From an uncultured bacterium (GTDB lineage: Bacteria > Bacillota_I > Bacilli_A > RFN20 > CAG-826), in contig CASGDR010000001.1 of assembly GCA_949300345.1 (NCBI GenBank), forward strand, positions 195,835 through 259,834: DNA of 64,000 nt. Direction: 5' to 3'. This document shows, in pieces, positions 1 to 64,000 of the stretch. Numbering within the stretch: the stretch's first letter is position 1; each line of letters begins with the position of its first letter. The notes below the pieces were generated by a model. The model was not told the DNA's origin and did no database searches. It saw nothing but the letters and a program-made list of their open reading frames with translations. The position numbers were made by a program, and so were the translations under genes.

Positions 1-48
1 CTTTGCCGTGTTTAAAGAATCATCAAAAGTAAGTTTTCTTATTGCCAT
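1..48 (-). CDS. Prophage tail-tip gene, 5' end only
   Basis: An ATG at 46-48 overlaps the TGA of the upstream tail gene (TGATG junction) and opens a frame that runs off the left edge. Only 16 codons are visible (MAIRKLTFDDSLNTAK), too few to identify a family. Its place after the tape measure, distal tail and tail-associated genes makes a baseplate, receptor-binding or lysis-module protein likely; that is inference from gene order. Confidence 0.5.
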   Translation of the reverse strand, partial: MAIRKLTFDDSLNTAK

Positions 49-1169
49 CAGTAAATACCTCCATCGAAATTCGATATTGCCGTCGACACGTTGATGGTCG
101 ACTTGTTGCCCTTTGACCCGCTGTTCATCATCTTTATCTTGTCAGTAAGCGAGGTCCTTTGCTCTCCAAGTGTCAGGGTGCAGGATGAAAGCGTGTTCTT
201 GTATTTGATTTGGGTAAGCATCGTGGAATAGGTCTTCTTGGGCGCATGGAACTCCACGAAGTAGCCGACGAATATGTTCCCTAGCGGCACAAACACATTG
301 TTCGTGACGTCCAGATCGAAGGTGATCTGGTGGTCGCTCGAGCTCTTGATGAGCTTTTCCTTCGCCTTGCTCTCCAGCTTCTCATAATCTTCATCGGAGT
401 AGAATTCGCTCTCGACGTTCACGTATGGATAGCGCCTTGCGTCTCTCCTATCGGTAGTGATGGTTCCATCCGTGAGTAGGTAATATTCGACTTCCTTTTT
501 ATAGGTTTCGTTTTCCTCTTTCGGATAGAAGATGCACTTGTTGACGACGTTCTCTTTGCTCTCCTTTATCTTGAGGTTGCCGATTGCCTTGAGGTCGTGC
601 CTTAGCTTCACGATGTGTGTCTCTTCCACGACCATAATCTCTATGTTCGAGAACCTGCCCCTGATGAAATTGACCTGGTATTTGATGACCACCCCGTATG
701 TCTTCGTTATGGTCTCGATAAGGTCCTCGATGTTGATAAGGGTGTCCTCGTCATAGGTGAGCGTTCCTTCGACATCGGATCTCGCCTCCACCTTCAGGTA
801 TTTGAGGTTCTGCCTGTCGTCGCTGTTGGAGACGAACGCCTTCTTGATGGTGTCCGCCAAGAGCTTGCAGACGTTGCCAGTGAAAGAGAAAACAGGGACC
901 TTGATGTTGAAGAGCTCCTTGAAGTCGTTGAGCTGGACCTTCGAGGTCTTGTCGTCATTGAGGGTTATGGATTGGACTATCCCGATATAGGAAAGCCTTC
1001 CTTCCTTGAGGACTGCGATGTCCCCTACTTCCGCCTTGATCTCTTCCTTGTTGACCGTGAAGTTCGATTTCTGCTTTACAACGCTATCAAGAACGATTTC
1101 GAATTCGCCGGAAACATAGGCGTTGTCTTTGTATTTGAATGTGGTTCTATCCAAAAATATAAGTTTCAT
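48..1169 (-). CDS. Prophage tail-associated protein (Gp37/endopeptidase-tail like)
   Basis: A protein of 373 residues placed directly after the distal tail protein, the usual position of the tail-associated protein (Gp37-like or endopeptidase-tail family) in siphoviruses of Gram-positive hosts. The profile is beta-rich and soluble, with no signal peptide or membrane segment. The ATG at 1169 is preferred to an upstream in-frame start at 1211 because the upstream gene stops at 1172, leaving a 2-nt gap with an AGG-type ribosome site. The family call rests on position and general character; I see no catalytic motif. Probably part of the tail tip that contacts the cell. Confidence 0.6.
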   Translation of the reverse strand: MKLIFLDRTTFKYKDNAYVSGEFEIVLDSVVKQKSNFTVNKEEIKAEVGDIAVLKEGRLSYIGIVQSITLNDDKTSKVQLNDFKELFNIKVPVFSFTGNVCKLLADTIKKAFVSNSDDRQNLKYLKVEARSDVEGTLTYDEDTLINIEDLIETITKTYGVVIKYQVNFIRGRFSNIEIMVVEETHIVKLRHDLKAIGNLKIKESKENVVNKCIFYPKEENETYKKEVEYYLLTDGTITTDRRDARRYPYVNVESEFYSDEDYEKLESKAKEKLIKSSSDHQITFDLDVTNNVFVPLGNIFVGYFVEFHAPKKTYSTMLTQIKYKNTLSSCTLTLGEQRTSLTDKIKMMNSGSKGNKSTINVSTAISNFDGGIY

Positions 1170-1171
1170 AT

Positions 1172-1992
1172 CTAATTGCCTAAATATCCCTCTATCATTG
1201 TTATCGAGCATTTTGGACTTGCCTGCGTGTTCGGCACGAAGGTGAGTTCATATGTCCCGTGGTCCAGGAATATGAAGTTGTCGCATGAGAAATCCTGATA
1301 CTCGTATGCGTTGAATCTGTTCTCCCCATCCTCGATTGTGATTTCCTGTCTGGTAGGGAAGGCATCGACTGTTATCGTGCAGTCGCTCGACTCATAGTAG
1401 ATCTTGAGCTTGCTTACCTCCACCCCATCCTTCGACACCAAAACCTCTGGATTGGACACATTGCCTTTGATGGTTATCTTGAGCGGAGCCTTCGCATAGC
1501 CGTTGTTGGTGAGCGTCATCTTCCCTTTGCTCGAAACGCTGTACTTGTATGGGTAAGTGAAAGGATATATCTTGCCTTCCTTGCTTACGTTGATGGTGAC
1601 TTCACTTATGACGTCCCTATACCAATAGGAGAGCCTTTTGAGCTTTAGTTCCGATGTGAGAGTCCCGCCACTTATCTCGGTCTTCGAGAGACTTTCTACT
1701 TCCACATAGCAATACTTCGTGTCGTCGCTCGTGTAAAAGAGCTTGAGTTCCTTGGAACCCTCCAAATAAACCAAAAAGTCTTTAAAACGGCATATTTTTT
1801 GAGAAACGCAAGGCTGAAGACGATATCCTGCGTCGGTATCGATTCGTCTATCTTCTTGTAGATGCTGTCGAAGTCGAAATAGGTATTCGTCTTTTGAAAT
1901 CCCAAACCAGTGATGGAAGAGACAAGCGTCATCGAGGAATAGTCGAACCTATATTCCTGACCCGAGTCGTTGACAAGCCATAGTTTTCTCAT
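1172..1992 (-). CDS. Distal tail protein (Dit), reading frame interrupted
   Basis: Two overlapping frames together encode one Dit-like protein of about 273 residues, the usual size. The first half starts at the ATG at 1990-1992, which overlaps the tape-measure stop, and reads MRKLWLVNDSGQEYRF. The second half reads DFLVYLEGSKELKLFYTSDD and carries on to the stop at 1172 with the Dit-like segment LKRLSYWYRDV. The switch falls at a run of six A (1795-1800 on the plus strand as T). One more A would join the halves as FLKK-ICRFKDFLVYL. Either a 1-base deletion, a homopolymer error or translational slippage explains it. Dit forms the hub connecting tail tube and baseplate. Confidence 0.65.
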
Positions 1993-3857
1993 AGGTAACT
2001 GCCTCCCAACGCCTCGTTCACGCTGTCGATATCGAAAGTGCTCGAAGTCGTGTTGATCGTGACGTTGTTCGTGGTCTGGTTGTTGACCGTGTTGTTGCTG
2101 GTATTGCCGTCTCCGCTTGAGCTTGGGGTGAACCATCCGACGACCGTATCCACGATATCCATGAGCCATCCGACCGTGTGGTCGAGTATCCACTGGATGC
2201 AGGAAATGATGGCGTCGAGGATGTCGAAGATCGGTTTCAAGACCGCATAGAGCACTTCGAGCACCGGCGCTATGACCCTTTGGATGATGTCCGCTAGCAT
2301 GGTGAATAAAGGCATGAAGGCCTCCAGCACCTTCCCTATCACCTGAAGCACCGCCTGTATCGGAAGCAAAAGCACATTCAAAAGAGGAGTCAAAAGGTTG
2401 ATGAGGCTGCCGACAACCTCCATCACGAGATCGATGATAGGCATAAGCGCTTCCCCTATCGTCTCGATGATCATGAAGATGGGCTCGAGGATCTGCATCA
2501 AAAGGTTTCCAAGCTCCGTGAGGATGTTCTTGAAGCTCTCGGTTTGCGTAAGGGCCATGACGAGAATCGCGATGAGTGCGCCTATTCCCAAGGTGGCCGC
2601 ACTGATGCCAGCGCCGGCAAAAAAGCCTCCCGTTCCTACCGCACTAAGCGCGGTCGAGAGGCCCTTCACAATCGGCACGATGGTCGTCACTAACTTTATC
2701 GCCGGACCGATTGCGGCAACAAGGCCGAGTACCACAAGGATGGTCTTCTTGGTCGTGTCGTTCATGCCTCCGAGCTTGTTTGCCCACTCGCTTATCTTCG
2801 GGATTATGGAATCCTTGAGAAAAGCCAAAAACTCCGTCATTATCGGGAGGAGGATCTGTGCGAGCTCGACCCCCAATGTCTGGAGCTGAGTCTTCACCTT
2901 GTCGAGTTCGTCGTTGAACTTGGCCGAGGCATCGACTTCCTCTTGGGTGATTACGCCGAGTTCCTGGCATTCGCTTTTAAAGCTTTCGATCTCCGAAGAC
3001 GAGGCCGAAAGGAGCTGCTGAAGGTCCGTTCCTATCTTGGCCCCGAAGATGTCGTTGGCTATGCCTACCCTGAGAGTCTCGTCCTCAAGGCTGGCCAAGG
3101 CATTGCGGATTATGTCGAACGCCTGCTCGACGTTCTTGCCCTTCAGATCGTCATAGGTGAGTCCAAGCTTCTCCAATGCGGACGTCGCCGTCGAGGTGTT
3201 TCCGCTGGCCAAATCGCCAAGGAGGCTGTTCGTCTTTACGAAGGCCTTCTGGAGTTGGTCGTTGTCCACGGCGAGAAGCTTCGCCACATAGTTCCACTCC
3301 TGAAGCGCCTCTACGGAAATTCCCAATTTTTGTGCGGTGTCGCCGAGTTCATCAGCCGTCTCTGCGCTCTTGACGGACAATGTCGTGAGTGCGGTAACAG
3401 CTCCAACTATCGGTGCCGTCACATATTTGGTCAGACTGCTTCCAAGTTTTGAAAGGGAACCGAGGTCGATATTTCCAAGTTCGTCTATCTTCTCGTTGGT
3501 TTCATCAAGCTGGCTGTTCAGCTTCCTGATGTCAGCTTCGGTGTACTCGACGTTCCTTCTGAGCTGGTTGTATTGCTTTTCGGATATCTCCCCTACATCA
3601 AGTGCCTTTTTGGCTTTCTCGAGCTGTTCGTTTTGGTTCTCGAGCTTCTTCTTGGTCTCCTCAAGAATCCCGTTCAATGTCTCCTGCTTCTTGGTCCAAA
3701 GCTCTAGATTGGACGGATCATAGCGAAGGGAGGTATTGATAGCCTTCAAGTCCTTTTGCTGTTCCTTGAGGTTCGCTTTTATGTTGTTGAGTTCGTTTTG
3801 AAGGTCCTTTCCGTCAAGTGAGAGCTTGATAGTGAGACCCTTTACCGTTTCGGCCAT
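1989..3857 (-). CDS. Phage tail tape measure protein
   Basis: 622 residues. The first ~130 are a charged coiled coil (repeated K/E/Q/L heptad-like text), followed by a mixed region and then long hydrophobic helices from about residue 370 to 560, the standard tape-measure layout. It scaffolds the tail tube and sets its length; at this size the tail should be fairly short for a siphovirus. The start is secure: AGGAGGTAAGGAATG precedes it. It ends ATGA-coupled to the distal tail gene, and the tail chaperone genes lie immediately upstream, as is usual. Confidence 0.9.
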   Translation of the reverse strand: MAETVKGLTIKLSLDGKDLQNELNNIKANLKEQQKDLKAINTSLRYDPSNLELWTKKQETLNGILEETKKKLENQNEQLEKAKKALDVGEISEKQYNQLRRNVEYTEADIRKLNSQLDETNEKIDELGNIDLGSLSKLGSSLTKYVTAPIVGAVTALTTLSVKSAETADELGDTAQKLGISVEALQEWNYVAKLLAVDNDQLQKAFVKTNSLLGDLASGNTSTATSALEKLGLTYDDLKGKNVEQAFDIIRNALASLEDETLRVGIANDIFGAKIGTDLQQLLSASSSEIESFKSECQELGVITQEEVDASAKFNDELDKVKTQLQTLGVELAQILLPIMTEFLAFLKDSIIPKISEWANKLGGMNDTTKKTILVVLGLVAAIGPAIKLVTTIVPIVKGLSTALSAVGTGGFFAGAGISAATLGIGALIAILVMALTQTESFKNILTELGNLLMQILEPIFMIIETIGEALMPIIDLVMEVVGSLINLLTPLLNVLLLPIQAVLQVIGKVLEAFMPLFTMLADIIQRVIAPVLEVLYAVLKPIFDILDAIISCIQWILDHTVGWLMDIVDTVVGWFTPSSSGDGNTSNNTVNNQTTNNVTINTTSSTFDIDSVNEALGGSYL

Positions 3858-3872
3858 TCCTTACCTCCTTTC

Positions 3873-4061
3873 CTATAAGAAAAAGCTGTCGATGTCGGAC
3901 TGTGTGGCGTTTCTCTTCGTCTCGCCCTTGTAGACTTCCTTCTCTATCTCTATAAGCTCGATGTAAGTCGAGATGTCGAAGTGCTTCGTGTCCTCTATCG
4001 AGAGCCCCAGTTTTGCGATGTTGTATATGATCGCGGAAGAAAAGGAATACCTATTGTCGAA
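3873..4061 (-). CDS. Tail assembly chaperone gpGT-like extension, reached by +1 frameshift
   Basis: A 61-codon open frame (starting DNRYSFSSAIIYNIAKLG, ending SDIDSFFL) lies between the chaperone stop and the tape measure. It has no ATG, GTG or TTG start of its own. It is in the +1 frame of the upstream gene, and the overlap contains TTT-CGA at 4057-4062. Here Phe-tRNA can slip from UUU to UUC while the rare Arg codon CGA waits in the A site. Slippage would give a fusion of about 174 residues. A G/GT chaperone pair made by frameshifting just before the tape measure is conserved in long-tailed phages; the exact slip site is inferred. Confidence 0.7.
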   Translation of the reverse strand, partial: FDNRYSFSSAIIYNIAKLGLSIEDTKHFDISTYIELIEIEKEVYKGETKRNATQSDIDSFFL

Positions 4062-4398
4062 AGGTTTCTTCCTTGTTTCCTCCTGCCTTTCTGTCGGTCT
4101 TCAAAAGCTCGACTATCGTGTTCGAAAGCTTTGTGAGAAGAGTCGCATCACTCAGGATAGAAAAGTCGAGACTGGACAAAAAGTCCTTGAAAGTCTCGTT
4201 TTCCTTCGGATTCTTGAGAACGAAGACGATTCTGAAAATGATCTCTATGACTTCGGTGATGTTCTCTTCCTTGGTGTCTTCCAGTTTCTTTATGTCGTTG
4301 AATAGCTCGCTCCCGAAGCGAGACTTATACTCAATCAATGAATATAGGCTGCTTCTTAGAACGAGCTTTTCGTTTCCCAAGTTTATCTCTTTTTCCAT
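4051..4398 (-). CDS. Tail assembly chaperone (gpG-like)
   Basis: 115 residues, helical, placed between the major tail protein and the tape measure, the fixed place of the tail assembly chaperone in siphoviruses. It is thought to bind the tape measure during tail tube assembly and is absent from virions. The gene ends TTT CGA CAA TAG; the TTT-CGA step is the likely +1 frameshift site leading into the following extension frame. Starts 4 nt after the major tail gene stop. Confidence 0.75.
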   Translation of the reverse strand: MEKEINLGNEKLVLRSSLYSLIEYKSRFGSELFNDIKKLEDTKEENITEVIEIIFRIVFVLKNPKENETFKDFLSSLDFSILSDATLLTKLSNTIVELLKTDRKAGGNKEETFRQ

Positions 4399-4401
4399 GT
4401 G

Positions 4402-4965
4402 CTATTCCCCCAAAGTAGGAAGCGTGACCTTGTCGAAGAAGGTCTCGTAGTTGGTGTCGCCCTTGCTGGCGATGACCCTCAAGACTTCCTTGTCGTTGAC
4501 TTCGATCGGCCTTGCGGTGATGGTAAGAGAGACACTATTGGCTTCGATGGAATCGGCCTTGGACTTGGTGGATTGTCCGACGGGGGTCGCCGTGCAAAGG
4601 AAATACCAGACCCTTCTGGCCTTGCTGTCGCCTTGGATTTCATAGCCAAGAGCAAAGGTCTTGACATCGCCGTTCGTGACTTCGACGAGGTTCTTGTTGC
4701 TGTCCTCCTCATAGCCAAAGACGTCCTTCTTGAACTCGTCGCTGAGCTCGGTGAGCTTGAGCGTGATGGTCGCACCGCTATTACTGACGAGCGTGTGGAA
4801 GATCTTGTCGTCGGCATAGACTTGGCTTGTCCCTCCGACGAGTTCTGTGGTGAACTCCTGAGCACCGATTAGCGCCTTTGGAGTCTCGAACGTCCAAGTG
4901 TCCTCGGCAAAAGTGGCTAAGGCATAATGGACGTTTCTTAATCCAAACGTGATTTTGTTAGACAT
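4402..4965 (-). CDS. Major tail (tube) protein
   Basis: 187 residues, beginning MSNKITFGLRNVHYA and beta-rich throughout, matching the phi13-type major tail protein family of Gram-positive siphoviruses in length and position. It polymerises as hexameric rings to form the tail tube around the tape measure. The next upstream gene (tail completion) overlaps by 8 nt, and the chaperone follows directly. Confidence 0.85.
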   Translation of the reverse strand: MSNKITFGLRNVHYALATFAEDTWTFETPKALIGAQEFTTELVGGTSQVYADDKIFHTLVSNSGATITLKLTELSDEFKKDVFGYEEDSNKNLVEVTNGDVKTFALGYEIQGDSKARRVWYFLCTATPVGQSTKSKADSIEANSVSLTITARPIEVNDKEVLRVIASKGDTNYETFFDKVTLPTLGE

Positions 4966-5305
4966 TGATTATTCCCTCCATTCTTATTTCGTAGATCGTT
5001 GAGATTGTGTCGTTTTGATTTTTGTATTCGCTTGTAAGAGAAAAAGGCAATTCGTGGGCTATGAGCGTTTCCTCGAGTTTCATCGAAAGGACATCCGCTT
5101 CCTTTGGATCCTTCGAAATGAGATTAACCTGATAATTGGTCGTCCTGATACCTGCCTTATCGTCAGAAAAACCTTTAAAAGTCGAGTTTATTTTTGAAAA
5201 GACGATGATCGGGGCCTTCGTTTCCTCTACGTCTATTGGGCTATACGAAAGGTAATAGGAAGGCGCTACTTCGTCCAGGATTTCCTTAAGTCTTGTCGCC
5301 GGCAT
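4958..5305 (-). CDS. Tail completion / head-tail joining protein
   Basis: 115 residues. It lies between the HK97 gp10-like protein and the major tail protein, the usual slot for the tail terminator or completion protein, and has the size and mixed alpha/beta look of that group. It overlaps both neighbours, so translation is probably coupled. The role in capping the tail tube for docking to the head is inferred from position. Confidence 0.65.
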   Translation of the reverse strand: MPATRLKEILDEVAPSYYLSYSPIDVEETKAPIIVFSKINSTFKGFSDDKAGIRTTNYQVNLISKDPKEADVLSMKLEETLIAHELPFSLTSEYKNQNDTISTIYEIRMEGIINV

Positions 5306-5672
5306 TCCTTATCGCCTCCTTTATCCTTTCTTCCATCTTCGGTGCTTCCTTCTCGTAGCTTGGTCTTAGAAACGGCCTGGCCGAGACGAATTTCCCGCTT
5401 CGATGGACGAACCCGAACTCGACAAGGTGGACGATCCTTCCTTTGGTCTTGGAATAGATGGTCACGCTCCTGTTCGACTTCGTTCCTTCCTTGACGTAGG
5501 TGAAGCTGTCCTTCAGGTGCTCCTTGGAATTTCCTACCGGAGCCGTTTCCCTGATGTCGCTGATGATGTCGTTTGCGGTATCCGTAAGAATCCCATCCAT
5601 CTCATTATCGAAGTCGAGGGATTTCTCAATTAGTTCAGTGACCTTCACTGCCAGTTCGTCTAGGCTAGCCAT
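5286..5672 (-). CDS. HK97 gp10-like neck/tail protein
   Basis: 128 residues with the pattern of the HK97-gp10 family: an N-terminal helix, a TAPVGNSKEHLKDSF segment, a beta strand with HLVEFG, and the near-terminal SARPFLRPSYE motif. Proteins of this family act at the head-tail interface or tail completion. Overlaps both neighbours within the neck gene block. Confidence 0.8.
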   Translation of the reverse strand: MASLDELAVKVTELIEKSLDFDNEMDGILTDTANDIISDIRETAPVGNSKEHLKDSFTYVKEGTKSNRSVTIYSKTKGRIVHLVEFGFVHRSGKFVSARPFLRPSYEKEAPKMEERIKEAIRNAGDKT

Positions 5673-5989
5673 CCCTCTTCCTCCTTCAGTTTCGTGTCCT
5701 CGAGCGTGAGTTCGAGAAGATGCGAAACCTCGTATGTCTTGATGACCTTATAGACTTTCCCGTCGATCAAGATGTACCTCTCGCCCTTATAGAGAAAGGA
5801 ATTTATCCTCACGATCCTTGAAACCTTGTACCCACTCCTGCTTGCTTCGTAGAACTCGCTTCTGGTGATATTTGTAGGCATTGCCATGAGCTCCCTTTTC
5901 GAGACTATCCTGTATCTTTGCTTCCCGTACTCGTCGGTGTCGTCAGTCACGCTCAAAAGAGCCATCTTCAATGAAAAAGCATTAATCAT
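5660..5989 (-). CDS. Phage head closure (head-tail adaptor) protein
   Basis: 109 residues, beta-rich, in the standard order connector - head closure - gp10-like. It contains YKGERYILIDGKVYKVIKTY followed by a C-terminal strand, the usual look of SPP1 gp16-type stopper proteins that close the portal after packaging. Assignment combines size, composition and gene order. Coupled by overlap to both neighbours. Confidence 0.7.
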   Translation of the reverse strand: MINAFSLKMALLSVTDDTDEYGKQRYRIVSKRELMAMPTNITRSEFYEASRSGYKVSRIVRINSFLYKGERYILIDGKVYKVIKTYEVSHLLELTLEDTKLKEEEGWLA

Positions 5990-6260
5990 GCTTCGTCAAA
6001 GCCAGCTGCTTCAACAGAAAGTCGAAGTGCTTAGGCAGCTCCTTGAGGTTTCCGTCCGACTTGTAGCCGTACGAGGTGGAAACGTAGATGAGGATGAAGG
6101 AAGTCACCAAGGGGTCGGCTTCATCGGCGAGGTACTTCTCGCTGACTCCGCTGCCCCTCAGCAACTCCTTGCCAGCCTCGATCAGTGCGGAAAGTTCCGC
6201 ATCCTGCTCATGTGCGTCTATCGGTATCCCCAGTGAGTTCTTCACCAGGTCGAGAACCAT
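5982..6260 (-). CDS. Head-tail connector (gp6-like adaptor)
   Basis: 92 residues, mostly helical, beginning MVLDLVKNSLGIPIDAHEQD and containing DPLVTSFILIYVSTSYGY, which resembles the gp6/gp15-type connector that stacks under the portal. It directly follows the major capsid gene and its start abuts the capsid stop. Confidence 0.75.
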   Translation of the reverse strand: MVLDLVKNSLGIPIDAHEQDAELSALIEAGKELLRGSGVSEKYLADEADPLVTSFILIYVSTSYGYKSDGNLKELPKHFDFLLKQLALTKHD

Positions 6261-7408
6261 TATTCGGTCTCTTCGCTAACGGCCGCAGTGCCTTTCTTGA
6301 CTCTTACAAAGCCTTTGTAGCCGACGACATTTCCGCCAGTGAATACGCTGGCCTTGTAGCAGATGATGCCGTCCTTGAACTTGTAGTCGGTGCTCTTTCC
6401 AATCTCAACGTTGGAGAAAATAGGGACTTCGTAGTTGAGGAGCGAACCATAGGCGATGCAATAGGTGCCTGCCCCGGTGGAAGGATCGCTAAGCGCACTG
6501 CAGTTGCCGTTGAGGACATAAGGGATGCCATCGATGGTTTGGTTGACGTAATCGATGTTATGGACCTTTCTGCCTTCCTTGGTTCTGAGCTTTGCGAATG
6601 CCCTCAAATCGTTCTTGTTTAGGATAAGGCAAGCGCCGTTTTCGATGGCTTCCTCTCCGCCGTAGGCAAAGACGATGTCGTCGAGCGTGTTCTCGTCGAT
6701 GGTTGCAATCTCCAAGTCCTTTTGATCCTTGAGCGCATCAGCCTTGTCGGAGAAGATACCGGTGAAGTTGTTGGTAGTTCCATCTCCTTTGATGATTTGC
6801 TGGGAGATCTTCTTTCTGAGCGAGATGTTGATGTTCTTGATGACCTCGGCTTGGTAGTTGATGGCAGGAAGCTTTTCGAGTTCCTCGGTGATCTCGGTGT
6901 ATGCAGTGACCTTGACCTTAGGGATGGTCACATATCCATAGTGAGGTTCGGTTTCGGTATAGCTTGCACCTTCGGCGGTGTTGCCTGCCTCGCCATAGGA
7001 TTTGACGTAGCTCTTGGTGTAGGTTTCCCCGCCTTGGAGATTGATGGTATGTACCCTATCGACGAGCTCGCTTACGGGCTTGAAAGGATAAGGTGCCAAA
7101 GTGGAATCGACGTGGTCAGGGAGCAAGACTTCGTCGCTGGAGACCTTGATGGTTCTGCTTTCCATCAGATCCTTGCCACGCTTTTCGAGGATATCCCTTT
7201 GTTCTGCAGTGTTCTTGCTGGAAACCATAGGGATTTCGGTCATCTTGGCAAGGCTCATCTTCTTCTCGATCATGGCCCTTTCCTCCTGAAGCTTGTCGGT
7301 TTCCTTTTCCATCTCTTCGAGTTTGGTCATATCCTCTTCTTTGTCGACCATGCCCCTGATTTCATTGAGGCGGTCTTCGATTTCTTTCTTTCTTAAAACT
7401 AAGTTCAT
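6260..7408 (-). CDS. Major capsid protein, HK97 fold
   Basis: 382 residues. Residues 1-70 form the coiled-coil delta domain that acts as internal scaffold (LRKKEIEDRLNEIRGMV onward). The rest reads as an HK97-fold shell protein, including the E-loop and P-domain region and the late GTYCIAYGSLLNYEVPIF. The prohead protease upstream should remove the delta domain near residue 90-100. A strong GGAGG lies 8 nt before the ATG. Position after portal and protease confirms the call. Confidence 0.92.
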   Translation of the reverse strand: MNLVLRKKEIEDRLNEIRGMVDKEEDMTKLEEMEKETDKLQEERAMIEKKMSLAKMTEIPMVSSKNTAEQRDILEKRGKDLMESRTIKVSSDEVLLPDHVDSTLAPYPFKPVSELVDRVHTINLQGGETYTKSYVKSYGEAGNTAEGASYTETEPHYGYVTIPKVKVTAYTEITEELEKLPAINYQAEVIKNINISLRKKISQQIIKGDGTTNNFTGIFSDKADALKDQKDLEIATIDENTLDDIVFAYGGEEAIENGACLILNKNDLRAFAKLRTKEGRKVHNIDYVNQTIDGIPYVLNGNCSALSDPSTGAGTYCIAYGSLLNYEVPIFSNVEIGKSTDYKFKDGIICYKASVFTGGNVVGYKGFVRVKKGTAAVSEETE

Positions 7409-7409
7409 T

Positions 7410-8012
7410 TCATTTACCTCCGATTTTTAGTTTTAGGTTTATTCTTCGCCTTACGATTTCCTTCCTTTCCTTCTCCTTTTCCAAATCCATGGCCCTCAAT
7501 TCCGACTCCACGAAATCAAGGGATCGAGAATATATGGAAGTTCCCTCATAAGCTGGAAGATCGACTATCGAGACGTCGTATAGGCGTTCGATGGATGTAA
7601 TCTTTCTAAGTGGTATCTCACCGCTTCTATCCCATTCCTGGGCATTCACGGTGAAGGCAAAGGACATCTTGTCGAGGAGCCCGTTCTGGACCATCTTGTA
7701 GATATCCTTGTTGGTTTGGGTGTCCAATAGCTCCGCCCTGATCTTGAGGCCGACATCGTCGACTTCGAGCTTGAGCGAGCCGTTCTTTGTTCTGGCGATC
7801 ACCAGGAAATTGTCCATGTGGTTGTACTTTAGCGGCACGTCATTCATGGATGTGTACTTTAGGGCGCTTGGCATGATCATTTCCCTGAAGCCACGCTTGG
7901 CATCGCCAATCAATGTCTCCTGGTTGAAGACGATCGCATAGCCCTCTAGTATCATCTTGCTTTCGTCATTGTTTGTTAGGTTCAGCGTTGCTGTTCGAAT
8001 TTCCTTTACCAT
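7410..8012 (-). CDS. HK97-family prohead protease
   Basis: 200 residues from the ATG at 8012, which follows AAAGGAGGAAACAG; a longer upstream frame reads into the portal gene and lacks support. Shows the U35-type serine protease pattern: LEGYAIVFNQET, then His in KYNHMD, then Ser in LDKMSFAF. It cleaves the capsid delta domain during head maturation. The start overlaps the portal 3' end by 47 nt; the capsid gene follows directly. Confidence 0.88.
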   Translation of the reverse strand: MVKEIRTATLNLTNNDESKMILEGYAIVFNQETLIGDAKRGFREMIMPSALKYTSMNDVPLKYNHMDNFLVIARTKNGSLKLEVDDVGLKIRAELLDTQTNKDIYKMVQNGLLDKMSFAFTVNAQEWDRSGEIPLRKITSIERLYDVSIVDLPAYEGTSIYSRSLDFVESELRAMDLEKEKERKEIVRRRINLKLKIGGK

Positions 8013-9213
8013 CTGTTTCCTCCTTTTCCTCTCCGACTTGGTATTTGTTCGCCTTGTCGCTGTCGACAAAGTTGAGAGATTGAAGTCTCTTGTTCCCACC
8101 TTCTATGGGTTCAAGGCCAAGCAATGCCCTCGATTCGTTGATGGACATAATTCCCAAGGACATAAGCTTCTCTATCGCCGATACCTTGGTGGTCCATGAC
8201 GCATACTGGAGTCTCTCGGAATAGAACACTATCTCGGTTCCGCTCCTTAGCTCGTTGTCGGTCAAAAGCCCCAAAGAAAAAGCCTCCGACAACTGAATGG
8301 CCAGAGGTTCGATGGTCGTTTCGTAGAATGCATTGAATTCGTTCTCGTTGTATGAGTTTGAGAACACCGGAAGGCTCACCCCGAAATAGTCTAGAATCTT
8401 GCTTTGGATGAAGTTCAGCGTGTCCTTGTCGACCAATTTGGGGTCGAGGGAAATCGGCACGTATTCGCTTTTGAGATCCATCGGGACAATGGACGACTTG
8501 TTCTTCGAAGAGCCCTCCAAAGCCCTGTTGAAGGCCTCCACGGCCTTGTTTCGGTCTTCTTCCTTGAGGAGACCGTTGAGCTTCAGGATGCCCTTTATCT
8601 GGAAGGAACTGAAGACCGCCTTTTCCACTCCCTGAAGCAGGGCTTCGTTTATCCCTAGGGTCTTGAGCAGGGCTTCGTGGCTTGACTTAGACCCGCTTCC
8701 GCCGAAGACGTCGTTCCCCGTGTAGAACCTTCGAAGGTGTATCACGTTCTCTTTTGGAAGAATGAACGACTCACCGCTCTCGAAATGGAACTTCAGGTAG
8801 TAGGTTTCCGCTTTGTCCACGATGGGCTCGACGATTATCGGGTTGAGCGGATAGAGTGACTTGAGCTCCAACGTCTCCCTGTCGTAGAGCGGATAGACGA
8901 AGGCGTTGTCGTTGAGCAAAAGCAAGCTAACCACCTTATAGAGGAACTGATAAGGCGTCATGTATTCGCTCGGCTTCGACTTCAACAAAAAAGAGAGGTT
9001 CCTGTTCCTCTCCGTGATGATTCCGTTATCGTCTCTTCTGATGCACCTGCCTTTGAGCTTTGCGCATTGGCTCGCTATCCTGTCGATGCATATCAGGACC
9101 ACGTCCGAGTTCGTTATCCTGTCCCCGAACGGAGTCAAAGGAAGAGCGATGTCGTTAATAAAACCGATGGCATCAAAATTCTCCAATTTCTTCTTTTTTC
9201 TTTTAAAAATCAC
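7966..9213 (-). CDS. Phage portal protein, HK97 family
   Basis: 415 residues from a GTG at 9213, chosen because AAGGAGGAG stands 8 nt upstream; the frame also extends 12 codons further without a ribosome site. The sequence has portal hallmarks: a polybasic start, the RNLSFLLKSKPSEYMTPYQF segment, and the LDYFGVSLPVFSNSYNENEF crown-side helix. Twelve copies form the packaging channel. An oddity is that the portal does not directly follow the terminase: a protease/lipoprotein unit sits between them. Confidence 0.9.
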   Translation of the reverse strand: MIFKRKKKKLENFDAIGFINDIALPLTPFGDRITNSDVVLICIDRIASQCAKLKGRCIRRDDNGIITERNRNLSFLLKSKPSEYMTPYQFLYKVVSLLLLNDNAFVYPLYDRETLELKSLYPLNPIIVEPIVDKAETYYLKFHFESGESFILPKENVIHLRRFYTGNDVFGGSGSKSSHEALLKTLGINEALLQGVEKAVFSSFQIKGILKLNGLLKEEDRNKAVEAFNRALEGSSKNKSSIVPMDLKSEYVPISLDPKLVDKDTLNFIQSKILDYFGVSLPVFSNSYNENEFNAFYETTIEPLAIQLSEAFSLGLLTDNELRSGTEIVFYSERLQYASWTTKVSAIEKLMSLGIMSINESRALLGLEPIEGGNKRLQSLNFVDSDKANKYQVGEEKEETDGKGNSNSNAEPNKQ

Positions 9214-9242
9214 ACAGAAACTCCTCCTTTTTGCGTAAATCA

Positions 9243-9276
9243 AACACAAAAGAAAATGGGCTCAATCAAGAGCCCA
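9243..9276 (-). terminator. Rho-independent terminator of the cargo unit
   Basis: On the minus strand a 7-bp stem TGGGCTC/GAGCCCA (9257-9276, 6-nt loop) is followed by TTTTCTTTTG. It lies just after the secreted protease gene and before the portal start, closing the inserted lipoprotein-protease unit. Confidence 0.75.
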
Positions 9277-9303
9277 CTAAACCAATAATGAACGTTACTG
9301 GAA

Positions 9304-10872
9304 CTAAGCGATAAGGTTTTGATGGAGAGACAGGGTCTTGTTGTTGATGTCCAAATTATCTGCGAACGTGACAAGACGCTTCGATCCGTGCAGGATGGAC
9401 ACGGCGATGGAAGTCGCGAACCAGTTCTCGGAAATCTCGACATACTCATCGTCATAAGGAGCAATCTGGACGTCCTTCACGTCCGCTAGGCCGGTCCAAT
9501 TCTCGGCGTCGCCATAAAAGCACATCTTCGAATTGTAGTATGCCGTGACCTCGAACGGGTTGGGATTGTAGATTCTTATTTTCCAGGTCGATCCTGACTT
9601 GGAATGGATGAAGAGCGAAACGTATTCGGGAAGCTCATCCCCGGTCACGAAGCTGTTCATGAAATAGAACATGAAGGAGTCGATTCGGCAGCCACCCGTA
9701 TATGGGCCGTTTGCGTCGCTTGACATATACGTGAAAATTCCACAAACGTAATCGTTGCCATTGACGGTCACCTGATACGGGGAACCGCTTTGGCCGGCGA
9801 CGGCATCCATGTCCGTCCTGTAGTACCATCCGTTGCTCTCGAAGTCGGTCATTTTCCCAGAAACTTCATACATATACCCGTTCTTGTCGCCGGGATAGCC
9901 GAACGTCGTCATGGGATAGTTCTGCTCATAGAAATTGCCAATCTTTCCGTTCCAGCCCGTCGTGTTCCCGATGGGCTCACTGAGTTTGCAGCACGCCCAA
10001 TCCTTCTGGACGTTCAGATAGTATTCATTTTCGAGGTAGATGCGTTCTACGTCTACTTCGCCATATGGATATGAATTGCCGTTCCGCGCCGGATAGTAAA
10101 TGATTTCGTCAGGGAACCTCGGGTTGGAAAGGTTGTCCTCGTACCTTGTATCTGGATTTCCGTCCTCGTCCGTGAAGGTGTTCGTCACGTCACCATAGAC
10201 GCAGTGCCCAGCCGTTACGAGGAGGTCTGGCCCCTCAAGGAAAGCGGTGCCGATGAAAGATCTGTCTTCGTATTGACCATTGCTTCTGTTGTAAACGTTC
10301 TTGTAAATAGTTAGAAGAAATCCCGCATAACGATATGGCGATGACAGTGTATCCTCCACCATCACTCTGTCATCAGTACCGATAATTCCTCCTTCTGAAA
10401 GAGGGACTATGGTTCCGTCATCAACCAACAATGGGTCGTATCCCTCCGTATAGATGGAGACGGAGCCATCGGAGTTCACGAACGAGTGCACCTCAGCCGT
10501 TTCAGCCAATGGCTCGGAAGCACTCATAAGAGAATAGGAGTTGTCATCGTAGGCAAACTGACGATAGGAATAATCGTGCTCATCGAAATAGAAATAGTCT
10601 ACGGAGCCGTCCACAAGGCTTTTCGTGACCATGTTCCACGATTCCCTGGGTGTGGCGGAAACCAAGACCTCCGGCTTTTCCGTTGGAATCAGTGTGTCAG
10701 CTGGCATGGCATCCGTTTCGTCCGAAAATGATTGAGCGGCCTTCCGGGGAGAAGGCGTATCCCGCATATTTACCGAAGAAAGGGAATCGGGATTTATGCC
10801 GATGCCTGTTCCCGTGGTCACGAGAAAACCGAGTGAAGCGAAGACGGACAAGAAAATGACCCTGAGTTTCAT
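9304..10872 (-). CDS. Secreted trypsin-like (V8/glutamyl-type) serine protease, prophage cargo
   Basis: 522 residues. An N-terminal signal peptide (MKLRVIFLSVFASLGFLVTT) is followed by a propeptide-like stretch to about 170. The S1-type catalytic domain has His223 (LVTAGHC), Asp291 (KDWACC) and Ser362 (GQSGSP), and the C-terminal ~130 residues form a beta-rich tail. It should act outside the cell. Start codon overlaps the lipoprotein stop (ATGA) with GAGGAGGAAAG upstream. Its place between terminase and portal, with its own promoter and terminator, marks it as accessory cargo and not a structural gene. The substrate cannot be told from sequence. Confidence 0.85.
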   Translation of the reverse strand: MKLRVIFLSVFASLGFLVTTGTGIGINPDSLSSVNMRDTPSPRKAAQSFSDETDAMPADTLIPTEKPEVLVSATPRESWNMVTKSLVDGSVDYFYFDEHDYSYRQFAYDDNSYSLMSASEPLAETAEVHSFVNSDGSVSIYTEGYDPLLVDDGTIVPLSEGGIIGTDDRVMVEDTLSSPYRYAGFLLTIYKNVYNRSNGQYEDRSFIGTAFLEGPDLLVTAGHCVYGDVTNTFTDEDGNPDTRYEDNLSNPRFPDEIIYYPARNGNSYPYGEVDVERIYLENEYYLNVQKDWACCKLSEPIGNTTGWNGKIGNFYEQNYPMTTFGYPGDKNGYMYEVSGKMTDFESNGWYYRTDMDAVAGQSGSPYQVTVNGNDYVCGIFTYMSSDANGPYTGGCRIDSFMFYFMNSFVTGDELPEYVSLFIHSKSGSTWKIRIYNPNPFEVTAYYNSKMCFYGDAENWTGLADVKDVQIAPYDDEYVEISENWFATSIAVSILHGSKRLVTFADNLDINNKTLSLHQNLIA

Positions 10873-11285
10873 CGCACGCTTTCCTCCTCGATAAGACTTG
10901 TGTTGACGTATTGGAGTAGCATGTAACTAGCTTGGACAATAATTCTATCATGATAATCGGTATCGACTATCGAATAGACGGGAAGATATTTCTTGTCGTA
11001 GTCGTAAACATAAAAGTCAGCGACAACTCCATAAATGTAATCTTCCTCACGCTCGAACGTCTCGGCATCTTCCTCACGAATGATGAAACCGATGAGCTCA
11101 TCGCGCTTTCTTATGTCAATCTCGCCACCATAACCTGAATAATCGACATCTCCAAAGCGAAAGACCTGATCCATACTAAAACAGAAAAATGGAGAATTAT
11201 TGGTAGTATACTCGCTATGGTTTCCACATCCCGTTAACAGACCGACTCCAGCGAATAGGATTGTCAGAAAGCGAAAAGGTTTCAT
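10869..11285 (-). CDS. Lipoprotein, prophage cargo, function unknown
   Basis: 138 residues from the ATG at 11285, which follows AAAAAGGAGGTAGACAAA. Lipoprotein signal MKPFRFLTILFAGVGLLTGC ends in lipobox LLTGC, so it should be anchored on the outer face of the membrane. The rest is acidic and beta-rich and resembles no family I recognise. It is the first gene of a two-gene operon with the secreted protease and could be an inhibitor, immunity protein or partner of it; this is inference from pairing alone. Confidence 0.7.
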   Translation of the reverse strand: MKPFRFLTILFAGVGLLTGCGNHSEYTTNNSPFFCFSMDQVFRFGDVDYSGYGGEIDIRKRDELIGFIIREEDAETFEREEDYIYGVVADFYVYDYDKKYLPVYSIVDTDYHDRIIVQASYMLLQYVNTSLIEEESVR

Positions 11286-11307
11286 TTTGTCTACCTCCTT
11301 TTTAGAT

Positions 11308-11336
11308 AACATATCATTCATGAGGCCTTTTTTCAA
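11308..11336 (-). promoter_or_regulatory. Promoter of the lipoprotein-protease cargo unit
   Basis: On the minus strand TTGAAA (11331-11336) and TATGTT (11308-11313) are separated by 17 nt and lie about 25 nt before the lipoprotein start. A sigma-A-type promoter here would let the cargo be expressed in the lysogen independently of the late genes. Confidence 0.6.
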
Positions 11337-11379
11337 CAAGTAAATATTGACAAATGTATCGCAATATGATAAATGCGCT

Positions 11380-13038
11380 TCATTCAGTCATTGCCTCATA
11401 GTCCAACTTATACCTAGTCAAAGTCGCATAAGCGATAATAGTCGCTACCGTTCCATCTATCCTTTTTAGCCTTGAATTAAGCTTCGATGGCTGGATGTTC
11501 CCGTTCACATCGACCTTCGCTTGGGTATTGGCTAGGCACCACTTGATGATTGGGTTATTGTTATAGTTAAGTACGTGGTTCCTTAAATCCGCCTCAAGCT
11601 GCTTCATGGGTTCAGAAAGTGTATATACGCCCTGTCTTATCTTCACCATCTCAAAGCCCATGTCCTCCATTTCCTTCACCCAATACTGGGAATTCCAAGG
11701 ATCATAACCAACCCATAAAGGACGAATATCATACTTATCGATCATGCTTCTGAACCACTGGGTAACCAAACTGAAGTCATTTTGAGAGCCTTCCGTCAAA
11801 GTGATGTAGCCCTTCTCTACCCAAATGTCATAGGGAACATTATCTTCCTGAATTCTTTCCCTAAGCACATCGCTAGGCATGAAGAAATGGGATATTAAGT
11901 ATTTCTTACCTTCCTTTTCTACGTATAAGACTGCAGCAGTCAAATCGGTGGTCGAAGATAAATCAACTCCACCTATCGCATAACTTCCTCTCAAATCATC
12001 GATATTGAATGTGTCTTTGTTCTCGATGTCCTTGAAGTTGAGCCATGAGCCGTCCTCCGTTTGCTTGATATTAAAGTCCTTGCATAACATCGTGACTCTA
12101 GTCGCTAGGTCGTTCTTAGATTTGTTCATCAAGTCTTCCAAATAACTCATTTGCTTAATTTCGCCTAAGCTAGGGTTGCTCTTTATCCAAGTCTTGGGAT
12201 CGTTAAAGATCTCTTCCTGCGAGTCCTGGGTATATAGCCAAGGAAGCACACGTTCGTCATCAATCTCGCCTTTGATGATCTTCCTAGCGTATTCGAGTTT
12301 GGAATCAAGAAAACCTCCAACAGTCACGCCTTCCGTAGTGATGATGAATATCAATGGTTCCTTCTTAGTCGATTGAGATTGCTTAATCGCATCATAGACC
12401 TTGCTATCGGTCATCTCATGGACTTCGTCGATACATCCCACTTCGATGTTATAGCCATCCTTATTTTTACTTTGCGCGGACATCTTCTTGATCTTGGATT
12501 TGTTGAGAGAGCTTCTCTTGTCGTTCTTCTTCCCGAACTTGATGCAGAAGATGTTCTTACTAGTCCTCTTCTCTAGAGTTGGACTAGCTTCCCTCATGTT
12601 GTTTATCTCGTCGAAGAGGATGTTGGCTTGTTCACTAGTATTGGAAGCACATACGATATCGACACCACGAGAAAGGAAGAACTCCGCCAAGTCAATGCCT
12701 GCAATGAAGGTGGTCTTGCCGTTCTTACGAGCAATGAGCAATATGACTTCATTGAATCTTCTAAGCTTCGTATCGCTCATCTTGAAGCCGTATGAGACTT
12801 GAAGAAAAGCCTTCTCCCACAACGTGAGCTTGAATGGCTGACCTGTGAATGGGGATTTGGTGTGTTTGCAGAAAGTCTCGATGAAATCTATGCGGATGGA
12901 ACCTGGCCTCAAATCGAAGAAATACCTAGGATTAGAGAGGTCTTTGTATAGATTGTCGAGGGTTTTCATTAGTTCCTTGCCAACCAAGATCTCACCGCTT
13001 TTGACTTTCTCGTAATATTCCAAGAAGTAATTGTTCAT
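11380..13038 (-). CDS. terL: Terminase large subunit
   Basis: 552 residues with an N-terminal ATPase (Walker A IARKNGKTTFIAG, Walker B-like VGCIDEVHEM) and a C-terminal nuclease region with Asp/Glu-rich segments (GGVDLSSTTDLTAAV, WVGYDPWNSQYW). It translocates phage DNA into the prohead and cuts it. It overlaps the small subunit stop by 4 nt. Downstream come the cargo unit and then the portal. Confidence 0.93.
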   Translation of the reverse strand: MNNYFLEYYEKVKSGEILVGKELMKTLDNLYKDLSNPRYFFDLRPGSIRIDFIETFCKHTKSPFTGQPFKLTLWEKAFLQVSYGFKMSDTKLRRFNEVILLIARKNGKTTFIAGIDLAEFFLSRGVDIVCASNTSEQANILFDEINNMREASPTLEKRTSKNIFCIKFGKKNDKRSSLNKSKIKKMSAQSKNKDGYNIEVGCIDEVHEMTDSKVYDAIKQSQSTKKEPLIFIITTEGVTVGGFLDSKLEYARKIIKGEIDDERVLPWLYTQDSQEEIFNDPKTWIKSNPSLGEIKQMSYLEDLMNKSKNDLATRVTMLCKDFNIKQTEDGSWLNFKDIENKDTFNIDDLRGSYAIGGVDLSSTTDLTAAVLYVEKEGKKYLISHFFMPSDVLRERIQEDNVPYDIWVEKGYITLTEGSQNDFSLVTQWFRSMIDKYDIRPLWVGYDPWNSQYWVKEMEDMGFEMVKIRQGVYTLSEPMKQLEADLRNHVLNYNNNPIIKWCLANTQAKVDVNGNIQPSKLNSRLKRIDGTVATIIAYATLTRYKLDYEAMTE

Positions 13039-13382
13039 CTTTCCTCTACAGCCTTCTTGATAAATTCATCGAAGGCATCGTCCTCTTCAGTGACATCAGT
13101 ATCCAAGATGGAGTTAAGGGTCTTTATGATCCCTTGGTAGACGCTTAGCATCGATAGATAGGACTTCAAGTTGGGATTGGTTCTGGTCGTTCCTTTGTTA
13201 GAGACTTGAACAGTCCCTTGTTTCTTGATGGTCTTTTCCAAGCCTCTAAGCTCGATGGTAAGGAACGCCACCTTCTTAAGAAGCTCGTCCACCAAGGGGA
13301 GCTTGTCCTCGTTGCCATCCGAAAAGAGGCCCTTGAGCCTCCCGTATTCCTTGTAGACGCAATTGCTGTCGTCGTTACTCAT
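13035..13382 (-). CDS. terS: Terminase small subunit, P27-like
   Basis: 115 residues, helical, with TRTNPNLKSYLSMLSVYQGI resembling the conserved NP-x-(5)-Y helix of P27-type small terminases, and immediately upstream of the large subunit with a 4-nt overlap. It recognises the packaging site and recruits the large subunit. A second HTH protein at 18.7-19.3 kb is another candidate DNA-recognition factor. Confidence 0.7.
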   Translation of the reverse strand: MSNDDSNCVYKEYGRLKGLFSDGNEDKLPLVDELLKKVAFLTIELRGLEKTIKKQGTVQVSNKGTTRTNPNLKSYLSMLSVYQGIIKTLNSILDTDVTEEDDAFDEFIKKAVEER

Positions 13383-13812
13383 TCAGTCTCACTCCTTTCA
13401 GAAGCCTCGTGGGGATAACCAGAACGTTCGGCTTGTAAGGGGCTTTCAGGGCCTTACGCGCGGTCGAAGCCAATTCGGCGGGTTCCTCTTCGCATCCCTT
13501 AACGAAAGCGAACGTGAGCCCCAGCTTTGCGTTTGTCTTGAAGGCGATGCTCTTCCCGACGAAAAGCTCGATGTCGCTTGGCTTCCAATAGCCGTCGCTG
13601 GTCTTGTGGGTTTGGACCTTGCCGTTCGTGATGAGCATGGCGATTGGGCTTCTTTGGTAGGCGCTTAGGAAATACCTAAACGGAATGACCGCCCTTACAT
13701 TGCACTGAAGGCATACGCTCCCATGAATCAAAGGCTCGCCGTTGTTCGGGTAGCGTTCCAGCAGGTGCCCGCAGAGTGGGCATCTCCTTCTTTTCTCAGT
13801 AATAGCATCCAT
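13375..13812 (-). CDS. Zinc-ribbon prophage protein of unknown function
   Basis: 145 residues. The N-terminus has two Cys pairs, RRCPLCGHL and SVCLQCNVR, about 20 residues apart, a likely zinc ribbon. The rest is mixed alpha/beta. No family recognised. It overlaps the small terminase gene and the preceding small gene, so it belongs to the same transcript. Confidence 0.6.
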   Translation of the reverse strand: MDAITEKRRRCPLCGHLLERYPNNGEPLIHGSVCLQCNVRAVIPFRYFLSAYQRSPIAMLITNGKVQTHKTSDGYWKPSDIELFVGKSIAFKTNAKLGLTFAFVKGCEEEPAELASTARKALKAPYKPNVLVIPTRLLKGVRLNE

Positions 13813-14023
13813 CGTCCTTCACCGTCCTTTTGAATATTTCCACACATTCCTTATAGGCTTCGTCGTCCTCGGCTATGAACCTGTAGTCTTCCTCGCTTGC
13901 CTCGTCCGGAACCCCGTAGGTAAGCCAAGAGTCGATGAGTTCCTCGTCGTTCACCGAGTGCATGAAATCGTCCATCGCCTTGAGCTGTTCGACTCTGTTC
14001 TTGATCGTCGTCTCGCTTGCCAT
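13796..14023 (-). CDS. Small acidic prophage protein, unknown
   Basis: 75 residues, strongly acidic, with a helical start (TTIKNRVEQLKAMDDFMHSV). The ATG follows AAGGAGGCGGAATAGAG, a good ribosome site. It lies between the GGCT-like gene and the zinc-ribbon gene. No family recognised. Confidence 0.55.
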   Translation of the reverse strand: MASETTIKNRVEQLKAMDDFMHSVNDEELIDSWLTYGVPDEASEEDYRFIAEDDEAYKECVEIFKRTVKDDGCYY

Positions 14024-14025
14024 CT

Positions 14026-14445
14026 CTATTCCGCCTCCTTGTAGGCCCTGAAGAGGTAGGATTGGTCGAAGCCAAAGTCCCTATAGCCTTCCATGCACGT
14101 GTTGAGGTAATGGATGTCGGGAAGCATCACTCCCCTTATCCTCTCGTTCATGACGTAGACGAGCGCCTTGATGGGCTTGCCATTCAACTCAACCTTTAGG
14201 CATTCCTTCCTGTAGTGGGTCGGATAACCCTCGTATCTATCGAGCGCCCTTTCGTCCGCCTCGTCGATTTCGAATATCCCAAGCGGGACTTCTGCCCCCT
14301 TCTCTTCCTTGATGGTGAGGTAGTACCTGAACTCCAATGCCCAATCCTTGAGCATATAGGTGCCGACCTTCTTGGCGTTGGGGCACCTTCTCTCCATCTG
14401 CCTTAGGTTCAGATTCGAGCCGTAGGCCAAGTAATGCTTCTTCAT
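14026..14445 (-). CDS. Gamma-glutamylcyclotransferase-like (GGCT/AIG2) protein
   Basis: 139 residues with the GGCT signature: YLAYGSNLN near the start, then GIFEIDEADERALDRYEGYP, where the Glu/Asp-rich strand and YEG-P segment define the fold, and a late YVMNE strand. GGCT-type enzymes release 5-oxoproline from gamma-glutamyl amides. It follows an amidoligase gene by a single junction (14445/14446). The pair could therefore form and break gamma-glutamyl-type amide bonds; the substrate is unknown. GGAGGAGCG precedes the start. Confidence 0.85.
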   Translation of the reverse strand: MKKHYLAYGSNLNLRQMERRCPNAKKVGTYMLKDWALEFRYYLTIKEEKGAEVPLGIFEIDEADERALDRYEGYPTHYRKECLKVELNGKPIKALVYVMNERIRGVMLPDIHYLNTCMEGYRDFGFDQSYLFRAYKEAE

Positions 14446-15375
14446 TTATCTCGCTCCTCCCAATGTCTGCGTCGCTTCCCTGCTTCCGAATCTCCAAGCG
14501 CTGCATCCGTCCAAGGCGTGGGTCAAGTGCTCCCTGCAGTTCTTGAACTCGTCACCGATGAGACCCAAGCGGTTGAGGTAGGTCCTCATGGCGAACTTCT
14601 CGTTCTCGACCTGCGGCTTCTTGCTCGATGCGCATTTCTGAGCGAGGGCTTGGTGGTTGAGCGCCAAGGAGAGGACGATGTAGCTCCTGACCTTCCCGGC
14701 GTGGAGCTCCGAATTGAACCCCCTAAGCTCGACCGTGTGGTTCCCGGTGAAGAAGCTATGGAGGTTGAGGAAGTGGTATCTGGAATCGTGGTAATGCGTG
14801 TTTCTGGTTCCGTAGTAGCCGTCGTACCAGATGTCGGCGAGCTCCTCCATGGTCTTCGGGTGCTTCTTGTTGATCGAGGTCACGAGGTGCTCGTCCATCT
14901 TCTTGCAGAACCTCATCCTCTCCTGCTTGATTTCTAGAGCCTTGTAGAGGAGGTCGTTCTTTGAGGCGATGATGTTGATGAGATTCCTGATGGTCCTCGC
15001 GTCGTGGTCCGCCCCGTCGAGGTGGATGTGGATACCGCAAGAAGCGTTTGTGAACCCGCCGGTCTTTCTGAGCTGTCTAACTATCTCTTGAAGAGTGTTG
15101 ATGTCCTCGTCGTAGGTGAGGATTGGGCTCACTAACTCGCAGGAGTAATCCCTTGAGGCGCTGACGGTTTCCCCATTCCTCTTTGTCTGGCATCTTAGGG
15201 AGCCGTCGTACATGACCTTCCATTTCCTGCCGTCGGGCGCCTTGATGACCTTCGTGTCATAGTAGTCGTGTGCTTCCTCGATGGTTCCGCCAAGGTAGTC
15301 TGCGACGATCCTGCCGGCCTTGTTTCTGGTGAGCCCCGTGAACTCGATCTCGATGCCGAATCTTTCTTTGAACAT
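14446..15375 (-). CDS. Amidoligase (COOH-NH2 ligase, glutamine-synthetase fold)
   Basis: 309 residues. Signature blocks of the amidoligase family appear in order: FGIEIEFTG near residue 5, the middle ELVSPIL (about 85), GIHIHLDG (about 113) with metal-binding His residues, and the late VELRGFNSELHAGKV. These enzymes join an amine to a carboxylate using ATP. Starts after GGAAAGAGGCAAGACACT. The partner gene is GGCT-like. Upstream 15376-15671 is a non-coding gap with no feature I can support beyond a weak hairpin near 15395. Role in a prophage is unknown: peptide, protein or cell-wall peptide modification are all possible. Confidence 0.85.
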   Translation of the reverse strand: MFKERFGIEIEFTGLTRNKAGRIVADYLGGTIEEAHDYYDTKVIKAPDGRKWKVMYDGSLRCQTKRNGETVSASRDYSCELVSPILTYDEDINTLQEIVRQLRKTGGFTNASCGIHIHLDGADHDARTIRNLINIIASKNDLLYKALEIKQERMRFCKKMDEHLVTSINKKHPKTMEELADIWYDGYYGTRNTHYHDSRYHFLNLHSFFTGNHTVELRGFNSELHAGKVRSYIVLSLALNHQALAQKCASSKKPQVENEKFAMRTYLNRLGLIGDEFKNCREHLTHALDGCSAWRFGSREATQTLGGAR

Positions 15376-15671
15376 AGTGTCTTGCCTCTTTCCCGAAGGT
15401 GTGTTTCTTCACCCTTCGCACGTATATACATCGCTCTGAAAAGACACGATAGCAACTCAATTTTCGATACATTCCCGACTATTTTTCGGAAGAATGAAAA
15501 CATGCCTTTCCTAGGGGAAAACACCGCAAAGCAAAGACCTTTTCATCGGCTGGCGATTTTTTGTTTGGTTTCCGGATTTTAGGTTTTCCGAAATATCCGC
15601 CCCGTATTTTTCGTGAGTCCCCCTCGACGGTACCCGGGCGATATTTCTCAGGCGCCTAGGGGGGAGGGTCG

Positions 15672-16055
15672 CTAGCGGTACTTCTCCCCCAGCCTGTTCG
15701 CCCAGGCCTCGGTGTAGAAGGAATAGTAGTCGACGTTATGCTTCTCCCTCCACTTGCCGAAGCATCCGCACCAGACAAGGCTAGGCAACCCGATCACGAA
15801 GAGCCATAGAGGACCTAGGATCAGGCTTTGGACCGTGTGCCCGTACTCGTGCTGGACGAGCCTCAAATCATATGGCGTTCTGGTGAAAATGAACATGCCA
15901 AGGCTAAGCGAACTGCCTAGCTTCCAAGTGGTGATCACCGCCCCATGGAACGCCCTGTGCTTTCTTGCTGCCAAAAACAAAAAGAGAACCACCCCTAGCA
16001 GGTTCTGGATGATTCCCCATGTCCATTGGACCAAGTAAAAAAGAACTTTCTTCAT
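15672..16055 (-). CDS. Small membrane protein with HEYGH motif
   Basis: 127 residues. Two hydrophobic segments (about 8-28 and 45-58) precede LVQHEYGHTVQSLILGP and a third hydrophobic stretch that ends VWCGCF; the C-terminus has YYSFYTEAWANRLGEKYR. HExxH is the zinc-metallopeptidase motif and Glu in TEAWAN could be a third ligand. It matches an uncharacterised membrane family widespread in Bacillota. Overlaps the HNH gene by 4 nt. Protease activity is not proven by the motif alone. Confidence 0.65.
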   Translation of the reverse strand: MKKVLFYLVQWTWGIIQNLLGVVLFLFLAARKHRAFHGAVITTWKLGSSLSLGMFIFTRTPYDLRLVQHEYGHTVQSLILGPLWLFVIGLPSLVWCGCFGKWREKHNVDYYSFYTEAWANRLGEKYR

Positions 16056-16387
16056 CTAATTTCCTCCTCCCTGACTTCGGCCAAGTCGCCGTCTTCGTTC
16101 CATCTGTATTTAGGCAATCTGCCGCCGAACCTTCCATGCATCTTGTTGTGGCATTCCTTGCAGAGAAGGAGGAGGTTATCCGGGTTCAAGGCGATAGATG
16201 GATCGTCCACGTTATCAAGCGTCAGATGTATCTTGTGATGGACCTCCGTCCCGGGCTTTCCGCAGATCTCGCATCTTCCCTTTGCCCTCAAAATAACCTC
16301 TTCCCTTACCTTGTGCCACGTGTCCGACTTGTAGAAGTTATGCAGACGCTTCGGCTGCAGCCTTCTTGAGTTCATTCGCTTTTCCAT
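16052..16387 (-). CDS. HNH endonuclease
   Basis: 111 residues with the complete HNH core: CEICGKPG, VHHKIHLTLDN, NPDNLLLLCKECHNKMHG, giving two Cys pairs for zinc and the His-Asn-His catalytic set. The YKSDTWHKVREEVILRA lead is typical of phage HNH proteins near the packaging genes, where they can assist terminase cutting. The start at 16387 overlaps metK by 50 nt; a second ATG at 16375 is possible. Confidence 0.85.
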   Translation of the reverse strand: MEKRMNSRRLQPKRLHNFYKSDTWHKVREEVILRAKGRCEICGKPGTEVHHKIHLTLDNVDDPSIALNPDNLLLLCKECHNKMHGRFGGRLPKYRWNEDGDLAEVREEEIR

Positions 16388-17453
16388 CCGCGTACTCCCA
16401 AGGATAGACGTCGTTTCCGAAGTGCCCGTATTCGGCGAGCCTCTGGTACGAGATATCCTTCAATCTAAGCTCACTTATGATGTTCTTCACCGAGAAATCG
16501 AAATGCCCGTTCACGAGCTTGAGAAGCTCCTCGTCGCCGATCTTTCCAGTCCCGAAGGTGTCGATGCTCACACTGATGGGATTAGCAACGCCAATCGAAT
16601 AGGAAACTGCCACCTCGCATCTATCGGCCAGTCCCGCCTTGACGATCGACTTGGCGACGAACCTTGCGTAGTAGGCGCCGCTCCTGTCGACCTTGGTGCA
16701 GTCCTTGCCGGAGAAAGCGCCGCCTCCGTGATGGGCGACTCCTCCGTAGGTATCGACCATGAGCTTTCGACCAGTCAAACCGCTGTCGGCATAGGGACCG
16801 CCGCGATAGAAAGCCCCAGTCGGGTTGATGAGTATCTCGATTCCATCGAGCGTCTGGCCAAGCAACGGGATGAGTACCTCTTCCTTGATGATCCTCTTCA
16901 CTTCATCAAGCTTGATGCCTTTCTTCGTTTGGGCAGAGACCACGATGGCCTTGATGGCCTTTGGCTTGCCATCGACATAGCGGACTGTCACTTGGCATTT
17001 GCCGTCCACCCCTAGGACGTCCATGTACTTCTCTTTCCTGATGGCTTCGATTCGCTTGGAGATGTCCCTTGCGATCACGTATGGAAGAGGCAGGAACTCG
17101 CCTGTCTCGTTTGTCGCGTAGCCGTACATGATCCCTTGGTCTCCCGCACCATCCTTGTCGACGCCCTTTGCGATGTCCCAAGATTGGGCCGAGACCTTGG
17201 TGAGGACGACGAAGTTGTCGAAGTAGCCAATGTCGCGCAAGACCCTCTTCGTCACCTTCTCGACGTTCACATGGGCCTTGGAGGTGACTTCCCCGAAGAC
17301 GAACACGAGGTTGTCCTTGACGGAGCATTCGATCGCCACCCTGCTGTTTTTGTCCTTGAGGAGGTATTCATCCAAGATGGCATCGGCGATCTGGTCGCAT
17401 ATCTTGTCCGGATGTCCCCTGAACACTGATTCGCAAGTCACGTATTTTTCCAT
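16338..17453 (-). CDS. metK: S-adenosylmethionine synthetase, prophage-borne
   Basis: 371 residues from the ATG at 17453 (AAGGAT upstream), close to the ~390 of cellular enzymes. Family motifs are present: GHPDKICDQ, GAGDQGIMYGYATNE, and GGGAFSGKDCTKVDRSGAYY with Cys where cellular enzymes have Pro (GKDPTKVDRSAAY). It makes SAM from methionine and ATP. It stands 66 nt downstream of a DNA methyltransferase gene on the same strand, so it probably feeds phage DNA methylation. Its 3' end overlaps the HNH gene. Confidence 0.92.
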   Translation of the reverse strand: MEKYVTCESVFRGHPDKICDQIADAILDEYLLKDKNSRVAIECSVKDNLVFVFGEVTSKAHVNVEKVTKRVLRDIGYFDNFVVLTKVSAQSWDIAKGVDKDGAGDQGIMYGYATNETGEFLPLPYVIARDISKRIEAIRKEKYMDVLGVDGKCQVTVRYVDGKPKAIKAIVVSAQTKKGIKLDEVKRIIKEEVLIPLLGQTLDGIEILINPTGAFYRGGPYADSGLTGRKLMVDTYGGVAHHGGGAFSGKDCTKVDRSGAYYARFVAKSIVKAGLADRCEVAVSYSIGVANPISVSIDTFGTGKIGDEELLKLVNGHFDFSVKNIISELRLKDISYQRLAEYGHFGNDVYPWEYADGKANELKKAAAEASA

Positions 17454-17519
17454 AATCAAAATCCTTGTTTCCTTTCAAAATTCATTGTTTTTCCCTTAAG
17501 CCGACTGGTTGGAGTAACT

Positions 17520-18752
17520 TTAAGATAAGGCTCCTTCGTCACCTGAAGCCTTGGCGTAATCCCCAATCTGGCTCAATGGCGTTCTTTTTCCATCCCTAAA
17601 CAAAAAGCACCCATCCGCTGAGTGCCTGAGGGCGATGTATCTCTTGACGATCACGTCGGCGTATCTCTCGTCGAGCTCCATCATGAGCGTCTTCCTTCCC
17701 AGCTGCTCGGCTGCTATAAGGGTCGTCCCCGAACCGCCGAAGAGGTCGAGTACCGTCTCGCCCTTCCTCGAGGAGTTGAGCATCAGCTTCGATATGAGCT
17801 CGATGTTCTTCTGCGTCGGATGGAGGCTGTTGTTCCTCGGCTTGTCGTATTCGAGGATGGTGTCCTGCGTCCTGTCGTCAACGAAGTAATGCGCTGCCCC
17901 CTCCTTCCAGCCATAGAGGCAGGGCTCGTGTCGCCATTGGTAGTCCTGCCTTCCGAGCACAAGCGAGTTCTTGACCCAGATGAGGCACTCGGCGAGCTTG
18001 AACCCCGCCTCCTTGAATGCGTTCCTGAAGTTGAGCCCCTCCGTGTCGGCGTGGAAGCAGTAGATGGCTCCGCCCGTCTTCGTATGCCCGTACATGTTCT
18101 TGAAGGCGGAGAGTAGGAAGTTGTAGAAGTCCCCGTCGCTTTGCCTGTCGTTCTGGATCTTCATGCCGTCCTGACCCTCGTAGTCCACGTTGTAAGGAGG
18201 ATCGGTCAGGACCAAATCGGCATCCTTCCCGTCGCATAGCCTGTCCACGTCCTCCTTCAAGGTGGAATCGCCGACCATGAGACGATGGCTTCCAAGAAGG
18301 AAGATGTCCCCTCTTTTCGAATAAGGAGTTTCATCGATCGCTCCCTCCTCGTCGAAGCCGTCGTCTTTGACGTCATCAAGGCTCGCCTCCAGTTCTTCGA
18401 AGCCGAACTGCGTCATGTCGATGTCCGAGATCCCCTCAAGCTCTGCCTTCAGCTTCTCGAAGTCCCAGGTGGCAAGCTCGTTCGTCTTGTTGTCGGCCAG
18501 CCTGTAGCTCTTGATCTGCTCTTCGGTCAGATCGTCGGCTATGAGGCACGGGACTTCCGTCATCCCCAGCTTCTTGGCGGCGAGAAAACGGGTATGCCCG
18601 ACCACTATCACGTTGTCCTTGTCGACGACAAGTGGCTGCTTCCAGCCGAATTCCCTTATGGAATTGGCGACGGCGTCCACGGCGGATTCGTTGTGCCTTG
18701 GATTGTTCCCGTAGGGCCTAATCTCCGCTACGCTCTTCATCACTATCGTCAT
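17520..18752 (-). CDS. ParB-domain DNA methyltransferase
   Basis: 410 residues from the ATG at 18752, placed after GAGGAAGAAC. Residues 1-90 are a ParB/sulfiredoxin-type domain (VAEIRPYGNNPRHNE, VVDKDNVIVVGHTR). Residues 145-400 are a beta-class methyltransferase with catalytic TDPPYNVDY (184-187) before the SAM-binding DLFGGSGTT (336-344). This motif order fits N6-adenine or N4-cytosine methylation. Such fusions are common in phages and can protect the genome from restriction. The target site is unknown. Overlaps the upstream HTH gene; metK follows. Confidence 0.9.
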   Translation of the reverse strand: MTIVMKSVAEIRPYGNNPRHNESAVDAVANSIREFGWKQPLVVDKDNVIVVGHTRFLAAKKLGMTEVPCLIADDLTEEQIKSYRLADNKTNELATWDFEKLKAELEGISDIDMTQFGFEELEASLDDVKDDGFDEEGAIDETPYSKRGDIFLLGSHRLMVGDSTLKEDVDRLCDGKDADLVLTDPPYNVDYEGQDGMKIQNDRQSDGDFYNFLLSAFKNMYGHTKTGGAIYCFHADTEGLNFRNAFKEAGFKLAECLIWVKNSLVLGRQDYQWRHEPCLYGWKEGAAHYFVDDRTQDTILEYDKPRNNSLHPTQKNIELISKLMLNSSRKGETVLDLFGGSGTTLIAAEQLGRKTLMMELDERYADVIVKRYIALRHSADGCFLFRDGKRTPLSQIGDYAKASGDEGALS

Positions 18753-19263
18753 GTTCTTCCTCGGTGACCGATTCGACACTGCTCCATTCCTCCTTCCTGT
18801 TTTGGCTCTCCAGCTTCTTCTCCATGAGCCTCAGGTCCTCGTACCTCTCGCTGTATTCCTTGCCGAACTTCTTCGTGAGCAGATAGGTGATGGCCTTGAA
18901 GTCCGGGCCCACCTGTTTCTTGACCCTATGGACCTTCTTCTTGGTCTTGCCGTCCTTCTCCTCGATGAGCTGGTCCTCGTCGACGGTCTCGTAGCCCACC
19001 GCCTTCTTGTACATGGCGTTCGCCAGGTCCTTCTTTAGCTCGTATCTGGATTTGTCCATCGCCTCTTGGATCTGAGGGTATCTGTGCTTCAGGTTGGTGA
19101 AGGTGTGCTCCTCGATCTTGAGGTACTTGCACATCTCCCTTTGGGTGACGAGCTTCTTGGAGCAGTCCGCAATGAAGGCTAGGACTTCCTCGAGCTTGCC
19201 GTCTTTCTGCCATTGCTCCCAGATGTCCGTGGTGTATATTCGCTTGTTCTTTCTCTCCGGCAC
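18718..19263 (-). CDS. HTH DNA-binding prophage protein (phBC6A51-type, small-terminase-like)
   Basis: 181 residues from a GTG at 19263, chosen because AAAGGAGGCAAGGGAAG precedes it and a terminator lies just upstream; a longer frame from an ATG at 19314 would start inside that hairpin. The N-terminus KRIYTTDIWEQWQKDG is followed by a helix-turn-helix (LVTQREMCKYLKIEEHTFTN), then a charged region and an acidic tail. Similar to HTH proteins called transposase-like or small terminase-like in Bacillota phages. Sits directly after the ACGT repeat array, which it might bind. Confidence 0.65.
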   Translation of the reverse strand: MPERKNKRIYTTDIWEQWQKDGKLEEVLAFIADCSKKLVTQREMCKYLKIEEHTFTNLKHRYPQIQEAMDKSRYELKKDLANAMYKKAVGYETVDEDQLIEEKDGKTKKKVHRVKKQVGPDFKAITYLLTKKFGKEYSERYEDLRLMEKKLESQNRKEEWSSVESVTEEEHDDSDEERSGD

Positions 19264-19290
19264 CTTCCCTTGCCTCCTTTCCTCGACATG

Positions 19291-19318
19291 AAAAAAGCCC
19301 ACAGATTTCTCCATGGGC
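19291..19318 (-). terminator. Terminator between repeat array and late genes
   Basis: Minus-strand stem GCCCA/TGGGC (19314-19318 with 19297-19301) followed by six T. It lies after the repeat array and only 28 nt before the GTG of the HTH gene, leaving no room for a promoter. Late transcription must therefore read through it, or start elsewhere. Confidence 0.65.
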
Positions 19319-19496
19319 GTGGTTAGTCCTTTTCAATATCTCGCATGGTAATCCTACTAAATCTTGACAGCCTGACGCAATATTTCAGGATGTGTCATCG
19401 TGTGTCAGAACGCTTCAATTTCCAGGCAGCGGAGATTTCAAGGAAGATAACTATCTTTTTTGCTGTATACGACCTGTCTTTCGCTTGGAGATTTCG

Positions 19497-20182
19497 ACGT
19501 ATTCCAAGCTAGCCGTCTTCAGACAAAATCTTCCTCGTAGTCTTTCACCTGTCTTTACCTCGAAGACTTTCAACGTGGCTAACGTATACGATGAGTAAGA
19601 CGGAATCTTAAGACGTTTCCCTCACGTCAGATCACCTTGAACCACTTCAACGTAGCGCACGTATACCTGACGCAAGACGGAGATCTCGGGAAATCCCTTC
19701 ACGTCGAAACACGTTGAACCAAGCTAACGTACCTAACGTATGGGCTGACGTAAGAGAATATCTTCCGATAGATACACACACATTCGGCTTCTGACGGGAG
19801 TTCCAACGTGAAGGCATAATTGCCACATAATCGAGGAATAAGCCCACAAAATCGCCTGTTTTTGCCATTATTTTGCCTAATCTTTATCTAACCAGAAGAC
19901 AACATCTAATTCTAAGCATTCACGCTAGATTCTTTCGACGTGCCACGTCGGATTGCGAGGTAGACAGAATCTTCGAGAAAATCTCTCCACGTCGGTTTAC
20001 GTCAGGGATCCCGACGTGATTCGACGTACCGCCTGACGAGACGAAATCCAGACGGGAATCCCTTCTGACGTATTCACCTTGAAAGAGTTCAACATACCTG
20101 ACGTAATCGCCAACGTCTCTCCAATCTCCAAAGAAAAAGGGCCACGTCGAATCACGTTCAATCCATACAACGTAACTGACGT
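19497..20182. repeat. Non-coding array of ~77-bp imperfect repeats rich in ACGT
   Basis: About 0.9 kb without a supported gene. ACGT occurs 26 times between 19497 and 20182 where about 3 are expected. In the first cluster, copies repeat at 77 nt: 19573/19650/19727, 19582/19659/19736 and 19624/19701. A second cluster near 19938-20182 has steps of 76-79. Within a unit, ACGT sites are often spaced 9-12 bp, one helical turn. Dyads recur, for example ACGTT-N10-AACGT (19711, 20154) and ACGTCAGGGATCCCGACGT (19999-20017). An AT-rich stretch (about 19815-19920) divides the clusters. Candidate functions: operator array, packaging or replication site, or an RNA antitermination leader. Confidence 0.85.
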
Positions 20183-20192
20183 AGCCCAGAAT

Positions 20193-20606
20193 CTACACTT
20201 CCAGAAAATCGATGGCCGGCTTTGCATCGTCAAGGAGCCTATAGACCGAGCTTCTCGACAGATGCATGGCGCCCATTATCTCATCGTAGGTCATGAAGCT
20301 GATGTGCCTGTACATGATCGCAAGCGCCATCTCCTTGTCCTCCAGCTTTTCGAGCGAGTTCGTGGCCTTTAGCTTCAAATCGTCAAGTTTGGCTTCCTCG
20401 TCCTTTATCTCCATCTCCTTGTCCAGGGCCTTGAGGACCCACTTCTCGAATGGAGCCTTTCCGCTTGGCTGCGTGTGTATCCGCTCGCCATAGACAGGTC
20501 CGGAGATCGCATTGGACTGCCTGCGGTAGAACTGGAGGAGCCCATAGTCCTGGTGGATCTTGTCGCTAAGTTCCCTTATTTCGTCGAGCAGTTGTTTCAG
20601 TGTCAT
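20193..20606 (-). CDS. Phage late regulator-like HTH protein (ArpU/DUF1492-like)
   Basis: 137 residues. A helical N-terminal half with a basic linker, then a C-terminal sigma-region-4-like HTH: ALAIMYRHISFMTYDEIMGAMHLSRSSVYRLLDDA. Proteins of this size and layout close the early region in Bacillota phages and act as late-gene transcription regulators. It ends with TAG right where the ACGT array begins; the same frame stays open for 90 more codons into the array. Overlaps rusA by 41 nt. Confidence 0.7.
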   Translation of the reverse strand: MTLKQLLDEIRELSDKIHQDYGLLQFYRRQSNAISGPVYGERIHTQPSGKAPFEKWVLKALDKEMEIKDEEAKLDDLKLKATNSLEKLEDKEMALAIMYRHISFMTYDEIMGAMHLSRSSVYRLLDDAKPAIDFLEV

Positions 20607-21018
20607 CGCTTTCCTCCTTCCTGTCGCCGAGTATCTCTATCTCGAGGGCGATCCCGGTCGGCTCGTCGCTCCAGAGTTTTTCGACCACTTCCCTCACCAC
20701 CAAGGCATCGTCCTTCCAGAAACCCAGTTGGGTCATGCAGTCCTTGAGGAGCTTCTCTAGGTTGTCGGTGTCTGGCTTGGTGGTTCGCCACTCGAGGTGC
20801 TGGTGCCTTTTGCCCCTTGGGAAGAGCCACGTGGCTTTGAGCTCTATCGGTCCGTCGAGCGGCTTCTCCGGCTTGAACGGCCTCAGGTGCTTCTTCAGCT
20901 CTTCCTTCGCCTTGGCGACGTTCTCGGGCTTGTAGAACCTAGGCTTGCCACGGACTATCGCCACCTTGGTCTCCTGAGCCGTGATGGTCGGCGGGTCCAA
21001 GAGCAAGAAAATCTTCAT
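20566..21018 (-). CDS. rusA: RusA-family Holliday junction resolvase
   Basis: 150 residues with the RusA signature TTKPDTDNLEKLLKDCMTQLG followed by FWKDDALVV, where the Asp residues bind catalytic metal. It resolves branched DNA during phage replication and recombination. GTGAGGTGGCGGT precedes the ATG, which overlaps the stop of the small upstream gene. Confidence 0.9.
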   Translation of the reverse strand: MKIFLLLDPPTITAQETKVAIVRGKPRFYKPENVAKAKEELKKHLRPFKPEKPLDGPIELKATWLFPRGKRHQHLEWRTTKPDTDNLEKLLKDCMTQLGFWKDDALVVREVVEKLWSDEPTGIALEIEILGDRKEESDDTETTARRNKGT

Positions 21019-21239
21019 ACCGCCACCTCACTGGATCCGGCTTTGCAGTCAGCGAAATTCAAGGGGTTTGGAGATTGCGAAGAAAGGGTTAGGTCTCTGC
21101 CGTCCTTTGTTTGGGAAAGAGGGCTGTTCAATGCCCCTTTCCTACAAATGAAGACGGCATTTAGTTTCGTAGAAATTGCGACGAAACGAAATTTATATAT
21201 ATAAGCCCTATTTTCGTTTTCGTTTTGGTGTGTTTTCAT
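21015..21239 (-). CDS. Small prophage protein, unknown, coupled to replication genes
   Basis: 74 residues. The start (after GGGGAGGTGAGAAGACG) overlaps the replication protein stop as ATGA and the stop overlaps the rusA start as ATGA. Double coupling with a strong ribosome site argues for a real gene. The protein is basic at the N-terminus and has no recognisable family. Its 5' part contains an unusual AT-rich run and TTTCGT/ACGAAA inverted elements, so the stretch could also be regulatory. Confidence 0.45.
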   Translation of the reverse strand: MKTHQNENENRAYIYKFRFVAISTKLNAVFICRKGALNSPLSQTKDGRDLTLSSQSPNPLNFADCKAGSSEVAV

Positions 21240-23218
21240 CGTCTTCTCACCTCCCCTTTCACGCTTTCGTAATCGTCCTCGTATTCCTTCAATCTCGACT
21301 GCACGGTCCTCACGCTTACGCCCAGCACATCGCCTATGTCTTTGGTGGTCGCGTAGTCCTTCCCCATGAGCGCCAGCTCGTAGGCCTTGTCGAACTCCTC
21401 GTGCCTTTTGCCGTAGTCGACGCTCCTCTTGCTGGACTTGCTTAGGTTCGCCTCAATCGATCCTTTTGGCGATTTGCCGTCCAGCACGCCTTTTTCGTCC
21501 ACCACGTGGAGCGGGAAGTCGAACCAACACTTGATGGGCTCGAAAGGCGGGAATTCCCTGAGCGTCCCCTCGATCTGCCATCCAGTGGCGAGAGGGTTGT
21601 CGCAATTGTCCAGAACGAAGCCTCTATCCAAGTCGAGCTGGATGATGTCGAGGATGGCATCCGGATCGCGGGCAAACACGCCGCTCCCGCTTGACCTGTC
21701 TATCATGTTCTTCTGCCCCTGGGCGCCCTTCGAATGGTGGTGGCAATAGATGATGGAAGCGCCCGTCTCAAGAGCAATCTTGTCGAACTCGTTGCAGAAT
21801 TGCCCCATGTCGGAAGCGCTGTTCTCGTCGCCGAAAATGACCTTGTAGATAGGGTCTATGATGATCGCGCCGTAGTTCTGCCCCTTGATTCTTCTCACGA
21901 GCTTCGGGACCAGCTTGTTGAGCGGAAGCGCCTTGCCCCTGAGGTTCCACATGTCGAAATTCGAGGCTTCCCCGTCCGTCATCTTCAGCGACTCCTGGAG
22001 GAAATTGAGCCTCTTCCTGAACGACTCCTCCTGGATCTCCAGATTCAGGTAAAGCACCCTCGCCCTCCTGCATTGGAACTTCAGCCACTTCCTGCCAGCC
22101 GAAATGCATAGCCCGAGCTGCATCAGGAGATACGACTTGCCTGCTTTGGAAGGACCGGCGATGAGCATCTTGTGACCTTGCCTGAGCACCCCGTAGATCA
22201 GTTCCTCGGGCAGTTGGATGGGCTTCGTCTCGATGGATTTGACGTAGTTCTCGATCGGTGGGAGTCCGGCATCCTGGTCCTCGATGAAATCAAGCCACGA
22301 GAACCAATCCTTCTCCCCGATGTTCACCGCCAGAAGTTTCTGCACCTTGCCGTTTCTGGTGGCTCCCGGAAGCCTCGACATTCGGTTCGGGTCCTTGTTC
22401 GCCTTGTCTATCTTGAGGTCGTGCTTCAGCAAATACCTATGCAAAAACTCGACTCTTTTTCGGTATTCCTCATAGTTCGGTGCATGTATCTTGACCACCG
22501 CATGGACGGATTTCCCGGCGCTCGAGACCATGGCTGCGATGGGAAGGCGGAATCTCTTGTAGGCTTCTATCTGCTCTTCCATCGTGCCTTCGTCGCACTC
22601 GATGAGGGTGTATTCATAGCGGGTGACGTTCTCCTTGAGTGCATCCTTGCCGTCAAGCGGGTTGATCCTTATCCAAGCGCCGGCCTCGTCCTTCCAGCTA
22701 TAGACGGTGTCGGCAAGCTCGTCGGGATACTTGTCCAGCGATGCCAAAAGCTCCCTTACCGTCTTGTCGTAGTAGCCCTTCCTCGGCTTCCACCTCTTGT
22801 CCTTAGGGTCCTGAAACGCGTCCTCGGTGATGATTCCTACGTGGTCCTCGGGATAAAACAGGGTCTTGAGATAGAGCCTGAATTGCTCGACCGGCGTCAG
22901 CTCTTTCCTGTCGTCTCCGCTTAAGTCATCGCTGAAATCCACGCAACCGCCGGTGTCGTAGTTGATGTATCTGTAGGCGTTGCGTTTCGCTATCTCGATG
23001 ATCGTCGCTCCGGTGATCGGCTTTGACGAACCGTTGAAGGTCTCCCATTTCTTCTGGCAGACGCCTTCCTCGTAATTCCTCGCGCCCTTGGACCAGTTGT
23101 CCCAGACGGAGCAATCGAAACCCTCGTGTTTCAAGGCCATCCCGATGCGTAGCCAATCGTCGTAGTCTTCCATCGGCTTGATGTATTGGAGGGCTTCCAG
23201 AATGTTCTCTTTCGTCAT
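21236..23218 (-). CDS. Prophage primase-helicase replication protein
   Basis: 660 residues from the ATG at 23218 (AAAGGGGACGAACGC upstream, ATGA overlap with the helicase). Residues 1-80 look like a PriCT-type domain (DWLRIGMALKHEG). Residues 150-290 look like an archaeo-eukaryotic primase or VirE-like core (SVHAVVKI, RMSRLPGATR). Residues 345-580 are a RepA/DnaB-like ATPase with Walker A GPSKAGKS (355-362), Walker B AIIIDPIY and IYCHHHSKG. The C-terminus has an HTH (TTKDIGDVLGVSVRTVQSRL). It probably both primes and unwinds at the phage origin. Confidence 0.85.
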   Translation of the reverse strand: MTKENILEALQYIKPMEDYDDWLRIGMALKHEGFDCSVWDNWSKGARNYEEGVCQKKWETFNGSSKPITGATIIEIAKRNAYRYINYDTGGCVDFSDDLSGDDRKELTPVEQFRLYLKTLFYPEDHVGIITEDAFQDPKDKRWKPRKGYYDKTVRELLASLDKYPDELADTVYSWKDEAGAWIRINPLDGKDALKENVTRYEYTLIECDEGTMEEQIEAYKRFRLPIAAMVSSAGKSVHAVVKIHAPNYEEYRKRVEFLHRYLLKHDLKIDKANKDPNRMSRLPGATRNGKVQKLLAVNIGEKDWFSWLDFIEDQDAGLPPIENYVKSIETKPIQLPEELIYGVLRQGHKMLIAGPSKAGKSYLLMQLGLCISAGRKWLKFQCRRARVLYLNLEIQEESFRKRLNFLQESLKMTDGEASNFDMWNLRGKALPLNKLVPKLVRRIKGQNYGAIIIDPIYKVIFGDENSASDMGQFCNEFDKIALETGASIIYCHHHSKGAQGQKNMIDRSSGSGVFARDPDAILDIIQLDLDRGFVLDNCDNPLATGWQIEGTLREFPPFEPIKCWFDFPLHVVDEKGVLDGKSPKGSIEANLSKSSKRSVDYGKRHEEFDKAYELALMGKDYATTKDIGDVLGVSVRTVQSRLKEYEDDYESVKGEVRRR

Positions 23219-24813
23219 GCGTTCGTCCCCTTTCTGGGCTCGTAGGTCTTCGGATTGATCTCCCTTGGCACGTACCAGTTGTTGCAGGAGATGCGGGTGA
23301 TCATCCTGCTGGCGTCTTCGAAAGCCCAAAGACCGACATGGAGGAAGCCATATCTCTCAAGGAGTCTGATCTGCTTAGGCGTGGCCAAGCCTTCGAGCTG
23401 TCTGTTCTTGAGCTTGTCGATGATGAGGGATGCCATTCCGCAGTTCTTGATCTCGTCGGCGTAGATCCCGTGCCTTTCGAGATACTCCCTCTGCTTCTCG
23501 GTCATCGGACCCATCTCCCAAGCGAAGGTAGGCTCGTAGGTGGCAAGGTCCTCGGCACTGATGGAGAAGGCATACTGAATCGGGTCGACCAGCGTCATCT
23601 TCTTCTTGCGCATGGCCTCGAGTTCTCGTTTCAGCGACTCCTCCCTTTCGGCGACGACATCACGTTCGGCTTCATCCTCTGCTTCCACCAAGTCGACTGC
23701 ATAGCCACTGTTGGCGATCCTCTCGTCGATCTTCTTGGCTTCCTCGTCGGATTTGGCGAGGAGTCCGCTGGGCTTGCAGAGGTCGTGCCTTTCCGTGAGC
23801 CAGAGGAAATCCAAAAGGAGCAGGTATTCCTTGTTCGGCGCAAGCCTCATTCCCCTTCCGACCATCTGCTGATAGAGGCTCCTCACCTTGGTGGGCCTTA
23901 GGATCACCACGCAATCGACGCTCGGGCAGTCCCATCCTTCGGTCAAAAGCATCGAGTTGCATAGGACGTCGTATTCGCCGTTCTCGAAATCATTTATCCT
24001 CCGCTCCCTGTCCTTTGAATTGCCGTTGACATCGACGGCCCTTAAGCCATGGACATTTAGCAATTCGGTGAACTTCTGGGAGGTTTTCACGAGGGGAAGG
24101 AACACGACGGTCTTCCTGCCCTTGCAATAGTTCACCATCTCCAGCGCGATTTGGTTCAGGTAGGGCTCAAGGGCGTTTCCTATCTCCCCTGCCGCGTAGT
24201 CCCCGTTGGAGACGCCGACGCTGTTGATGTCGAGCTTGAGGGGGATCATCTGCGCCTTGATCGGGCATAGGTATCCTTCCCTGATGGCTCGCGGCATCGA
24301 ATACTCGTAGGCCTTGGAATCGAAATACTCGCCTAGATTCCTGTGGTCCGCCTTGTCCGGTGTGGCCGTGACTCCAAGGACATCGGCATCCTCAAAGTGG
24401 CTGAGCACCCTTTGGTAGGTGTCCGCCAAGCAATGATGGGCCTCGTCCACCACTATGGTCTTGAAGTAGTTCTTGTCGAATTTCTGCAGTCTGGAGGCGT
24501 TTGCCAGAGTCTGGATGGAAGCGATGGTTACGCTCAAAGGGGAGCCAATCGAAGTCGACTCCGCCTTTTCAAGTGCGCTGTCTATCCCGTATGTCGCCTT
24601 GAGTCTTTTGCCAGCCTGGTCGAGCAGCTCGTTTCGATGGGCGAGAATCAATGCCCTTGAGCCGTCGGCGATCTGGTCCTTGATCACGGACGAGAAGATC
24701 TGCGTCTTCCCCGTTCCCGTCGGACATACGAGTAGGGTCTTCCTATTGCCTTTGTTCCATTCATTCTCGATAGCCTGAACCGCCTCCCTCTGATAGGGCC
24801 TTAGTTCAAACAT
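23215..24813 (-). CDS. DEAD/DEAH-box helicase, SSL2-type
   Basis: 532 residues. Motif I VCPTGTGKTQ (about 29-36), motif II VVDEAHH (about 120-126), motif III GVTATPDK, and helicase C-terminal motifs with YQQMVGRGMR (motif VI). Superfamily 2 helicases of this type stand beside primase genes in many Bacillota phages. It probably unwinds or remodels DNA in replication or recombination. Overlaps the primase gene. Confidence 0.9.
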   Translation of the reverse strand: MFELRPYQREAVQAIENEWNKGNRKTLLVCPTGTGKTQIFSSVIKDQIADGSRALILAHRNELLDQAGKRLKATYGIDSALEKAESTSIGSPLSVTIASIQTLANASRLQKFDKNYFKTIVVDEAHHCLADTYQRVLSHFEDADVLGVTATPDKADHRNLGEYFDSKAYEYSMPRAIREGYLCPIKAQMIPLKLDINSVGVSNGDYAAGEIGNALEPYLNQIALEMVNYCKGRKTVVFLPLVKTSQKFTELLNVHGLRAVDVNGNSKDRERRINDFENGEYDVLCNSMLLTEGWDCPSVDCVVILRPTKVRSLYQQMVGRGMRLAPNKEYLLLLDFLWLTERHDLCKPSGLLAKSDEEAKKIDERIANSGYAVDLVEAEDEAERDVVAEREESLKRELEAMRKKKMTLVDPIQYAFSISAEDLATYEPTFAWEMGPMTEKQREYLERHGIYADEIKNCGMASLIIDKLKNRQLEGLATPKQIRLLERYGFLHVGLWAFEDASRMITRISCNNWYVPREINPKTYEPRKGTNA

Positions 24814-24825
24814 GTCGACACCTCT

Positions 24826-25293
24826 TTAAAACGGCAACTGGCTGTCGTCGATTTCGGCTTGGAAGTACTCGGGCTTGTAGTCGTAGAACCTGTCGATGTC
24901 GTTGATGGTCTTGTCCTCGCCGTACTGGTTCTTGTAGGTCCTTTGGGTTACGTGAGCCCTGCCTTGGGCGCCGACGACCTTGCTCCAGTCCATCCTGAGC
25001 TTCTCGCCGTGCTTCTTCTGCCCGATGCATCTGAAGAAAGAGGAAAGCCTCCACTCCAGCGTGCGGTAGAGAAGCAAATCGAAGCGGATGGATGTGTCTC
25101 CCTTGTCGCTATGGATCTCGACGGTGATGACGGCCTTGTTGCAGGCTGGGATCTTAGCTCCGCCCGGGAACCTGCCCCTCTCGAAGTTGGTGACGACGAA
25201 GTTGTAGTCGCCCTCCGGGAGCAATACGAATTCCTTCCCGTCCTCTTGGATGCCGTCGTCCCAGTCCATCAAATTCATGTCTTTGTTTTCCAT
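24826..25293 (-). CDS. SSB-like protein, DUF669 family
   Basis: 155 residues, beta-rich, starting with the acidic MNLMDWDDG and containing LPEGDYNFVVTNFERG, features of the DUF669 family. The extreme C-terminus IDDSQLPF mimics the acidic tail of bacterial SSB proteins, used to recruit partners. Found between the helicase and a Sak4-like ATPase, it probably coats single strands during phage recombination and replication. Confidence 0.8.
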   Translation of the reverse strand: MENKDMNLMDWDDGIQEDGKEFVLLPEGDYNFVVTNFERGRFPGGAKIPACNKAVITVEIHSDKGDTSIRFDLLLYRTLEWRLSSFFRCIGQKKHGEKLRMDWSKVVGAQGRAHVTQRTYKNQYGEDKTINDIDRFYDYKPEYFQAEIDDSQLPF

Positions 25294-26279
25294 TATCTGT
25301 TACCTCCGTTGTTCATTGCCTTGACCCCTTCGACGATCTTCTTCCAGTGAGGGATGACCCACCTTGAGATGATGTCGTCGGAGTAGTCTTCAAGCGGCTC
25401 GCTGGCCTTGTAATGGCCCTTCGACTCGACGAACTTCCTGAAGTCATCGGCCGATATCCCTGCTTCCTTGATGAGCGATTTCATCTTGGCCACGAGCGGC
25501 CTGTCCTTTTGAATCGGCGTGGATTCTGCAGGCTTTTTCTCGATTTCAGGCGTTTTTCCGGGCTCGCTGTCTGCGAATAGATGCTTTATCGAAGAGAAAT
25601 CCATGTCGACTTCCTCTGGCAGGTTGAAGCGGTTCTTGGCGTCCCAGCAAGGATGGTGGGACGTGTACATGACCCTCTTCCCGCCCTGCGCCTTCTTGCT
25701 GTTGTTCTCGGTGGTGACCACATAGGTCTTGTAGTTGCAGAAGAGGAGCATGTCGCACCATTCCTTGAGCAAAGGGGCAACTTGCCTAGAGAGCTTCATC
25801 TCGTATCTGTCGAACTGCCCTGCCTCTTCCGGAAGCTCGAACTTCCTGGGTTTGGCGTGTGCCGTGAAGGTGACGTTTATGCCGAGTTCGATGAGCTTGT
25901 CGCAGAGCTTGAGTAGCCTCGTGAAGTCGTCCGCCACAAAGGTGTATCCCTTGCCATATGAGATGGCTTCGATCGACGCCACCCTGTTCTTGGTGCAGAC
26001 GTCGGCCTCGGCCAGGTTCTCCGCCCAGTCGGCGCTGTCGATGACGAGCGTCTTGCAGATGGTCGGCTCGGCGATCACCTCGTTGACGATGGCGATGAGC
26101 TCGTCCCATGAGCTGTTGCACAGTATCCTTCGGACGTTTAGCGTGCTTGTCCCGTTCTCGGTGTCGATGAAGAGAGGGTTCGGGAACTGGCTGGCAAGAG
26201 TCGATTTGCCGATGCCTTCGGGTCCCATTACCACGGTCTTGATGGCACGCTTTTTTATTCCTGTTTCGATCTTAAGCAT
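25293..26279 (-). CDS. Sak4-like RecA-fold ATPase (single-strand annealing recombinase)
   Basis: 328 residues. Walker A MGPEGIGKSTLA (about 18-25), then FIDTENGT, and Walker B-like KTLVIDSADWAE, as in the AAA_24/Sak4 group of phage nucleotide-binding proteins. These act with SSB in strand annealing. Neighbours (SSB-like gene downstream, DUF2800 nuclease-like gene upstream) support a recombination module. Confidence 0.85.
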   Translation of the reverse strand: MLKIETGIKKRAIKTVVMGPEGIGKSTLASQFPNPLFIDTENGTSTLNVRRILCNSSWDELIAIVNEVIAEPTICKTLVIDSADWAENLAEADVCTKNRVASIEAISYGKGYTFVADDFTRLLKLCDKLIELGINVTFTAHAKPRKFELPEEAGQFDRYEMKLSRQVAPLLKEWCDMLLFCNYKTYVVTTENNSKKAQGGKRVMYTSHHPCWDAKNRFNLPEEVDMDFSSIKHLFADSEPGKTPEIEKKPAESTPIQKDRPLVAKMKSLIKEAGISADDFRKFVESKGHYKASEPLEDYSDDIISRWVIPHWKKIVEGVKAMNNGGNR

Positions 26280-27453
26280 TGGATTTTTCCTCCTGGTTGT
26301 TTGGTTTGATTTCTTCCCTCGGGTCGCTGATCGGGACCAACGAAATCGTCCCCTCCTGGTAGACGACGTATGGGGAGACGAGTTCCTTGAACCTGTCCTT
26401 GCCGAGCTTCCTGGTGAGTTCGGTTATGCCTAGTAGCTTCCTTTGCGCGTATGGCTCGTAGCCTGCCTCGGTGAGGATCTCCCCTACCTTGGCCTCGTCA
26501 CTAATTTTCCTAGTGACCCTTGAGTGGACGAGCTTGTAGCCTTCGTAGCGATAGCCGCCTAGGGCCTTCTTTAGGCAATGGTCCTTCACCGCTTGGAAGT
26601 AGGCGATGCAGTCGTCGCATTTTGGCAGGATCTTGGCTATCTCCTCTTCAGAGAGTGTTTCGTGTTTCCTGTCCAAATCAGCCAATTTCTCTGCAGATTC
26701 CAGCTTTTTCCGGCAGATTGCGAATCCCGGGCAGTACCTGCACTTGGGGTTCTCCTTGGCCGTCCTGTCGCCCGATTTGATGGCTTTGACCGCCGGCTGG
26801 ACCACTTCCACGTCGAACTTGATGAGCTCCTCGATCGGCATCTCATGCTCGTTGGTGTTGTTGACGACCGGCTGGTAGATGACGAGCCTTACGTTCCTGA
26901 TTTGGTAGACGTCCTTGAAGCACTTGTAGACCGCCGATGCGTATATGCCAAGTTGCGGGTTGATGTGGTTCTCTTCCTTGTCGAATGCGTGGACCGGCAG
27001 CCTTCCCGTCTTGAGGTCGATAATGGTCAAAGTCCCGCCATCCCTGTCGGATATGATTCCGAAGTCCAGCGTGCCTACCGAGTTCTCGTCGAACCCAAGG
27101 TCCACGGATTGCTCCAATAGGACGATTGGCTTGTCCTTGCTTCTGCTTGTCTCGAACTCGACCGTCGACACCACGAACGATGTGTAATTGTCGGCGACAT
27201 CCTGCATTTCGGGACTGTAGTGTTTGAACTCCTTTATCGCTTCCTCGGCCGTCTTCTCCTCTTCGTCGTAGTCCTTGATGTTGAGTGCCTTGGCGATCTG
27301 GAGCGATCCGAGCTCATGGCATTCCGTCCCGAACTCCGCCTGCTCGTTGGTTTCGTTGTTGTTCCCGTCCGTGAAGATGGCCGAGAGGTAGCAATTGAGC
27401 CAGAGGGCGGACTTGCTAGGCGAGAACACCTTCGAATGCTTTTGCGGCTTCAT
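26272..27453 (-). CDS. DUF2800 protein, RecB/Cas4-like nuclease fold
   Basis: 393 residues from the ATG at 27453 (overlaps the stop of the small upstream gene; AGAGGAA precedes it). Opens FSPSKSALWLNC, followed by EFGTECHELG, then LDFGIISDRD and IIDLKTGR, a PD-(D/E)XK active-site pattern. Late Cys residues (CRYCPGFAICRKK and an earlier Cys) resemble a Cas4/AddB-type iron-sulfur cluster. Probably the exonuclease of the phage recombination set. Confidence 0.85.
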   Translation of the reverse strand: MKPQKHSKVFSPSKSALWLNCYLSAIFTDGNNNETNEQAEFGTECHELGSLQIAKALNIKDYDEEEKTAEEAIKEFKHYSPEMQDVADNYTSFVVSTVEFETSRSKDKPIVLLEQSVDLGFDENSVGTLDFGIISDRDGGTLTIIDLKTGRLPVHAFDKEENHINPQLGIYASAVYKCFKDVYQIRNVRLVIYQPVVNNTNEHEMPIEELIKFDVEVVQPAVKAIKSGDRTAKENPKCRYCPGFAICRKKLESAEKLADLDRKHETLSEEEIAKILPKCDDCIAYFQAVKDHCLKKALGGYRYEGYKLVHSRVTRKISDEAKVGEILTEAGYEPYAQRKLLGITELTRKLGKDRFKELVSPYVVYQEGTISLVPISDPREEIKPNNQEEKSNA

Positions 27454-27626
27454 TTCCTCTGGCCTCCGCACTTGGAGCAGCCGCAGCACTTCCTGCCCTC
27501 TTTCTTGTTCTTGGTGATGGAAACCGAAACCGTCACGTCGCCTAGGTTCAAAGAGAACTTGAGCGCCTTGGGTTGGGGCTCGCTTCCGAAGATGGCGTTG
27601 AGGAGTCTTTCATTGTTCTTTTCCAT
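27450..27626 (-). CDS. Small prophage protein with C-terminal Cys cluster
   Basis: 58 residues from the ATG at 27626, placed 5 nt after AAGGAGGA; another ATG two codons earlier overlaps that site and is unlikely. Ends KCCGCSKCGGQRK, four Cys that may bind metal. No family recognised. ATGA-coupled to the DUF2800 gene. Confidence 0.55.
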   Translation of the reverse strand: MEKNNERLLNAIFGSEPQPKALKFSLNLGDVTVSVSITKNKKEGRKCCGCSKCGGQRK

Positions 27627-27810
27627 AGCCATCCTCCTTGCTTTCCTCGATGGTGACGCTTTTGACCGAATCCCCCGGGACGATGATCGCCACCTTGCTG
27701 CTTCCCTTGATGAGGTCCTTTACCTTGACCTCCGGGGAAACCTTCTTGTAGGTGACAACACTGTCCTTTGGAGATTCCTTCGAAACGCCGATTCTTAATT
27801 TGTGTTTCAT
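27610..27810 (-). CDS. Small early prophage protein, unknown
   Basis: 66 residues from the ATG at 27810 after AGAAAGGAGAATTCT. Basic start, then the strand-rich KVAIIVPGDSVKSVTIEE. First gene of the early operon and overlaps the next one. No family recognised. Confidence 0.55.
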   Translation of the reverse strand: MKHKLRIGVSKESPKDSVVTYKKVSPEVKVKDLIKGSSKVAIIVPGDSVKSVTIEESKEDGYGKEQ

Positions 27811-28215
27811 AGAATTCTCCTTTCTGAGAGGGAACACTCCCCTGCTCACCATACTGAGAAAAACAGGGTCCTTTGATGGGGGTCCTTCCGAGAAAAAGTT
27901 CAAAAGAATTTCCGGGCAGCAAAAAGGCCCATCCCTACCAGAGAATGGAATCCCCGATAAGAATGGGCGGTGAAAATGATAAGAATATGTTTAGTTTGCG
28001 AGGGGTGTGCATCGACCTCTCGAAAAGGCTTTACGCCGTGTCAAAGTAGGCAACGCCGTGTAAAGAGGTCTCAAAAAAGCAGTGAAAATTGGCTCTTCCA
28101 GGTCCGAACCTGACACGGCGCACTTTCATAAAACCCCGTCATTATGGGCAAAATCAAAAAAAGTCTGAACACCCCTAACCGGAATTAAGAGTGTATCAGA
28201 CATGTTGTTCAAATA
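27811..28215 (-). promoter_or_regulatory. Early leader and regulatory region with CGCCGTGT repeats
   Basis: About 400 nt without a gene between the first early gene and the tRNA-Thr 3' end. It contains two direct copies of ACGCCGTGT (starting at 28033 and 28052) and one inverted copy, ACACGGCG (28113-28120). A perfect CAGGT-TCGG-ACCTG hairpin lies next to the last one (28099-28112 on the plus strand). This looks like an operator region, but no -35/-10 pair is convincing. An integrase or repressor gene would be expected here and is not present. Confidence 0.5.
27921..27968 (-). terminator. Leader terminator-like hairpin upstream of early genes
   Basis: Minus-strand GCCCAT and ATGGGC arms (27963-27968 with 27927-27932), enclosing about 30 nt that can pair further, followed by CTTTTTG. 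It lies in the leader of the early operon, upstream of its first gene, which suggests attenuation or antitermination control. Moderate support because the loop is long. Confidence 0.4.
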
Positions 28216-28289
28216 TGGTGCCCCGCCGCAGAGTCGAACTACGGACTGGTCCTTACCATGGACCCGTTATGCCGTTTAACTAGCGGGGC
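28216..28289 (-). tRNA. tRNA-Thr (anticodon GGT), likely prophage attachment site
   Basis: Cloverleaf with acceptor GCCCCGC/GCGGGGC, D stem GTTA/TAAC, anticodon stem GGTCC/GGACC around loop ATGGTAA (anticodon GGT, U33 present), T stem CGTAG/CTGCG and loop TTCGACT, with an encoded ACCA end. Its 3' end faces the prophage, the usual geometry when an integrase uses a tRNA 3' end as attB. A second copy of the 3' end should then exist left of this window. Confidence 0.85.
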
Positions 28290-28410
28290 TTCCTTTTTCC
28301 TCCCGTCCGAGGCGATGGATGAGAGGCTAAGGCCGCTGCCCTATTGGGCAACGAAGGAAATGATAGAGGCTTTGGGTAGCTTGCGCAACCCATTTTCACA
28401 AGAATTTGGG

Positions 28411-29700
28411 CTAAAGGGCTTCCCCGGAGAGGTCATGGTAGAAGGCCGCGGTTATCTTTACCTTGGCCTTATCGCCCACCTTCAGTGGCGTCTTGGAAGC
28501 AAAGGTGATGTTCCCGTCGATTTCATCGGGGGCGTTCCAATATGACCTTAGAAGATACTCGCCCTCTTTCTTGCCGTGAGCGATGACGTAGCCTTCCATG
28601 GTCTCCCCGATGCGGGCAAGATTGTTTTTAAGCGATACTTCCTTGGCTTTTTGTAGATAGGCAATGCGCCTTTCTTCCTTTTTCCTTTGGGGGATCTGCC
28701 TCATTTTATAGCCTAGCGTCCCCTCCTCGCGGGAATAGCTGAAGACCCCGACATGGTCGAACCTGGCCTTTTCCAAGAAGTCCAAGGTGGAGGCCACGTC
28801 CCTTTCGCCTTCACCTGGAAAGCCGGCGATGAGGGTGGTCCTGAAGGCGGCTAGGGGCATGGCTTCCCGAAGTTTGGCGATGAGCCGGAGGTTGTTTTCC
28901 ACCGTATCGGGCCTATTCATGCTATGGAGGACCTTGTCGCTTCCGGATTGGACCGGGATATCGAAATAATGGGCGATGGTCTTCGAATCCCTGACCAGTT
29001 CCACGAAGCGGTCGCTTAGCTCGCTGGGATATAGATAAAGTAGGCGGATAGAATCAAATCCCATGACGTCAAGTCTTTCAAGCAGGTCGCAGAAATCCGG
29101 CTTATGGCCTTTGAAATCCTTGCCATAGGCGGCCGGGTCTTGGCTTATCAGGGAAATTTCCCTGATGCCTTTCGACTGTAAAATCCTGGCCTCTTCTAGA
29201 ACTTCTTCCATATCCCGGCTTTTATAGCGGCCCCTGATATAGGGAATCGCGCAGAAGGCACAGAAATGGTCGCATCCTTCCGAAATGCGCAAGTAAGCGG
29301 AAAAACTAGGCCCGGAGAGCACCCTCCTAAGGGGGTTCATCTCCACGATCTGGTTATCCTCGGGGAAGAGTTCCTTGATCCTTTGGTGCAGATGCGGGTA
29401 GTCGGAGATGGGGACGAAGAGGTCGACTTCCCCCATTTCCCTGACCAGTTGCTCGTAGTAGCGCTCCGTGAGGCACCCCACGACCACGAGCTTGGCTTTT
29501 TTGTATTGCCTCATGCGGAAGATTTCCCGGATGGATTCCTCCTTGGCCGAGGCGATGAAGCCGCAGGTATTGACGATGATGAGGTCGGCCTTGCTGGGAT
29601 CTAAGGTAAGTTGAAAACCATCCTCGAACATCGAAAGCATCATCTCGGAGTCAACGAGGTTTTTCGCGCACCCTAGTGAAAGCAGGGCCACGTATCTCAT
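28411..29700 (-). CDS. rimO: Ribosomal protein S12 methylthiotransferase
   Basis: 429 residues. N-terminal UPF0004 domain with SLGCAKNLVDSEM, radical-SAM cluster motif CDHFCAFCAIPYIRGRYKSR, and a C-terminal TRAM domain. It adds a methylthio group to Asp of ribosomal protein S12. Distinguished from MiaB by CAKN-VDSE and by PYIRG after the cluster. Last gene of the long operon; overlaps malQ by 4 nt. The 120 nt after it, before tRNA-Thr, hold no gene I can support. Confidence 0.95.
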   Translation of the reverse strand: MRYVALLSLGCAKNLVDSEMMLSMFEDGFQLTLDPSKADLIIVNTCGFIASAKEESIREIFRMRQYKKAKLVVVGCLTERYYEQLVREMGEVDLFVPISDYPHLHQRIKELFPEDNQIVEMNPLRRVLSGPSFSAYLRISEGCDHFCAFCAIPYIRGRYKSRDMEEVLEEARILQSKGIREISLISQDPAAYGKDFKGHKPDFCDLLERLDVMGFDSIRLLYLYPSELSDRFVELVRDSKTIAHYFDIPVQSGSDKVLHSMNRPDTVENNLRLIAKLREAMPLAAFRTTLIAGFPGEGERDVASTLDFLEKARFDHVGVFSYSREEGTLGYKMRQIPQRKKEERRIAYLQKAKEVSLKNNLARIGETMEGYVIAHGKKEGEYLLRSYWNAPDEIDGNITFASKTPLKVGDKAKVKITAAFYHDLSGEAL

Positions 29701-31175
29701 AGGCGGTTGTATTTCTTTAGCAGGGCCCTGGAAGCCTTGAGAGCCTTCTCGACGGGGGCGAAGTCGGGCTCGCGGTAGGTCCAGTTGACATCGTCAACGA
29801 TGCCGGGGACATTGATCCTTGCCTCGCTGCCCCTCTTAAGGAGGTCATAGACATTCAGGATGGCCCATTTGGCCTTCAGTGAGAGAAGGAATTCGATGGA
29901 AGATTCCACCAGATCATCGGTGGGAAGATTGGCCAGTTCCATCCCCTTCTTCCATAGCGCAAGGTCGGCTTCCTCCATCTTGTCGAGGTAGCCTTTCATG
30001 GTGTCATTATCATGGGTGCCGAGATAGGCGGCCATGTTTTCCTTATCGAGGAACTTGCCGCTTTGCTGGGCATATCCGAAGAAGGTGAATTCCACGACGT
30101 TCATGCCCGGGAAATCATAATGGTCGCGGAGCACGAGGACTTCCGGACGCAGGTCGCCGAGGTCCTCGGCGATGATGTTGGCATCGGGATGCTTCTTAAG
30201 GAAAAGGTCAAAGAACTTATACCCCGGGGCTTCGATCCATTCCCCTTCGATCGCGGTCGGACAGGAGGAAGGGATCTTCCAATAGGTATCGAAGGCCCGG
30301 AAATGGTCGAGCCTGACGATATCGTAGAGCTTGGCGTTTTCGGCCAAACGTTCCTCGATGAAGGCAAAGTCGGTCTTTTCAAGATGGTCCCAGTCATACA
30401 TGGGGTTACCCCACCTCTGCCCGGTCTTGGAGAAATAATCCGGCGGTACCCCGGCGATGAAGGTGGGCTTTAGCTCTTCATCGAGCAAGAAGCAATCGTC
30501 ATGGGTATAGACGTCGCAGGAATCGTATCCCACATAGAAGGGAACGTCCCCGATGATGGAAATGCCCAGGCGGTTGCAGTATTCATGGAGCAAGGTATAT
30601 TGCTCGATGAGGGTCTTCTGCAGCCAGATTTCAAACCAATAGGCCTCGAGTTCGTCGCCCTTGAGTTTGGGGAGCAATTTGCCCCTGGTCTTTTCCTCTT
30701 TGGTCCAATTGTCCCAAGAGGCCATGGCGTTCTTGCGCTTGAGGGACATGAAATAGCCGTAGCTACGGATCTGCTCATGCCCTTCCTTAAGCCACTTTTC
30801 CAAAGCGGCATAGTCCCCGGCGGTCTCCTTCTTGAAGGCCTTGATCAGATACGGGAACTTGTAGTCCCTGACCGTCTCGTAGGCGATGCGCTTGTCATTC
30901 TTGTGGAAATCCTTGGGGCGCTCGATGAGCCCGCGGTCGGCCAAGGCATCGAGGTCGATGTAGAGTTCCTCGATGGCGTAGCTGGAAAAGGGCTGGTAAG
31001 GCGAATGCCCATAACCCAAAGGATTAAGTGGCAAGATCTGCCATATCTTGTAGCCCGATTCATGGAGCAGATCGGCAAATTTCCTCGCCGAAGCCCCGAA
31101 ATCGCCGATGCCCAATCTTCCAGGCAACGAAGCAATGGGGAACAATATCCCCGCGCACCTAAGGTTTTTGTCCAT
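29697..31175 (-). CDS. malQ: 4-alpha-glucanotransferase
   Basis: 492 residues from the ATG at 31175 (GGAGGG upstream). GH77 motifs: GILFPIASLPGRLGIGDFG at the start, the mid-chain VRLDHFRAFDTYW with the nucleophile Asp, ANIIAEDLGDL with the acid/base Glu, and YLGTHDNDT. It disproportionates maltodextrins, working with maltose/starch uptake or glycogen turnover. Its linkage to the Leloir genes suggests a shared carbohydrate programme. Confidence 0.95.
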   Translation of the reverse strand: MDKNLRCAGILFPIASLPGRLGIGDFGASARKFADLLHESGYKIWQILPLNPLGYGHSPYQPFSSYAIEELYIDLDALADRGLIERPKDFHKNDKRIAYETVRDYKFPYLIKAFKKETAGDYAALEKWLKEGHEQIRSYGYFMSLKRKNAMASWDNWTKEEKTRGKLLPKLKGDELEAYWFEIWLQKTLIEQYTLLHEYCNRLGISIIGDVPFYVGYDSCDVYTHDDCFLLDEELKPTFIAGVPPDYFSKTGQRWGNPMYDWDHLEKTDFAFIEERLAENAKLYDIVRLDHFRAFDTYWKIPSSCPTAIEGEWIEAPGYKFFDLFLKKHPDANIIAEDLGDLRPEVLVLRDHYDFPGMNVVEFTFFGYAQQSGKFLDKENMAAYLGTHDNDTMKGYLDKMEEADLALWKKGMELANLPTDDLVESSIEFLLSLKAKWAILNVYDLLKRGSEARINVPGIVDDVNWTYREPDFAPVEKALKASRALLKKYNRL

Positions 31176-31177
31176 AA

Positions 31178-32044
31178 TCAAGCGGCCCTCCTCAGCCGTC
31201 TTTCTCTTAGTCTAACCCCAATCAGGGTCTTTAGTCCCCTCCAGTCGGCCTTGATGGCCCATTTTTGGGAAGGATAGGCAAAGGCCAACCCGATGAAGGG
31301 GCATAGCAAAACAAGGGGTACCACGGCCCAAATGGCGGGTACGAAATAAAGGACTCCGTCGATGTAGAAATGGGGCATGATGCAGTATAGCCAGCCCAAC
31401 ATCGCATCCATCGATGAGGGCAGTCCCATGGCCGCGGCGGAATTGCGGTAGTCGCGGGAGAGTAAATCCAGCCAATCGGCCTGCACCAGTCCGGAAGCCA
31501 TGAGCAGAGCTTCGTTGACAAATATGACCATCATGTGGCACATGAAGCATAGCGATAGGTTCCAGCAATAGCGGTATTCGATCTTGATCTGTCCCGAGGT
31601 GAGCATGAGTATGGGCACCAGAATCAGGACTACGTGGCACGAATAAAAGCGCAGAACCTCCGTCAAATTGGAAATGTCGGAAAGATCCTTCCCGATGGCA
31701 GTGGTCGGCATGATGAGGACCACGGCCCCGGAAATGATGGAGATGATGGCCATATAGCTCTTCAGCCACTTGGTCCCATAGCGGTAGACAAAGGGCGAGA
31801 AGAAGATGGAAGCGGCACAGAGGTTTTCCAAAGTCGAGGCCCTTAGCATGTAAGGGAAGTCCTGCAGGTAATACGGTGAGAACTGCTTATAGAAATGAAG
31901 TAAAAAATTCATCCATAAGAGCGTCGTGCAGAGGATATAGGCGAAGCGCTTGCCAAGCCTATTGGTGAGGTAGTTGGTCAAAATGGTGATGAAAACAAAG
32001 CTGAGAATCGCAAGAAAGTAAAAGAAATTCCCAACTTGGATCAT
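31178..32044 (-). CDS. YwaF/TIGR02206-type integral membrane protein
   Basis: 288 residues with about six to seven membrane helices, including FLAILSFVFITILTNYL and YMAIISIISGAVVLIMP. Conserved-looking polar residues sit within helices (HVVLILVPIL, HMMVIFVNEALL). This pattern fits the YwaF-type family of unknown function common in Bacillota. It lies between galK and malQ with 2-6 nt gaps. Confidence 0.65.
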   Translation of the reverse strand: MIQVGNFFYFLAILSFVFITILTNYLTNRLGKRFAYILCTTLLWMNFLLHFYKQFSPYYLQDFPYMLRASTLENLCAASIFFSPFVYRYGTKWLKSYMAIISIISGAVVLIMPTTAIGKDLSDISNLTEVLRFYSCHVVLILVPILMLTSGQIKIEYRYCWNLSLCFMCHMMVIFVNEALLMASGLVQADWLDLLSRDYRNSAAAMGLPSSMDAMLGWLYCIMPHFYIDGVLYFVPAIWAVVPLVLLCPFIGLAFAYPSQKWAIKADWRGLKTLIGVRLRERRLRRAA

Positions 32045-32050
32045 TTTTGC

Positions 32051-33226
32051 CTATTTGACTTCGTGGGCTCCCTTATCGGGGATTTCGACCTCGACGACCG
32101 AGCCTTTGCCATAGGCTTCTTCCATGGTTTTCCTAAAGATGGGGAGTTCGTCATCATACAGGAAAGAGAGGGTGGTACCGGCAAAACCTCCGCCCATCAG
32201 GCGGGTGGCGCCTTTGTTGATGATGGAATTGGAAAGCTCGACGGCCTCAAGGGGCGACTTCTTGTATTGTCCGGGGACCACGGCGTTTCTAAGTAGATAA
32301 GCCGAAGAGATTTCCGAGGAGCGGATGATTTCAAGGAACATCCCCTCGTTTTTTTCCTTGATGGCCCTAAGGGCCCTTTCGACCCTTTGGTTTTCCTCAA
32401 AGAAGTGGACGGCTCTACCGACCGCGGTTTCCGACAATCGGGCGCCGCTATCGCGGATGGACCGGTAATAGATGGAAGGCTCGACGTCGCGTAGGAATTC
32501 GTGCCCCGAAACCCCTGCCGCGGCCTTCATGTCGCTAGGGATGGAGGCATAGTACCTGGTCATCTTGCCGTGGCTAAGACCCGGATTGGTAAGGACGATC
32601 TTCAAATCCTTGAAGGGCCATTCGACGTTTTGTATAACGGGGGCATTGGGATCTTTGAAATCGATGTAGCAAAGCCCGCCGAAGGCCGAGCCGCATTGGT
32701 CGAGCAAACCCGAAGGCTTGCCGAAATAGACGTTTTCGGCATATTGCCCGATGCGGGCGAGTTCGACCGCTTCGACCTTGCCGTCGTTATATAGTTCGTT
32801 GAGGATGGTGCCGCACATGAGTTCGAAAGCGGCCGAGGAGGAAACCCCGGCTCCGGGGAAGATGGAACTTTCGAAGACGGCGCTATAGCCGCCGATCTTA
32901 TGACCGGCCCTAGCCATGGCCGAGGTAACGCCCTTGGCCAAGGAGGAAGGCGAGCCCTTTTCCTCATCCATCACCTGAAGCAGGTCGATGGGGAACATGA
33001 AGGAGCCATAGCCCTTGGATTCAATGGCGATCATCCTATCGTCCCTAACAATGACGGAAGCCTTGATGCCTAGGGATGCCGGGGAAACGAGGACCACGCC
33101 ATGGTTATGGTCGGTGTGGTTGCCCAAGATCTCCAGACGTCCCGGGGAGAAGAAATGCCTGATGGTCCCCTCCTTCTTGCAATTGGCGCGGACCATCGCA
33201 TCAAGTTCTTTGAAATCAAGATCCAT
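32051..33226 (-). CDS. galK: Galactokinase
   Basis: 391 residues, GHMP kinase fold. Motif 1 FSPGRLEILGNHTDHNHG (usual EHTDYNGG is replaced, as in some Bacillota relatives), motif 2 GAGVSSSAAFELM, and motif 3 MGGGFAGTTLSF. It phosphorylates galactose to galactose-1-phosphate for the adjacent galT. GGAGGTCGGTT precedes the ATG; overlaps galT by 11 nt. Confidence 0.93.
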   Translation of the reverse strand: MDLDFKELDAMVRANCKKEGTIRHFFSPGRLEILGNHTDHNHGVVLVSPASLGIKASVIVRDDRMIAIESKGYGSFMFPIDLLQVMDEEKGSPSSLAKGVTSAMARAGHKIGGYSAVFESSIFPGAGVSSSAAFELMCGTILNELYNDGKVEAVELARIGQYAENVYFGKPSGLLDQCGSAFGGLCYIDFKDPNAPVIQNVEWPFKDLKIVLTNPGLSHGKMTRYYASIPSDMKAAAGVSGHEFLRDVEPSIYYRSIRDSGARLSETAVGRAVHFFEENQRVERALRAIKEKNEGMFLEIIRSSEISSAYLLRNAVVPGQYKKSPLEAVELSNSIINKGATRLMGGGFAGTTLSFLYDDELPIFRKTMEEAYGKGSVVEVEIPDKGAHEVK

Positions 33227-34709
33227 AACCGACCTCCTCTAGGAATCTTTTTAGGCCCTCGAGGCCCTTTTGGTCTTTTTTGAATACGGCGACGTTATCA
33301 AGAATATAGCGGCAGACCCCGGCGATGTATCCCCTGGAACTGAGGCCGGCCCTTAGGGAGGCTACCATGCCCTCAAATCCCTCAAGGTCGGGCCACTTGG
33401 CCAATATCTCGGCTTTCCCAAGCCCGGATTTGGCGGCCTCTTCGGCTTCCCCGGACTGGCGCAATAGCCTCGCGGGAAGGATGAAGAGCCCGGCCGCTTC
33501 GATCAGACCGATGCCCTCCTTCTTGATGTGGGTGAACTCTGGATGGACGTGGAAGATGCCGTCAGGATATTTTACCGACTTGCGGTTGTTCCTAAGGATC
33601 ATGTAGACCCTAAACTCATCGCCGACCTTCTTGACTATGATCGTCGAGGTCGAGTGCTGGCCCTCTTCGTCATGGGCGATGATGTCGTTTTCGATGTCGT
33701 TATGCCGCTTCCAGGCCTCATGGACCTTCAAGGCCGAGAGGCGGGCCACTTCCTTGGACTTGCTGACTAGGCAGATCGCGGTGTCATAGAAGTCCACGTC
33801 ATAGAGGTCGGCCAAGCCTTCTTTGGAAACCCTCTTGTTTAGTAGCTTGGCCTTAAGAAGGGGCAAATCGTAACCCCCGCCTTGGAAGTGCTCGTGGGAA
33901 AGAATGGAGCCTCCGACGATGGGCAGGTCGGAGTTGCTGCCGATGAAGTAATGCGGGAACTGTTCGGCAAAGTCGAGCAAGGAGGCCACCGAAAAGGGCC
34001 CGACTTCCATGGGGACGTGCTCGTCAAGAAAGACGATGCAGTGCTCGGGATAATATACGTAGGGAGAATATTGCAGGTACCATCTTCTACCGCCCAAATC
34101 CAGGGGGATGAAACGGAGGTTTCCGCGGCTAGGATGCCTCGGATTTCCCGCAAAACCCTCGTTTTCTTTGCAAAGCAGGCATTTGGGATAGCCGGAGGAG
34201 GGAACCTTCAATGCCGCGGCGATGTCCTTGTTGGACTTCTCGGGCTTGGAAAGGTTGATGGAGATTTCCAGGTCGCTTCCCTTTTCAAAGGAAGCCAAAT
34301 AATGGATGTTCTTGTCTACCCGCGACTTCTTGATATAGTCGTTTTTGATCGAAAGGTCATAAAGGTAGGAGGTCGCGCTTCTTTTGTCTATGGCGTATAG
34401 CTCATGGAATTTGGCCTCTACCACCGAAGGAAGGGGGCTAAGCAGCCCCATGATGTAGTCGCTGACCCTTTCGGCGGCGCCTTCGTCGATCCCTTTGTTG
34501 GAAACCAGCCACTCCCTAAGGGGGATGAGCAATTCGTCGGGGACTTCCATCTTGGCGATGGCTTGCCTATCGATGTCCCCTTCATAGATTTCCTCAAGCC
34601 CGAGTTCCCTGAGGATCTGGTTCCTTACATAAAGGAAGTCGCCCTCGCTTAGGCCAAGGTGGGCGTGCCCGTAATGTAGCAGGCTTTCGATGATCTTGGA
34701 TATTTCCAT
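33216..34709 (-). CDS. galT: UDP-glucose--hexose-1-phosphate uridylyltransferase, class II
   Basis: 497 residues, the length of the Bacillota-type (class II) GalT and not the ~350-residue E. coli type. Contains HPSRGNLRFIPL, WYLQYSPYVYYPEHCIVF and the catalytic GGSILSHEHFQGG. It transfers UMP between UDP-glucose and galactose-1-phosphate. GGAGGTAAAC precedes the start. Overlaps galK; galM lies 9 nt upstream. No galE is in the window. Confidence 0.93.
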   Translation of the reverse strand: MEISKIIESLLHYGHAHLGLSEGDFLYVRNQILRELGLEEIYEGDIDRQAIAKMEVPDELLIPLREWLVSNKGIDEGAAERVSDYIMGLLSPLPSVVEAKFHELYAIDKRSATSYLYDLSIKNDYIKKSRVDKNIHYLASFEKGSDLEISINLSKPEKSNKDIAAALKVPSSGYPKCLLCKENEGFAGNPRHPSRGNLRFIPLDLGGRRWYLQYSPYVYYPEHCIVFLDEHVPMEVGPFSVASLLDFAEQFPHYFIGSNSDLPIVGGSILSHEHFQGGGYDLPLLKAKLLNKRVSKEGLADLYDVDFYDTAICLVSKSKEVARLSALKVHEAWKRHNDIENDIIAHDEEGQHSTSTIIVKKVGDEFRVYMILRNNRKSVKYPDGIFHVHPEFTHIKKEGIGLIEAAGLFILPARLLRQSGEAEEAAKSGLGKAEILAKWPDLEGFEGMVASLRAGLSSRGYIAGVCRYILDNVAVFKKDQKGLEGLKRFLEEVGYGS

Positions 34710-34718
34710 GTTTACCTC

Positions 34719-35702
34719 CTAATTGAACCGCAAGCTGATTCTGCGTTTGGTCAAAACATTCTTGCTGACGAAACTGTATTCATAGGCTAGAGGCGGATGG
34801 GAGGGCTCGATGGCCAAGCCTCCGTGGAGCCTACCTTTTCCGATGTTGAGTTCGAGATTGGGATCGAGGTGATTGTCGCTATAGACCTGAAGCGAGGGAT
34901 AATCGCTATGGACCGCCAAAGTAGCCTTGGAAGAACCCAAAACGGCAATCGGGGTTTCATAGTCATGCTCCCCGATGAAGTATGAATGGTCATATCCCTT
35001 GGTGTTGGTGGTGTATAAGGAAGGATCATCGATATCCTCCCCGACCGTCTTGGGCCTAGTGAAATCCAAGGCCTTGGTCAAAGGCCGATAGCCCATTGGA
35101 ATCAGGATTTCGTTATAGTCCATGACCTGTTTGGCCGGAATCATGAGCCGATGGGCGAGGATATCTTCTTCCCCGCCTAGATTGAAGAAGGTGTGGTTGG
35201 TAATGTTGACCACGGTGTCCTTGTCGGATTTATAGAGGTAGACGATATCAAGCCTAGGTTCCTTGTTATGGACCAGGTATTTGACCGCGAGCTCGAGATA
35301 GCCCGGGAAGCCGTTGTCCCCATCGGGGGAGCCAATGCGGAACAAGACCCCGCGGCGCCCTTCCTCGCTGATGAGTTCGCTTTGGAAAAGGCGGAAGGAA
35401 AAATTACGGGGCCCGCCGTGCAAGGTGGTCTTGCCCTCGTTTGCTTCGGCCCTGAAGTGGACGTTCTCATAATGGACGTCTCCCCTTCTGATGCGCCCGG
35501 CAAAGCGGCCAACGGTGCGGCCATAGTATTGTCTGGATTTGAGGAAGTCGGATTCCTGGGCTTCGGCCACGGCCATGGGCAGGCCTTTGTATTCGATGGA
35601 AAAGATCGAAGCCCCCAGCTCGGAGAGGGTCACGGAAAAACCGTTTCCGTTATCGATGGTATGGAAGGCTATTCCCGAAACGCAGTAGCTATTGACCAGC
35701 AT
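34719..35702 (-). CDS. galM: Aldose 1-epimerase (galactose mutarotase)
   Basis: 327 residues from the ATG at 35702 (TAAGGAGAG upstream; a TTG two codons earlier is possible). Motifs: YYGRTVGRFAGRIRRG, TLHGGPRNFS with a His, NITNHTFFNLGG with the catalytic His, and a C-terminal LHGGLAIEPSHPP carrying the base Glu. It interconverts beta and alpha galactose ahead of galK. Confidence 0.92.
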   Translation of the reverse strand: MLVNSYCVSGIAFHTIDNGNGFSVTLSELGASIFSIEYKGLPMAVAEAQESDFLKSRQYYGRTVGRFAGRIRRGDVHYENVHFRAEANEGKTTLHGGPRNFSFRLFQSELISEEGRRGVLFRIGSPDGDNGFPGYLELAVKYLVHNKEPRLDIVYLYKSDKDTVVNITNHTFFNLGGEEDILAHRLMIPAKQVMDYNEILIPMGYRPLTKALDFTRPKTVGEDIDDPSLYTTNTKGYDHSYFIGEHDYETPIAVLGSSKATLAVHSDYPSLQVYSDNHLDPNLELNIGKGRLHGGLAIEPSHPPLAYEYSFVSKNVLTKRRISLRFN

Positions 35703-36888
35703 CTTCAAAACTCTCCTTAAGTATAGCCAATAAGGCGTCCTTCTTCATCATCTTCGGCGTGGGGTAGAGGGGATTTGCTTCTTTCTCCGCCTTATAGGCG
35801 ACTTCCTGCAGTTCGGCCTCTTCCAATTTCCCTTTCAAAGGGAGGATGCCCATGGAACGGTTGAGTTCCTCTACCATGAGGATGAAGCCCTCGGCCTTTT
35901 GGATTTCGTCTTCGGCGCCCCGGCCGCCGGCCGCCTCGTAGAGTTTGGCCAAGCGATGGTTGCTTTTGCCGAGATACCGCTTTAGCACCAGCGGCAAAAA
36001 CAAGGCGGTCAGATAGCCATGCGGATAATTCACTTTGGAGGCCATGGCGTGGGCTAGGGCGTGGGCACAGCCGACATAATTGTCGCTGAAGGCCTTTCCG
36101 GCCAGATATGAAGCCTCAAGCATCCTCGAGCCGGCTTCCCCATCGCTGGGATCGACATATAAAGGCATGAGATTGTTGAATATCAGGCGCACCGCGCTAA
36201 GCGAATTGCGGCGTCCTTTAGGGACAGCGAAACAATTGAGATAGCTTTCCGTAGCGTGGACTAGGGCATCCATCCCGGACGCGGCGACGATCTTGGGAGG
36301 AAGCTTCCTGAGCATCTCGGCGTCAAGGATCACCAGATCCGGCCTTATCTTGGGGGATATCATGATGAGCCTGCCCCTTCTGGACATCAAAACGGCCGCC
36401 ACGGTGGCCTCCGAGCCCGAACCGGCCGTGGTCGGGATGGCCAGATGATAAGGCGGGCGGCGGGTGACCTTGAGCTTGCCGGAGACGGTAAAAGGGGTAG
36501 CCGAGGGATTGGCGACGAGGACCCCGGCCATCTTGGCGACGTCGATGATCGAGCCCCCGCCGATCGAAACGATGCAATCGCAGTTGAGTTCGATGTAGCG
36601 GCATTTGGCCTCGATGGCCGCATCGATGTGGCCTTCCCCGGCCCTATCGATTAGATATAGATGCCCTACCAGCCCGGCCTTGCGTAGGCCTTTGTAGCAT
36701 TCAAGTAGACCCAAGTCATAGAGGTCCTTGGAGGAGATGACCAAGGGATTGAGATAGCCTAGGCGCTTGAGGTAATAGGCAAAATTCTCCGAAGAGCCAA
36801 TCCCTTCCTTCATCCTCATCCTCTTCTTGGGCAAAAAGAAATAGGCGATGCGGGCCCCTAGCTGGTATGTCCTTGCGAATGTGCTCAT
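35689..36888 (-). CDS. Iron-containing alcohol dehydrogenase
   Basis: 399 residues from the ATG at 36888, which overlaps the upstream stop as ATGA; an upstream in-frame start is unsupported. Shows SIGGGSIIDVAKM (NAD-binding), IPTTAGSGSEATVAAV, and metal ligands in GMDALVHATESYL, and HALAHAMASKVNYPHG. A fermentative or aldehyde-detoxifying dehydrogenase of the BDH/FucO type; the exact substrate cannot be read from sequence. Confidence 0.88.
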   Translation of the reverse strand: MSTFARTYQLGARIAYFFLPKKRMRMKEGIGSSENFAYYLKRLGYLNPLVISSKDLYDLGLLECYKGLRKAGLVGHLYLIDRAGEGHIDAAIEAKCRYIELNCDCIVSIGGGSIIDVAKMAGVLVANPSATPFTVSGKLKVTRRPPYHLAIPTTAGSGSEATVAAVLMSRRGRLIMISPKIRPDLVILDAEMLRKLPPKIVAASGMDALVHATESYLNCFAVPKGRRNSLSAVRLIFNNLMPLYVDPSDGEAGSRMLEASYLAGKAFSDNYVGCAHALAHAMASKVNYPHGYLTALFLPLVLKRYLGKSNHRLAKLYEAAGGRGAEDEIQKAEGFILMVEELNRSMGILPLKGKLEEAELQEVAYKAEKEANPLYPTPKMMKKDALLAILKESFEDAGQ

Positions 36889-38447
36889 AGAAACGGCGAC
36901 ACCAATCTCAGGAAGCCCCAAAGGAAGGCCTTGTGCCTCTTGATCTTCTTATAGTCCTCGGCGGTGATTTCCCTAGACACCGTGAACATGTCCTCGAAAT
37001 CCCTCTTGATGGCGGATAGGCATTTGTTGCCTACCATGAAGACGCCGTTTTCAAGATGGAGATAGAGGGAGCGGTAGTCCAGATTCACCGTTCCTACCGA
37101 GCCCATCATATCATCGACCAGGAAGGTCTTCTCATGGATGAAGCCCGGGGTATATTCATAGATCCTGACTCCGGCCCTAAGCAGATCCCCATAGTAGTAG
37201 CGGGTCAATTGGAAGACCGCCTTCTTGTCGGGGATGCCCGGGGTGATGAGCCTGACGTCCTTGCCCTCCCTGGCCGCGGCGCACATGGCGTTCTTCATCT
37301 CCGAATCGATGATGAGATAAGGCGTGGCCATATAGACGTAGTCGGTGGATTTGCTGAGCAATGAAATGTAGAAGCGTTCCCCTACCGGTTCAAAGGCCGG
37401 ATAGTCGCAGAAAGGGACCACGAAGCCATCGCTTGGCGGGAAGCCCCCTATTTCATCGATATAGGTGGAAGGCCGGTAGTAATCAAAGTCAATCGGCTCG
37501 CTATGCTGGCTGACCAGGATAAAGGTTGCAAGGAAGGTCAAAGTAAAGCCATAGGCCCCCTGCCCCTTGATCATCACCGCATTGTCCTTCCAATGCCCGA
37601 ACCTTTCCTTGTGGTTGATGTATTCGTCGGCGATATTGATGCCGCCGGTAAAGGCGGTATGGCCGTCGATGACAAGGATCTTGCGGTGGTCGCGGTTGTT
37701 CATCCTCACCGCGAGGATGGGCCGGAACTTGTTGAAGGCATAGCACTGGATGCCTTCCTTGCGAAGTTTCAGATCATAGTCGACCGGAAGGGTGGAAAAG
37801 CAGCCGAAATCGTCATAGATGATGCGGACATCGACCCCTTCCTTCACCTTCTGGCGCAGTATCTCGAGGATGGAGTCGAAGAAGAGCCCCTGCTCCAAGA
37901 TGAAATATTCCATGAAGATGTAGTGCTTGGCCTTGCGCAGCTCCTCAAGCATGGCTGGAAAGGCCAAATCGCCAAGGGGGAAATAGGTCACTTCCGAATT
38001 CTCATAGATGCCAAGTCCGGAGGCCGACTTCAGATACTGGGCGATGGTTTTGCCCTGAGGGGAATATTCCTTCAGGTGTTCGAGTACTTCGGGTTTGACC
38101 GGGTCGACGAAGAGGGCCTTGATGATGTTGCGGGTGATCTTGCGGGACTGCTTTTTGGGCTTTTTGTTGGCGAAAAGGACATAGAAGACCACGCCAAGGA
38201 CCGATAGTCCCCCGACGATGAACATCCAGGAGAGCTTGTAGGCATCCGGGACCGAGGAATTGTGGATATAGATCAAAAAGAAGAGGTCGACTAGGGAAAC
38301 GACGATGCTGAATAGCCAAGCCCAGGTCGAATCGAGGAAACCGGCGGTGAGCAGGTACACCAACCAGATGATCAATATGAGTTCGGCCAAAAGGATCAAA
38401 CCCACCAGGACCCTAGGCCAATAGCCTCTTTTGAAGAGCTTGTGCAT
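36885..38447 (-). CDS. cls: Cardiolipin synthase
   Basis: 520 residues. Two N-terminal membrane helices (15-60) plus one at about 75-95, then two phospholipase-D catalytic motifs: NRDHRKILVIDGHTAFTGG (about 245) and IHEKTFLVDDMMGSVGT (about 430). It joins two phosphatidylglycerols into cardiolipin at the membrane. Starts 1 nt from the preceding gene stop, inside the long operon. Confidence 0.92.
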   Translation of the reverse strand: MHKLFKRGYWPRVLVGLILLAELILIIWLVYLLTAGFLDSTWAWLFSIVVSLVDLFFLIYIHNSSVPDAYKLSWMFIVGGLSVLGVVFYVLFANKKPKKQSRKITRNIIKALFVDPVKPEVLEHLKEYSPQGKTIAQYLKSASGLGIYENSEVTYFPLGDLAFPAMLEELRKAKHYIFMEYFILEQGLFFDSILEILRQKVKEGVDVRIIYDDFGCFSTLPVDYDLKLRKEGIQCYAFNKFRPILAVRMNNRDHRKILVIDGHTAFTGGINIADEYINHKERFGHWKDNAVMIKGQGAYGFTLTFLATFILVSQHSEPIDFDYYRPSTYIDEIGGFPPSDGFVVPFCDYPAFEPVGERFYISLLSKSTDYVYMATPYLIIDSEMKNAMCAAAREGKDVRLITPGIPDKKAVFQLTRYYYGDLLRAGVRIYEYTPGFIHEKTFLVDDMMGSVGTVNLDYRSLYLHLENGVFMVGNKCLSAIKRDFEDMFTVSREITAEDYKKIKRHKAFLWGFLRLVSPFL

Positions 38448-38448
38448 C

Positions 38449-38943
38449 CTATGACACCCCGCTTACCAAGAGATTGGCGGTCCCCCTGAAATGATCCTCG
38501 CCCATATAAAGGAATTCCACTTGGTCGATATAGGTCATGTAGAAACCGAAGACATAGCTCTGGTATTCCCCGATGGGTCCGATCTGACCCTCTTCGACCA
38601 AGTCCCCGTCGCGGTAGGCATTGACCTTGAAGGGAAGCTCTTCCCCAATGAGGCTAGCCATCTTTACCCCGATGTTCTCGATTATGGGGCTGAGGAGGCG
38701 GGCCCCAGGCGCGAGGCTTAGTTCACTTCCGTCATAGGAAGCGTTGCTGAGCTCCCATGAGGAATCGAGTTTGCCATCGGCGTCGATGAGGGCGGCATAG
38801 GTCGGTTCGGGAATGCCGGGATCGAATTCCTTGTCCCTTAGTCCCGGATCGGGAAAATAAGGCCGGCAGGCGTAAACAATGCCATAAAAGAGGCCGAAAG
38901 AAGCGCAAATCCCAAATAAACAAAGCAAAAAGGGATGCTTCAT
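38449..38943 (-). CDS. Exported or membrane-anchored protein, unknown
   Basis: 164 residues. A hydrophobic N-terminal segment (FLLCLFGICASFGLFYGIVY) serves as a signal anchor; the rest is soluble and beta-rich. No family recognised. GGAGGAAAG precedes the ATG, which overlaps the upstream gene by 4 nt. Placed between the phospholipase-C-like and cardiolipin synthase genes, so an envelope role is plausible. Confidence 0.6.
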   Translation of the reverse strand: MKHPFLLCLFGICASFGLFYGIVYACRPYFPDPGLRDKEFDPGIPEPTYAALIDADGKLDSSWELSNASYDGSELSLAPGARLLSPIIENIGVKMASLIGEELPFKVNAYRDGDLVEEGQIGPIGEYQSYVFGFYMTYIDQVEFLYMGEDHFRGTANLLVSGVS

Positions 38944-39884
38944 CTTTCCTCCCAGATGAGCTTCATGTGGCTCATCTTCTCCCCTTCGAGGGTTCCGTCA
39001 TGGTTGATGCCTTGGGTAATCTTTTTGAATTCTTCCAGGACATCCTCGCCCTCATAGCACTTCTTCTTGAGGTCCTTCATGGCCAGGTATTTCGCTTTGG
39101 CGATATCGAAGAGTTCGGGCACGGATTCATTCCTGGGGCTACCCGATACCGGCATGGCCCATTCCTTCTTTTTGAGGTTCATGAAGTCCAAGCCTTGATG
39201 CTTCCCAAGCTTAGGGGGATAGCAGAGACAATAGGGCTGGCTCTTCTTGCCGCCAAATAAGCCGATGAAGAAGCGCTTGATGCCGGTTTTGGAAAGCAAA
39301 AAGCGTTCCACGGAAGCGTAGTCCAATAGGCCGTGTTCGAAGCAATCGTCGGCCAGATGGTCGTCGGTGACCTTCATCTCATCATTCATCTTCTGCCAGA
39401 GTTTGGACGAGGCCCTAGAGGCCTCCTTATCCATATCAAGGCAGCGATGGGGCAATAGATCCACCCCGTATTTTTGCTTCACTTCGATATCCAAGAGGGT
39501 CTCGAAGAAGCAGTGGCTACGGCTATAAAGGACGGACAGCTTGGGCTCATAGGATTTACCCGAACGGTAAAAGACATAGGGATGGACCACCGAATCCAAA
39601 GCGTAATGGAGCAAAACCCCATCGATATAGGGATCAAGCAGTTCGAAATCCTCGGACTCTTTGGCAATCTGAAAGAGTCTCACGTAATAGGGTGCGGGGT
39701 CGACCTTGTGCATCCTGGTACCAAAGGCATTGACGGCCTTGCCTAGTGCCTTGTCCGCTTTACGGAAGGGATACATCCCATAAAAGAAGAAGATGTCGGG
39801 ACCCTGTCCCCCTACCAAAGTAGACTTGCCGGCTCCGGGCTCGGCGTAGAGGGAAAAGGCATAATGGGTGTATAGGGCGGGCAT
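38940..39884 (-). CDS. Zinc-dependent phospholipase C family protein
   Basis: 314 residues. N-terminal ALYTHYAFSLY, then GPDIFFFYG, then LLHYALDSVVHPYVFYRSG and LLDIEVKQKYG, spacing that fits the His/Asp zinc ligands of the PF00882-type family. No signal peptide is visible, so it is probably cytoplasmic, unlike the secreted clostridial toxins. GGAGACTAGAGT precedes the start. Function in lipid turnover is inferred. Confidence 0.75.
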   Translation of the reverse strand: MPALYTHYAFSLYAEPGAGKSTLVGGQGPDIFFFYGMYPFRKADKALGKAVNAFGTRMHKVDPAPYYVRLFQIAKESEDFELLDPYIDGVLLHYALDSVVHPYVFYRSGKSYEPKLSVLYSRSHCFFETLLDIEVKQKYGVDLLPHRCLDMDKEASRASSKLWQKMNDEMKVTDDHLADDCFEHGLLDYASVERFLLSKTGIKRFFIGLFGGKKSQPYCLCYPPKLGKHQGLDFMNLKKKEWAMPVSGSPRNESVPELFDIAKAKYLAMKDLKKKCYEGEDVLEEFKKITQGINHDGTLEGEKMSHMKLIWEER

Positions 39885-39887
39885 ACT

Positions 39888-41345
39888 CTAGTCTCCGTCG
39901 AGGGCGTCGATGCCCTTGGTGTGCTTGAGGTTGGCCTTGCGGTGCGGGGCCTTGACGAAGAGGAAGACGATGAAGGATAGGGCGATGGCTACGGTCGAAT
40001 AGGCGAGCAGGGAAATCCAGACCCTCGTGGCGGAAAGAACCCCGCCGACGGCGATGGAAGTAAGCGACTGGGCGCCCATGGAGATGGCGTAGTAGTAACC
40101 GGTGAACTTGCCGATTTCCTTATTGCCGCCAAGTTCGATGACCATGGGGAAGGAGCAGGTATTGATGAAGGCCCAGCCGATGCCGGCCAAAGCGAAGATG
40201 AACCAGAAGATCATCGGCATGGTGTAGTACTGTATGTCGGCGCTAGGATCCTTGATGACCCCGGTGGGCTGGACGAAGCAGGCGGCAAAGAAGGCAGCGA
40301 ACAAAACGGCTAGGCCCAGGGCCACGGTCCACTTGCGCCCGATCTTTTCCGAGATGAAGCCCCCGACCATGAAGGTAAAGAAGGAAACCACCGAAAGGAT
40401 GATGGTCCCAAGGCTTACGTCGGAACTGGATACGTTGAGATAGAAGATGCCGTAGTTGGCAATGAAGGTCTCGATGGCATTGAAGCCCATGAACCAGAGC
40501 ATTTCGGCCACGAGCAGGAAGATGAGGGAGCGCTTGTTGCCCTTGCTCATCTTGCCCTCTTCCTGGTCGATGATGTCGACGGCTTCCGAATACAGTTCGC
40601 CGCGCGCCAGCTCGGGTCCCATCTCTTCGGCGATCTTGTTCTCTTTGATTAAAAAGAAGACGACCAAGGTAGTCACGACCATGACGACCGAGGTGGCGAT
40701 GAAGGGAATCATCAGCAGCCAGGGATTATCCCCTTCCCTGATGTCGGAATAGGCAAGGAACATCGCTAGGGCCGAGCCGATGAGCCCACCCACGAAGCCG
40801 ATGCAGTTGGTCAGTCCGTTGGCCCGGCTCCTCAAAGGCTTGGGAGTGACGTCGGGCTGCAGGGCCACGGCCGGATTGCGGTACATCATCATGAAGAAGA
40901 CGACCACCGCCATCATCACGATCATGCCGGCAACCGAGGAATAGATGTATAGAAGCGGAACGAACGGGAAGGCGATGGCGGCGCCTAGGGTACCGATCAT
41001 AATATAGGGCATCCTTTTGCCGAAACGGGTCTTGGTCTTATCGGAAAGGCGTCCGAATATCGGAAGCATGATGAGGGCCGCGATGTTATCGATGGCCATG
41101 ATGATGCCAACGATGTATTGGACATTGAGATATTCGTCGGTATTGGCCCTGGGGTCTTCGCCGATGGGGATATGGTATATGGCCTCGGCGAAGAGGTCGG
41201 TCAGCATCGGGGCACAGTAGGAGTTGTACACCTGCCATAGCATCATGATGCCTAAGAAGCAGAGGGAAATGATTAGGCAGCGTTTGTAATTCAGCCTAAA
41301 AGGCGCGTCCTTCTTGGGATCGACCGGAATATTCTGTTCTTCCAT
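39888..41345 (-). CDS. MFS sugar transporter, GPH/SLC45-like
   Basis: 485 residues with about 12 membrane helices. Contains the MFS loop PIFGRLSDKTKTRFGKRMPY between helices 2 and 3 and a second copy-like GGFISEKIGRKWT. The RFGKRMPYIMIG run is typical of GPH/SLC45 relatives that carry sucrose, maltose or other glycosides with cations. First gene of the galactose-containing run. The ATG lacks a ribosome site and follows TATAAA by 11 nt, so the mRNA may be nearly leaderless. Confidence 0.85.
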   Translation of the reverse strand: MEEQNIPVDPKKDAPFRLNYKRCLIISLCFLGIMMLWQVYNSYCAPMLTDLFAEAIYHIPIGEDPRANTDEYLNVQYIVGIIMAIDNIAALIMLPIFGRLSDKTKTRFGKRMPYIMIGTLGAAIAFPFVPLLYIYSSVAGMIVMMAVVVFFMMMYRNPAVALQPDVTPKPLRSRANGLTNCIGFVGGLIGSALAMFLAYSDIREGDNPWLLMIPFIATSVVMVVTTLVVFFLIKENKIAEEMGPELARGELYSEAVDIIDQEEGKMSKGNKRSLIFLLVAEMLWFMGFNAIETFIANYGIFYLNVSSSDVSLGTIILSVVSFFTFMVGGFISEKIGRKWTVALGLAVLFAAFFAACFVQPTGVIKDPSADIQYYTMPMIFWFIFALAGIGWAFINTCSFPMVIELGGNKEIGKFTGYYYAISMGAQSLTSIAVGGVLSATRVWISLLAYSTVAIALSFIVFLFVKAPHRKANLKHTKGIDALDGD

Positions 41346-41393
41346 AACGACGCCATTTTATAGCCTTTTCTTCCCCTTAAAAAGGGGATATCG

Positions 41394-42392
41394 TCACGCT
41401 TTGGCTTTTCTAGGCCAGCAGGACGCCATCAAGACCGAGGAAAGCATGAAGCTGGCTACGCTTGAGGATACAAAGAGCAAACCCTTCATGCCTTGGAAGT
41501 AGTAGTAGGGTTGGAAATAGCATAAGGGCAGGATGCAGAACGGGAAGTAAAGAAAGCCGATCACCCCGATGAGGAAGCTGATGATCTCCCCTGTTTTTCC
41601 CTTATGGAATATAAGCGCGTTGATCAAAGCGATCCCGCACAGAACCCAATAAAAGATAGAGGGATAGAAAGGATAAATCTGGGCACTTGAGCCGTGGATT
41701 CTTCCCCAAAACCACTCCCCGAAGGCATATAGGGCCAGCATCAGGAACAAAAAGGCTTGGGTAAAGCTCAGCGATAAGGCCAAAAAGGAATAGGAATCCC
41801 CATCCCTGGAGGTATTGGGCCAAACGAAGGCAAAGACATACCTCAATATGGCCCCAAGGCTCATTAGGCCGGCCCCGCATAGGTAGGTAAAAAGGGAAAT
41901 GCCTAAGGAGGTCCAAAAGACATCAAGCGATCCGTTATAGATATAGACGGCGAGGATAAAACCGGGATAGAAAGCGAAAAGGAAGAAGGTAAAGATGAAG
42001 CCAAAGGAGAACAAACCCTTCTGCTTCCCCTCGTTTTCCCCGAAGCGCTCGCTAAGCCTCTCGACGATGTAGGAACCCAAAAACCCCAGTCCCCCGATGC
42101 AAATAAGCAGCAGGCATCCGGGGCAAGCTTCGTCCCAGGAATAGGAAAATATGGCGCCGACGCAATAGACGAAATCGATAAGGAAGGCTATCGAGGCCAA
42201 TCCCAAGACGTCCCTATAAAGCAAGCGCATGGCTGAATAGTAAAGCAAAAGGCTGAAATATCCACATAATATTTGGGATATTGTCCATAAAACCGCGCCG
42301 CTCCCCAATCGATATCCCCACAAAACCCCTTTGTATTTGCAAAAAGCTCGCAGAAATGGGTTTTGATTAAAGTCATGAGGAAAAGTATGCAA
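41394..42392 (-). CDS. Polytopic membrane protein, unknown
   Basis: 332 residues with about nine hydrophobic segments, for example QILCGYFSLLLYYSAM, FIFTFFLFAFYPGFILAVYIY and SVASFMLSSVLMA. No family recognised. The start is uncertain because no ribosome site precedes 42392; TTG codons downstream could serve. A GCTAGT-TCTAGG-ACTAGC dyad lies just upstream at 42406-42423. Confidence 0.6.
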   Translation of the reverse strand: MHTFPHDFNQNPFLRAFCKYKGVLWGYRLGSGAVLWTISQILCGYFSLLLYYSAMRLLYRDVLGLASIAFLIDFVYCVGAIFSYSWDEACPGCLLLICIGGLGFLGSYIVERLSERFGENEGKQKGLFSFGFIFTFFLFAFYPGFILAVYIYNGSLDVFWTSLGISLFTYLCGAGLMSLGAILRYVFAFVWPNTSRDGDSYSFLALSLSFTQAFLFLMLALYAFGEWFWGRIHGSSAQIYPFYPSIFYWVLCGIALINALIFHKGKTGEIISFLIGVIGFLYFPFCILPLCYFQPYYYFQGMKGLLFVSSSVASFMLSSVLMASCWPRKAKA

Positions 42393-42405
42393 TGAATGGG
42401 AATTG

Positions 42406-42423
42406 GCTAGTTCTAGGACTAGC
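42406..42423. promoter_or_regulatory. Palindromic operator-like site
   Basis: GCTAGT-TCTAGG-ACTAGC, perfect 6-bp arms, lies 14 nt upstream of the membrane protein start. The rest of the 42393-42802 gap holds no gene I recognise; it contains stop-broken reading frames and seems to be decayed sequence. Confidence 0.35.
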
Positions 42424-42802
42424 GCTTCCGCCTATAGCATTCTAGTAATTCCGGTTTTTTGACTACTTGTTTCATTATTTTATGAAGGGTCCTAATGACA
42501 GGATTTCTCTAAATCATTTCGCCACCTTGTCCGCCCGGGATGCTTGCAATAAGAACAAAAAAAGATTGGTTTAAATGCTGACTGTTTTGCAGCTGGAGTG
42601 ATTCCTAAAACACGAGCGTCATCGGCGATTGCAGGTCATGTTGGCCCCAACCGACTGCTATCAGTCTTGAACCAATGGTCGAATAAAATTGATGAAAACC
42701 CAAGTTTATTGGACCGAATGAAATCCAAAAGATCTCATCCATATAGGAATGACTGCCTTTCGGTTAAAACAAGGCAAAATAGAGAATATATTTATTGGCG
42801 AA

Positions 42803-43000
42803 TTATAAGGCTTCGTCTTTGCTATCCAAGCCGCAAAACTTCTCCACGTCATTATCAGGAGTCATAGATCGCGGTTCTGACGAGACCGCGGATTGGCTTG
42901 GCGTCAATCCCGTTTTCCTTAAGGGCCGAAACGCCTCATTAAGAGCTATCGATCCGTCGCCGCCGACCCTTGGCGAACCGTTGATTGCAATTACTTTCAT
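42803..43000 (-). pseudogene. Remnant of NADPH-dependent FMN reductase (flavodoxin-like)
   Basis: Sixty-five residues. MKVIAINGSPRVGGDGSIALNEAF is the start of an NADPH-dependent FMN reductase / flavodoxin-fold protein (phosphate-binding loop), but after PLRKTGL the text loses the family pattern and ends at residue 65 instead of about 180. Truncated and probably non-functional. Confidence 0.6.
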
Positions 43001-43090
43001 GCCAAAAAATATTTTCTGCCAAATTATCGGCCATCTAAGATGGCCGGCACTATTGATGATGGGAACCGATGGCTATATGCTTCGACCGCG

Positions 43091-43759
43091 ATGGATAAGG
43101 AAAAGAGAAAACTCACGGCGGCGATAATCGTCGCCCTACTCTTAGCTTCTGCGGCGGATACGTCTAATTCTGGTCGGTAAGTAGGCAGGCATATTCTCCG
43201 GCATGGAAACCGGGAACTTGATAACCGGAGTGATATCCTGGACCGAAGGGGATAATAGCGAGATGGCATACCGCTTCCTGGCCGTCGCGCTTTTCTTCCT
43301 GGTCTCCTTGATTTGCGAGGTCATCCGCAGGCTGCTTGAGAAGAAAAACCTTCGGGAGGACGTCTTGATGCTGGCGCTTAGCGCGTCCGCTTTGGCGCCA
43401 TCCGTCTTCATCGAGCCGTCCGGAGTAGTTCCCGCTTTCTTCCTTACAGTGTTCTGTGCGCTCCAATATTCCTGCTTCCGCAGCGTAAAGGGCTTGCCTT
43501 ATCCACCACCATGATGACCAATCTGATGACGAACTTCGCAAAAAGCATCGCCGGAGCGTTCTTTGAAAGGGACAGGAAAAGCATATTCAAGGTGTTGGAA
43601 TACTTTCTGATAGTCGCGATCTTCATCGGTGGGGTGCTCACATCGCACGCCTTCGTCGTTCAGGACTATTTCGATTCCTATTTCCTATTGATTCCGTTGG
43701 CCCTTACTTTGGTCTGCGTCCCGTTAGATCTATACGATTACGGGCATAAAGTCAAATAA
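43091..43759 (+). pseudogene. Broken DUF1275 (YoaK-like) membrane protein gene
   Basis: Three frames together read as a DUF1275 membrane protein. From the ATG at 43091 comes MDKEKRKLTAAIIVALLLAS, stopped at TAA near 43178. Then FSGMETGNLITGV (from about 43194), the family's GN-type segment, through FCALQYSCFRSVKGLPY. A last part is joined in another frame at about 43500, beginning STTMMTNLMTNFAKSI and ending YDYGHKVK at 43759. At least two frameshifts, so a pseudogene. Confidence 0.7.
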
Positions 43760-43807
43760 CAAAGGCCATCGCGGGCAAGGCTGAAGGTTTGTATTTCCTT
43801 GATTTGA

Positions 43808-43831
43808 AAAGGGCTCGCCAAAGAGCCCTTT
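43808..43831. terminator. Bidirectional terminator
   Basis: AAAGGGCTC-GCCAAA-GAGCCCTTT, a 9-bp stem with T-rich tails on both strands (TTTCTATT on plus, TTTTC on minus), between the convergent DUF1275 pseudogene and the lipoprotein gene. Confidence 0.8.
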
Positions 43832-43872
43832 CTATTCAAACTTTTGCCTGTTTATTTCGTTAAAGCCTTTAT

Positions 43873-44445
43873 TCAAAAGCCAGGGACGTTCAGATTTACA
43901 TCTCCGAAAGTGGCAACCAGGTCGTATTCGATGCCTTTGATGGTGTCAACGGCGTTTATCTGAAGCAAGGATTTGTCTTCCCCGAAAACAACGGTGCCCT
44001 TCCCATACCAATCGCCCGAGTCGAACTCATAACGCCCATCTTTGAAAGTCGCTTCCTCGTAATGCCCTTGGTAAGAAAAAACGCTGCTTCTGACGACCAC
44101 AGTATCTGGTCTCCCCATGGAAAGCATTTCCAACCTCTCGCCGGTGGACGATAATCTCCAATAGGTATTTTCATAACCGTAAGCTCCTGATTCGTCGTAG
44201 TACCAAATCTGGTAACTCCCGGATTTGTTGTCGGTTATCTTTGATAGGTTGTCGTTTTGGAACTCTATCAAATAATCGTTGCCATCGCCTTTGGCCTCGA
44301 TTGTCATGCTCGAAACATTGGCGAATCCGTCCCACCATTCCTCGGAAGTAACTTCGATTCCTTTGGGGGCGCTGCTGCAAGCAGCCAAAGTCAAAGCGCA
44401 AAGCCCGAGAAACAGCCCAGTTTTTGCTTTTTGGTGATTTTTCAT
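43873..44445 (-). CDS. Lipoprotein of unknown function
   Basis: 190 residues from the ATG at 44445 (GAGG 9 nt upstream). The signal LFLGLCALTLAAC has lipobox LAAC. The mature part is acidic and beta-rich (WWDGFANVSSMTIEAKGDGN onward), similar in style to LolA/LppX-like fold lipoproteins, but I cannot assign a family. Single gene bounded by a terminator. The ~200 nt upstream to the tRNA terminator hold no gene. Confidence 0.65.
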   Translation of the reverse strand: MKNHQKAKTGLFLGLCALTLAACSSAPKGIEVTSEEWWDGFANVSSMTIEAKGDGNDYLIEFQNDNLSKITDNKSGSYQIWYYDESGAYGYENTYWRLSSTGERLEMLSMGRPDTVVVRSSVFSYQGHYEEATFKDGRYEFDSGDWYGKGTVVFGEDKSLLQINAVDTIKGIEYDLVATFGDVNLNVPGF

Positions 44446-44645
44446 AATTCCTAACCTCTTGTAAAATTTTTCCACCCCCCCGAAGAAATCAACTTTTTTC
44501 GCATGTCGATGAAAACGCCAACTATCCGATAGGCAAGCTTTTGATCATTGAGATGGATTTCATTGAGACGGATAAGCCGACCCCAAGAATGCCTAAAATC
44601 TTGGTGCCAGGCCTTATGGCGAAAAATTCAATATTTGGATTAACG

Positions 44646-44690
44646 AAAAAAAAGTCTGCGCATCTTAGACCGGCTAAGAATGCAACAGAC
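44646..44690 (-). terminator. Terminator of the tRNA-Asp/tRNA-Phe transcript
   Basis: A long near-perfect hairpin with arms GTCTG/CAGAC, GCAT/ATGC, CTTAG/CTAAG and a 5-nt loop is followed on the minus strand by eight T. It lies just downstream of tRNA-Phe. Confidence 0.9.
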
Positions 44691-44704
44691 GTTTCTTTTT
44701 AATG

Positions 44705-44780
44705 TGGTGGCCCAAGGTGGAATCGAACCGCCGACACAGGGATTTTCAGTCCCTTGCTCTACCGACTGAGCTATCGGGCC
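44705..44780 (-). tRNA. tRNA-Phe (GAA)
   Basis: Full cloverleaf with encoded CCA. Acceptor GGCCCGA/TTGGGCC, D arm GCTC-AGTCGGTA-GAGC, anticodon stem AGGGA/TCCCT around CTGAAAA (anticodon GAA), T loop TTCGATT. The T stem GGCGG/CCACC has one C-A mismatch. Confidence 0.95.
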
Positions 44781-44784
44781 GCAC

Positions 44785-44861
44785 TGGCGGACCATACGGG
44801 ATTCGAACCCGTGGTCTCCTCCGTGACAGGGAGGCATGTTAGGCCGCTACACCAATGGTCC
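44785..44861 (-). tRNA. tRNA-Asp (GTC)
   Basis: Acceptor GGACCAT/ATGGTCC, anticodon stem CCTCC/GGAGG around CTGTCAC (anticodon GTC), T arm ACGGGTTCGAATCCCGT, encoded GCCA end. Four nt before tRNA-Phe in the same transcript. A GC-rich hairpin at 44869-44887 precedes it without a T run. Confidence 0.96.
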
Positions 44862-44916
44862 AGGCGTGCCCCGATATCATCGGGGCGAAATGGGTGGTTT
44901 GTCAAGAGCGAGTTGT

Positions 44917-45177
44917 CTACTTGCCGAAGAGTTTGCCAAAGAAACCCTTCTTCTCATACTCGCTGACTTCGGGTTCCCCTACGTCGTAGCCTTGGCCTTT
45001 GATGGCTTCGAGGACCTCTTCGAGGTCCAAGCCGTCCTCATAGACGACTTCGGTGAGGTTCTTGGAGTGGCTCGAACTGACTTTCTTGACTCCCTTGATG
45101 CGCCTGACCACGTCGTTTACGTGGGCTTCGCACATCCCGCAGTACATCCCGGTGACCGGAATATTGGCTTGTTTCAT
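44917..45177 (-). CDS. Heavy-metal-associated domain protein (CopZ-like)
   Basis: 86 residues: one HMA domain with GMYCGMCEAHV, a C-x-x-C copper site, and the fold pattern VNDVVRRIKGVKKVSSS followed by LEEVLEAIKGQGYDV, then a short basic tail. Probably a cytoplasmic copper carrier, though no copper ATPase is next to it. AAGGAATAAAAG precedes the start. Located 10 nt after rubrerythrin, so perhaps one stress operon. Confidence 0.85.
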   Translation of the reverse strand: MKQANIPVTGMYCGMCEAHVNDVVRRIKGVKKVSSSHSKNLTEVVYEDGLDLEEVLEAIKGQGYDVGEPEVSEYEKKGFFGKLFGK

Positions 45178-45187
45178 CTTTTATTCC

Positions 45188-45727
45188 TTAGTAATTGGTA
45201 GCCCTGAGTTCGAAATAGGAGCGCGGGTGGTTGCAGACCGGGCAGACTTCGGGGGCATACTTGCCGATGACCAGATGCCCGCAGTTGCGGCACTTCCAGA
45301 CGACGACGTCCTCGGAGATGAAGACCTTGCCGCCTTTGACCTTCTCAAGCAACTTGAGATAGCGTTCCTCGTGGGCCTTTTCGATGGCGCCGACCATCTC
45401 GAAGCGGAGGGCGATTTCCTCAAAGCCTTCCTTCCTGGCCACTTCGGCAAAGCCGGCATACATGTCGGTCCATTCGTAGTTCTCTCCCTCGGCGGCGTCC
45501 TTGAGATTGATTTCGGTGGTCGGGACTTCCCCGTCATGGAGGTATTTGAACCACAGCTTGGCGTGTTCCTTTTCGTTTTTCGAGGTTTCTAAGAAGAGCT
45601 CGGCGATCTGCTCATAGCCTTCCTTCTTGGCCTTTGAGGCATAGTATTCGTATTTGGTGTGGGCCTGGCTTTCGCCGGCGAAGGCCGCGAGCAGGTTGGC
45701 TTCGGTCTTGGTTCCTTTTAGATTCAT
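45188..45727 (-). CDS. Rubrerythrin
   Basis: 179 residues from the ATG at 45727 (AAAGGAGATTAT). Ferritin-like di-iron domain with [15 protein letters not shown] and [38 protein letters not shown], then a C-terminal rubredoxin-type site WKCRNCGHL...[13 protein letters not shown]. It reduces peroxide in anaerobes. A TATAAT box lies at 45750-45755 on the minus strand. Confidence 0.95.
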
Positions 45728-45766
45728 ATAATCTCCTTTAAACACATTGATTATACCCTTGAAACC

Positions 45767-46558
45767 CTATTTGGGCTGACTTCTTCTAACGTAGCTGATG
45801 TATTCGTAATTGTCTAGCGAGTAGGCCGTCTCCCGCATGTAGAGGTAGGTCTCATCGCGTAGCCTCTTGGCCCTTTCGGCGATGGGCAGTGTCTCATCCG
45901 GATAAATGATATTGCCCACATGGATGATGATGCGGGGCTTGCCGTTTTTGAAGACTTTCCTTCTTCTATAGGTCATGCAGATGGGGACCACCGGGGCCAA
46001 TAGCTTGCTAGGATAGACGAAGCTGCCCTCTCCAAAGGGCCTGATCCCGGTGTAATAGGGCCAGATATGGGCCTCGGGATAGATGACGATGTGGTCGCGC
46101 CTTTTATGGCGGTACTCGATGGCCTTGGTGAATTCGAGGTGCTCGCTTGGGGTCTTGGGAATGGGGATGATGCCTAGCATCTTTAATAGCCATCCCAAGC
46201 CTTTGAGACTGAGGGCCGCCCTACCGGCGAGGATGTAGGTCCTCCTTGAGCGGGTCAGCATCGCCTGGACGAAGAAACCGTCGGCTTCCTGGGTGTGGTT
46301 GCCATAAAAGAAGGCGCCCTTGCCCTTTAAGGCCTTGAGCTTTTTCTTACCTACAACCTTGGCCCCAAAGAAGATTTTGGAAATGAGATAAAGCACGGGA
46401 ACGGCAATAAGGAAATAAATAAGATAGGAAAAGAAGACGAAGATGGGGTTTGTATTTAGAAAGCGGTAGCCGCCAAGATCGCGGTCCTTAAGGGTGGAGC
46501 GGGAAAAATCATCTCTTAACGGATCATCGTAATAGACGACTTTCTTCCTTTTAGCCAT
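45767..46558 (-). CDS. 1-acyl-sn-glycerol-3-phosphate acyltransferase (PlsC-like)
   Basis: 263 residues. One N-terminal membrane helix (about 34-58), then the acyltransferase motifs YGNHTQEADGFF (H-x4-D), IPIPKTP, and IYPEAHIWPYYTG. Makes phosphatidic acid or acylates a related lipid at the membrane. Overlaps the glycosyltransferase gene by 8 nt, so part of a membrane-lipid operon. Confidence 0.88.
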   Translation of the reverse strand: MAKRKKVVYYDDPLRDDFSRSTLKDRDLGGYRFLNTNPIFVFFSYLIYFLIAVPVLYLISKIFFGAKVVGKKKLKALKGKGAFFYGNHTQEADGFFVQAMLTRSRRTYILAGRAALSLKGLGWLLKMLGIIPIPKTPSEHLEFTKAIEYRHKRRDHIVIYPEAHIWPYYTGIRPFGEGSFVYPSKLLAPVVPICMTYRRRKVFKNGKPRIIIHVGNIIYPDETLPIAERAKRLRDETYLYMRETAYSLDNYEYISYVRRSQPK

Positions 46559-47699
46559 GTTTCTTCTTTTCCACCGCTTCGAGAATCATCTTTTCCATCT
46601 GCTCCATGCAGTGGGCAAAGTCAAACTGCTTGGAGTAGTCGGCGTATTCTTTGGCGAAGGCCTCTTTCTTTTCTGGATGTTCGATATACCAGTCGATCTT
46701 GCGGCTGAGGTCCTTGTAGTCATCCTCTTTGAAAAGGTTTTCGGGATGCAGGGCGAAATACCTAGTGGCCGAGCCCTTGGCGTTATTGATCAGAGGCACC
46801 AGGCCGGTGGCGATGGCTTCAAGGCAGCTGATGGCCTCGATTTCGATCGAGGAGGTGTGAACATAAAGGTCGGACATCGAAAGGGCGTCCACTAGCGAAT
46901 CCCAATCATAGAAACGGTACTGCACCTGGCCCGGAATCAGCTTGTCGGAGAGTTTCTTCAAAGGCTTCAGGCGCGGGCCCGAACCGGCGAAAATCACCGC
47001 AATCCCGTCCTTATATTTCGATTTTGCAACGGCTTTGATGAGCAGCTTTTGGTTCTTTTCCTTGGAGTAGCGGCCCGACATCAGGATGAGGTATTTGCCC
47101 TCTAGTTCCTTGGGACGGACAACATCCCGGTGCCGGAAGACTTCCTTGACCCCGTTGGAGATGACGTGTCCTGGGGTGCTTCTTCTAATGTCTTTTTCGA
47201 AGACGTCGCGAATGAACTGGGTCGGGTAATGGATGGCGTCCACGTAGCGGAAGAGCTTATTGTAGAAATTCAGATAGACCCAGTGGTTGATGATCTTGAT
47301 GTGCTGAAAGTTGAAGAAGTGGCTGGTGACGTTTTCGGCCTGGAAATGGAAGCCGGCGGTAATCGGCTTATGCAGGTGGGTGGCCACTGCGGCGGCCTTC
47401 TTCCCCAAGGTCAACGGGGTCATGATATGGACCACGTCGGCTTCCTTGATGGCCCGCATCAAAACCAACGAATCCCCTTTGGCTAAGGCCACTTCGTTGG
47501 CCTCGACGATGAAATCGAAGATGCCGAAGGAACGGGTAGGAACCACATAGTAGTTGATTTGTCCCTTCATCGAGGCGTCGGGACAGACGATGCGAACGTC
47601 GTAGCCTTTGCCGCGCAGGTAGTTAATAAGGTTGAGGGCAGCGATGTTGGTCCCGTTGTTGGCGGCCCCTAGGACATCGGAAACAAGGGTAACGATCAT
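46551..47699 (-). CDS. Glycosyltransferase family 4, glycolipid type
   Basis: 382 residues from the ATG at 47699 (GGAGAAATAAT). GT-B fold: N-terminal VSDVLGAANNGTN, mid RYSKEKNQKLLIKAV, and the C-terminal nucleotide-sugar site SSIEIEAISCLEAIATGLVPL. Resembles diacylglycerol glucosyltransferases of Bacillota and Mollicutes. Fused operon with plsC supports glycolipid synthesis; the sugar and acceptor are inferred. Confidence 0.82.
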   Translation of the reverse strand: MIVTLVSDVLGAANNGTNIAALNLINYLRGKGYDVRIVCPDASMKGQINYYVVPTRSFGIFDFIVEANEVALAKGDSLVLMRAIKEADVVHIMTPLTLGKKAAAVATHLHKPITAGFHFQAENVTSHFFNFQHIKIINHWVYLNFYNKLFRYVDAIHYPTQFIRDVFEKDIRRSTPGHVISNGVKEVFRHRDVVRPKELEGKYLILMSGRYSKEKNQKLLIKAVAKSKYKDGIAVIFAGSGPRLKPLKKLSDKLIPGQVQYRFYDWDSLVDALSMSDLYVHTSSIEIEAISCLEAIATGLVPLINNAKGSATRYFALHPENLFKEDDYKDLSRKIDWYIEHPEKKEAFAKEYADYSKQFDFAHCMEQMEKMILEAVEKKKHG

Positions 47700-47700
47700 A

Positions 47701-48312
47701 TTATTTCTCCACGATGAAGTGGATCTTGGCATCGTGCAACCTTTGGTATTTCTTCAGTTCCCGCTTCAGGCTGCGCGATTCGAAGAAGAAACGCTCGGTC
47801 GCGGCCCAGACGAAGACCCAGGAAACGATGGAAAGTACCTCGGGCACCACGATGTTGAAGAAATCATCATCCTTCAGGAAATAGGTAGCAACGACATAGC
47901 CTGATAGGAATAGCAGTCCCATCAGGAAAAGGATCAGCACCACGATTCTGTTGCGGAAGCGGTTGTGGCGCGTTTCCAGAATCGCCCCTTCGTAGTGGCG
48001 TCGGTAAGCCCTTCTAACCCGGTCCTTCTGGGGCAGGAATTCCTCATCGATGTAGAAATCCAAGGCTACCTTCTTGGGCCTGATGGCAAAGCCGTATCCT
48101 TCCTCGATGTAGTCGAAGAGCCCCTTCTCGAGGGATAGCCCTCCGGAATAGGGAAGGAAGACCTCTCCCTGCCTTAGGTCGCAGCGCATGTGGTATAGCC
48201 CTTCCGAGTCATAGGAAAGCCCCTCTTCTTCAAGGAAGCCTTCGACCCTCTCTTGGATGTCGGAGGCCGTTTCTTTGATGCGGGAAAGCGATCCCTTCGG
48301 ATTAAGGCCCAT
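47701..48312 (-). CDS. Membrane protein, unknown, in lipid operon
   Basis: 203 residues. A soluble N-terminal region of about 110 residues is followed by two membrane helices (VVLILFLMGLLFLSGYVVA and FFNIVVPEVLSIVSWVFVWA) and a basic C-terminus. The start at 48312 is preferred over 48363 because a terminator hairpin overlaps the longer version and TGCTATAAT stands 9 nt before this ATG. No ribosome site, so the mRNA may be leaderless. Family not recognised. Confidence 0.65.
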   Translation of the reverse strand: MGLNPKGSLSRIKETASDIQERVEGFLEEEGLSYDSEGLYHMRCDLRQGEVFLPYSGGLSLEKGLFDYIEEGYGFAIRPKKVALDFYIDEEFLPQKDRVRRAYRRHYEGAILETRHNRFRNRIVVLILFLMGLLFLSGYVVATYFLKDDDFFNIVVPEVLSIVSWVFVWAATERFFFESRSLKRELKKYQRLHDAKIHFIVEK

Positions 48313-48351
48313 ACAAGTCCGATTATAGCAACGGCCTATGGCTTTGCATAG

Positions 48352-48370
48352 AAAAACGGCCATAAGGCCG
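48352..48370 (-). terminator. Terminator after the ABC transporter operon
   Basis: Minus-strand CGGCC-TTAT-GGCCG followed by TTTTT, about 90 nt after the permease stop and before the next operon's -10 box. Confidence 0.75.
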
Positions 48371-48460
48371 TGGTCTATCTTGGCAATAAGCTCTAAGATT
48401 GATACAAAATCGGATTTCGACCAAAAAATGCTACAAGAAAGAAGTCACTTTCTTATTTTA

Positions 48461-49144
48461 TTAGAAATCGACTTTCTCTAAACGTTTGGAAGATACTTTA
48501 TAAACAACTAGGTGAAGGGCGAATGAAACAACTAATGCCCCAGCTAACACGCCGAATTGGATACCGATATGGAGGTTATTGAGAAACTCTAATCCAGGAA
48601 CATAGGGTAAGGCAACGGTGAACACGCCGATATAGATAACAAATCCTAGGATGGTCAATAACGTCGATGCGACAATCGACTTTCCTTTTTTGTAATAATT
48701 GGGAAAGAATATCAAATCCGCGATGGCATAGCCGATGATGGCGATTGCAAGAAGAAGCACATAGCTATCAAGTCCTAAGCCAGGAACGATGTACTCTTCT
48801 GGATGCTCCGCTGATTGCAATATGTTCGTATTAATTATACGGGTAAGCGGATATAAAGCCGACATAATGGCAATAAAAGCCACTTGCATTAGAATGACGG
48901 TTATAATCCTTGCCATGACGATGTCCTTTTTGCGGACTGGCAGCAAGGTCGAATAAAGTAAGTCGTTGCTTTGTTGGCCCTTATTTACTCCTAAAAAGAG
49001 GACTGGATAACAAGTTAATACATAGATGAATCCGATACCCATCGGATAAGAGGGAATAAGAATCATGAAAGGGAATAAAAGGATAAAAATATAGCAAATC
49101 GGATGCATCGATAATTTTAGTTCTTTATAAATCAAAGCTTTCAT
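48461..49144 (-). CDS. ABC-2 type transporter permease
   Basis: 227 residues with about six membrane helices (ICYIFILLFPFMILIPSY, VAFIAIMSALYPL, VLLLAIAIIGYAIADLIFF and others) and an N-terminal KELKLSMHP typical of ABC-2 permeases of small exporters. Overlaps the ATPase gene by 20 nt. Substrate unknown; BcrB-like peptide or lipid export is possible. Confidence 0.82.
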   Translation of the reverse strand: MKALIYKELKLSMHPICYIFILLFPFMILIPSYPMGIGFIYVLTCYPVLFLGVNKGQQSNDLLYSTLLPVRKKDIVMARIITVILMQVAFIAIMSALYPLTRIINTNILQSAEHPEEYIVPGLGLDSYVLLLAIAIIGYAIADLIFFPNYYKKGKSIVASTLLTILGFVIYIGVFTVALPYVPGLEFLNNLHIGIQFGVLAGALVVSFALHLVVYKVSSKRLEKVDF

Positions 49145-49997
49145 GTTCCTCTTTGCTCCTTTCGATATAGACCATGATTTGTTCTAAATCTGGTTCCTGT
49201 GGTTCGATATTGTTATTAAGGAAAACCTCTTTTTTGTTAATGCAAATCAGTCCTTCAATATGATCATCAAATTCTTTATAAGCAATGTATTCATTCAATA
49301 GATCTTTATTACATGATTTATCTTTGATAAATAAATACGAATTAATGAAATCACTCTTGCTTCCTGTATAGATGATTTCTCCATCGTGAATATAAGTAAT
49401 ATCCGAAGCACATTTATCTAAATCGCTAGTTATGTGCGTAGAGAAAAGAATTGCTCTATCTTTGTTTTTAACAATTTGACGAAAGATATCCAAGATCTCA
49501 TCCCTGGAAACCGGATCAAGTCCTGAAGTTGGTTCGTCTAAAATTAATATTTCTGCATGATGAGACAAAGCGATGGCCACCGAGTATTTAACTTTCATGC
49601 CACTGCTTAGTTCCTCTAATTTCTTATCGATATTCAAATTAAATAAGCGACATGCTTCATTAAATTTTTGCTCATCGAATCTTTTATAGAATCTTTTAGT
49701 AACATTCATCAGCTGATGAATGGTTTTGTTGGGATAGTAATTAAGTTCACTTAAGGCAAAGCCAATCCTCTGCTTATTCTCCAATTCGTTTTCATTCATG
49801 TCGCTATCGAATGCAAAAACCTTCCCACTTTCATAATGAACGAGATTCATGATGCATTTTAGCGTTGTGGTTTTACCCGCACCATTACGTCCGATAAATC
49901 CCATGATTTGTCCTGGTTTCACCTCAAAAGATAGATCTTTCAAAGAAAAAGAAGGATAGGTTTTTCTGATTTTATCTATCTTCAATAAAGTACTCAT
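49125..49997 (-). CDS. ABC transporter ATP-binding protein
   Basis: 290 residues. Walker A GRNGAGKTT, signature LSSGMKVKYSVA, Walker B ILILDEPTSGLD, and a switch His (STHITS). Pairs with the following permease as a BcrA-like two-component exporter. Overlaps the AbrB-type regulator by 4 nt. Confidence 0.93.
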   Translation of the reverse strand: MSTLLKIDKIRKTYPSFSLKDLSFEVKPGQIMGFIGRNGAGKTTTLKCIMNLVHYESGKVFAFDSDMNENELENKQRIGFALSELNYYPNKTIHQLMNVTKRFYKRFDEQKFNEACRLFNLNIDKKLEELSSGMKVKYSVAIALSHHAEILILDEPTSGLDPVSRDEILDIFRQIVKNKDRAILFSTHITSDLDKCASDITYIHDGEIIYTGSKSDFINSYLFIKDKSCNKDLLNEYIAYKEFDDHIEGLICINKKEVFLNNNIEPQEPDLEQIMVYIERSKEEHESFDL

Positions 49998-50194
49998 TTC
50001 ATTTTTTCCTCCGCCAAGGAATAAAAAGCATCTGCTTTCAAAATGGTGATGCCCTTATCTTTGTCGCCTAAGACCATTAACGTTTCGCCTTCTTTGATAT
50101 CAAACATTTCCCTGGCTTCCTTTGGTATGGTGATTTGCCCTTTTGGTCCAACTTTGACACTTATAATAAACCGGTTCTGCTGTACATCTTTCAT
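49994..50194 (-). CDS. AbrB-family transcriptional regulator
   Basis: 66 residues from the ATG at 50194 (AAAGGTAAGAAT). SpoVT/AbrB swapped-hairpin domain: VKVGPKGQITIPKEAREMFDIKEGETLMVLGD. Leads the ABC operon and presumably controls it. Longer in-frame upstream starts exist but would overlap the promoter. Confidence 0.88.
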   Translation of the reverse strand: MKDVQQNRFIISVKVGPKGQITIPKEAREMFDIKEGETLMVLGDKDKGITILKADAFYSLAEEKMK

Positions 50195-50225
50195 ATTCTT
50201 ACCTTTCTTACTTTTCTTACTTAAT

Positions 50226-50254
50226 AATATAGCTAATTGCATTTGCTACAACAA
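50226..50254 (-). promoter_or_regulatory. Promoter of the AbrB-ABC operon
   Basis: Minus-strand TTGTTG (50249-50254), 17-nt spacer, TATATT (50226-50231), 32 nt before the AbrB start. It begins directly at the T run of the preceding terminator. Confidence 0.6.
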
Positions 50255-50283
50255 AAAAACAATCCTGAATGTATCAGAACTGT
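50253..50283 (-). terminator. Terminator, second copy of the tRNA-fMet terminator
   Basis: Minus-strand 9-bp stem ACAGTTCTG/CAGGATTGT with loop ATACATT, then TTTTTT. Shares its loop and layout with the terminator after tRNA-fMet; several stem positions differ yet both stems stay paired. Together with an upstream CGCAACCA (50296-50303) it forms a copy of the tRNA 3' end plus terminator. Confidence 0.75.
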
Positions 50284-50409
50284 AGTTTACATCTGTGGTT
50301 GCGCATCAATATTGATACATTTAACCCTTTTTGCAAGGGTTGCACTACAACATTGATACATTTCAGAGGGGATGGGGGAGTCGAAACATATTAAACGTCC
50401 GCCTATCGA

Positions 50410-51018
50410 TTATTCGGTCCAACGGTAATTAATCTGGTCCACGGTGAGATTCAATATGGCGAGACCGGCCCCGCATAGCTTGATTATGGCCGATTTATAC
50501 CCAACGTACTCGCAAAGGTATATGAGGCCTTCCTTGGAAAAAGCCTCAAACGCTTTGCCGAGAAGGGGGACCATCTTCCCATGTTTTTCTACATAAAATT
50601 CGGGCTCACCGATTAGGTGGTATTCGATTTTCAGCGAATCCGCTCTCGGGTGGTGGGAACGAACCGAGTCATGGCGGGCGATATCCTTTTCGAAGACAAG
50701 GAGAAGGGAATCCTTGCCGACTGTGATTCTTTCAACTTTGCAGTCATGGATATTCGGTAATGTCGGGAGGCAATCAAAGCCAAGGTGATAGATGCCTTTG
50801 GCCTCATCCAAACTATAACTGAGAAGGTCGGTTGCACTGAGGCCAAGCGCCTCGGCGTATTTGAAAAGCGTATCGACGGTGATGTCGTTCACCCCCGTTT
50901 CGACCTTAGCTAGCGTTGAATGGTCCTTGTACCCAAGCCTTGAGGCCAACTCGGATTGCGAAAGGCCGAGTTCCTTCCTTCTCTTCCTTATCGCCAGGCC
51001 AACAATAACTCTACCCAT
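50410..51018 (-). CDS. XRE-family HTH protein of RhuM islet
   Basis: 202 residues. N-terminal XRE helix-turn-helix (LAIRKRRKELGLSQSELASRLGY, then STLAKVETG) with a C-terminal domain of about 130 residues that I do not recognise. Starts 4 nt after the RhuM stop, so a two-gene operon. Probably the repressor or partner of RhuM. About 100 nt downstream hold two direct copies of ATTGATACATTT (starting near 50310 and 50353) but no gene. Confidence 0.75.
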   Translation of the reverse strand: MGRVIVGLAIRKRRKELGLSQSELASRLGYKDHSTLAKVETGVNDITVDTLFKYAEALGLSATDLLSYSLDEAKGIYHLGFDCLPTLPNIHDCKVERITVGKDSLLLVFEKDIARHDSVRSHHPRADSLKIEYHLIGEPEFYVEKHGKMVPLLGKAFEAFSKEGLIYLCEYVGYKSAIIKLCGAGLAILNLTVDQINYRWTE

Positions 51019-51022
51019 AAAA

Positions 51023-52015
51023 CTATTTCTTTTTCAGGACGTCCAGCAGTTTGCTATCCAGCTCGTATCCCATCCTGAGCTTCCGGGCATTATCATATTT
51101 CTTGTATTCCTTATGGGCTTTCTGTACCGCAAGGGCGTGTGAAATCTTGCCAGAACCCGTCAAGATATCCGCCCTTTCGAACCGCAGAAATTCGTCGAGG
51201 GCGCTCACCCAATCGCTCATATGCATAGGAATGGCGCTCTTTGCCATTCTCTCGGCATGGTCGAGGTACATGTTTACGATTTGGTTCAAGGAATCGATTT
51301 CCTCTTTAGACAAGTAATTCTTCGCGATTGTCACGTCCGACTTTTGGACATGTTCACCACTCCACGAAGTCAAACCCATGTTGCCTTTTTCGGCATCGGC
51401 CCGATGATAAACGATCTCCGCCGCGGTCTCACCGGAAATCGCGAAATGGAGCTTGTTCTGCACCCTTTTGAAGAAGCTGATGGTCTGTTCGTCGTTGGCG
51501 TTGTAATCGACGCTAGTTGAATAGATGTCGAGCACCTTTTGATAGAACCTCTTCTCGGAGGCCCGAATCGCGCGGATTCTCAAATAGAGCTCGTCAAAGT
51601 AATCTTTGCCGAATCGCTCAGGATCTTCCAAACGCCTGTCATCCATGGCGAATCCTTTCACCATGTATTCCCTAAGAACGTTGTTCGCCCAAATTCTAAA
51701 CGAGGTTGCAGCAGAGCTCTTCGCGCGCATTCCGATGGCAATAATCATTTTGAGATTATAGAGCTTGATGGTCCTTTTAACCGTCCTTGAGCCTTCATTT
51801 CGAACTAGTAAGTCAGGCTTACTGGTTGCCTCCTCGATAAGCTCGCCTTCCTTATAGATGTTTTGGATATGCATTGTAATGTTGTTTCTCGAGGTTTGAA
51901 AAAGATCAGCGAGCGCAGCTTGGGTCATCCAAATATCCTCGTCAAATAAATAGACTTCGACGTTAGAATTCCCATTAGGCGTGTTGTAAATTAAAATGTC
52001 ATTTTTGTCAGGCAT
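51023..52015 (-). CDS. RhuM-family protein
   Basis: 330 residues. The N-terminal half has the RhuM pattern: VEVYLFDEDIWMTQAALADLFQTSRNNITMHI (wHTH), then FRIWANNVLREYMVKGFAMDDRRLEDPERFG. The C-terminal half carries YRADAEK-like, NMGLTSW and KNYLSKEEIDSLN. RhuM proteins are common on genomic islands and often travel with small regulators; the biochemical role is unknown, and toxin-antitoxin or phage-defence roles have been proposed by association only. Confidence 0.85.
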   Translation of the reverse strand: MPDKNDILIYNTPNGNSNVEVYLFDEDIWMTQAALADLFQTSRNNITMHIQNIYKEGELIEEATSKPDLLVRNEGSRTVKRTIKLYNLKMIIAIGMRAKSSAATSFRIWANNVLREYMVKGFAMDDRRLEDPERFGKDYFDELYLRIRAIRASEKRFYQKVLDIYSTSVDYNANDEQTISFFKRVQNKLHFAISGETAAEIVYHRADAEKGNMGLTSWSGEHVQKSDVTIAKNYLSKEEIDSLNQIVNMYLDHAERMAKSAIPMHMSDWVSALDEFLRFERADILTGSGKISHALAVQKAHKEYKKYDNARKLRMGYELDSKLLDVLKKK

Positions 52016-52100
52016 GATTCGCGCCTTCTTGCTCTACTACAATTATACTTTGTTGGTGATTATTAATCAATATTTGTTGAAACACAAAGACGTTAGAAAT

Positions 52101-52129
52101 AAAAACAGCCCCGAATGTATCAGGACTGT
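52101..52129 (-). terminator. Terminator of tRNA-fMet
   Basis: Minus-strand 9-bp stem ACAGTCCTG/CGGGGCTGT, loop ATACATT, then TTTT(A)TTT, about 10 nt after the tRNA 3' end. Related copy at 50253-50283. Confidence 0.8.
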
Positions 52130-52139
52130 AGTCTGCATA

Positions 52140-52214
52140 TGGTTGCGGGGGGTGGATTTGAACCACCGGCCTTCAGGTTATGGGCCTGACGAGCTACCAC
52201 TGCTCTACCCCGCG
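52140..52214 (-). tRNA. tRNA-Met, initiator type (CAT), with atypical anticodon arm
   Basis: Acceptor C1...A72 is unpaired (CGCGGGG/CCCCGCA), the bacterial initiator hallmark; D stem GAGC/GCTC; T loop TTCAAAT; encoded CCA. The anticodon stem is TCAGG/CCTGA, so the usual three G-C pairs are broken by A29-U41, and the loop CCCATAA has C at position 33 where U is almost universal. May be a second, drifting initiator copy. Confidence 0.9.
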
Positions 52215-52277
52215 ATGTCCACCCTTAATGGGTGCTTGCATAGGATAGTCGCAAATTCGCCTTAGGGCAAGAGGCAA

Positions 52278-52577
52278 TTAGGAGTATTTCCGGATGATGG
52301 CCCTAAGCAGGACCTTGTCGGTGAGTTTGGCTAGCTCCAATAGCAGGGTTCTGGGATATTCTCCTTCCTCGGCCCGGAAGTAGCAGAGGGATAGTTTATC
52401 GATAATGAAGGCCAGGTTCTTGGCTTCTTCCTTCAGGAGATTTCGGACAAAGAGCTCGTTTTCGAAGAGTTCCTCGGCCAAAAGGAGGGCTTCGAGGAGT
52501 TCCTTCTTCTTCAAAACCCCTCCCTTGAGGGAAAGGCTTTCGAAGAGCTTGGCTTCGTTAGCCAGAAAGGCCGCCAT
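52278..52577 (-). CDS. Small helical protein, unknown
   Basis: 99 residues, almost entirely helical and Leu/Glu rich (LLEALLLAEELFENELFVRN). Overlaps the end of the lipoprotein gene by 20 nt on the same strand, suggesting coupled translation. No family recognised. Confidence 0.5.
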   Translation of the reverse strand: MAAFLANEAKLFESLSLKGGVLKKKELLEALLLAEELFENELFVRNLLKEEAKNLAFIIDKLSLCYFRAEEGEYPRTLLLELAKLTDKVLLRAIIRKYS

Positions 52578-53580
52578 CGGGCAGGGTGTCCGTGCTTAGC
52601 TCTATGGGCACGTACTGATCCAGATCGCTGGGCAGATCGATGACGACGCTGGAACCGGTGGTTACATTGAAGCTACCTTGGATCTTCTGCTCGCTATAGG
52701 AGACACTCTCGCTGAATCCGGCGGCAAGCAAGGAAGCAGACAAGGCATCATCGTCGACGATGTAGTTCAGATCATAGTCGATGCGGGTAAGCTCCCCGTC
52801 TTCGATGTAATAGGAAACAAGGGAGGAAGAAATCTCGCAGGCTTCCTGGACATAGACGGAGGCCGTAGAAGGCCTGACCCCGTTCCCGTTGGTGGGGAAG
52901 ATGTCCTCCGCCGACATGGTGTAGTCGATGCGGTAGTCGTTGCCCTCTTTGGTAACGACAACCCTGGAAATATCCTCGTCATGGGCATTTTCCATGTCGC
53001 GGATGAGGTCGTTGAAATAGGCGTTGAGCTCATTGCATAAAGGCAATGATTCGGAAGTGATGGTGGAAGAGAGGTCGAAATAGCCCTTCTCGGGGAAATC
53101 CTCGGCCAGGCTCTTGATGATGTTATATATGGATCCGGCCCCGGAAAGATCGAGGTAGCCGGTCTGCTCGCTTAGATAGGAAGCGATCATCTGCCCGCTG
53201 AAGGAAGGCAAAGAGGTTTCCGAGGAATTGACTTTGAAAGTCCCGTTCAAAGTGAGGCTCCCCACCAGGCTGGAAGGGTCGCCGGATGTGGCCCCATAGA
53301 CCTTCGCGGTCAAGGCCCCGCTGGTAAGACTAAGGCCGAAATAGGAGGAATCATATCCCCCGGTTATCTCGTCATAGACTAGGGATTTGACATTGGAAGT
53401 GAAGGAAAGCCCGGAGCCGCAGTTGAGGCGGAGGCGATCGTTTTCCTTGAGGGAATTCCTAGCTTCCCTCATCGCATCCATCCCCTCGCGGAAGATTTCT
53501 TCTTCGGTCTGCCCGCAGCCGGAAAGGGCCATGAGGCAAATCAGGGAAAGGGGCAGTAGTTTGGACAATTTGGCTTTCAT
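52558..53580 (-). CDS. Lipoprotein of unknown function
   Basis: 340 residues. Signal with lipobox: LLPLSLICLMALSGC. Mature part begins with a helix (EEIFREGMDAMREARNSL) and continues beta-rich, resembling LppX/LolA-type or DUF-type lipoproteins in style. Divergent from the GH2 gene; a perfect palindrome sits 7 nt before its start and could control both. Confidence 0.65.
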   Translation of the reverse strand: MKAKLSKLLPLSLICLMALSGCGQTEEEIFREGMDAMREARNSLKENDRLRLNCGSGLSFTSNVKSLVYDEITGGYDSSYFGLSLTSGALTAKVYGATSGDPSSLVGSLTLNGTFKVNSSETSLPSFSGQMIASYLSEQTGYLDLSGAGSIYNIIKSLAEDFPEKGYFDLSSTITSESLPLCNELNAYFNDLIRDMENAHDEDISRVVVTKEGNDYRIDYTMSAEDIFPTNGNGVRPSTASVYVQEACEISSSLVSYYIEDGELTRIDYDLNYIVDDDALSASLLAAGFSESVSYSEQKIQGSFNVTTGSSVVIDLPSDLDQYVPIELSTDTLPDGGLSG

Positions 53581-53586
53581 TGTAAT

Positions 53587-53602
53587 TTGCCCTAATGGGC
53601 AA
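53587..53602. promoter_or_regulatory. Perfect palindrome operator between divergent genes
   Basis: TTGCCC-TAAT-GGGCAA, a perfect 16-bp inverted repeat in the 46-bp gap between the lipoprotein gene (start 53580, minus) and the glycosidase gene (start 53627, plus). A dimeric regulator bound here could block both. Confidence 0.55.
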
Positions 53603-53626
53603 CAATAAGTATCCTAGTAGGTAGCC

Positions 53627-55948
53627 ATGAAAACAAGTCTCAACGATAGGTGGGAATTCATAGAAGGATTCCAACAGAGTTATCTCAAAGCTTTTCCCAA
53701 AGCCAAGGATGCCAACCTCCCCCACTCCCCGGTCGAACTGCCCGAGGAAGGGGTTTTGGCTCAGAATTTCTACGGAACCTGGACCTACCGCCGCCAGTTC
53801 GATTGCCCCGATGCCACCTCGGGCCGCCATATCCTCGTCTTTGAGGGGGCGATGCTCAAGGTCAGGGTCTATTTCAACAAGGTCGATCTGGGAGAGCAGG
53901 TCTCGGGCTACAACTCGGTCTATTTCGAACTCAGCAAACACATCAAGGCCAAGGGCAACGAGCTCATCGTCGTCTTGAGCAACAACCCCGATCCCGACGT
54001 GGCCCCCCATAACGGGCCCCATGACTACATCATGCCTCCGGGTCTTTACCGCCCCGTCTATCTACTAAGCGTCAATTCCACCTACATCAAGGACCTCTTC
54101 GCCTATGGCGACGGGACCGGGACGCTACATATTTCCTATGAACTAGACGGCCCGGAAAAGCAAAGCGCCAAAGCCTCGTTCCGGCTTTTTAGGCGCGGAC
54201 GGCTCATCGAGGAGTTCGAGCAACTGGAGAAGACCTTCACCGGGGTGAGCCTATATATGCCCGAGACCCCCGAAATGTACGAATTGGAAATGAACCTGGA
54301 AACCAAAGATGGCCATGATAGCAAGACGGTCCGCTTCGGCTTCAGGGACAGCCGTTTTACTGAAGAGGGCTTCTATTTCAACCAACGCAAAATCTTCCTC
54401 GTGGGGCTCAACCGCCACCAGCTATATCCCTATGTGGGGGCCGCCATGCCCAAGGCCAGCCAATACGAGGATGCCTATCTGCTTAAAAGAAAGCTCGGCT
54501 GCAACGTGGTCAGGACCAGCCACTACCACCAAAGCGAGGATTTCCTAGATGCCTGCGACGAGCTCGGGCTTTTCGTCATCTCCGAAATCCCCGGCTGGAA
54601 TTATCTTGGCAAAAGCGAGGCTTGGAAGCAGGACTATTATCGCAACGTGGGACTATTGGTCAAACAGGAACGCAACCACCCCTGCCTCATCGCCTATGGG
54701 CTAAGGATCGACGAATCCCCCGATGACGATGAACTCTATAGCAAGGGCAATGAAATCATGCACCGGCTTGATCCGTATAGGCAAAGCATCGGAGTCAGGA
54801 ACTTCCCGACCAGCCACTGCCTCGACGACATCTATGGCTTCAATGACTTCTCCTTGTCCTCTTTGAAACAAAAGAGGGGGATTTTGCCGCGGAAAAAGGT
54901 CAAAGGCGCCAAAGGATTGCCCCTGCTTATCACCGAGCATAACGGACACATGTTCCCCACCGGGGTGGACGATTCGCCCTCGCGCCAGGCCGAACAGGGA
55001 TTGCGCCACCTCAAGGTCATCGACACGGCCATGGGCACCAAAGGGGTAGCGGGGGCCATCGGCTGGTGCGGCATCGACTATCCCAGCGAGGAGGGCTTCG
55101 GCAACGCCATGAACCATGACCTCTATGGAGTCATGGACCAATTCCGCAACCTCAAGGAAGCGGCCTGGGCATACGCGGCCGAAAATCTCGAAATCCCGGT
55201 CTTGAGGGTGGTCGCCGACTTCAACCGCTGGAGCCATGAGGCCATGGCCTTCAAGCCGATCGTGGCCTTCTCCAACTGCGACTACATCGAACAGTACAAA
55301 GACGGCAAGCTCATCCATGTCTATTCCCCGGATAGGAAACACTATCCCCACCTCAAGCACCCGCCCTTCATCATGGACCGCTTCGTGGAAGCCTCATACC
55401 AGCCCGCAGGCTATTCCAAGAAGGAGGCTAGGAAATTAAGGAAGCTACTAAACCTCATGGCCCTAAAAGGCGAACCCAAGGGCAAGGAACTCTTCCCCTA
55501 TCTCTGGCTAGCCCTCAAAAAAGGCCTCAACCGCAAGACCATCAGGCCCTACTATGACCAGACCATCGGTTCCTACCATGAATCCGAGTGGTGCTTCCGG
55601 GGCATCAAAAACGGCTTGCCCGTCATCGAAAAGACCTTCGGAAGAAGAAGCATGAAGCAGCTATTCGTGGATATGTCGAAGGACACCTTGGCCTCATCGG
55701 ATACCTACGACACCATCAGGGTATCGCTTCGGTGCGTCGACCAATACGGGACCACCTTGGAGGAATACTCCCCCGTCGTCCTCTCACTTGAAGGACCCAT
55801 GGAGGTCATCGGCCCTTCCATCATCAGTTTCCGTAAGGGCAAGGCCGGTTTCTATATCAAGAACCAGATCGTTTCGCGCCCATGCGTCGGGGTACTTAAA
55901 ATAAAAACCCGCTTCGGGGAAAAGGAAGAAATCATCAAAATCTACTAG
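53627..55948 (+). CDS. Glycoside hydrolase family 2 (beta-galactosidase-like)
   Basis: 773 residues. N-terminal jelly-roll sugar-binding domain (LVFEGAMLKVRVYFN, GYNSVYFELS), immunoglobulin-like middle, TIM barrel from about 255 with RTSHYHQSEDFLDACDELG, then the acid/base region GLRIDESPDD (Glu363) and nucleophile LITEHNGH (Glu437). Asp362 replaces the Asn that normally precedes the acid/base Glu (GN-E, or RINES in close relatives). No signal peptide, so cytoplasmic. It could release galactose for the galM-T-K genes. AGTAGGTAGCC precedes the ATG. Confidence 0.88.
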   Translation: MKTSLNDRWEFIEGFQQSYLKAFPKAKDANLPHSPVELPEEGVLAQNFYGTWTYRRQFDCPDATSGRHILVFEGAMLKVRVYFNKVDLGEQVSGYNSVYFELSKHIKAKGNELIVVLSNNPDPDVAPHNGPHDYIMPPGLYRPVYLLSVNSTYIKDLFAYGDGTGTLHISYELDGPEKQSAKASFRLFRRGRLIEEFEQLEKTFTGVSLYMPETPEMYELEMNLETKDGHDSKTVRFGFRDSRFTEEGFYFNQRKIFLVGLNRHQLYPYVGAAMPKASQYEDAYLLKRKLGCNVVRTSHYHQSEDFLDACDELGLFVISEIPGWNYLGKSEAWKQDYYRNVGLLVKQERNHPCLIAYGLRIDESPDDDELYSKGNEIMHRLDPYRQSIGVRNFPTSHCLDDIYGFNDFSLSSLKQKRGILPRKKVKGAKGLPLLITEHNGHMFPTGVDDSPSRQAEQGLRHLKVIDTAMGTKGVAGAIGWCGIDYPSEEGFGNAMNHDLYGVMDQFRNLKEAAWAYAAENLEIPVLRVVADFNRWSHEAMAFKPIVAFSNCDYIEQYKDGKLIHVYSPDRKHYPHLKHPPFIMDRFVEASYQPAGYSKKEARKLRKLLNLMALKGEPKGKELFPYLWLALKKGLNRKTIRPYYDQTIGSYHESEWCFRGIKNGLPVIEKTFGRRSMKQLFVDMSKDTLASSDTYDTIRVSLRCVDQYGTTLEEYSPVVLSLEGPMEVIGPSIISFRKGKAGFYIKNQIVSRPCVGVLKIKTRFGEKEEIIKIY

Positions 55949-56992
55949 CTACCAGCGGTTTTTGACCTTTTCGGCAAAGCCGTATAGGTCTTTGATGCGC
56001 TTGGTGATCGTCTCGCCGGATTCCTCTTTGAGGATTATGGTGCCATCGAATTTGCCGAATACCTGGTTCTGGTCGCTGCTTATCACTAGGGCCGAACTAT
56101 GCTTATGCCTATACAAAACGGGGGTGAAGGTCAACTCGATGTCCCCGGACTTGGAAGTAAAATGCCAATTCTCCATATAGCGGGGTTTATTTTCCCCATT
56201 GCCGGGAATCCCGAAATCCACGTCATCGAGCTTATAGGCCTTCTTGCCTAAGAAGAACATGTTCTCGCTGGCGCTAGAGGTGTCCCCGAAGCCATAGCCG
56301 AGGTTGAATCCGATGGGCGTGCCCTGCTCATCAAGACCCGAGGCACTGGACCAATACCAGGTATTCCTATAGGTCCATACGCCCCGGCCCCAATCAAGGA
56401 CTCCGAAGCTGTTTTCAAAATCGAACTGGTCGTCCCCTAGGCTCACCTTCCCTTTGCATAAGAGGGGGTTATGCTTCACGTTATAGTAGAAATGCCCCTT
56501 CTTCTTGAAGGGCGTGGCGATGACCATGTAGTTGTCCGAATTCTTCTCCAAACTCAGGTCGGCCCTAAGGTCCCCTCTCTTTTTGAGGAAATCCGGCCAG
56601 TTGACTACGATCCGGTAGTTGGGACCTTCATGGATGAAATAGAGTTCGATCCCGTCTTTCTTGTAGATCGAATCCCCTTCGATGGGAGAAGAGGGAAGGT
56701 TGAGCCTTCCCTTGCTCATGAAGCCCATCTTGCTTCTTTCGATGTATTGCTTCCCATCGAAATCGAAGAAGGAAGCGCTGACGAGGGACATATAGCCATT
56801 GTCGGCAATGGTGAAAGCCACGCCGAAGCGGGCGTTTCCCACATAGTAGTAATCCCATTCCTTGATGCGGAGGGAAGAGACACGGATATCCTTCCGTTTG
56901 TATTCCTTTATCGGGTATGTGTGGTAGCCGCATTCGAATAGATTGCCCTTTTTGTCGAGCAGTTTGGGATTTTCAAGCAGCCTCTGTCCCAT
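55949..56992 (-). CDS. DUF2804 family protein
   Basis: 347 residues, beta-rich, with the DUF2804 pattern: IKEWDYYYVGNARFGVAFTI, ENSFGVLDWGRGVWTYRNTW (a Trp-rich core), WYWSSASGLDEQGTPIGFNLGYGFGD. No signal peptide. The family has a lipocalin-like fold and unknown function. It converges with the GH2 gene, sharing the terminal base pair region; the 56993-57387 gap behind it shows no gene. Confidence 0.8.
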   Translation of the reverse strand: MGQRLLENPKLLDKKGNLFECGYHTYPIKEYKRKDIRVSSLRIKEWDYYYVGNARFGVAFTIADNGYMSLVSASFFDFDGKQYIERSKMGFMSKGRLNLPSSPIEGDSIYKKDGIELYFIHEGPNYRIVVNWPDFLKKRGDLRADLSLEKNSDNYMVIATPFKKKGHFYYNVKHNPLLCKGKVSLGDDQFDFENSFGVLDWGRGVWTYRNTWYWSSASGLDEQGTPIGFNLGYGFGDTSSASENMFFLGKKAYKLDDVDFGIPGNGENKPRYMENWHFTSKSGDIELTFTPVLYRHKHSSALVISSDQNQVFGKFDGTIILKEESGETITKRIKDLYGFAEKVKNRW

Positions 56993-57387
56993 AGCTAATT
57001 ATGACAACTGCCACGGAATCTAGCAAATTCATGGATTTTAGAGCCTGATTATTACCTTACATTTAATCAAATAACCGAGGGTATTTCGAAATTCGGGAAA
57101 GTTAGGATGAATTTCTCTAATAAGCTCGGCTGTGCCTTATGTTTTCATCTACCTAGCGGTAGTCTCACCTAGTGAGCCGCAAATGAACGGGACGGCACAT
57201 GATAAGGACACGGCCCCAACAATTGTTCCCAACTAGGGTCCGAATATGCGGATCGCAGTAAACAAATTTTTACTTAAATTCGCCGATTTTGCGGGATTTG
57301 CCCTTTTTGTGTTCCTACCTGTTAGGAAAATTCCTTGACTACATGCCTAATAAAAAACCTATCGGAAAAGAAGCATCATCCAAAAAT

Positions 57388-57470
57388 ATGAAATCAATAA
57401 TCCTACCCTTGTGTCTACTCGCCGCGGCCTTGTTGCTTTCAGGGTAGGGCAACACCCCCGCTTCCAGGCA
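57388..57470 (+). pseudogene. Lipoprotein signal-peptide remnant
   Basis: From the ATG at 57388: MKSIILPLCLLAAALLLSG followed by TAG and then GNTPASR. The stop stands exactly where the lipobox Cys should be (LLSG-C). No downstream reading frame of length continues. A dead lipoprotein gene fragment. Confidence 0.45.
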
Positions 57471-57483
57471 AGTTATTTGGACA

Positions 57484-57633
57484 TCACAGCCTTCTAGGAA
57501 AAGACCACCAGGTGATCTTGGCCCCGGGGTAGCGAGCTTCGATGAGCTTGCGCGCCGAAATCTGGTCGTTGGCTACGATGTTCTCACGGGTCCTTATCCC
57601 GTTCACGGAGAATAGGCATTCGAATGTATGCAT
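57484..57633 (-). CDS. Small protein, 49 residues, unknown
   Basis: From the ATG at 57633: MHTFECLFSVNGIRTRENIV, ending KITWWSFPRRL. Pattern strand-helix-strand (FSVNGIRTRENI, SARKLIEARYPGAKI) resembles small proteins with an S-V-N-G...A-x-x-A-x-x-L-I-E-A-x-Y-P-G-A layout that are scattered in Bacillota mobile elements. TATAAT stands 6 nt before the ATG with no ribosome site, so a leaderless mRNA is likely. Confidence 0.5.
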   Translation of the reverse strand: MHTFECLFSVNGIRTRENIVANDQISARKLIEARYPGAKITWWSFPRRL

Positions 57634-57659
57634 ACGCCAATTATAGCGATTCGGGCATG

Positions 57660-57689
57660 AAAAAAGGGACTGCCTTCTCAGGTAGTCCC
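57660..57689 (-). terminator. groESL terminator
   Basis: Minus-strand GGGACTACCTG-AGAA-GGCAGTCCC hairpin followed by TTTTTT, directly after the groEL stop. Confidence 0.88.
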
Positions 57690-57705
57690 TCGGTTTGGAT
57701 AGGCT

Positions 57706-59337
<1,632 letters not shown>

Positions 59338-59622
59338 TTATTCGATGACGGCCAAGACGTCCTCGGCCTTGATGAGAAGATATTTCTTCTCGTCTTCTTC
59401 ATAATCGGTCCCGGCATATTCGCGGTAGATGACCTTGTCCCCGACCTTGATGTTCTCGATGGGGTGGCAGACGCCGTCCTTATGGCAAGTCTTGCCCGGT
59501 CCGATGGCCACGACGGTGGCCACGTTGCCGACTTTCTTTTCGCTGGCCAAAAGCAAAGCCCCGACCTTCTTTTCGCCGGTAGCCTTTTCCAAGACCAGAT
59601 AATCGTTCAATGGTTTGATCAT
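59338..59622 (-). CDS. groES: Co-chaperonin GroES
   Basis: 94 residues from the ATG at 59622, after AAAAAAGGAGGTCGAAA; an in-frame extension upstream would cross the CIRCE site and is discarded. MIKPLNDYLVLEK, the mobile-loop region GEKKVGALLLASE, then VIYREYAGTDYEEDEKKYLLIKAEDVLAVIE. Somewhat divergent at the PLxDRV start (PLNDYL). Lids the GroEL ring. Confidence 0.96.
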   Translation of the reverse strand: MIKPLNDYLVLEKATGEKKVGALLLASEKKVGNVATVVAIGPGKTCHKDGVCHPIENIKVGDKVIYREYAGTDYEEDEKKYLLIKAEDVLAVIE

Positions 59623-59651
59623 TTTCGACCTCCTTTTTTGGTCCAAGGCAA

Positions 59652-59693
59652 ATGTTAGCCATGTATTTGGCACTGTCAAGTGGGGAGTGCTAA
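59652..59693 (-). promoter_or_regulatory. groESL promoter with CIRCE element
   Basis: CIRCE-type inverted repeat at 59667-59693: TTAGCACTC-N9-CAGTGCCAA on the minus strand (left arm perfect, right arm 7 of 9). It overlaps the -35 TTGACA (59674-59679); -10 TAACAT at 59652-59657 with a 16-nt spacer. Indicates HrcA repression of the operon. Confidence 0.85.
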
Positions 59694-59811
59694 TTTTTGT
59701 GCAAAAGGAGGTCCCCGTCCCGGCAATGCTTCTATGGCCTAGGCCCATAAAAAGGTTGTATTTGCGTACGAAAAAATACCAAACCGCATTGGCTTTCGAG
59801 GACAAAATCGA

Positions 59812-60813
59812 TTACTGGTTGGTGGAATCACGCTTGAGGAAGGTTGCTTCGAAGCTATAGGACTTATCGGTCAATTCGCGGTTGATGAGGTCGATGAGCA
59901 TGTACATCGAGCGCTTGCCGACTTCGGCCATGTCGATATTGAGGCTGGAGATGGTCGGACGGACGATGTTGGCATACTTGGTACCGACCAGCGAGAGGAC
60001 TTCGACATCCTCGGGAACCTTCAGGCCCGAATCGGTTGCCGCATTTTCGATGGCGGCGGCGATGGAATCGCGGTAGGCGATGAAGTAGCCCGATTTGTTC
60101 TTGGAGAAATATTCCATGAAGTCGCGGTAGGTGTGGCTATAGCTATCGTCGGTATTGATGACCTTATATAGGCGCCCGAGCTTTTCGTGGGTTTCAAGGA
60201 AGGTCTTTTCGCAGCGCCCTAGTAAACGTCCGGCATCATGGACATGGACGAAGGCCATTTGCTTCTTGCCTCCGTTTTCGTAATAGCTCTCAATGGTTTT
60301 GCGCAGGATCTCGTTGTAGGAGAAAGTAACGCATCCGACCTTTTCCCCTTGGACCTTGTTGTTGACCACGATGGTCGGGACCGAGTAGGAATTGATCTTC
60401 ATGATGTCGTTCAAGTCGAGTTCGTCATCAAAGATGATGGCCCCGTCGACGTGGGTGGTAATGACCTTTTCGATGACGCCAAGGGCCTCGGTGCGGTTAT
60501 GCGAAGTGACGAAAAGGGTCAAGACAAAGCCCTTCTCCTTGGCCACGTCGGTGATGCCATTTAGAAGATTGGCAATATATACGTAGTTGGCGCTGGGGAT
60601 GACGATGCCGATGTTGGTGGTCCTATTGGTGGCTAAGGCCTGGGCAAGTCCGCTCGGCTTATAGCCAAGGCGTTCGATGGTACGTTCGACCTTGTCGCGG
60701 GTTTCCGGAGTAACGTTCCCCTGCTTGTTGATGACACGGCTTACCGTAGCTAGCGACACGCCTGCCGCTTGGGCTACCTGGTAAATGGTCACGCGTTCTT
60801 TGAGATTATCCAT
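59812..60813 (-). CDS. LacI-family transcriptional regulator (CcpA-like)
   Basis: 333 residues from the ATG at 60813 (GGGAGGTATCCCA). HTH VTIYQVAQAAGVSLATVSRVINKQGNVTPETRDKV, hinge LGYKPSGLAQALA, then a periplasmic-binding-type ligand domain (TTNIGIVIPSANYVYIANLL). A cre-like site lies upstream, so it may control itself. CcpA identity is likely from the HTH and its lone-gene context but not proven. Confidence 0.85.
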   Translation of the reverse strand: MDNLKERVTIYQVAQAAGVSLATVSRVINKQGNVTPETRDKVERTIERLGYKPSGLAQALATNRTTNIGIVIPSANYVYIANLLNGITDVAKEKGFVLTLFVTSHNRTEALGVIEKVITTHVDGAIIFDDELDLNDIMKINSYSVPTIVVNNKVQGEKVGCVTFSYNEILRKTIESYYENGGKKQMAFVHVHDAGRLLGRCEKTFLETHEKLGRLYKVINTDDSYSHTYRDFMEYFSKNKSGYFIAYRDSIAAAIENAATDSGLKVPEDVEVLSLVGTKYANIVRPTISSLNIDMAEVGKRSMYMLIDLINRELTDKSYSFEATFLKRDSTNQ

Positions 60814-60965
60814 TGGGATACCTCCCGCGTTAAGCGTGCGCCCATGGAAAACTTTTTTCAACCCCTTTTTCCCAAGTTTTCAAAAAATATAGGCAAAATC
60901 GAATGAAACGAAATGTAAATTTATGAAAATATGCTTAATTTAACGAAATTAACAAACCTTAAGGC

Positions 60966-60979
60966 GTTAAGCGCTTTCA
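60966..60979 (-). promoter_or_regulatory. cre-like operator
   Basis: TGAAAGCGCTTAAC on the minus strand has the CcpA-type AAGCGCTT core and nearly fits the cre consensus. It lies about 150 nt upstream of the LacI-family gene in a gap (60814-61036) that is otherwise AT-rich and without a gene. Confidence 0.5.
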
Positions 60980-61036
60980 AATCCGATGGCAAAAGGCCAA
61001 AAAGTGATTGGTTGGAGCAAAAACAATTTAGAAAAG

Positions 61037-62134
61037 TCAGCGAAGTACGACTTCTTGTAGCCTATCGCTAGGAATTTCGCGGCGGCCTTCCTTGGCCTCC
61101 GGGGTCCCGTCGAGGTTGACGAGGTCGCCGGTAAAGCCGACCGTATCGTTTCTGACCAGCCTGGTGCCGACCCCATATGTATCCACGGGTACCCCTAGGC
61201 GGGTCCACTCCTCGATCTTGGTCTCGTCGAAGCCACTGGAAACGATGATCCTTACTTTGTTTCCTCCGGCCTTATCCAACTCTTCGCGCAGGGCAAAGAT
61301 GAGTTCCTTGCAGACCCCATGCGGGTCGAAGCCGGATGTGTCCTTGTCGTCAAACCAATGGTCGATGAGGGCTTTGGAAGTATCGGCCCTAACGGCCCCG
61401 AGCTCATCGCCGATGGCCTTATAGAGCATGACCGAGTCCCTGACGACATTGTTATGGTAATCGATGAGGGCGGTCACTTTTTCGCTGGGGTAAGTCTCAT
61501 GGTAGATCTTCGCGGCCTTAACGATATCCCCACCGCAGATCTGGATGAGGGCATGGGGCATGGTGCCCATCCCCTTCTTGCCGACCCAAGCCCCTTGGGC
61601 ATCGGTCGAGAACTTCTTGATGCCGGCCACATAGGTGGCATAGCCATCCCCGGGCTGGGTCAGATAATCGTCCTGGCGGTCGGCCATGGAGAAGGCGTCG
61701 CTTCCCCTAAGGGCCTTAACGACCCGGTGCACGTTGGTGGCCACCGAGGAACGCCTAGCCAAGACCGCATCGATAAGGGATTCAAGGAAGCCGAAATCCT
61801 CATATTTGCCGGTGACCTTGAGCACCGGTTCCCCGGCTTTTACGATGTCGCCGTCATTGAGGGCGTAGACCTTCAAGGAGGAAGGATTGGCTGCGAATTT
61901 CTGCAAAATCGCAATGGATTCGTCGATTCCGCAGACCATAGCATCCTCGGTGCGCTGGAACCACTGGCAGGTAACCGTGTGGCCAGGGACGCACTTGGTG
62001 ACGATATGGCGCGACTTCAGGAAATAGTTCGCGGAGTAATAGCCCTCCCCGATGCGCGGGTCGAGCCTGAAGGTCTTGTCGGTAAGGCGTTTGATCTTGC
62101 CCTGTTCCTTCAATGTGATTTCGAGTTCTTCCAT
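61037..62134 (-). CDS. pncB: Nicotinate phosphoribosyltransferase
   Basis: 365 residues. Contains GEGYYSANYFLKSRHIV, YEDFGFLESLIDAVLARRSSVATNVHRVV, GIKKFSTDAQGAWVGKKGMGTMPHALIQ and RIIVSSGFDETKIEEW, fitting the family. Converts nicotinate and PRPP to NaMN in NAD salvage. AGGTAGGAAT precedes the start; 4 nt after ytpR. Confidence 0.93.
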   Translation of the reverse strand: MEELEITLKEQGKIKRLTDKTFRLDPRIGEGYYSANYFLKSRHIVTKCVPGHTVTCQWFQRTEDAMVCGIDESIAILQKFAANPSSLKVYALNDGDIVKAGEPVLKVTGKYEDFGFLESLIDAVLARRSSVATNVHRVVKALRGSDAFSMADRQDDYLTQPGDGYATYVAGIKKFSTDAQGAWVGKKGMGTMPHALIQICGGDIVKAAKIYHETYPSEKVTALIDYHNNVVRDSVMLYKAIGDELGAVRADTSKALIDHWFDDKDTSGFDPHGVCKELIFALREELDKAGGNKVRIIVSSGFDETKIEEWTRLGVPVDTYGVGTRLVRNDTVGFTGDLVNLDGTPEAKEGRREIPSDRLQEVVLR

Positions 62135-62138
62135 ATTC

Positions 62139-62729
62139 CTACCTGTAAAAGGGGTCTTCCCCTACCTCATAGCCATCAAGGGGATATACGGAGTCTTCCT
62201 CCCCACCGAAGGCGGAGGCGGGCAGTACCTCGGTTTCCCCCATCACGTTTTTGACCTTCTGGGGTTCATAGAGTTCACCAAGATGATCGATATAGCCCGG
62301 AAGCAAAACGGCAATGTTCCTACCATCTTCGATTCCTTTTAGCCCGGTTATGGCGTGTTTGGTTTGCTTGCCTATATCCAAAGTCAGAATGGATAGTTTC
62401 GCATCAAGGGGATGCTCTTCAATCTTGGTGATCTTCGCCGCGACGATGCCGGAAGAAAGAGGCCTATCCAGCTGGATGCCGGTGGGCTTTAGCAAGGAAT
62501 TGATATGGTCGAAAAGCTCATCGCCCGGGGCAAAGATGACACCCCTATGCTTGAGCTTGGCCTTGGATGAGAAATCGAAGATGTTGATTCCTAGAAGAGC
62601 GTCGTTTTCCCCATAGATGAGGGTAATCCCGTCCTTGTTCAGGCTTTTGAGGGGTTTGGATAGAGGGTCGATGCTGATATAGAAACAATCGCCCGGAGAG
62701 TTGTGATTATAGAAGAAGCGGCAGTTCAT
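62139..62729 (-). CDS. ytpR: YtpR-type tRNA-binding domain protein
   Basis: 196 residues: N-terminal DUF4479-like region (about 1-85) and C-terminal tRNA_bind OB-fold (VAAKITKIEEHPLDAKLSILTLDIGK, ending ALPGYIDHLGE-type text and TEVLPASAFGG). Same domain as in PheT and trbp111. Probably binds structured RNA; exact role unknown. Confidence 0.85.
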   Translation of the reverse strand: MNCRFFYNHNSPGDCFYISIDPLSKPLKSLNKDGITLIYGENDALLGINIFDFSSKAKLKHRGVIFAPGDELFDHINSLLKPTGIQLDRPLSSGIVAAKITKIEEHPLDAKLSILTLDIGKQTKHAITGLKGIEDGRNIAVLLPGYIDHLGELYEPQKVKNVMGETEVLPASAFGGEEDSVYPLDGYEVGEDPFYR

Positions 62730-63343
62730 TTTTTTCTTAATACCAACCGGTGGATGGGCTGTCCCAATTCCCGGAAACGGGCCTCGTACTCGCTCATGGA
62801 GTCACTAGACCCATCGAAAGTATATATCTCTTCGTCCTTGTCTACCTCGAAAACTTCCAAAGGAAGGTTTTCCCTAGCGAAGGCAAAGAGGTTGTCCGAA
62901 TCGGTCTTGAAGCGAAGGAGCCCGCCTTTTTTAAGCAAGTTGGCCATCTTAAGAAGGCGTCCTTTGGTAAGAAGCCTCCTCTTCTCGTGGCGTTTCTTGG
63001 GCCAGGGATCGGGGAAATTGAGATAGATGGCATCGAATATCCCCTCGGGCATCCCCTCATAGGCCACATCGAAATCCATGTTGATGACATAGAGGTTCTC
63101 TAACCCCTCTTCATGGACCCTCCTTGCCAAAGTCGCGGCTACGGAAGCGTCGACTTCCATGGCCAAGTACTTACCGTCTAGCTTACTGACCCTATCAATG
63201 GCAAAAGCCCCCTTGCCCGCCCCGATTTCCAGATAAAGGGGGCTAGAACTAAATAGGGGCAGGTCCTTATCTAGGGACGTAAATACCAATTCGGGATGCT
63301 CACTTATGAAGGGCTTGGCCCACTTTTTGTTCCTTGACCTCAC
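62726..63343 (-). CDS. trmB: tRNA (guanine-N7-)-methyltransferase
   Basis: 205 residues. SAM site LEIGAGKGAFAI, YLNFPDPWPKKRHEKRRLL with the PxPWPKKRH-R family motif, and FKTDSDNLFAFA. Methylates G46 of tRNAs. Overlaps pepV and ytpR genes by 4 nt on each side. Confidence 0.95.
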   Translation of the reverse strand: MRSRNKKWAKPFISEHPELVFTSLDKDLPLFSSSPLYLEIGAGKGAFAIDRVSKLDGKYLAMEVDASVAATLARRVHEEGLENLYVINMDFDVAYEGMPEGIFDAIYLNFPDPWPKKRHEKRRLLTKGRLLKMANLLKKGGLLRFKTDSDNLFAFARENLPLEVFEVDKDEEIYTFDGSSDSMSEYEARFRELGQPIHRLVLRKK

Positions 63344-64000
63344 TTGGAGAGGCTCCCGAGCATATGGATGGCCCGCGCGTAGATGGCAATCTGGGCATAG
63401 AAATCATCCATATAGATGTATTCGTTGGGCGAATGGATGTCGCCGGGATGGTTCTTGAAGGCCGAACCGAAGGCCACGCAGTTGGCGGCCGACTTGGCAT
63501 AGGTGCCTCCTCCGATGGCCAAAGGCTTATCAAAGTACCTATGGGTGGCTTTGCGGTATGCCGACATCAAGGTGGTGACCAGTTTGCTGTCCTTTGGGTA
63601 AAGCAGGACCTTATGGGGTTCCCCGTTCGGGGTGCAGGTCAAGCGGGTCGCCTTCTCGAAGGCCTCGATGGCCGCCTTGGGATCGGCTTCTTCCCCATAG
63701 CGGTAGTCCACGCTGATCTTAAGGGACTTATTGCTATAGGAGATGAGCCCGTAGTTGAAGGTCGATTCCCCGAGTTCCTTGGACTTGGAATAGCCACCGA
63801 AGTTGCGGCCATTGGGATCGATGAGGTACTCAGTGAGCTGACTGAGATAGCCGATCTTGTAATAAGCGCCGAGGGCCGAGAAGGCCAGTAGCGCGGCATT
63901 GACGCCCAATTGGGGCAAAGAGCCGTGGGCCGATTTGCCAAGGAAGGTAATCTTGTGTTCAGCCCCTTCGCCGGACTCTTCGAAAGGAACTTGGGTCGCA
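63340..64000 (-). CDS. pepV: Dipeptidase PepV (M20 family), 3' part
   Basis: Open to the right edge; about 220 C-terminal codons visible. Starts in view with KITFLGKSAHGSLPQLGVNA, the dimerisation-domain motif of M20 dipeptidases; later KLAIGGGTYAKSAANCVAFG carries a conserved glycine-rich segment, and HSPNEYIYMDDFY a metal-site His. Cleaves dipeptides in the cytoplasm. The N-terminal zinc site is outside the window. Confidence 0.92.
   Translation of the reverse strand, partial: ATQVPFEESGEGAEHKITFLGKSAHGSLPQLGVNAALLAFSALGAYYKIGYLSQLTEYLIDPNGRNFGGYSKSKELGESTFNYGLISYSNKSLKISVDYRYGEEADPKAAIEAFEKATRLTCTPNGEPHKVLLYPKDSKLVTTLMSAYRKATHRYFDKPLAIGGGTYAKSAANCVAFGSAFKNHPGDIHSPNEYIYMDDFYAQIAIYARAIHMLGSLSK

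Follow-up and report, generated by a model that had tools for sequence, protein, structure and literature searches.

The pac site of phage P1 is under methylation control. Previous studies on SPP1 and SF6 have shown that pac contains sets of short repeats (boxA, boxB and boxC) to which the small terminase binds, that the SPP1 site overlaps the promoters and the start of the terS gene and carries direct repeats, and that the DNA-binding domain of SF6 TerS binds pac repeats with little sequence preference; autoregulation of terS has also been reported (PMC4737164, PMC6316719). HK97 TerS requires one site of 15 bp and places an N-terminal arm in the minor groove; the way in which small terminases locate viral DNA remains a matter of debate (PMC11331095). 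The late activators Ltr and Alt of phi13 and TP901-1 bind direct repeats just upstream of a late promoter, and their operators consist of four such repeats within about 110 bp (PMC13123087).

The window, that is, the whole stretch of 64,000 nucleotides analyzed here, contains a prophage with a non-coding array of 77-bp period between its early and late genes (Table 1). All genes around the array lie on the minus strand and read in the order primase/helicase, RusA, phrog_36 regulator, array, terS-like gene, ParB-domain methyltransferase, SAM synthetase, HNH and, further on, phrog_1066 and TerL. Judging from sequence and gene order, portal, protease and capsid genes appear to come after TerL; PF04860 matches the portal. 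Like SPP1 and SF6 pac, the array is found at a late promoter and a terS gene and contains short repeats, but it extends over several hundred bp and stands outside the gene, and its 77-bp units combine two motifs and include inverted half-sites. With the HK97 cos system, the prophage shares the same broad packaging machinery (HK97-like head genes and an HNH endonuclease), and the N-terminal arm of HK97 TerS is reminiscent of the arm of the array-linked terS-like protein (phrog_309). In contrast, HK97 TerS does without an array, and the HK97-like TerS candidate of this phage is phrog_1066 instead of phrog_309, the neighbor of the array. As at the Ltr and Alt loci, a small regulator gene lies directly upstream of the late promoter and direct repeats are present, here with a 10-bp period; the 77-bp array, which is independent of regulator type, is an extra element.

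Table 1. Coordinates of the array and of its neighboring features in the window, listed in the direction of transcription
Feature	Position	Strand	Remarks
Late transcriptional regulator	20193..20606	-	phrog_36, PHROG E=2.8e-12; weak DUF1492, sigma-region-4-like HTH
Array unit 1 (> 9 > 13 < 10 <)	20130..20187	-	also folds as intrinsic terminator of the regulator operon
Array unit 2	20064..20117	-	five M1 half-sites
Array unit 3	19962..20028	-	four M1 half-sites and two M2 dyads (19976-19986, 19962-19972)
Degenerate unit	19897..19952	-	M1 at 19944-19952 (+), 19934-19942 (-), 19921-19929 (+); M2 dyad 19897-19907
Central element	19813..19877	-	GGC/AAWATT phased at 10-11 bp, curved-DNA-like
Array unit 4	19700..19763	-	M2 dyad 19753-19763 and five M1 half-sites
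Array unit 5	19623..19686	-	M2 dyad 19675-19686 and M1 half-sites
Array unit 6	19556..19608	-	M2 dyad 19598-19608 and M1 half-sites; 46.3 bits
Promoter-side tail of array	19445..19531	-	M2 dyads 19521-19531, 19445-19456; M1 half-sites at 19493-19511
10-bp-period direct repeats TGACACACGATGACACAT..	19378..19410	-	candidate operator of late regulator
Putative late promoter	19347..19370	-	inferred from alignment with relatives
Intrinsic-terminator-like hairpin between late promoter and terS-like gene	19291..19318	-	conserved
terS-like protein (phrog_309)	18718..19263	-	RBS 19273-19280; probable GTG start 19261-19263
ParB_N + N6/N4 DNA methyltransferase	17520..18779	-	
S-adenosylmethionine synthetase	16338..17459	-	
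HNH endonuclease	16052..16387	-	
phrog_1066, second candidate small terminase adjoining TerL	13035..13382	-	model: helix, beta hairpin, helix
Large terminase (TerL)	11380..13038	-	

A preliminary description of this DNA had drawn attention to an excess of ACGT palindromes, and rightly so. Between positions 19497 and 20182 there are 26 copies, whereas no other 686-bp segment holds more than 8. Shuffling the array itself by dinucleotides left 5.1 copies on average and at most 11 (n = 500). The ACGT positions and 77-nt recurrences given there are exact, and the statement that the array is non-coding was borne out. A second cluster, for which a spacing of 76–79 had been proposed, does repeat, at 78. 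The 77-bp period itself is real but reaches further than claimed, from 20187 to about 19445, when a second motif (M2) is followed. What did not survive is ACGT as the repeated unit, because it is just the most frequent core of TACSTTRRA, a directional half-site that is also common in ACCTT versions. The array had also been described as following a late-regulator-like gene and ending at a terminator before the next gene. The regulator is indeed adjacent, but the order had to be mended to regulator, array, late promoter and terS-like gene, and two terminator-like hairpins exist: one is unit 1 of the array itself, and the other lies beyond the late promoter. Tandem Repeats Finder did not detect the array in the window because the copies are too diverged.

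The half-site was modeled by expectation-maximization over ten arrays. This motif, M1, is 9 bp long (T-A-C-[G/C]-T-T-[A/G]-[A/G]-A) and occurs in about 190 copies over the ten arrays, about 30 of them in the window. The core position is G or C (69/29%), such that ACCTT replaces ACGT in about 29% of the half-sites. At 8 bits, half-sites in the window are 40 times denser inside the array than outside. On the coding strand they follow the spacing > +12 > +9 > +13 < +10 < +33/34, which sums to 77 bp, and each unit contains paired half-sites, two forward and two reverse. These spacing classes fit 107 of 189 neighbor pairs, compared to a random mean of 9.2 and a maximum of 19. M2 is an AGA-N5/6-TCT dyad that sits in the 33-bp gap between units, and its copies recur at 76–78 bp from 19763 to 19445. 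Long arrays (window, G050, G189 and G040) contain a central element (GGCAAWATT) in their middle that is absent from short arrays. In the window this element is phased at about 10.5 bp (S/W power of 17.9 versus a null maximum of 9.5), a pattern from which we infer curved or bent DNA. The terminator in unit 1 comprises a GGGC..GCCC stem and a T run (−28.8 kcal/mol, z = −6.7); its equivalent in G050 is weaker (z = −1.4).

Searching with the terS-like protein identified ten array-bearing prophages in gut-type Bacilli genomes (window, G050, G040, G038, G010, G189, two in G201, L049 and G077). In all ten the array occupies the same place upstream of the terS-like gene. A genome-wide search found it as a single copy in its own genome. 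Among 279 genomes of the order, the unit model gave no convincing array beyond this prophage family and a decayed remnant in G197; other weak matches were judged to be chance or coding. The core pattern found only arrays of this family in 395 genomes of the class, and none of its 24 matches in IMG/VR is an array. One of these (L103) was rejected because the repeat codes for part of a tail-type protein. At the DNA level, phage and plasmid collections yielded no match to the array, and literature searches did not find such an array described. A protein-binding array near terS is a known kind of element, but a 77-bp grammar with two motifs is, as far as we could find, undescribed. Homologous loci with terS-like proteins of 39–54% identity have a gap of 93–158 bp or no array upstream, and a search of these loci did not find a comparable repeat array. 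Such relatives may use another site. TerL and portal genes are missing from the bins of seven array loci. Contig breaks are the simpler reading of this gap, since one locus (L049/G619) has phrog_1066, TerL, portal and protease; for the same reason, we dismissed the possibility that the remaining array loci represent satellites lacking structural genes.

Which protein may read this array? The only gene families common to the array loci are the terS-like protein and the phrog_36 regulator, in a count that has gaps where contigs end or where G040 is decayed. The terS-like protein matches phrog_309 (PHROG E = 1e-15), and the best matches of its structure model in BFVD are terminase small subunits (E = 1.9e-4). 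However, this model is mediocre (pLDDT 68.6), and comparison with the PDB gave no significant match. An in-frame TGA had suggested an alternative genetic code for the terS-like gene; this was rejected, as the codon precedes the start that is probably used. An N-terminal arm of the type [KR]NKR[ILV]Y (RKNKRIY in the window) is present in 10 of 10 array loci and in none of 24 array-less homologues, and a supported branch (99/96) sets the proteins with an array apart from the others. Both trees unite the array-bearing proteins in a single group, so this link represents one evolutionary association and not ten.

These observations lead us to propose that the array is a DNA site bound by phrog_309 for the initiation of packaging, similar to pac or cos, possibly with a role in terS autoregulation. 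We assign this reading a probability of about 45%. According to this model, the array, which heads the late operon, would form a nucleoprotein site on double-stranded DNA, where many copies of phrog_309 bind the paired half-sites and, in long arrays, draw the two half-arrays together around the phased element in their middle. The bound protein would label the genome and bring in the large terminase, so that packaging starts there. Since the late promoter lies between the array and the gene, it may also limit terS expression. The constant location of the array, the spacing grammar and the linkage to one terS subtype are consistent with such a role, as is the comparable position of SPP1 pac; phrog_309 is the candidate binder. 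On the other hand, two terS subtypes of about 60% identity with different recognition helices accompany near-identical arrays (G201a and G201b), the array-less homologues manage with a short gap, and the half-sites face both ways, unlike the direct repeats expected for a single ring. The low sequence preference of the SF6 TerS DNA-binding domain and the presence of a second small-terminase candidate beside TerL also speak against the packaging reading. This second candidate, phrog_1066, was rejected as a P27/HK97 TerS, with only a weak fold resemblance to HK97 TerS.

The phrog_36 family is the other constant partner, and it too separates array from array-less loci (95/97), which counts against the packaging reading. 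The regulator gene adjoins the array, which in turn immediately precedes the late promoter, as would suit a long upstream activating region from which the bound regulator loops to, or spreads into, the promoter. However, it is the separate block of 10-bp repeats that occupies the Ltr/Alt position immediately upstream of the promoter. Such repeats are found in 11 of 12 loci (best lag 10; 0 of 2000 shuffles), including array-less relatives, and their sequence differs among three regulator types, whereas the array motif stays constant over regulators that share as little as 32% identity. Furthermore, the remnant in G040 retains an array and a terS gene with no regulator in view before the contig edge. 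The array also adjoins early replication genes. Its half-sites are arranged like iterons, some of them inverted, and are accompanied by a phased AT-containing element; such a layout could serve an initiator at an origin or a centromere-like protein at a partition site. Against this stand the two replication modules, both of which occur with and without arrays, and the absence of an initiator shared by every array locus. The protein with the ParB domain is a methyltransferase, and G010 has none next to its array. In a weak test, GC skew switched sign close to the host junction (26–28 kb) and not at the array. Both readings are weakened because neither the array nor its motif varies with the three regulator types or the two replication modules; we regard an origin or partition site and a regulator-bound activating region alike as improbable. 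Among the preliminary proposals of an operator, pac or origin array, the protein-binding nature stands and the pac-like version fits best.

Another protein, either a host nucleoid or DNA-structuring protein or a phage protein, might instead bind the array, for example as an insulator or as a repressor-spreading site between the early and late operons. The two motifs suggest two proteins, the central element is dispensed with in short arrays, and the array separates the early and late operons because unit 1 is a terminator. This alternative is unlikely, but not negligible: sites of a host protein might show up elsewhere, yet similar arrays did not appear in the 395 class genomes or in viral contigs, and the loci share no further phage gene family. 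The earlier suggestion of an RNA leader or a put/qut-like element that promotes read-through into late genes fared worse. A terminator does precede the terS-like gene, and the region folds with z of about −3, but this value is equal on both strands, a pattern that inverted DNA repeats would produce. An alignment of 14 units contains no consensus pairs, the G/C cores would mismatch in RNA in 18 of 29 inner inverted pairs, and Rfam did not match the array; conserved RNA secondary structure, as known from put/qut sites, is not supported. The array also follows a terminator and lies upstream of the late promoter, and we consider an RNA function very improbable. Equally hard to sustain is the proposal that the phage ParB-methyltransferase controls the site by acting at ACGT. 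Genes for this enzyme and for SAM synthetase do come after the terS-like gene, but the repeats lack a strictly conserved target of the P1 type, their core being G or C. Moreover, G038 and G201b encode a different methyltransferase, none lies beside the array of G010, and array-less relatives possess the enzyme too.

Returning to the packaging reading, a regularly multiplied site with a defined half-site, a linked protein subtype and array-less natural controls would make sequence recognition by a terS-like protein directly testable. A stronger version, which we consider doubtful, would be a new architecture for genome recognition: a modular, two-fold-symmetric array of 77-bp units and two motifs flanking a phased bend, with an array-specific terS-like reader distinct from the canonical TerS beside TerL. 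If this were true, the phage would use two small-terminase-type proteins, one marking DNA at the array and one running the motor. Should the array not serve packaging, it would still be an undescribed element at the early/late boundary in phages of gut Bacilli.

Several minor observations concern the surroundings of the array. Two proteins of the phage may be small-terminase-like: phrog_1066, next to TerL, and phrog_309, encoded where the late operon starts. Decayed array copies occur beside unrelated genes in L080 (G197) and L012 (G040), and the copy in G197 has no recognizable phage gene adjoining it. In G201a and G077, cargo genes (3 kb and an HTH gene, respectively) have inserted between the array and the terS-like gene and thereby separate the two; the corresponding stretches are about 2400–5000 in L048 and about 1050–1650 in L046. 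Apparent cargo is also found between TerL and portal (9304–11339 of the window), in the form of secreted-protease-like and lipoprotein-like genes. The packaging region contains a putative amidoligase next to a protein that, judged by eye, resembles gamma-glutamylcyclotransferase (14026–15375), and this pair is conserved in G010, G201a and L049/G619. Finally, the hairpin between the late promoter and the terS-like gene is found at the same place in L011, L013, L049 and L052, and relatives of the late regulator show a weak match to a Q-like antiterminator family; together these two features make read-through control similar to that at lambda pR'/tR' possible.
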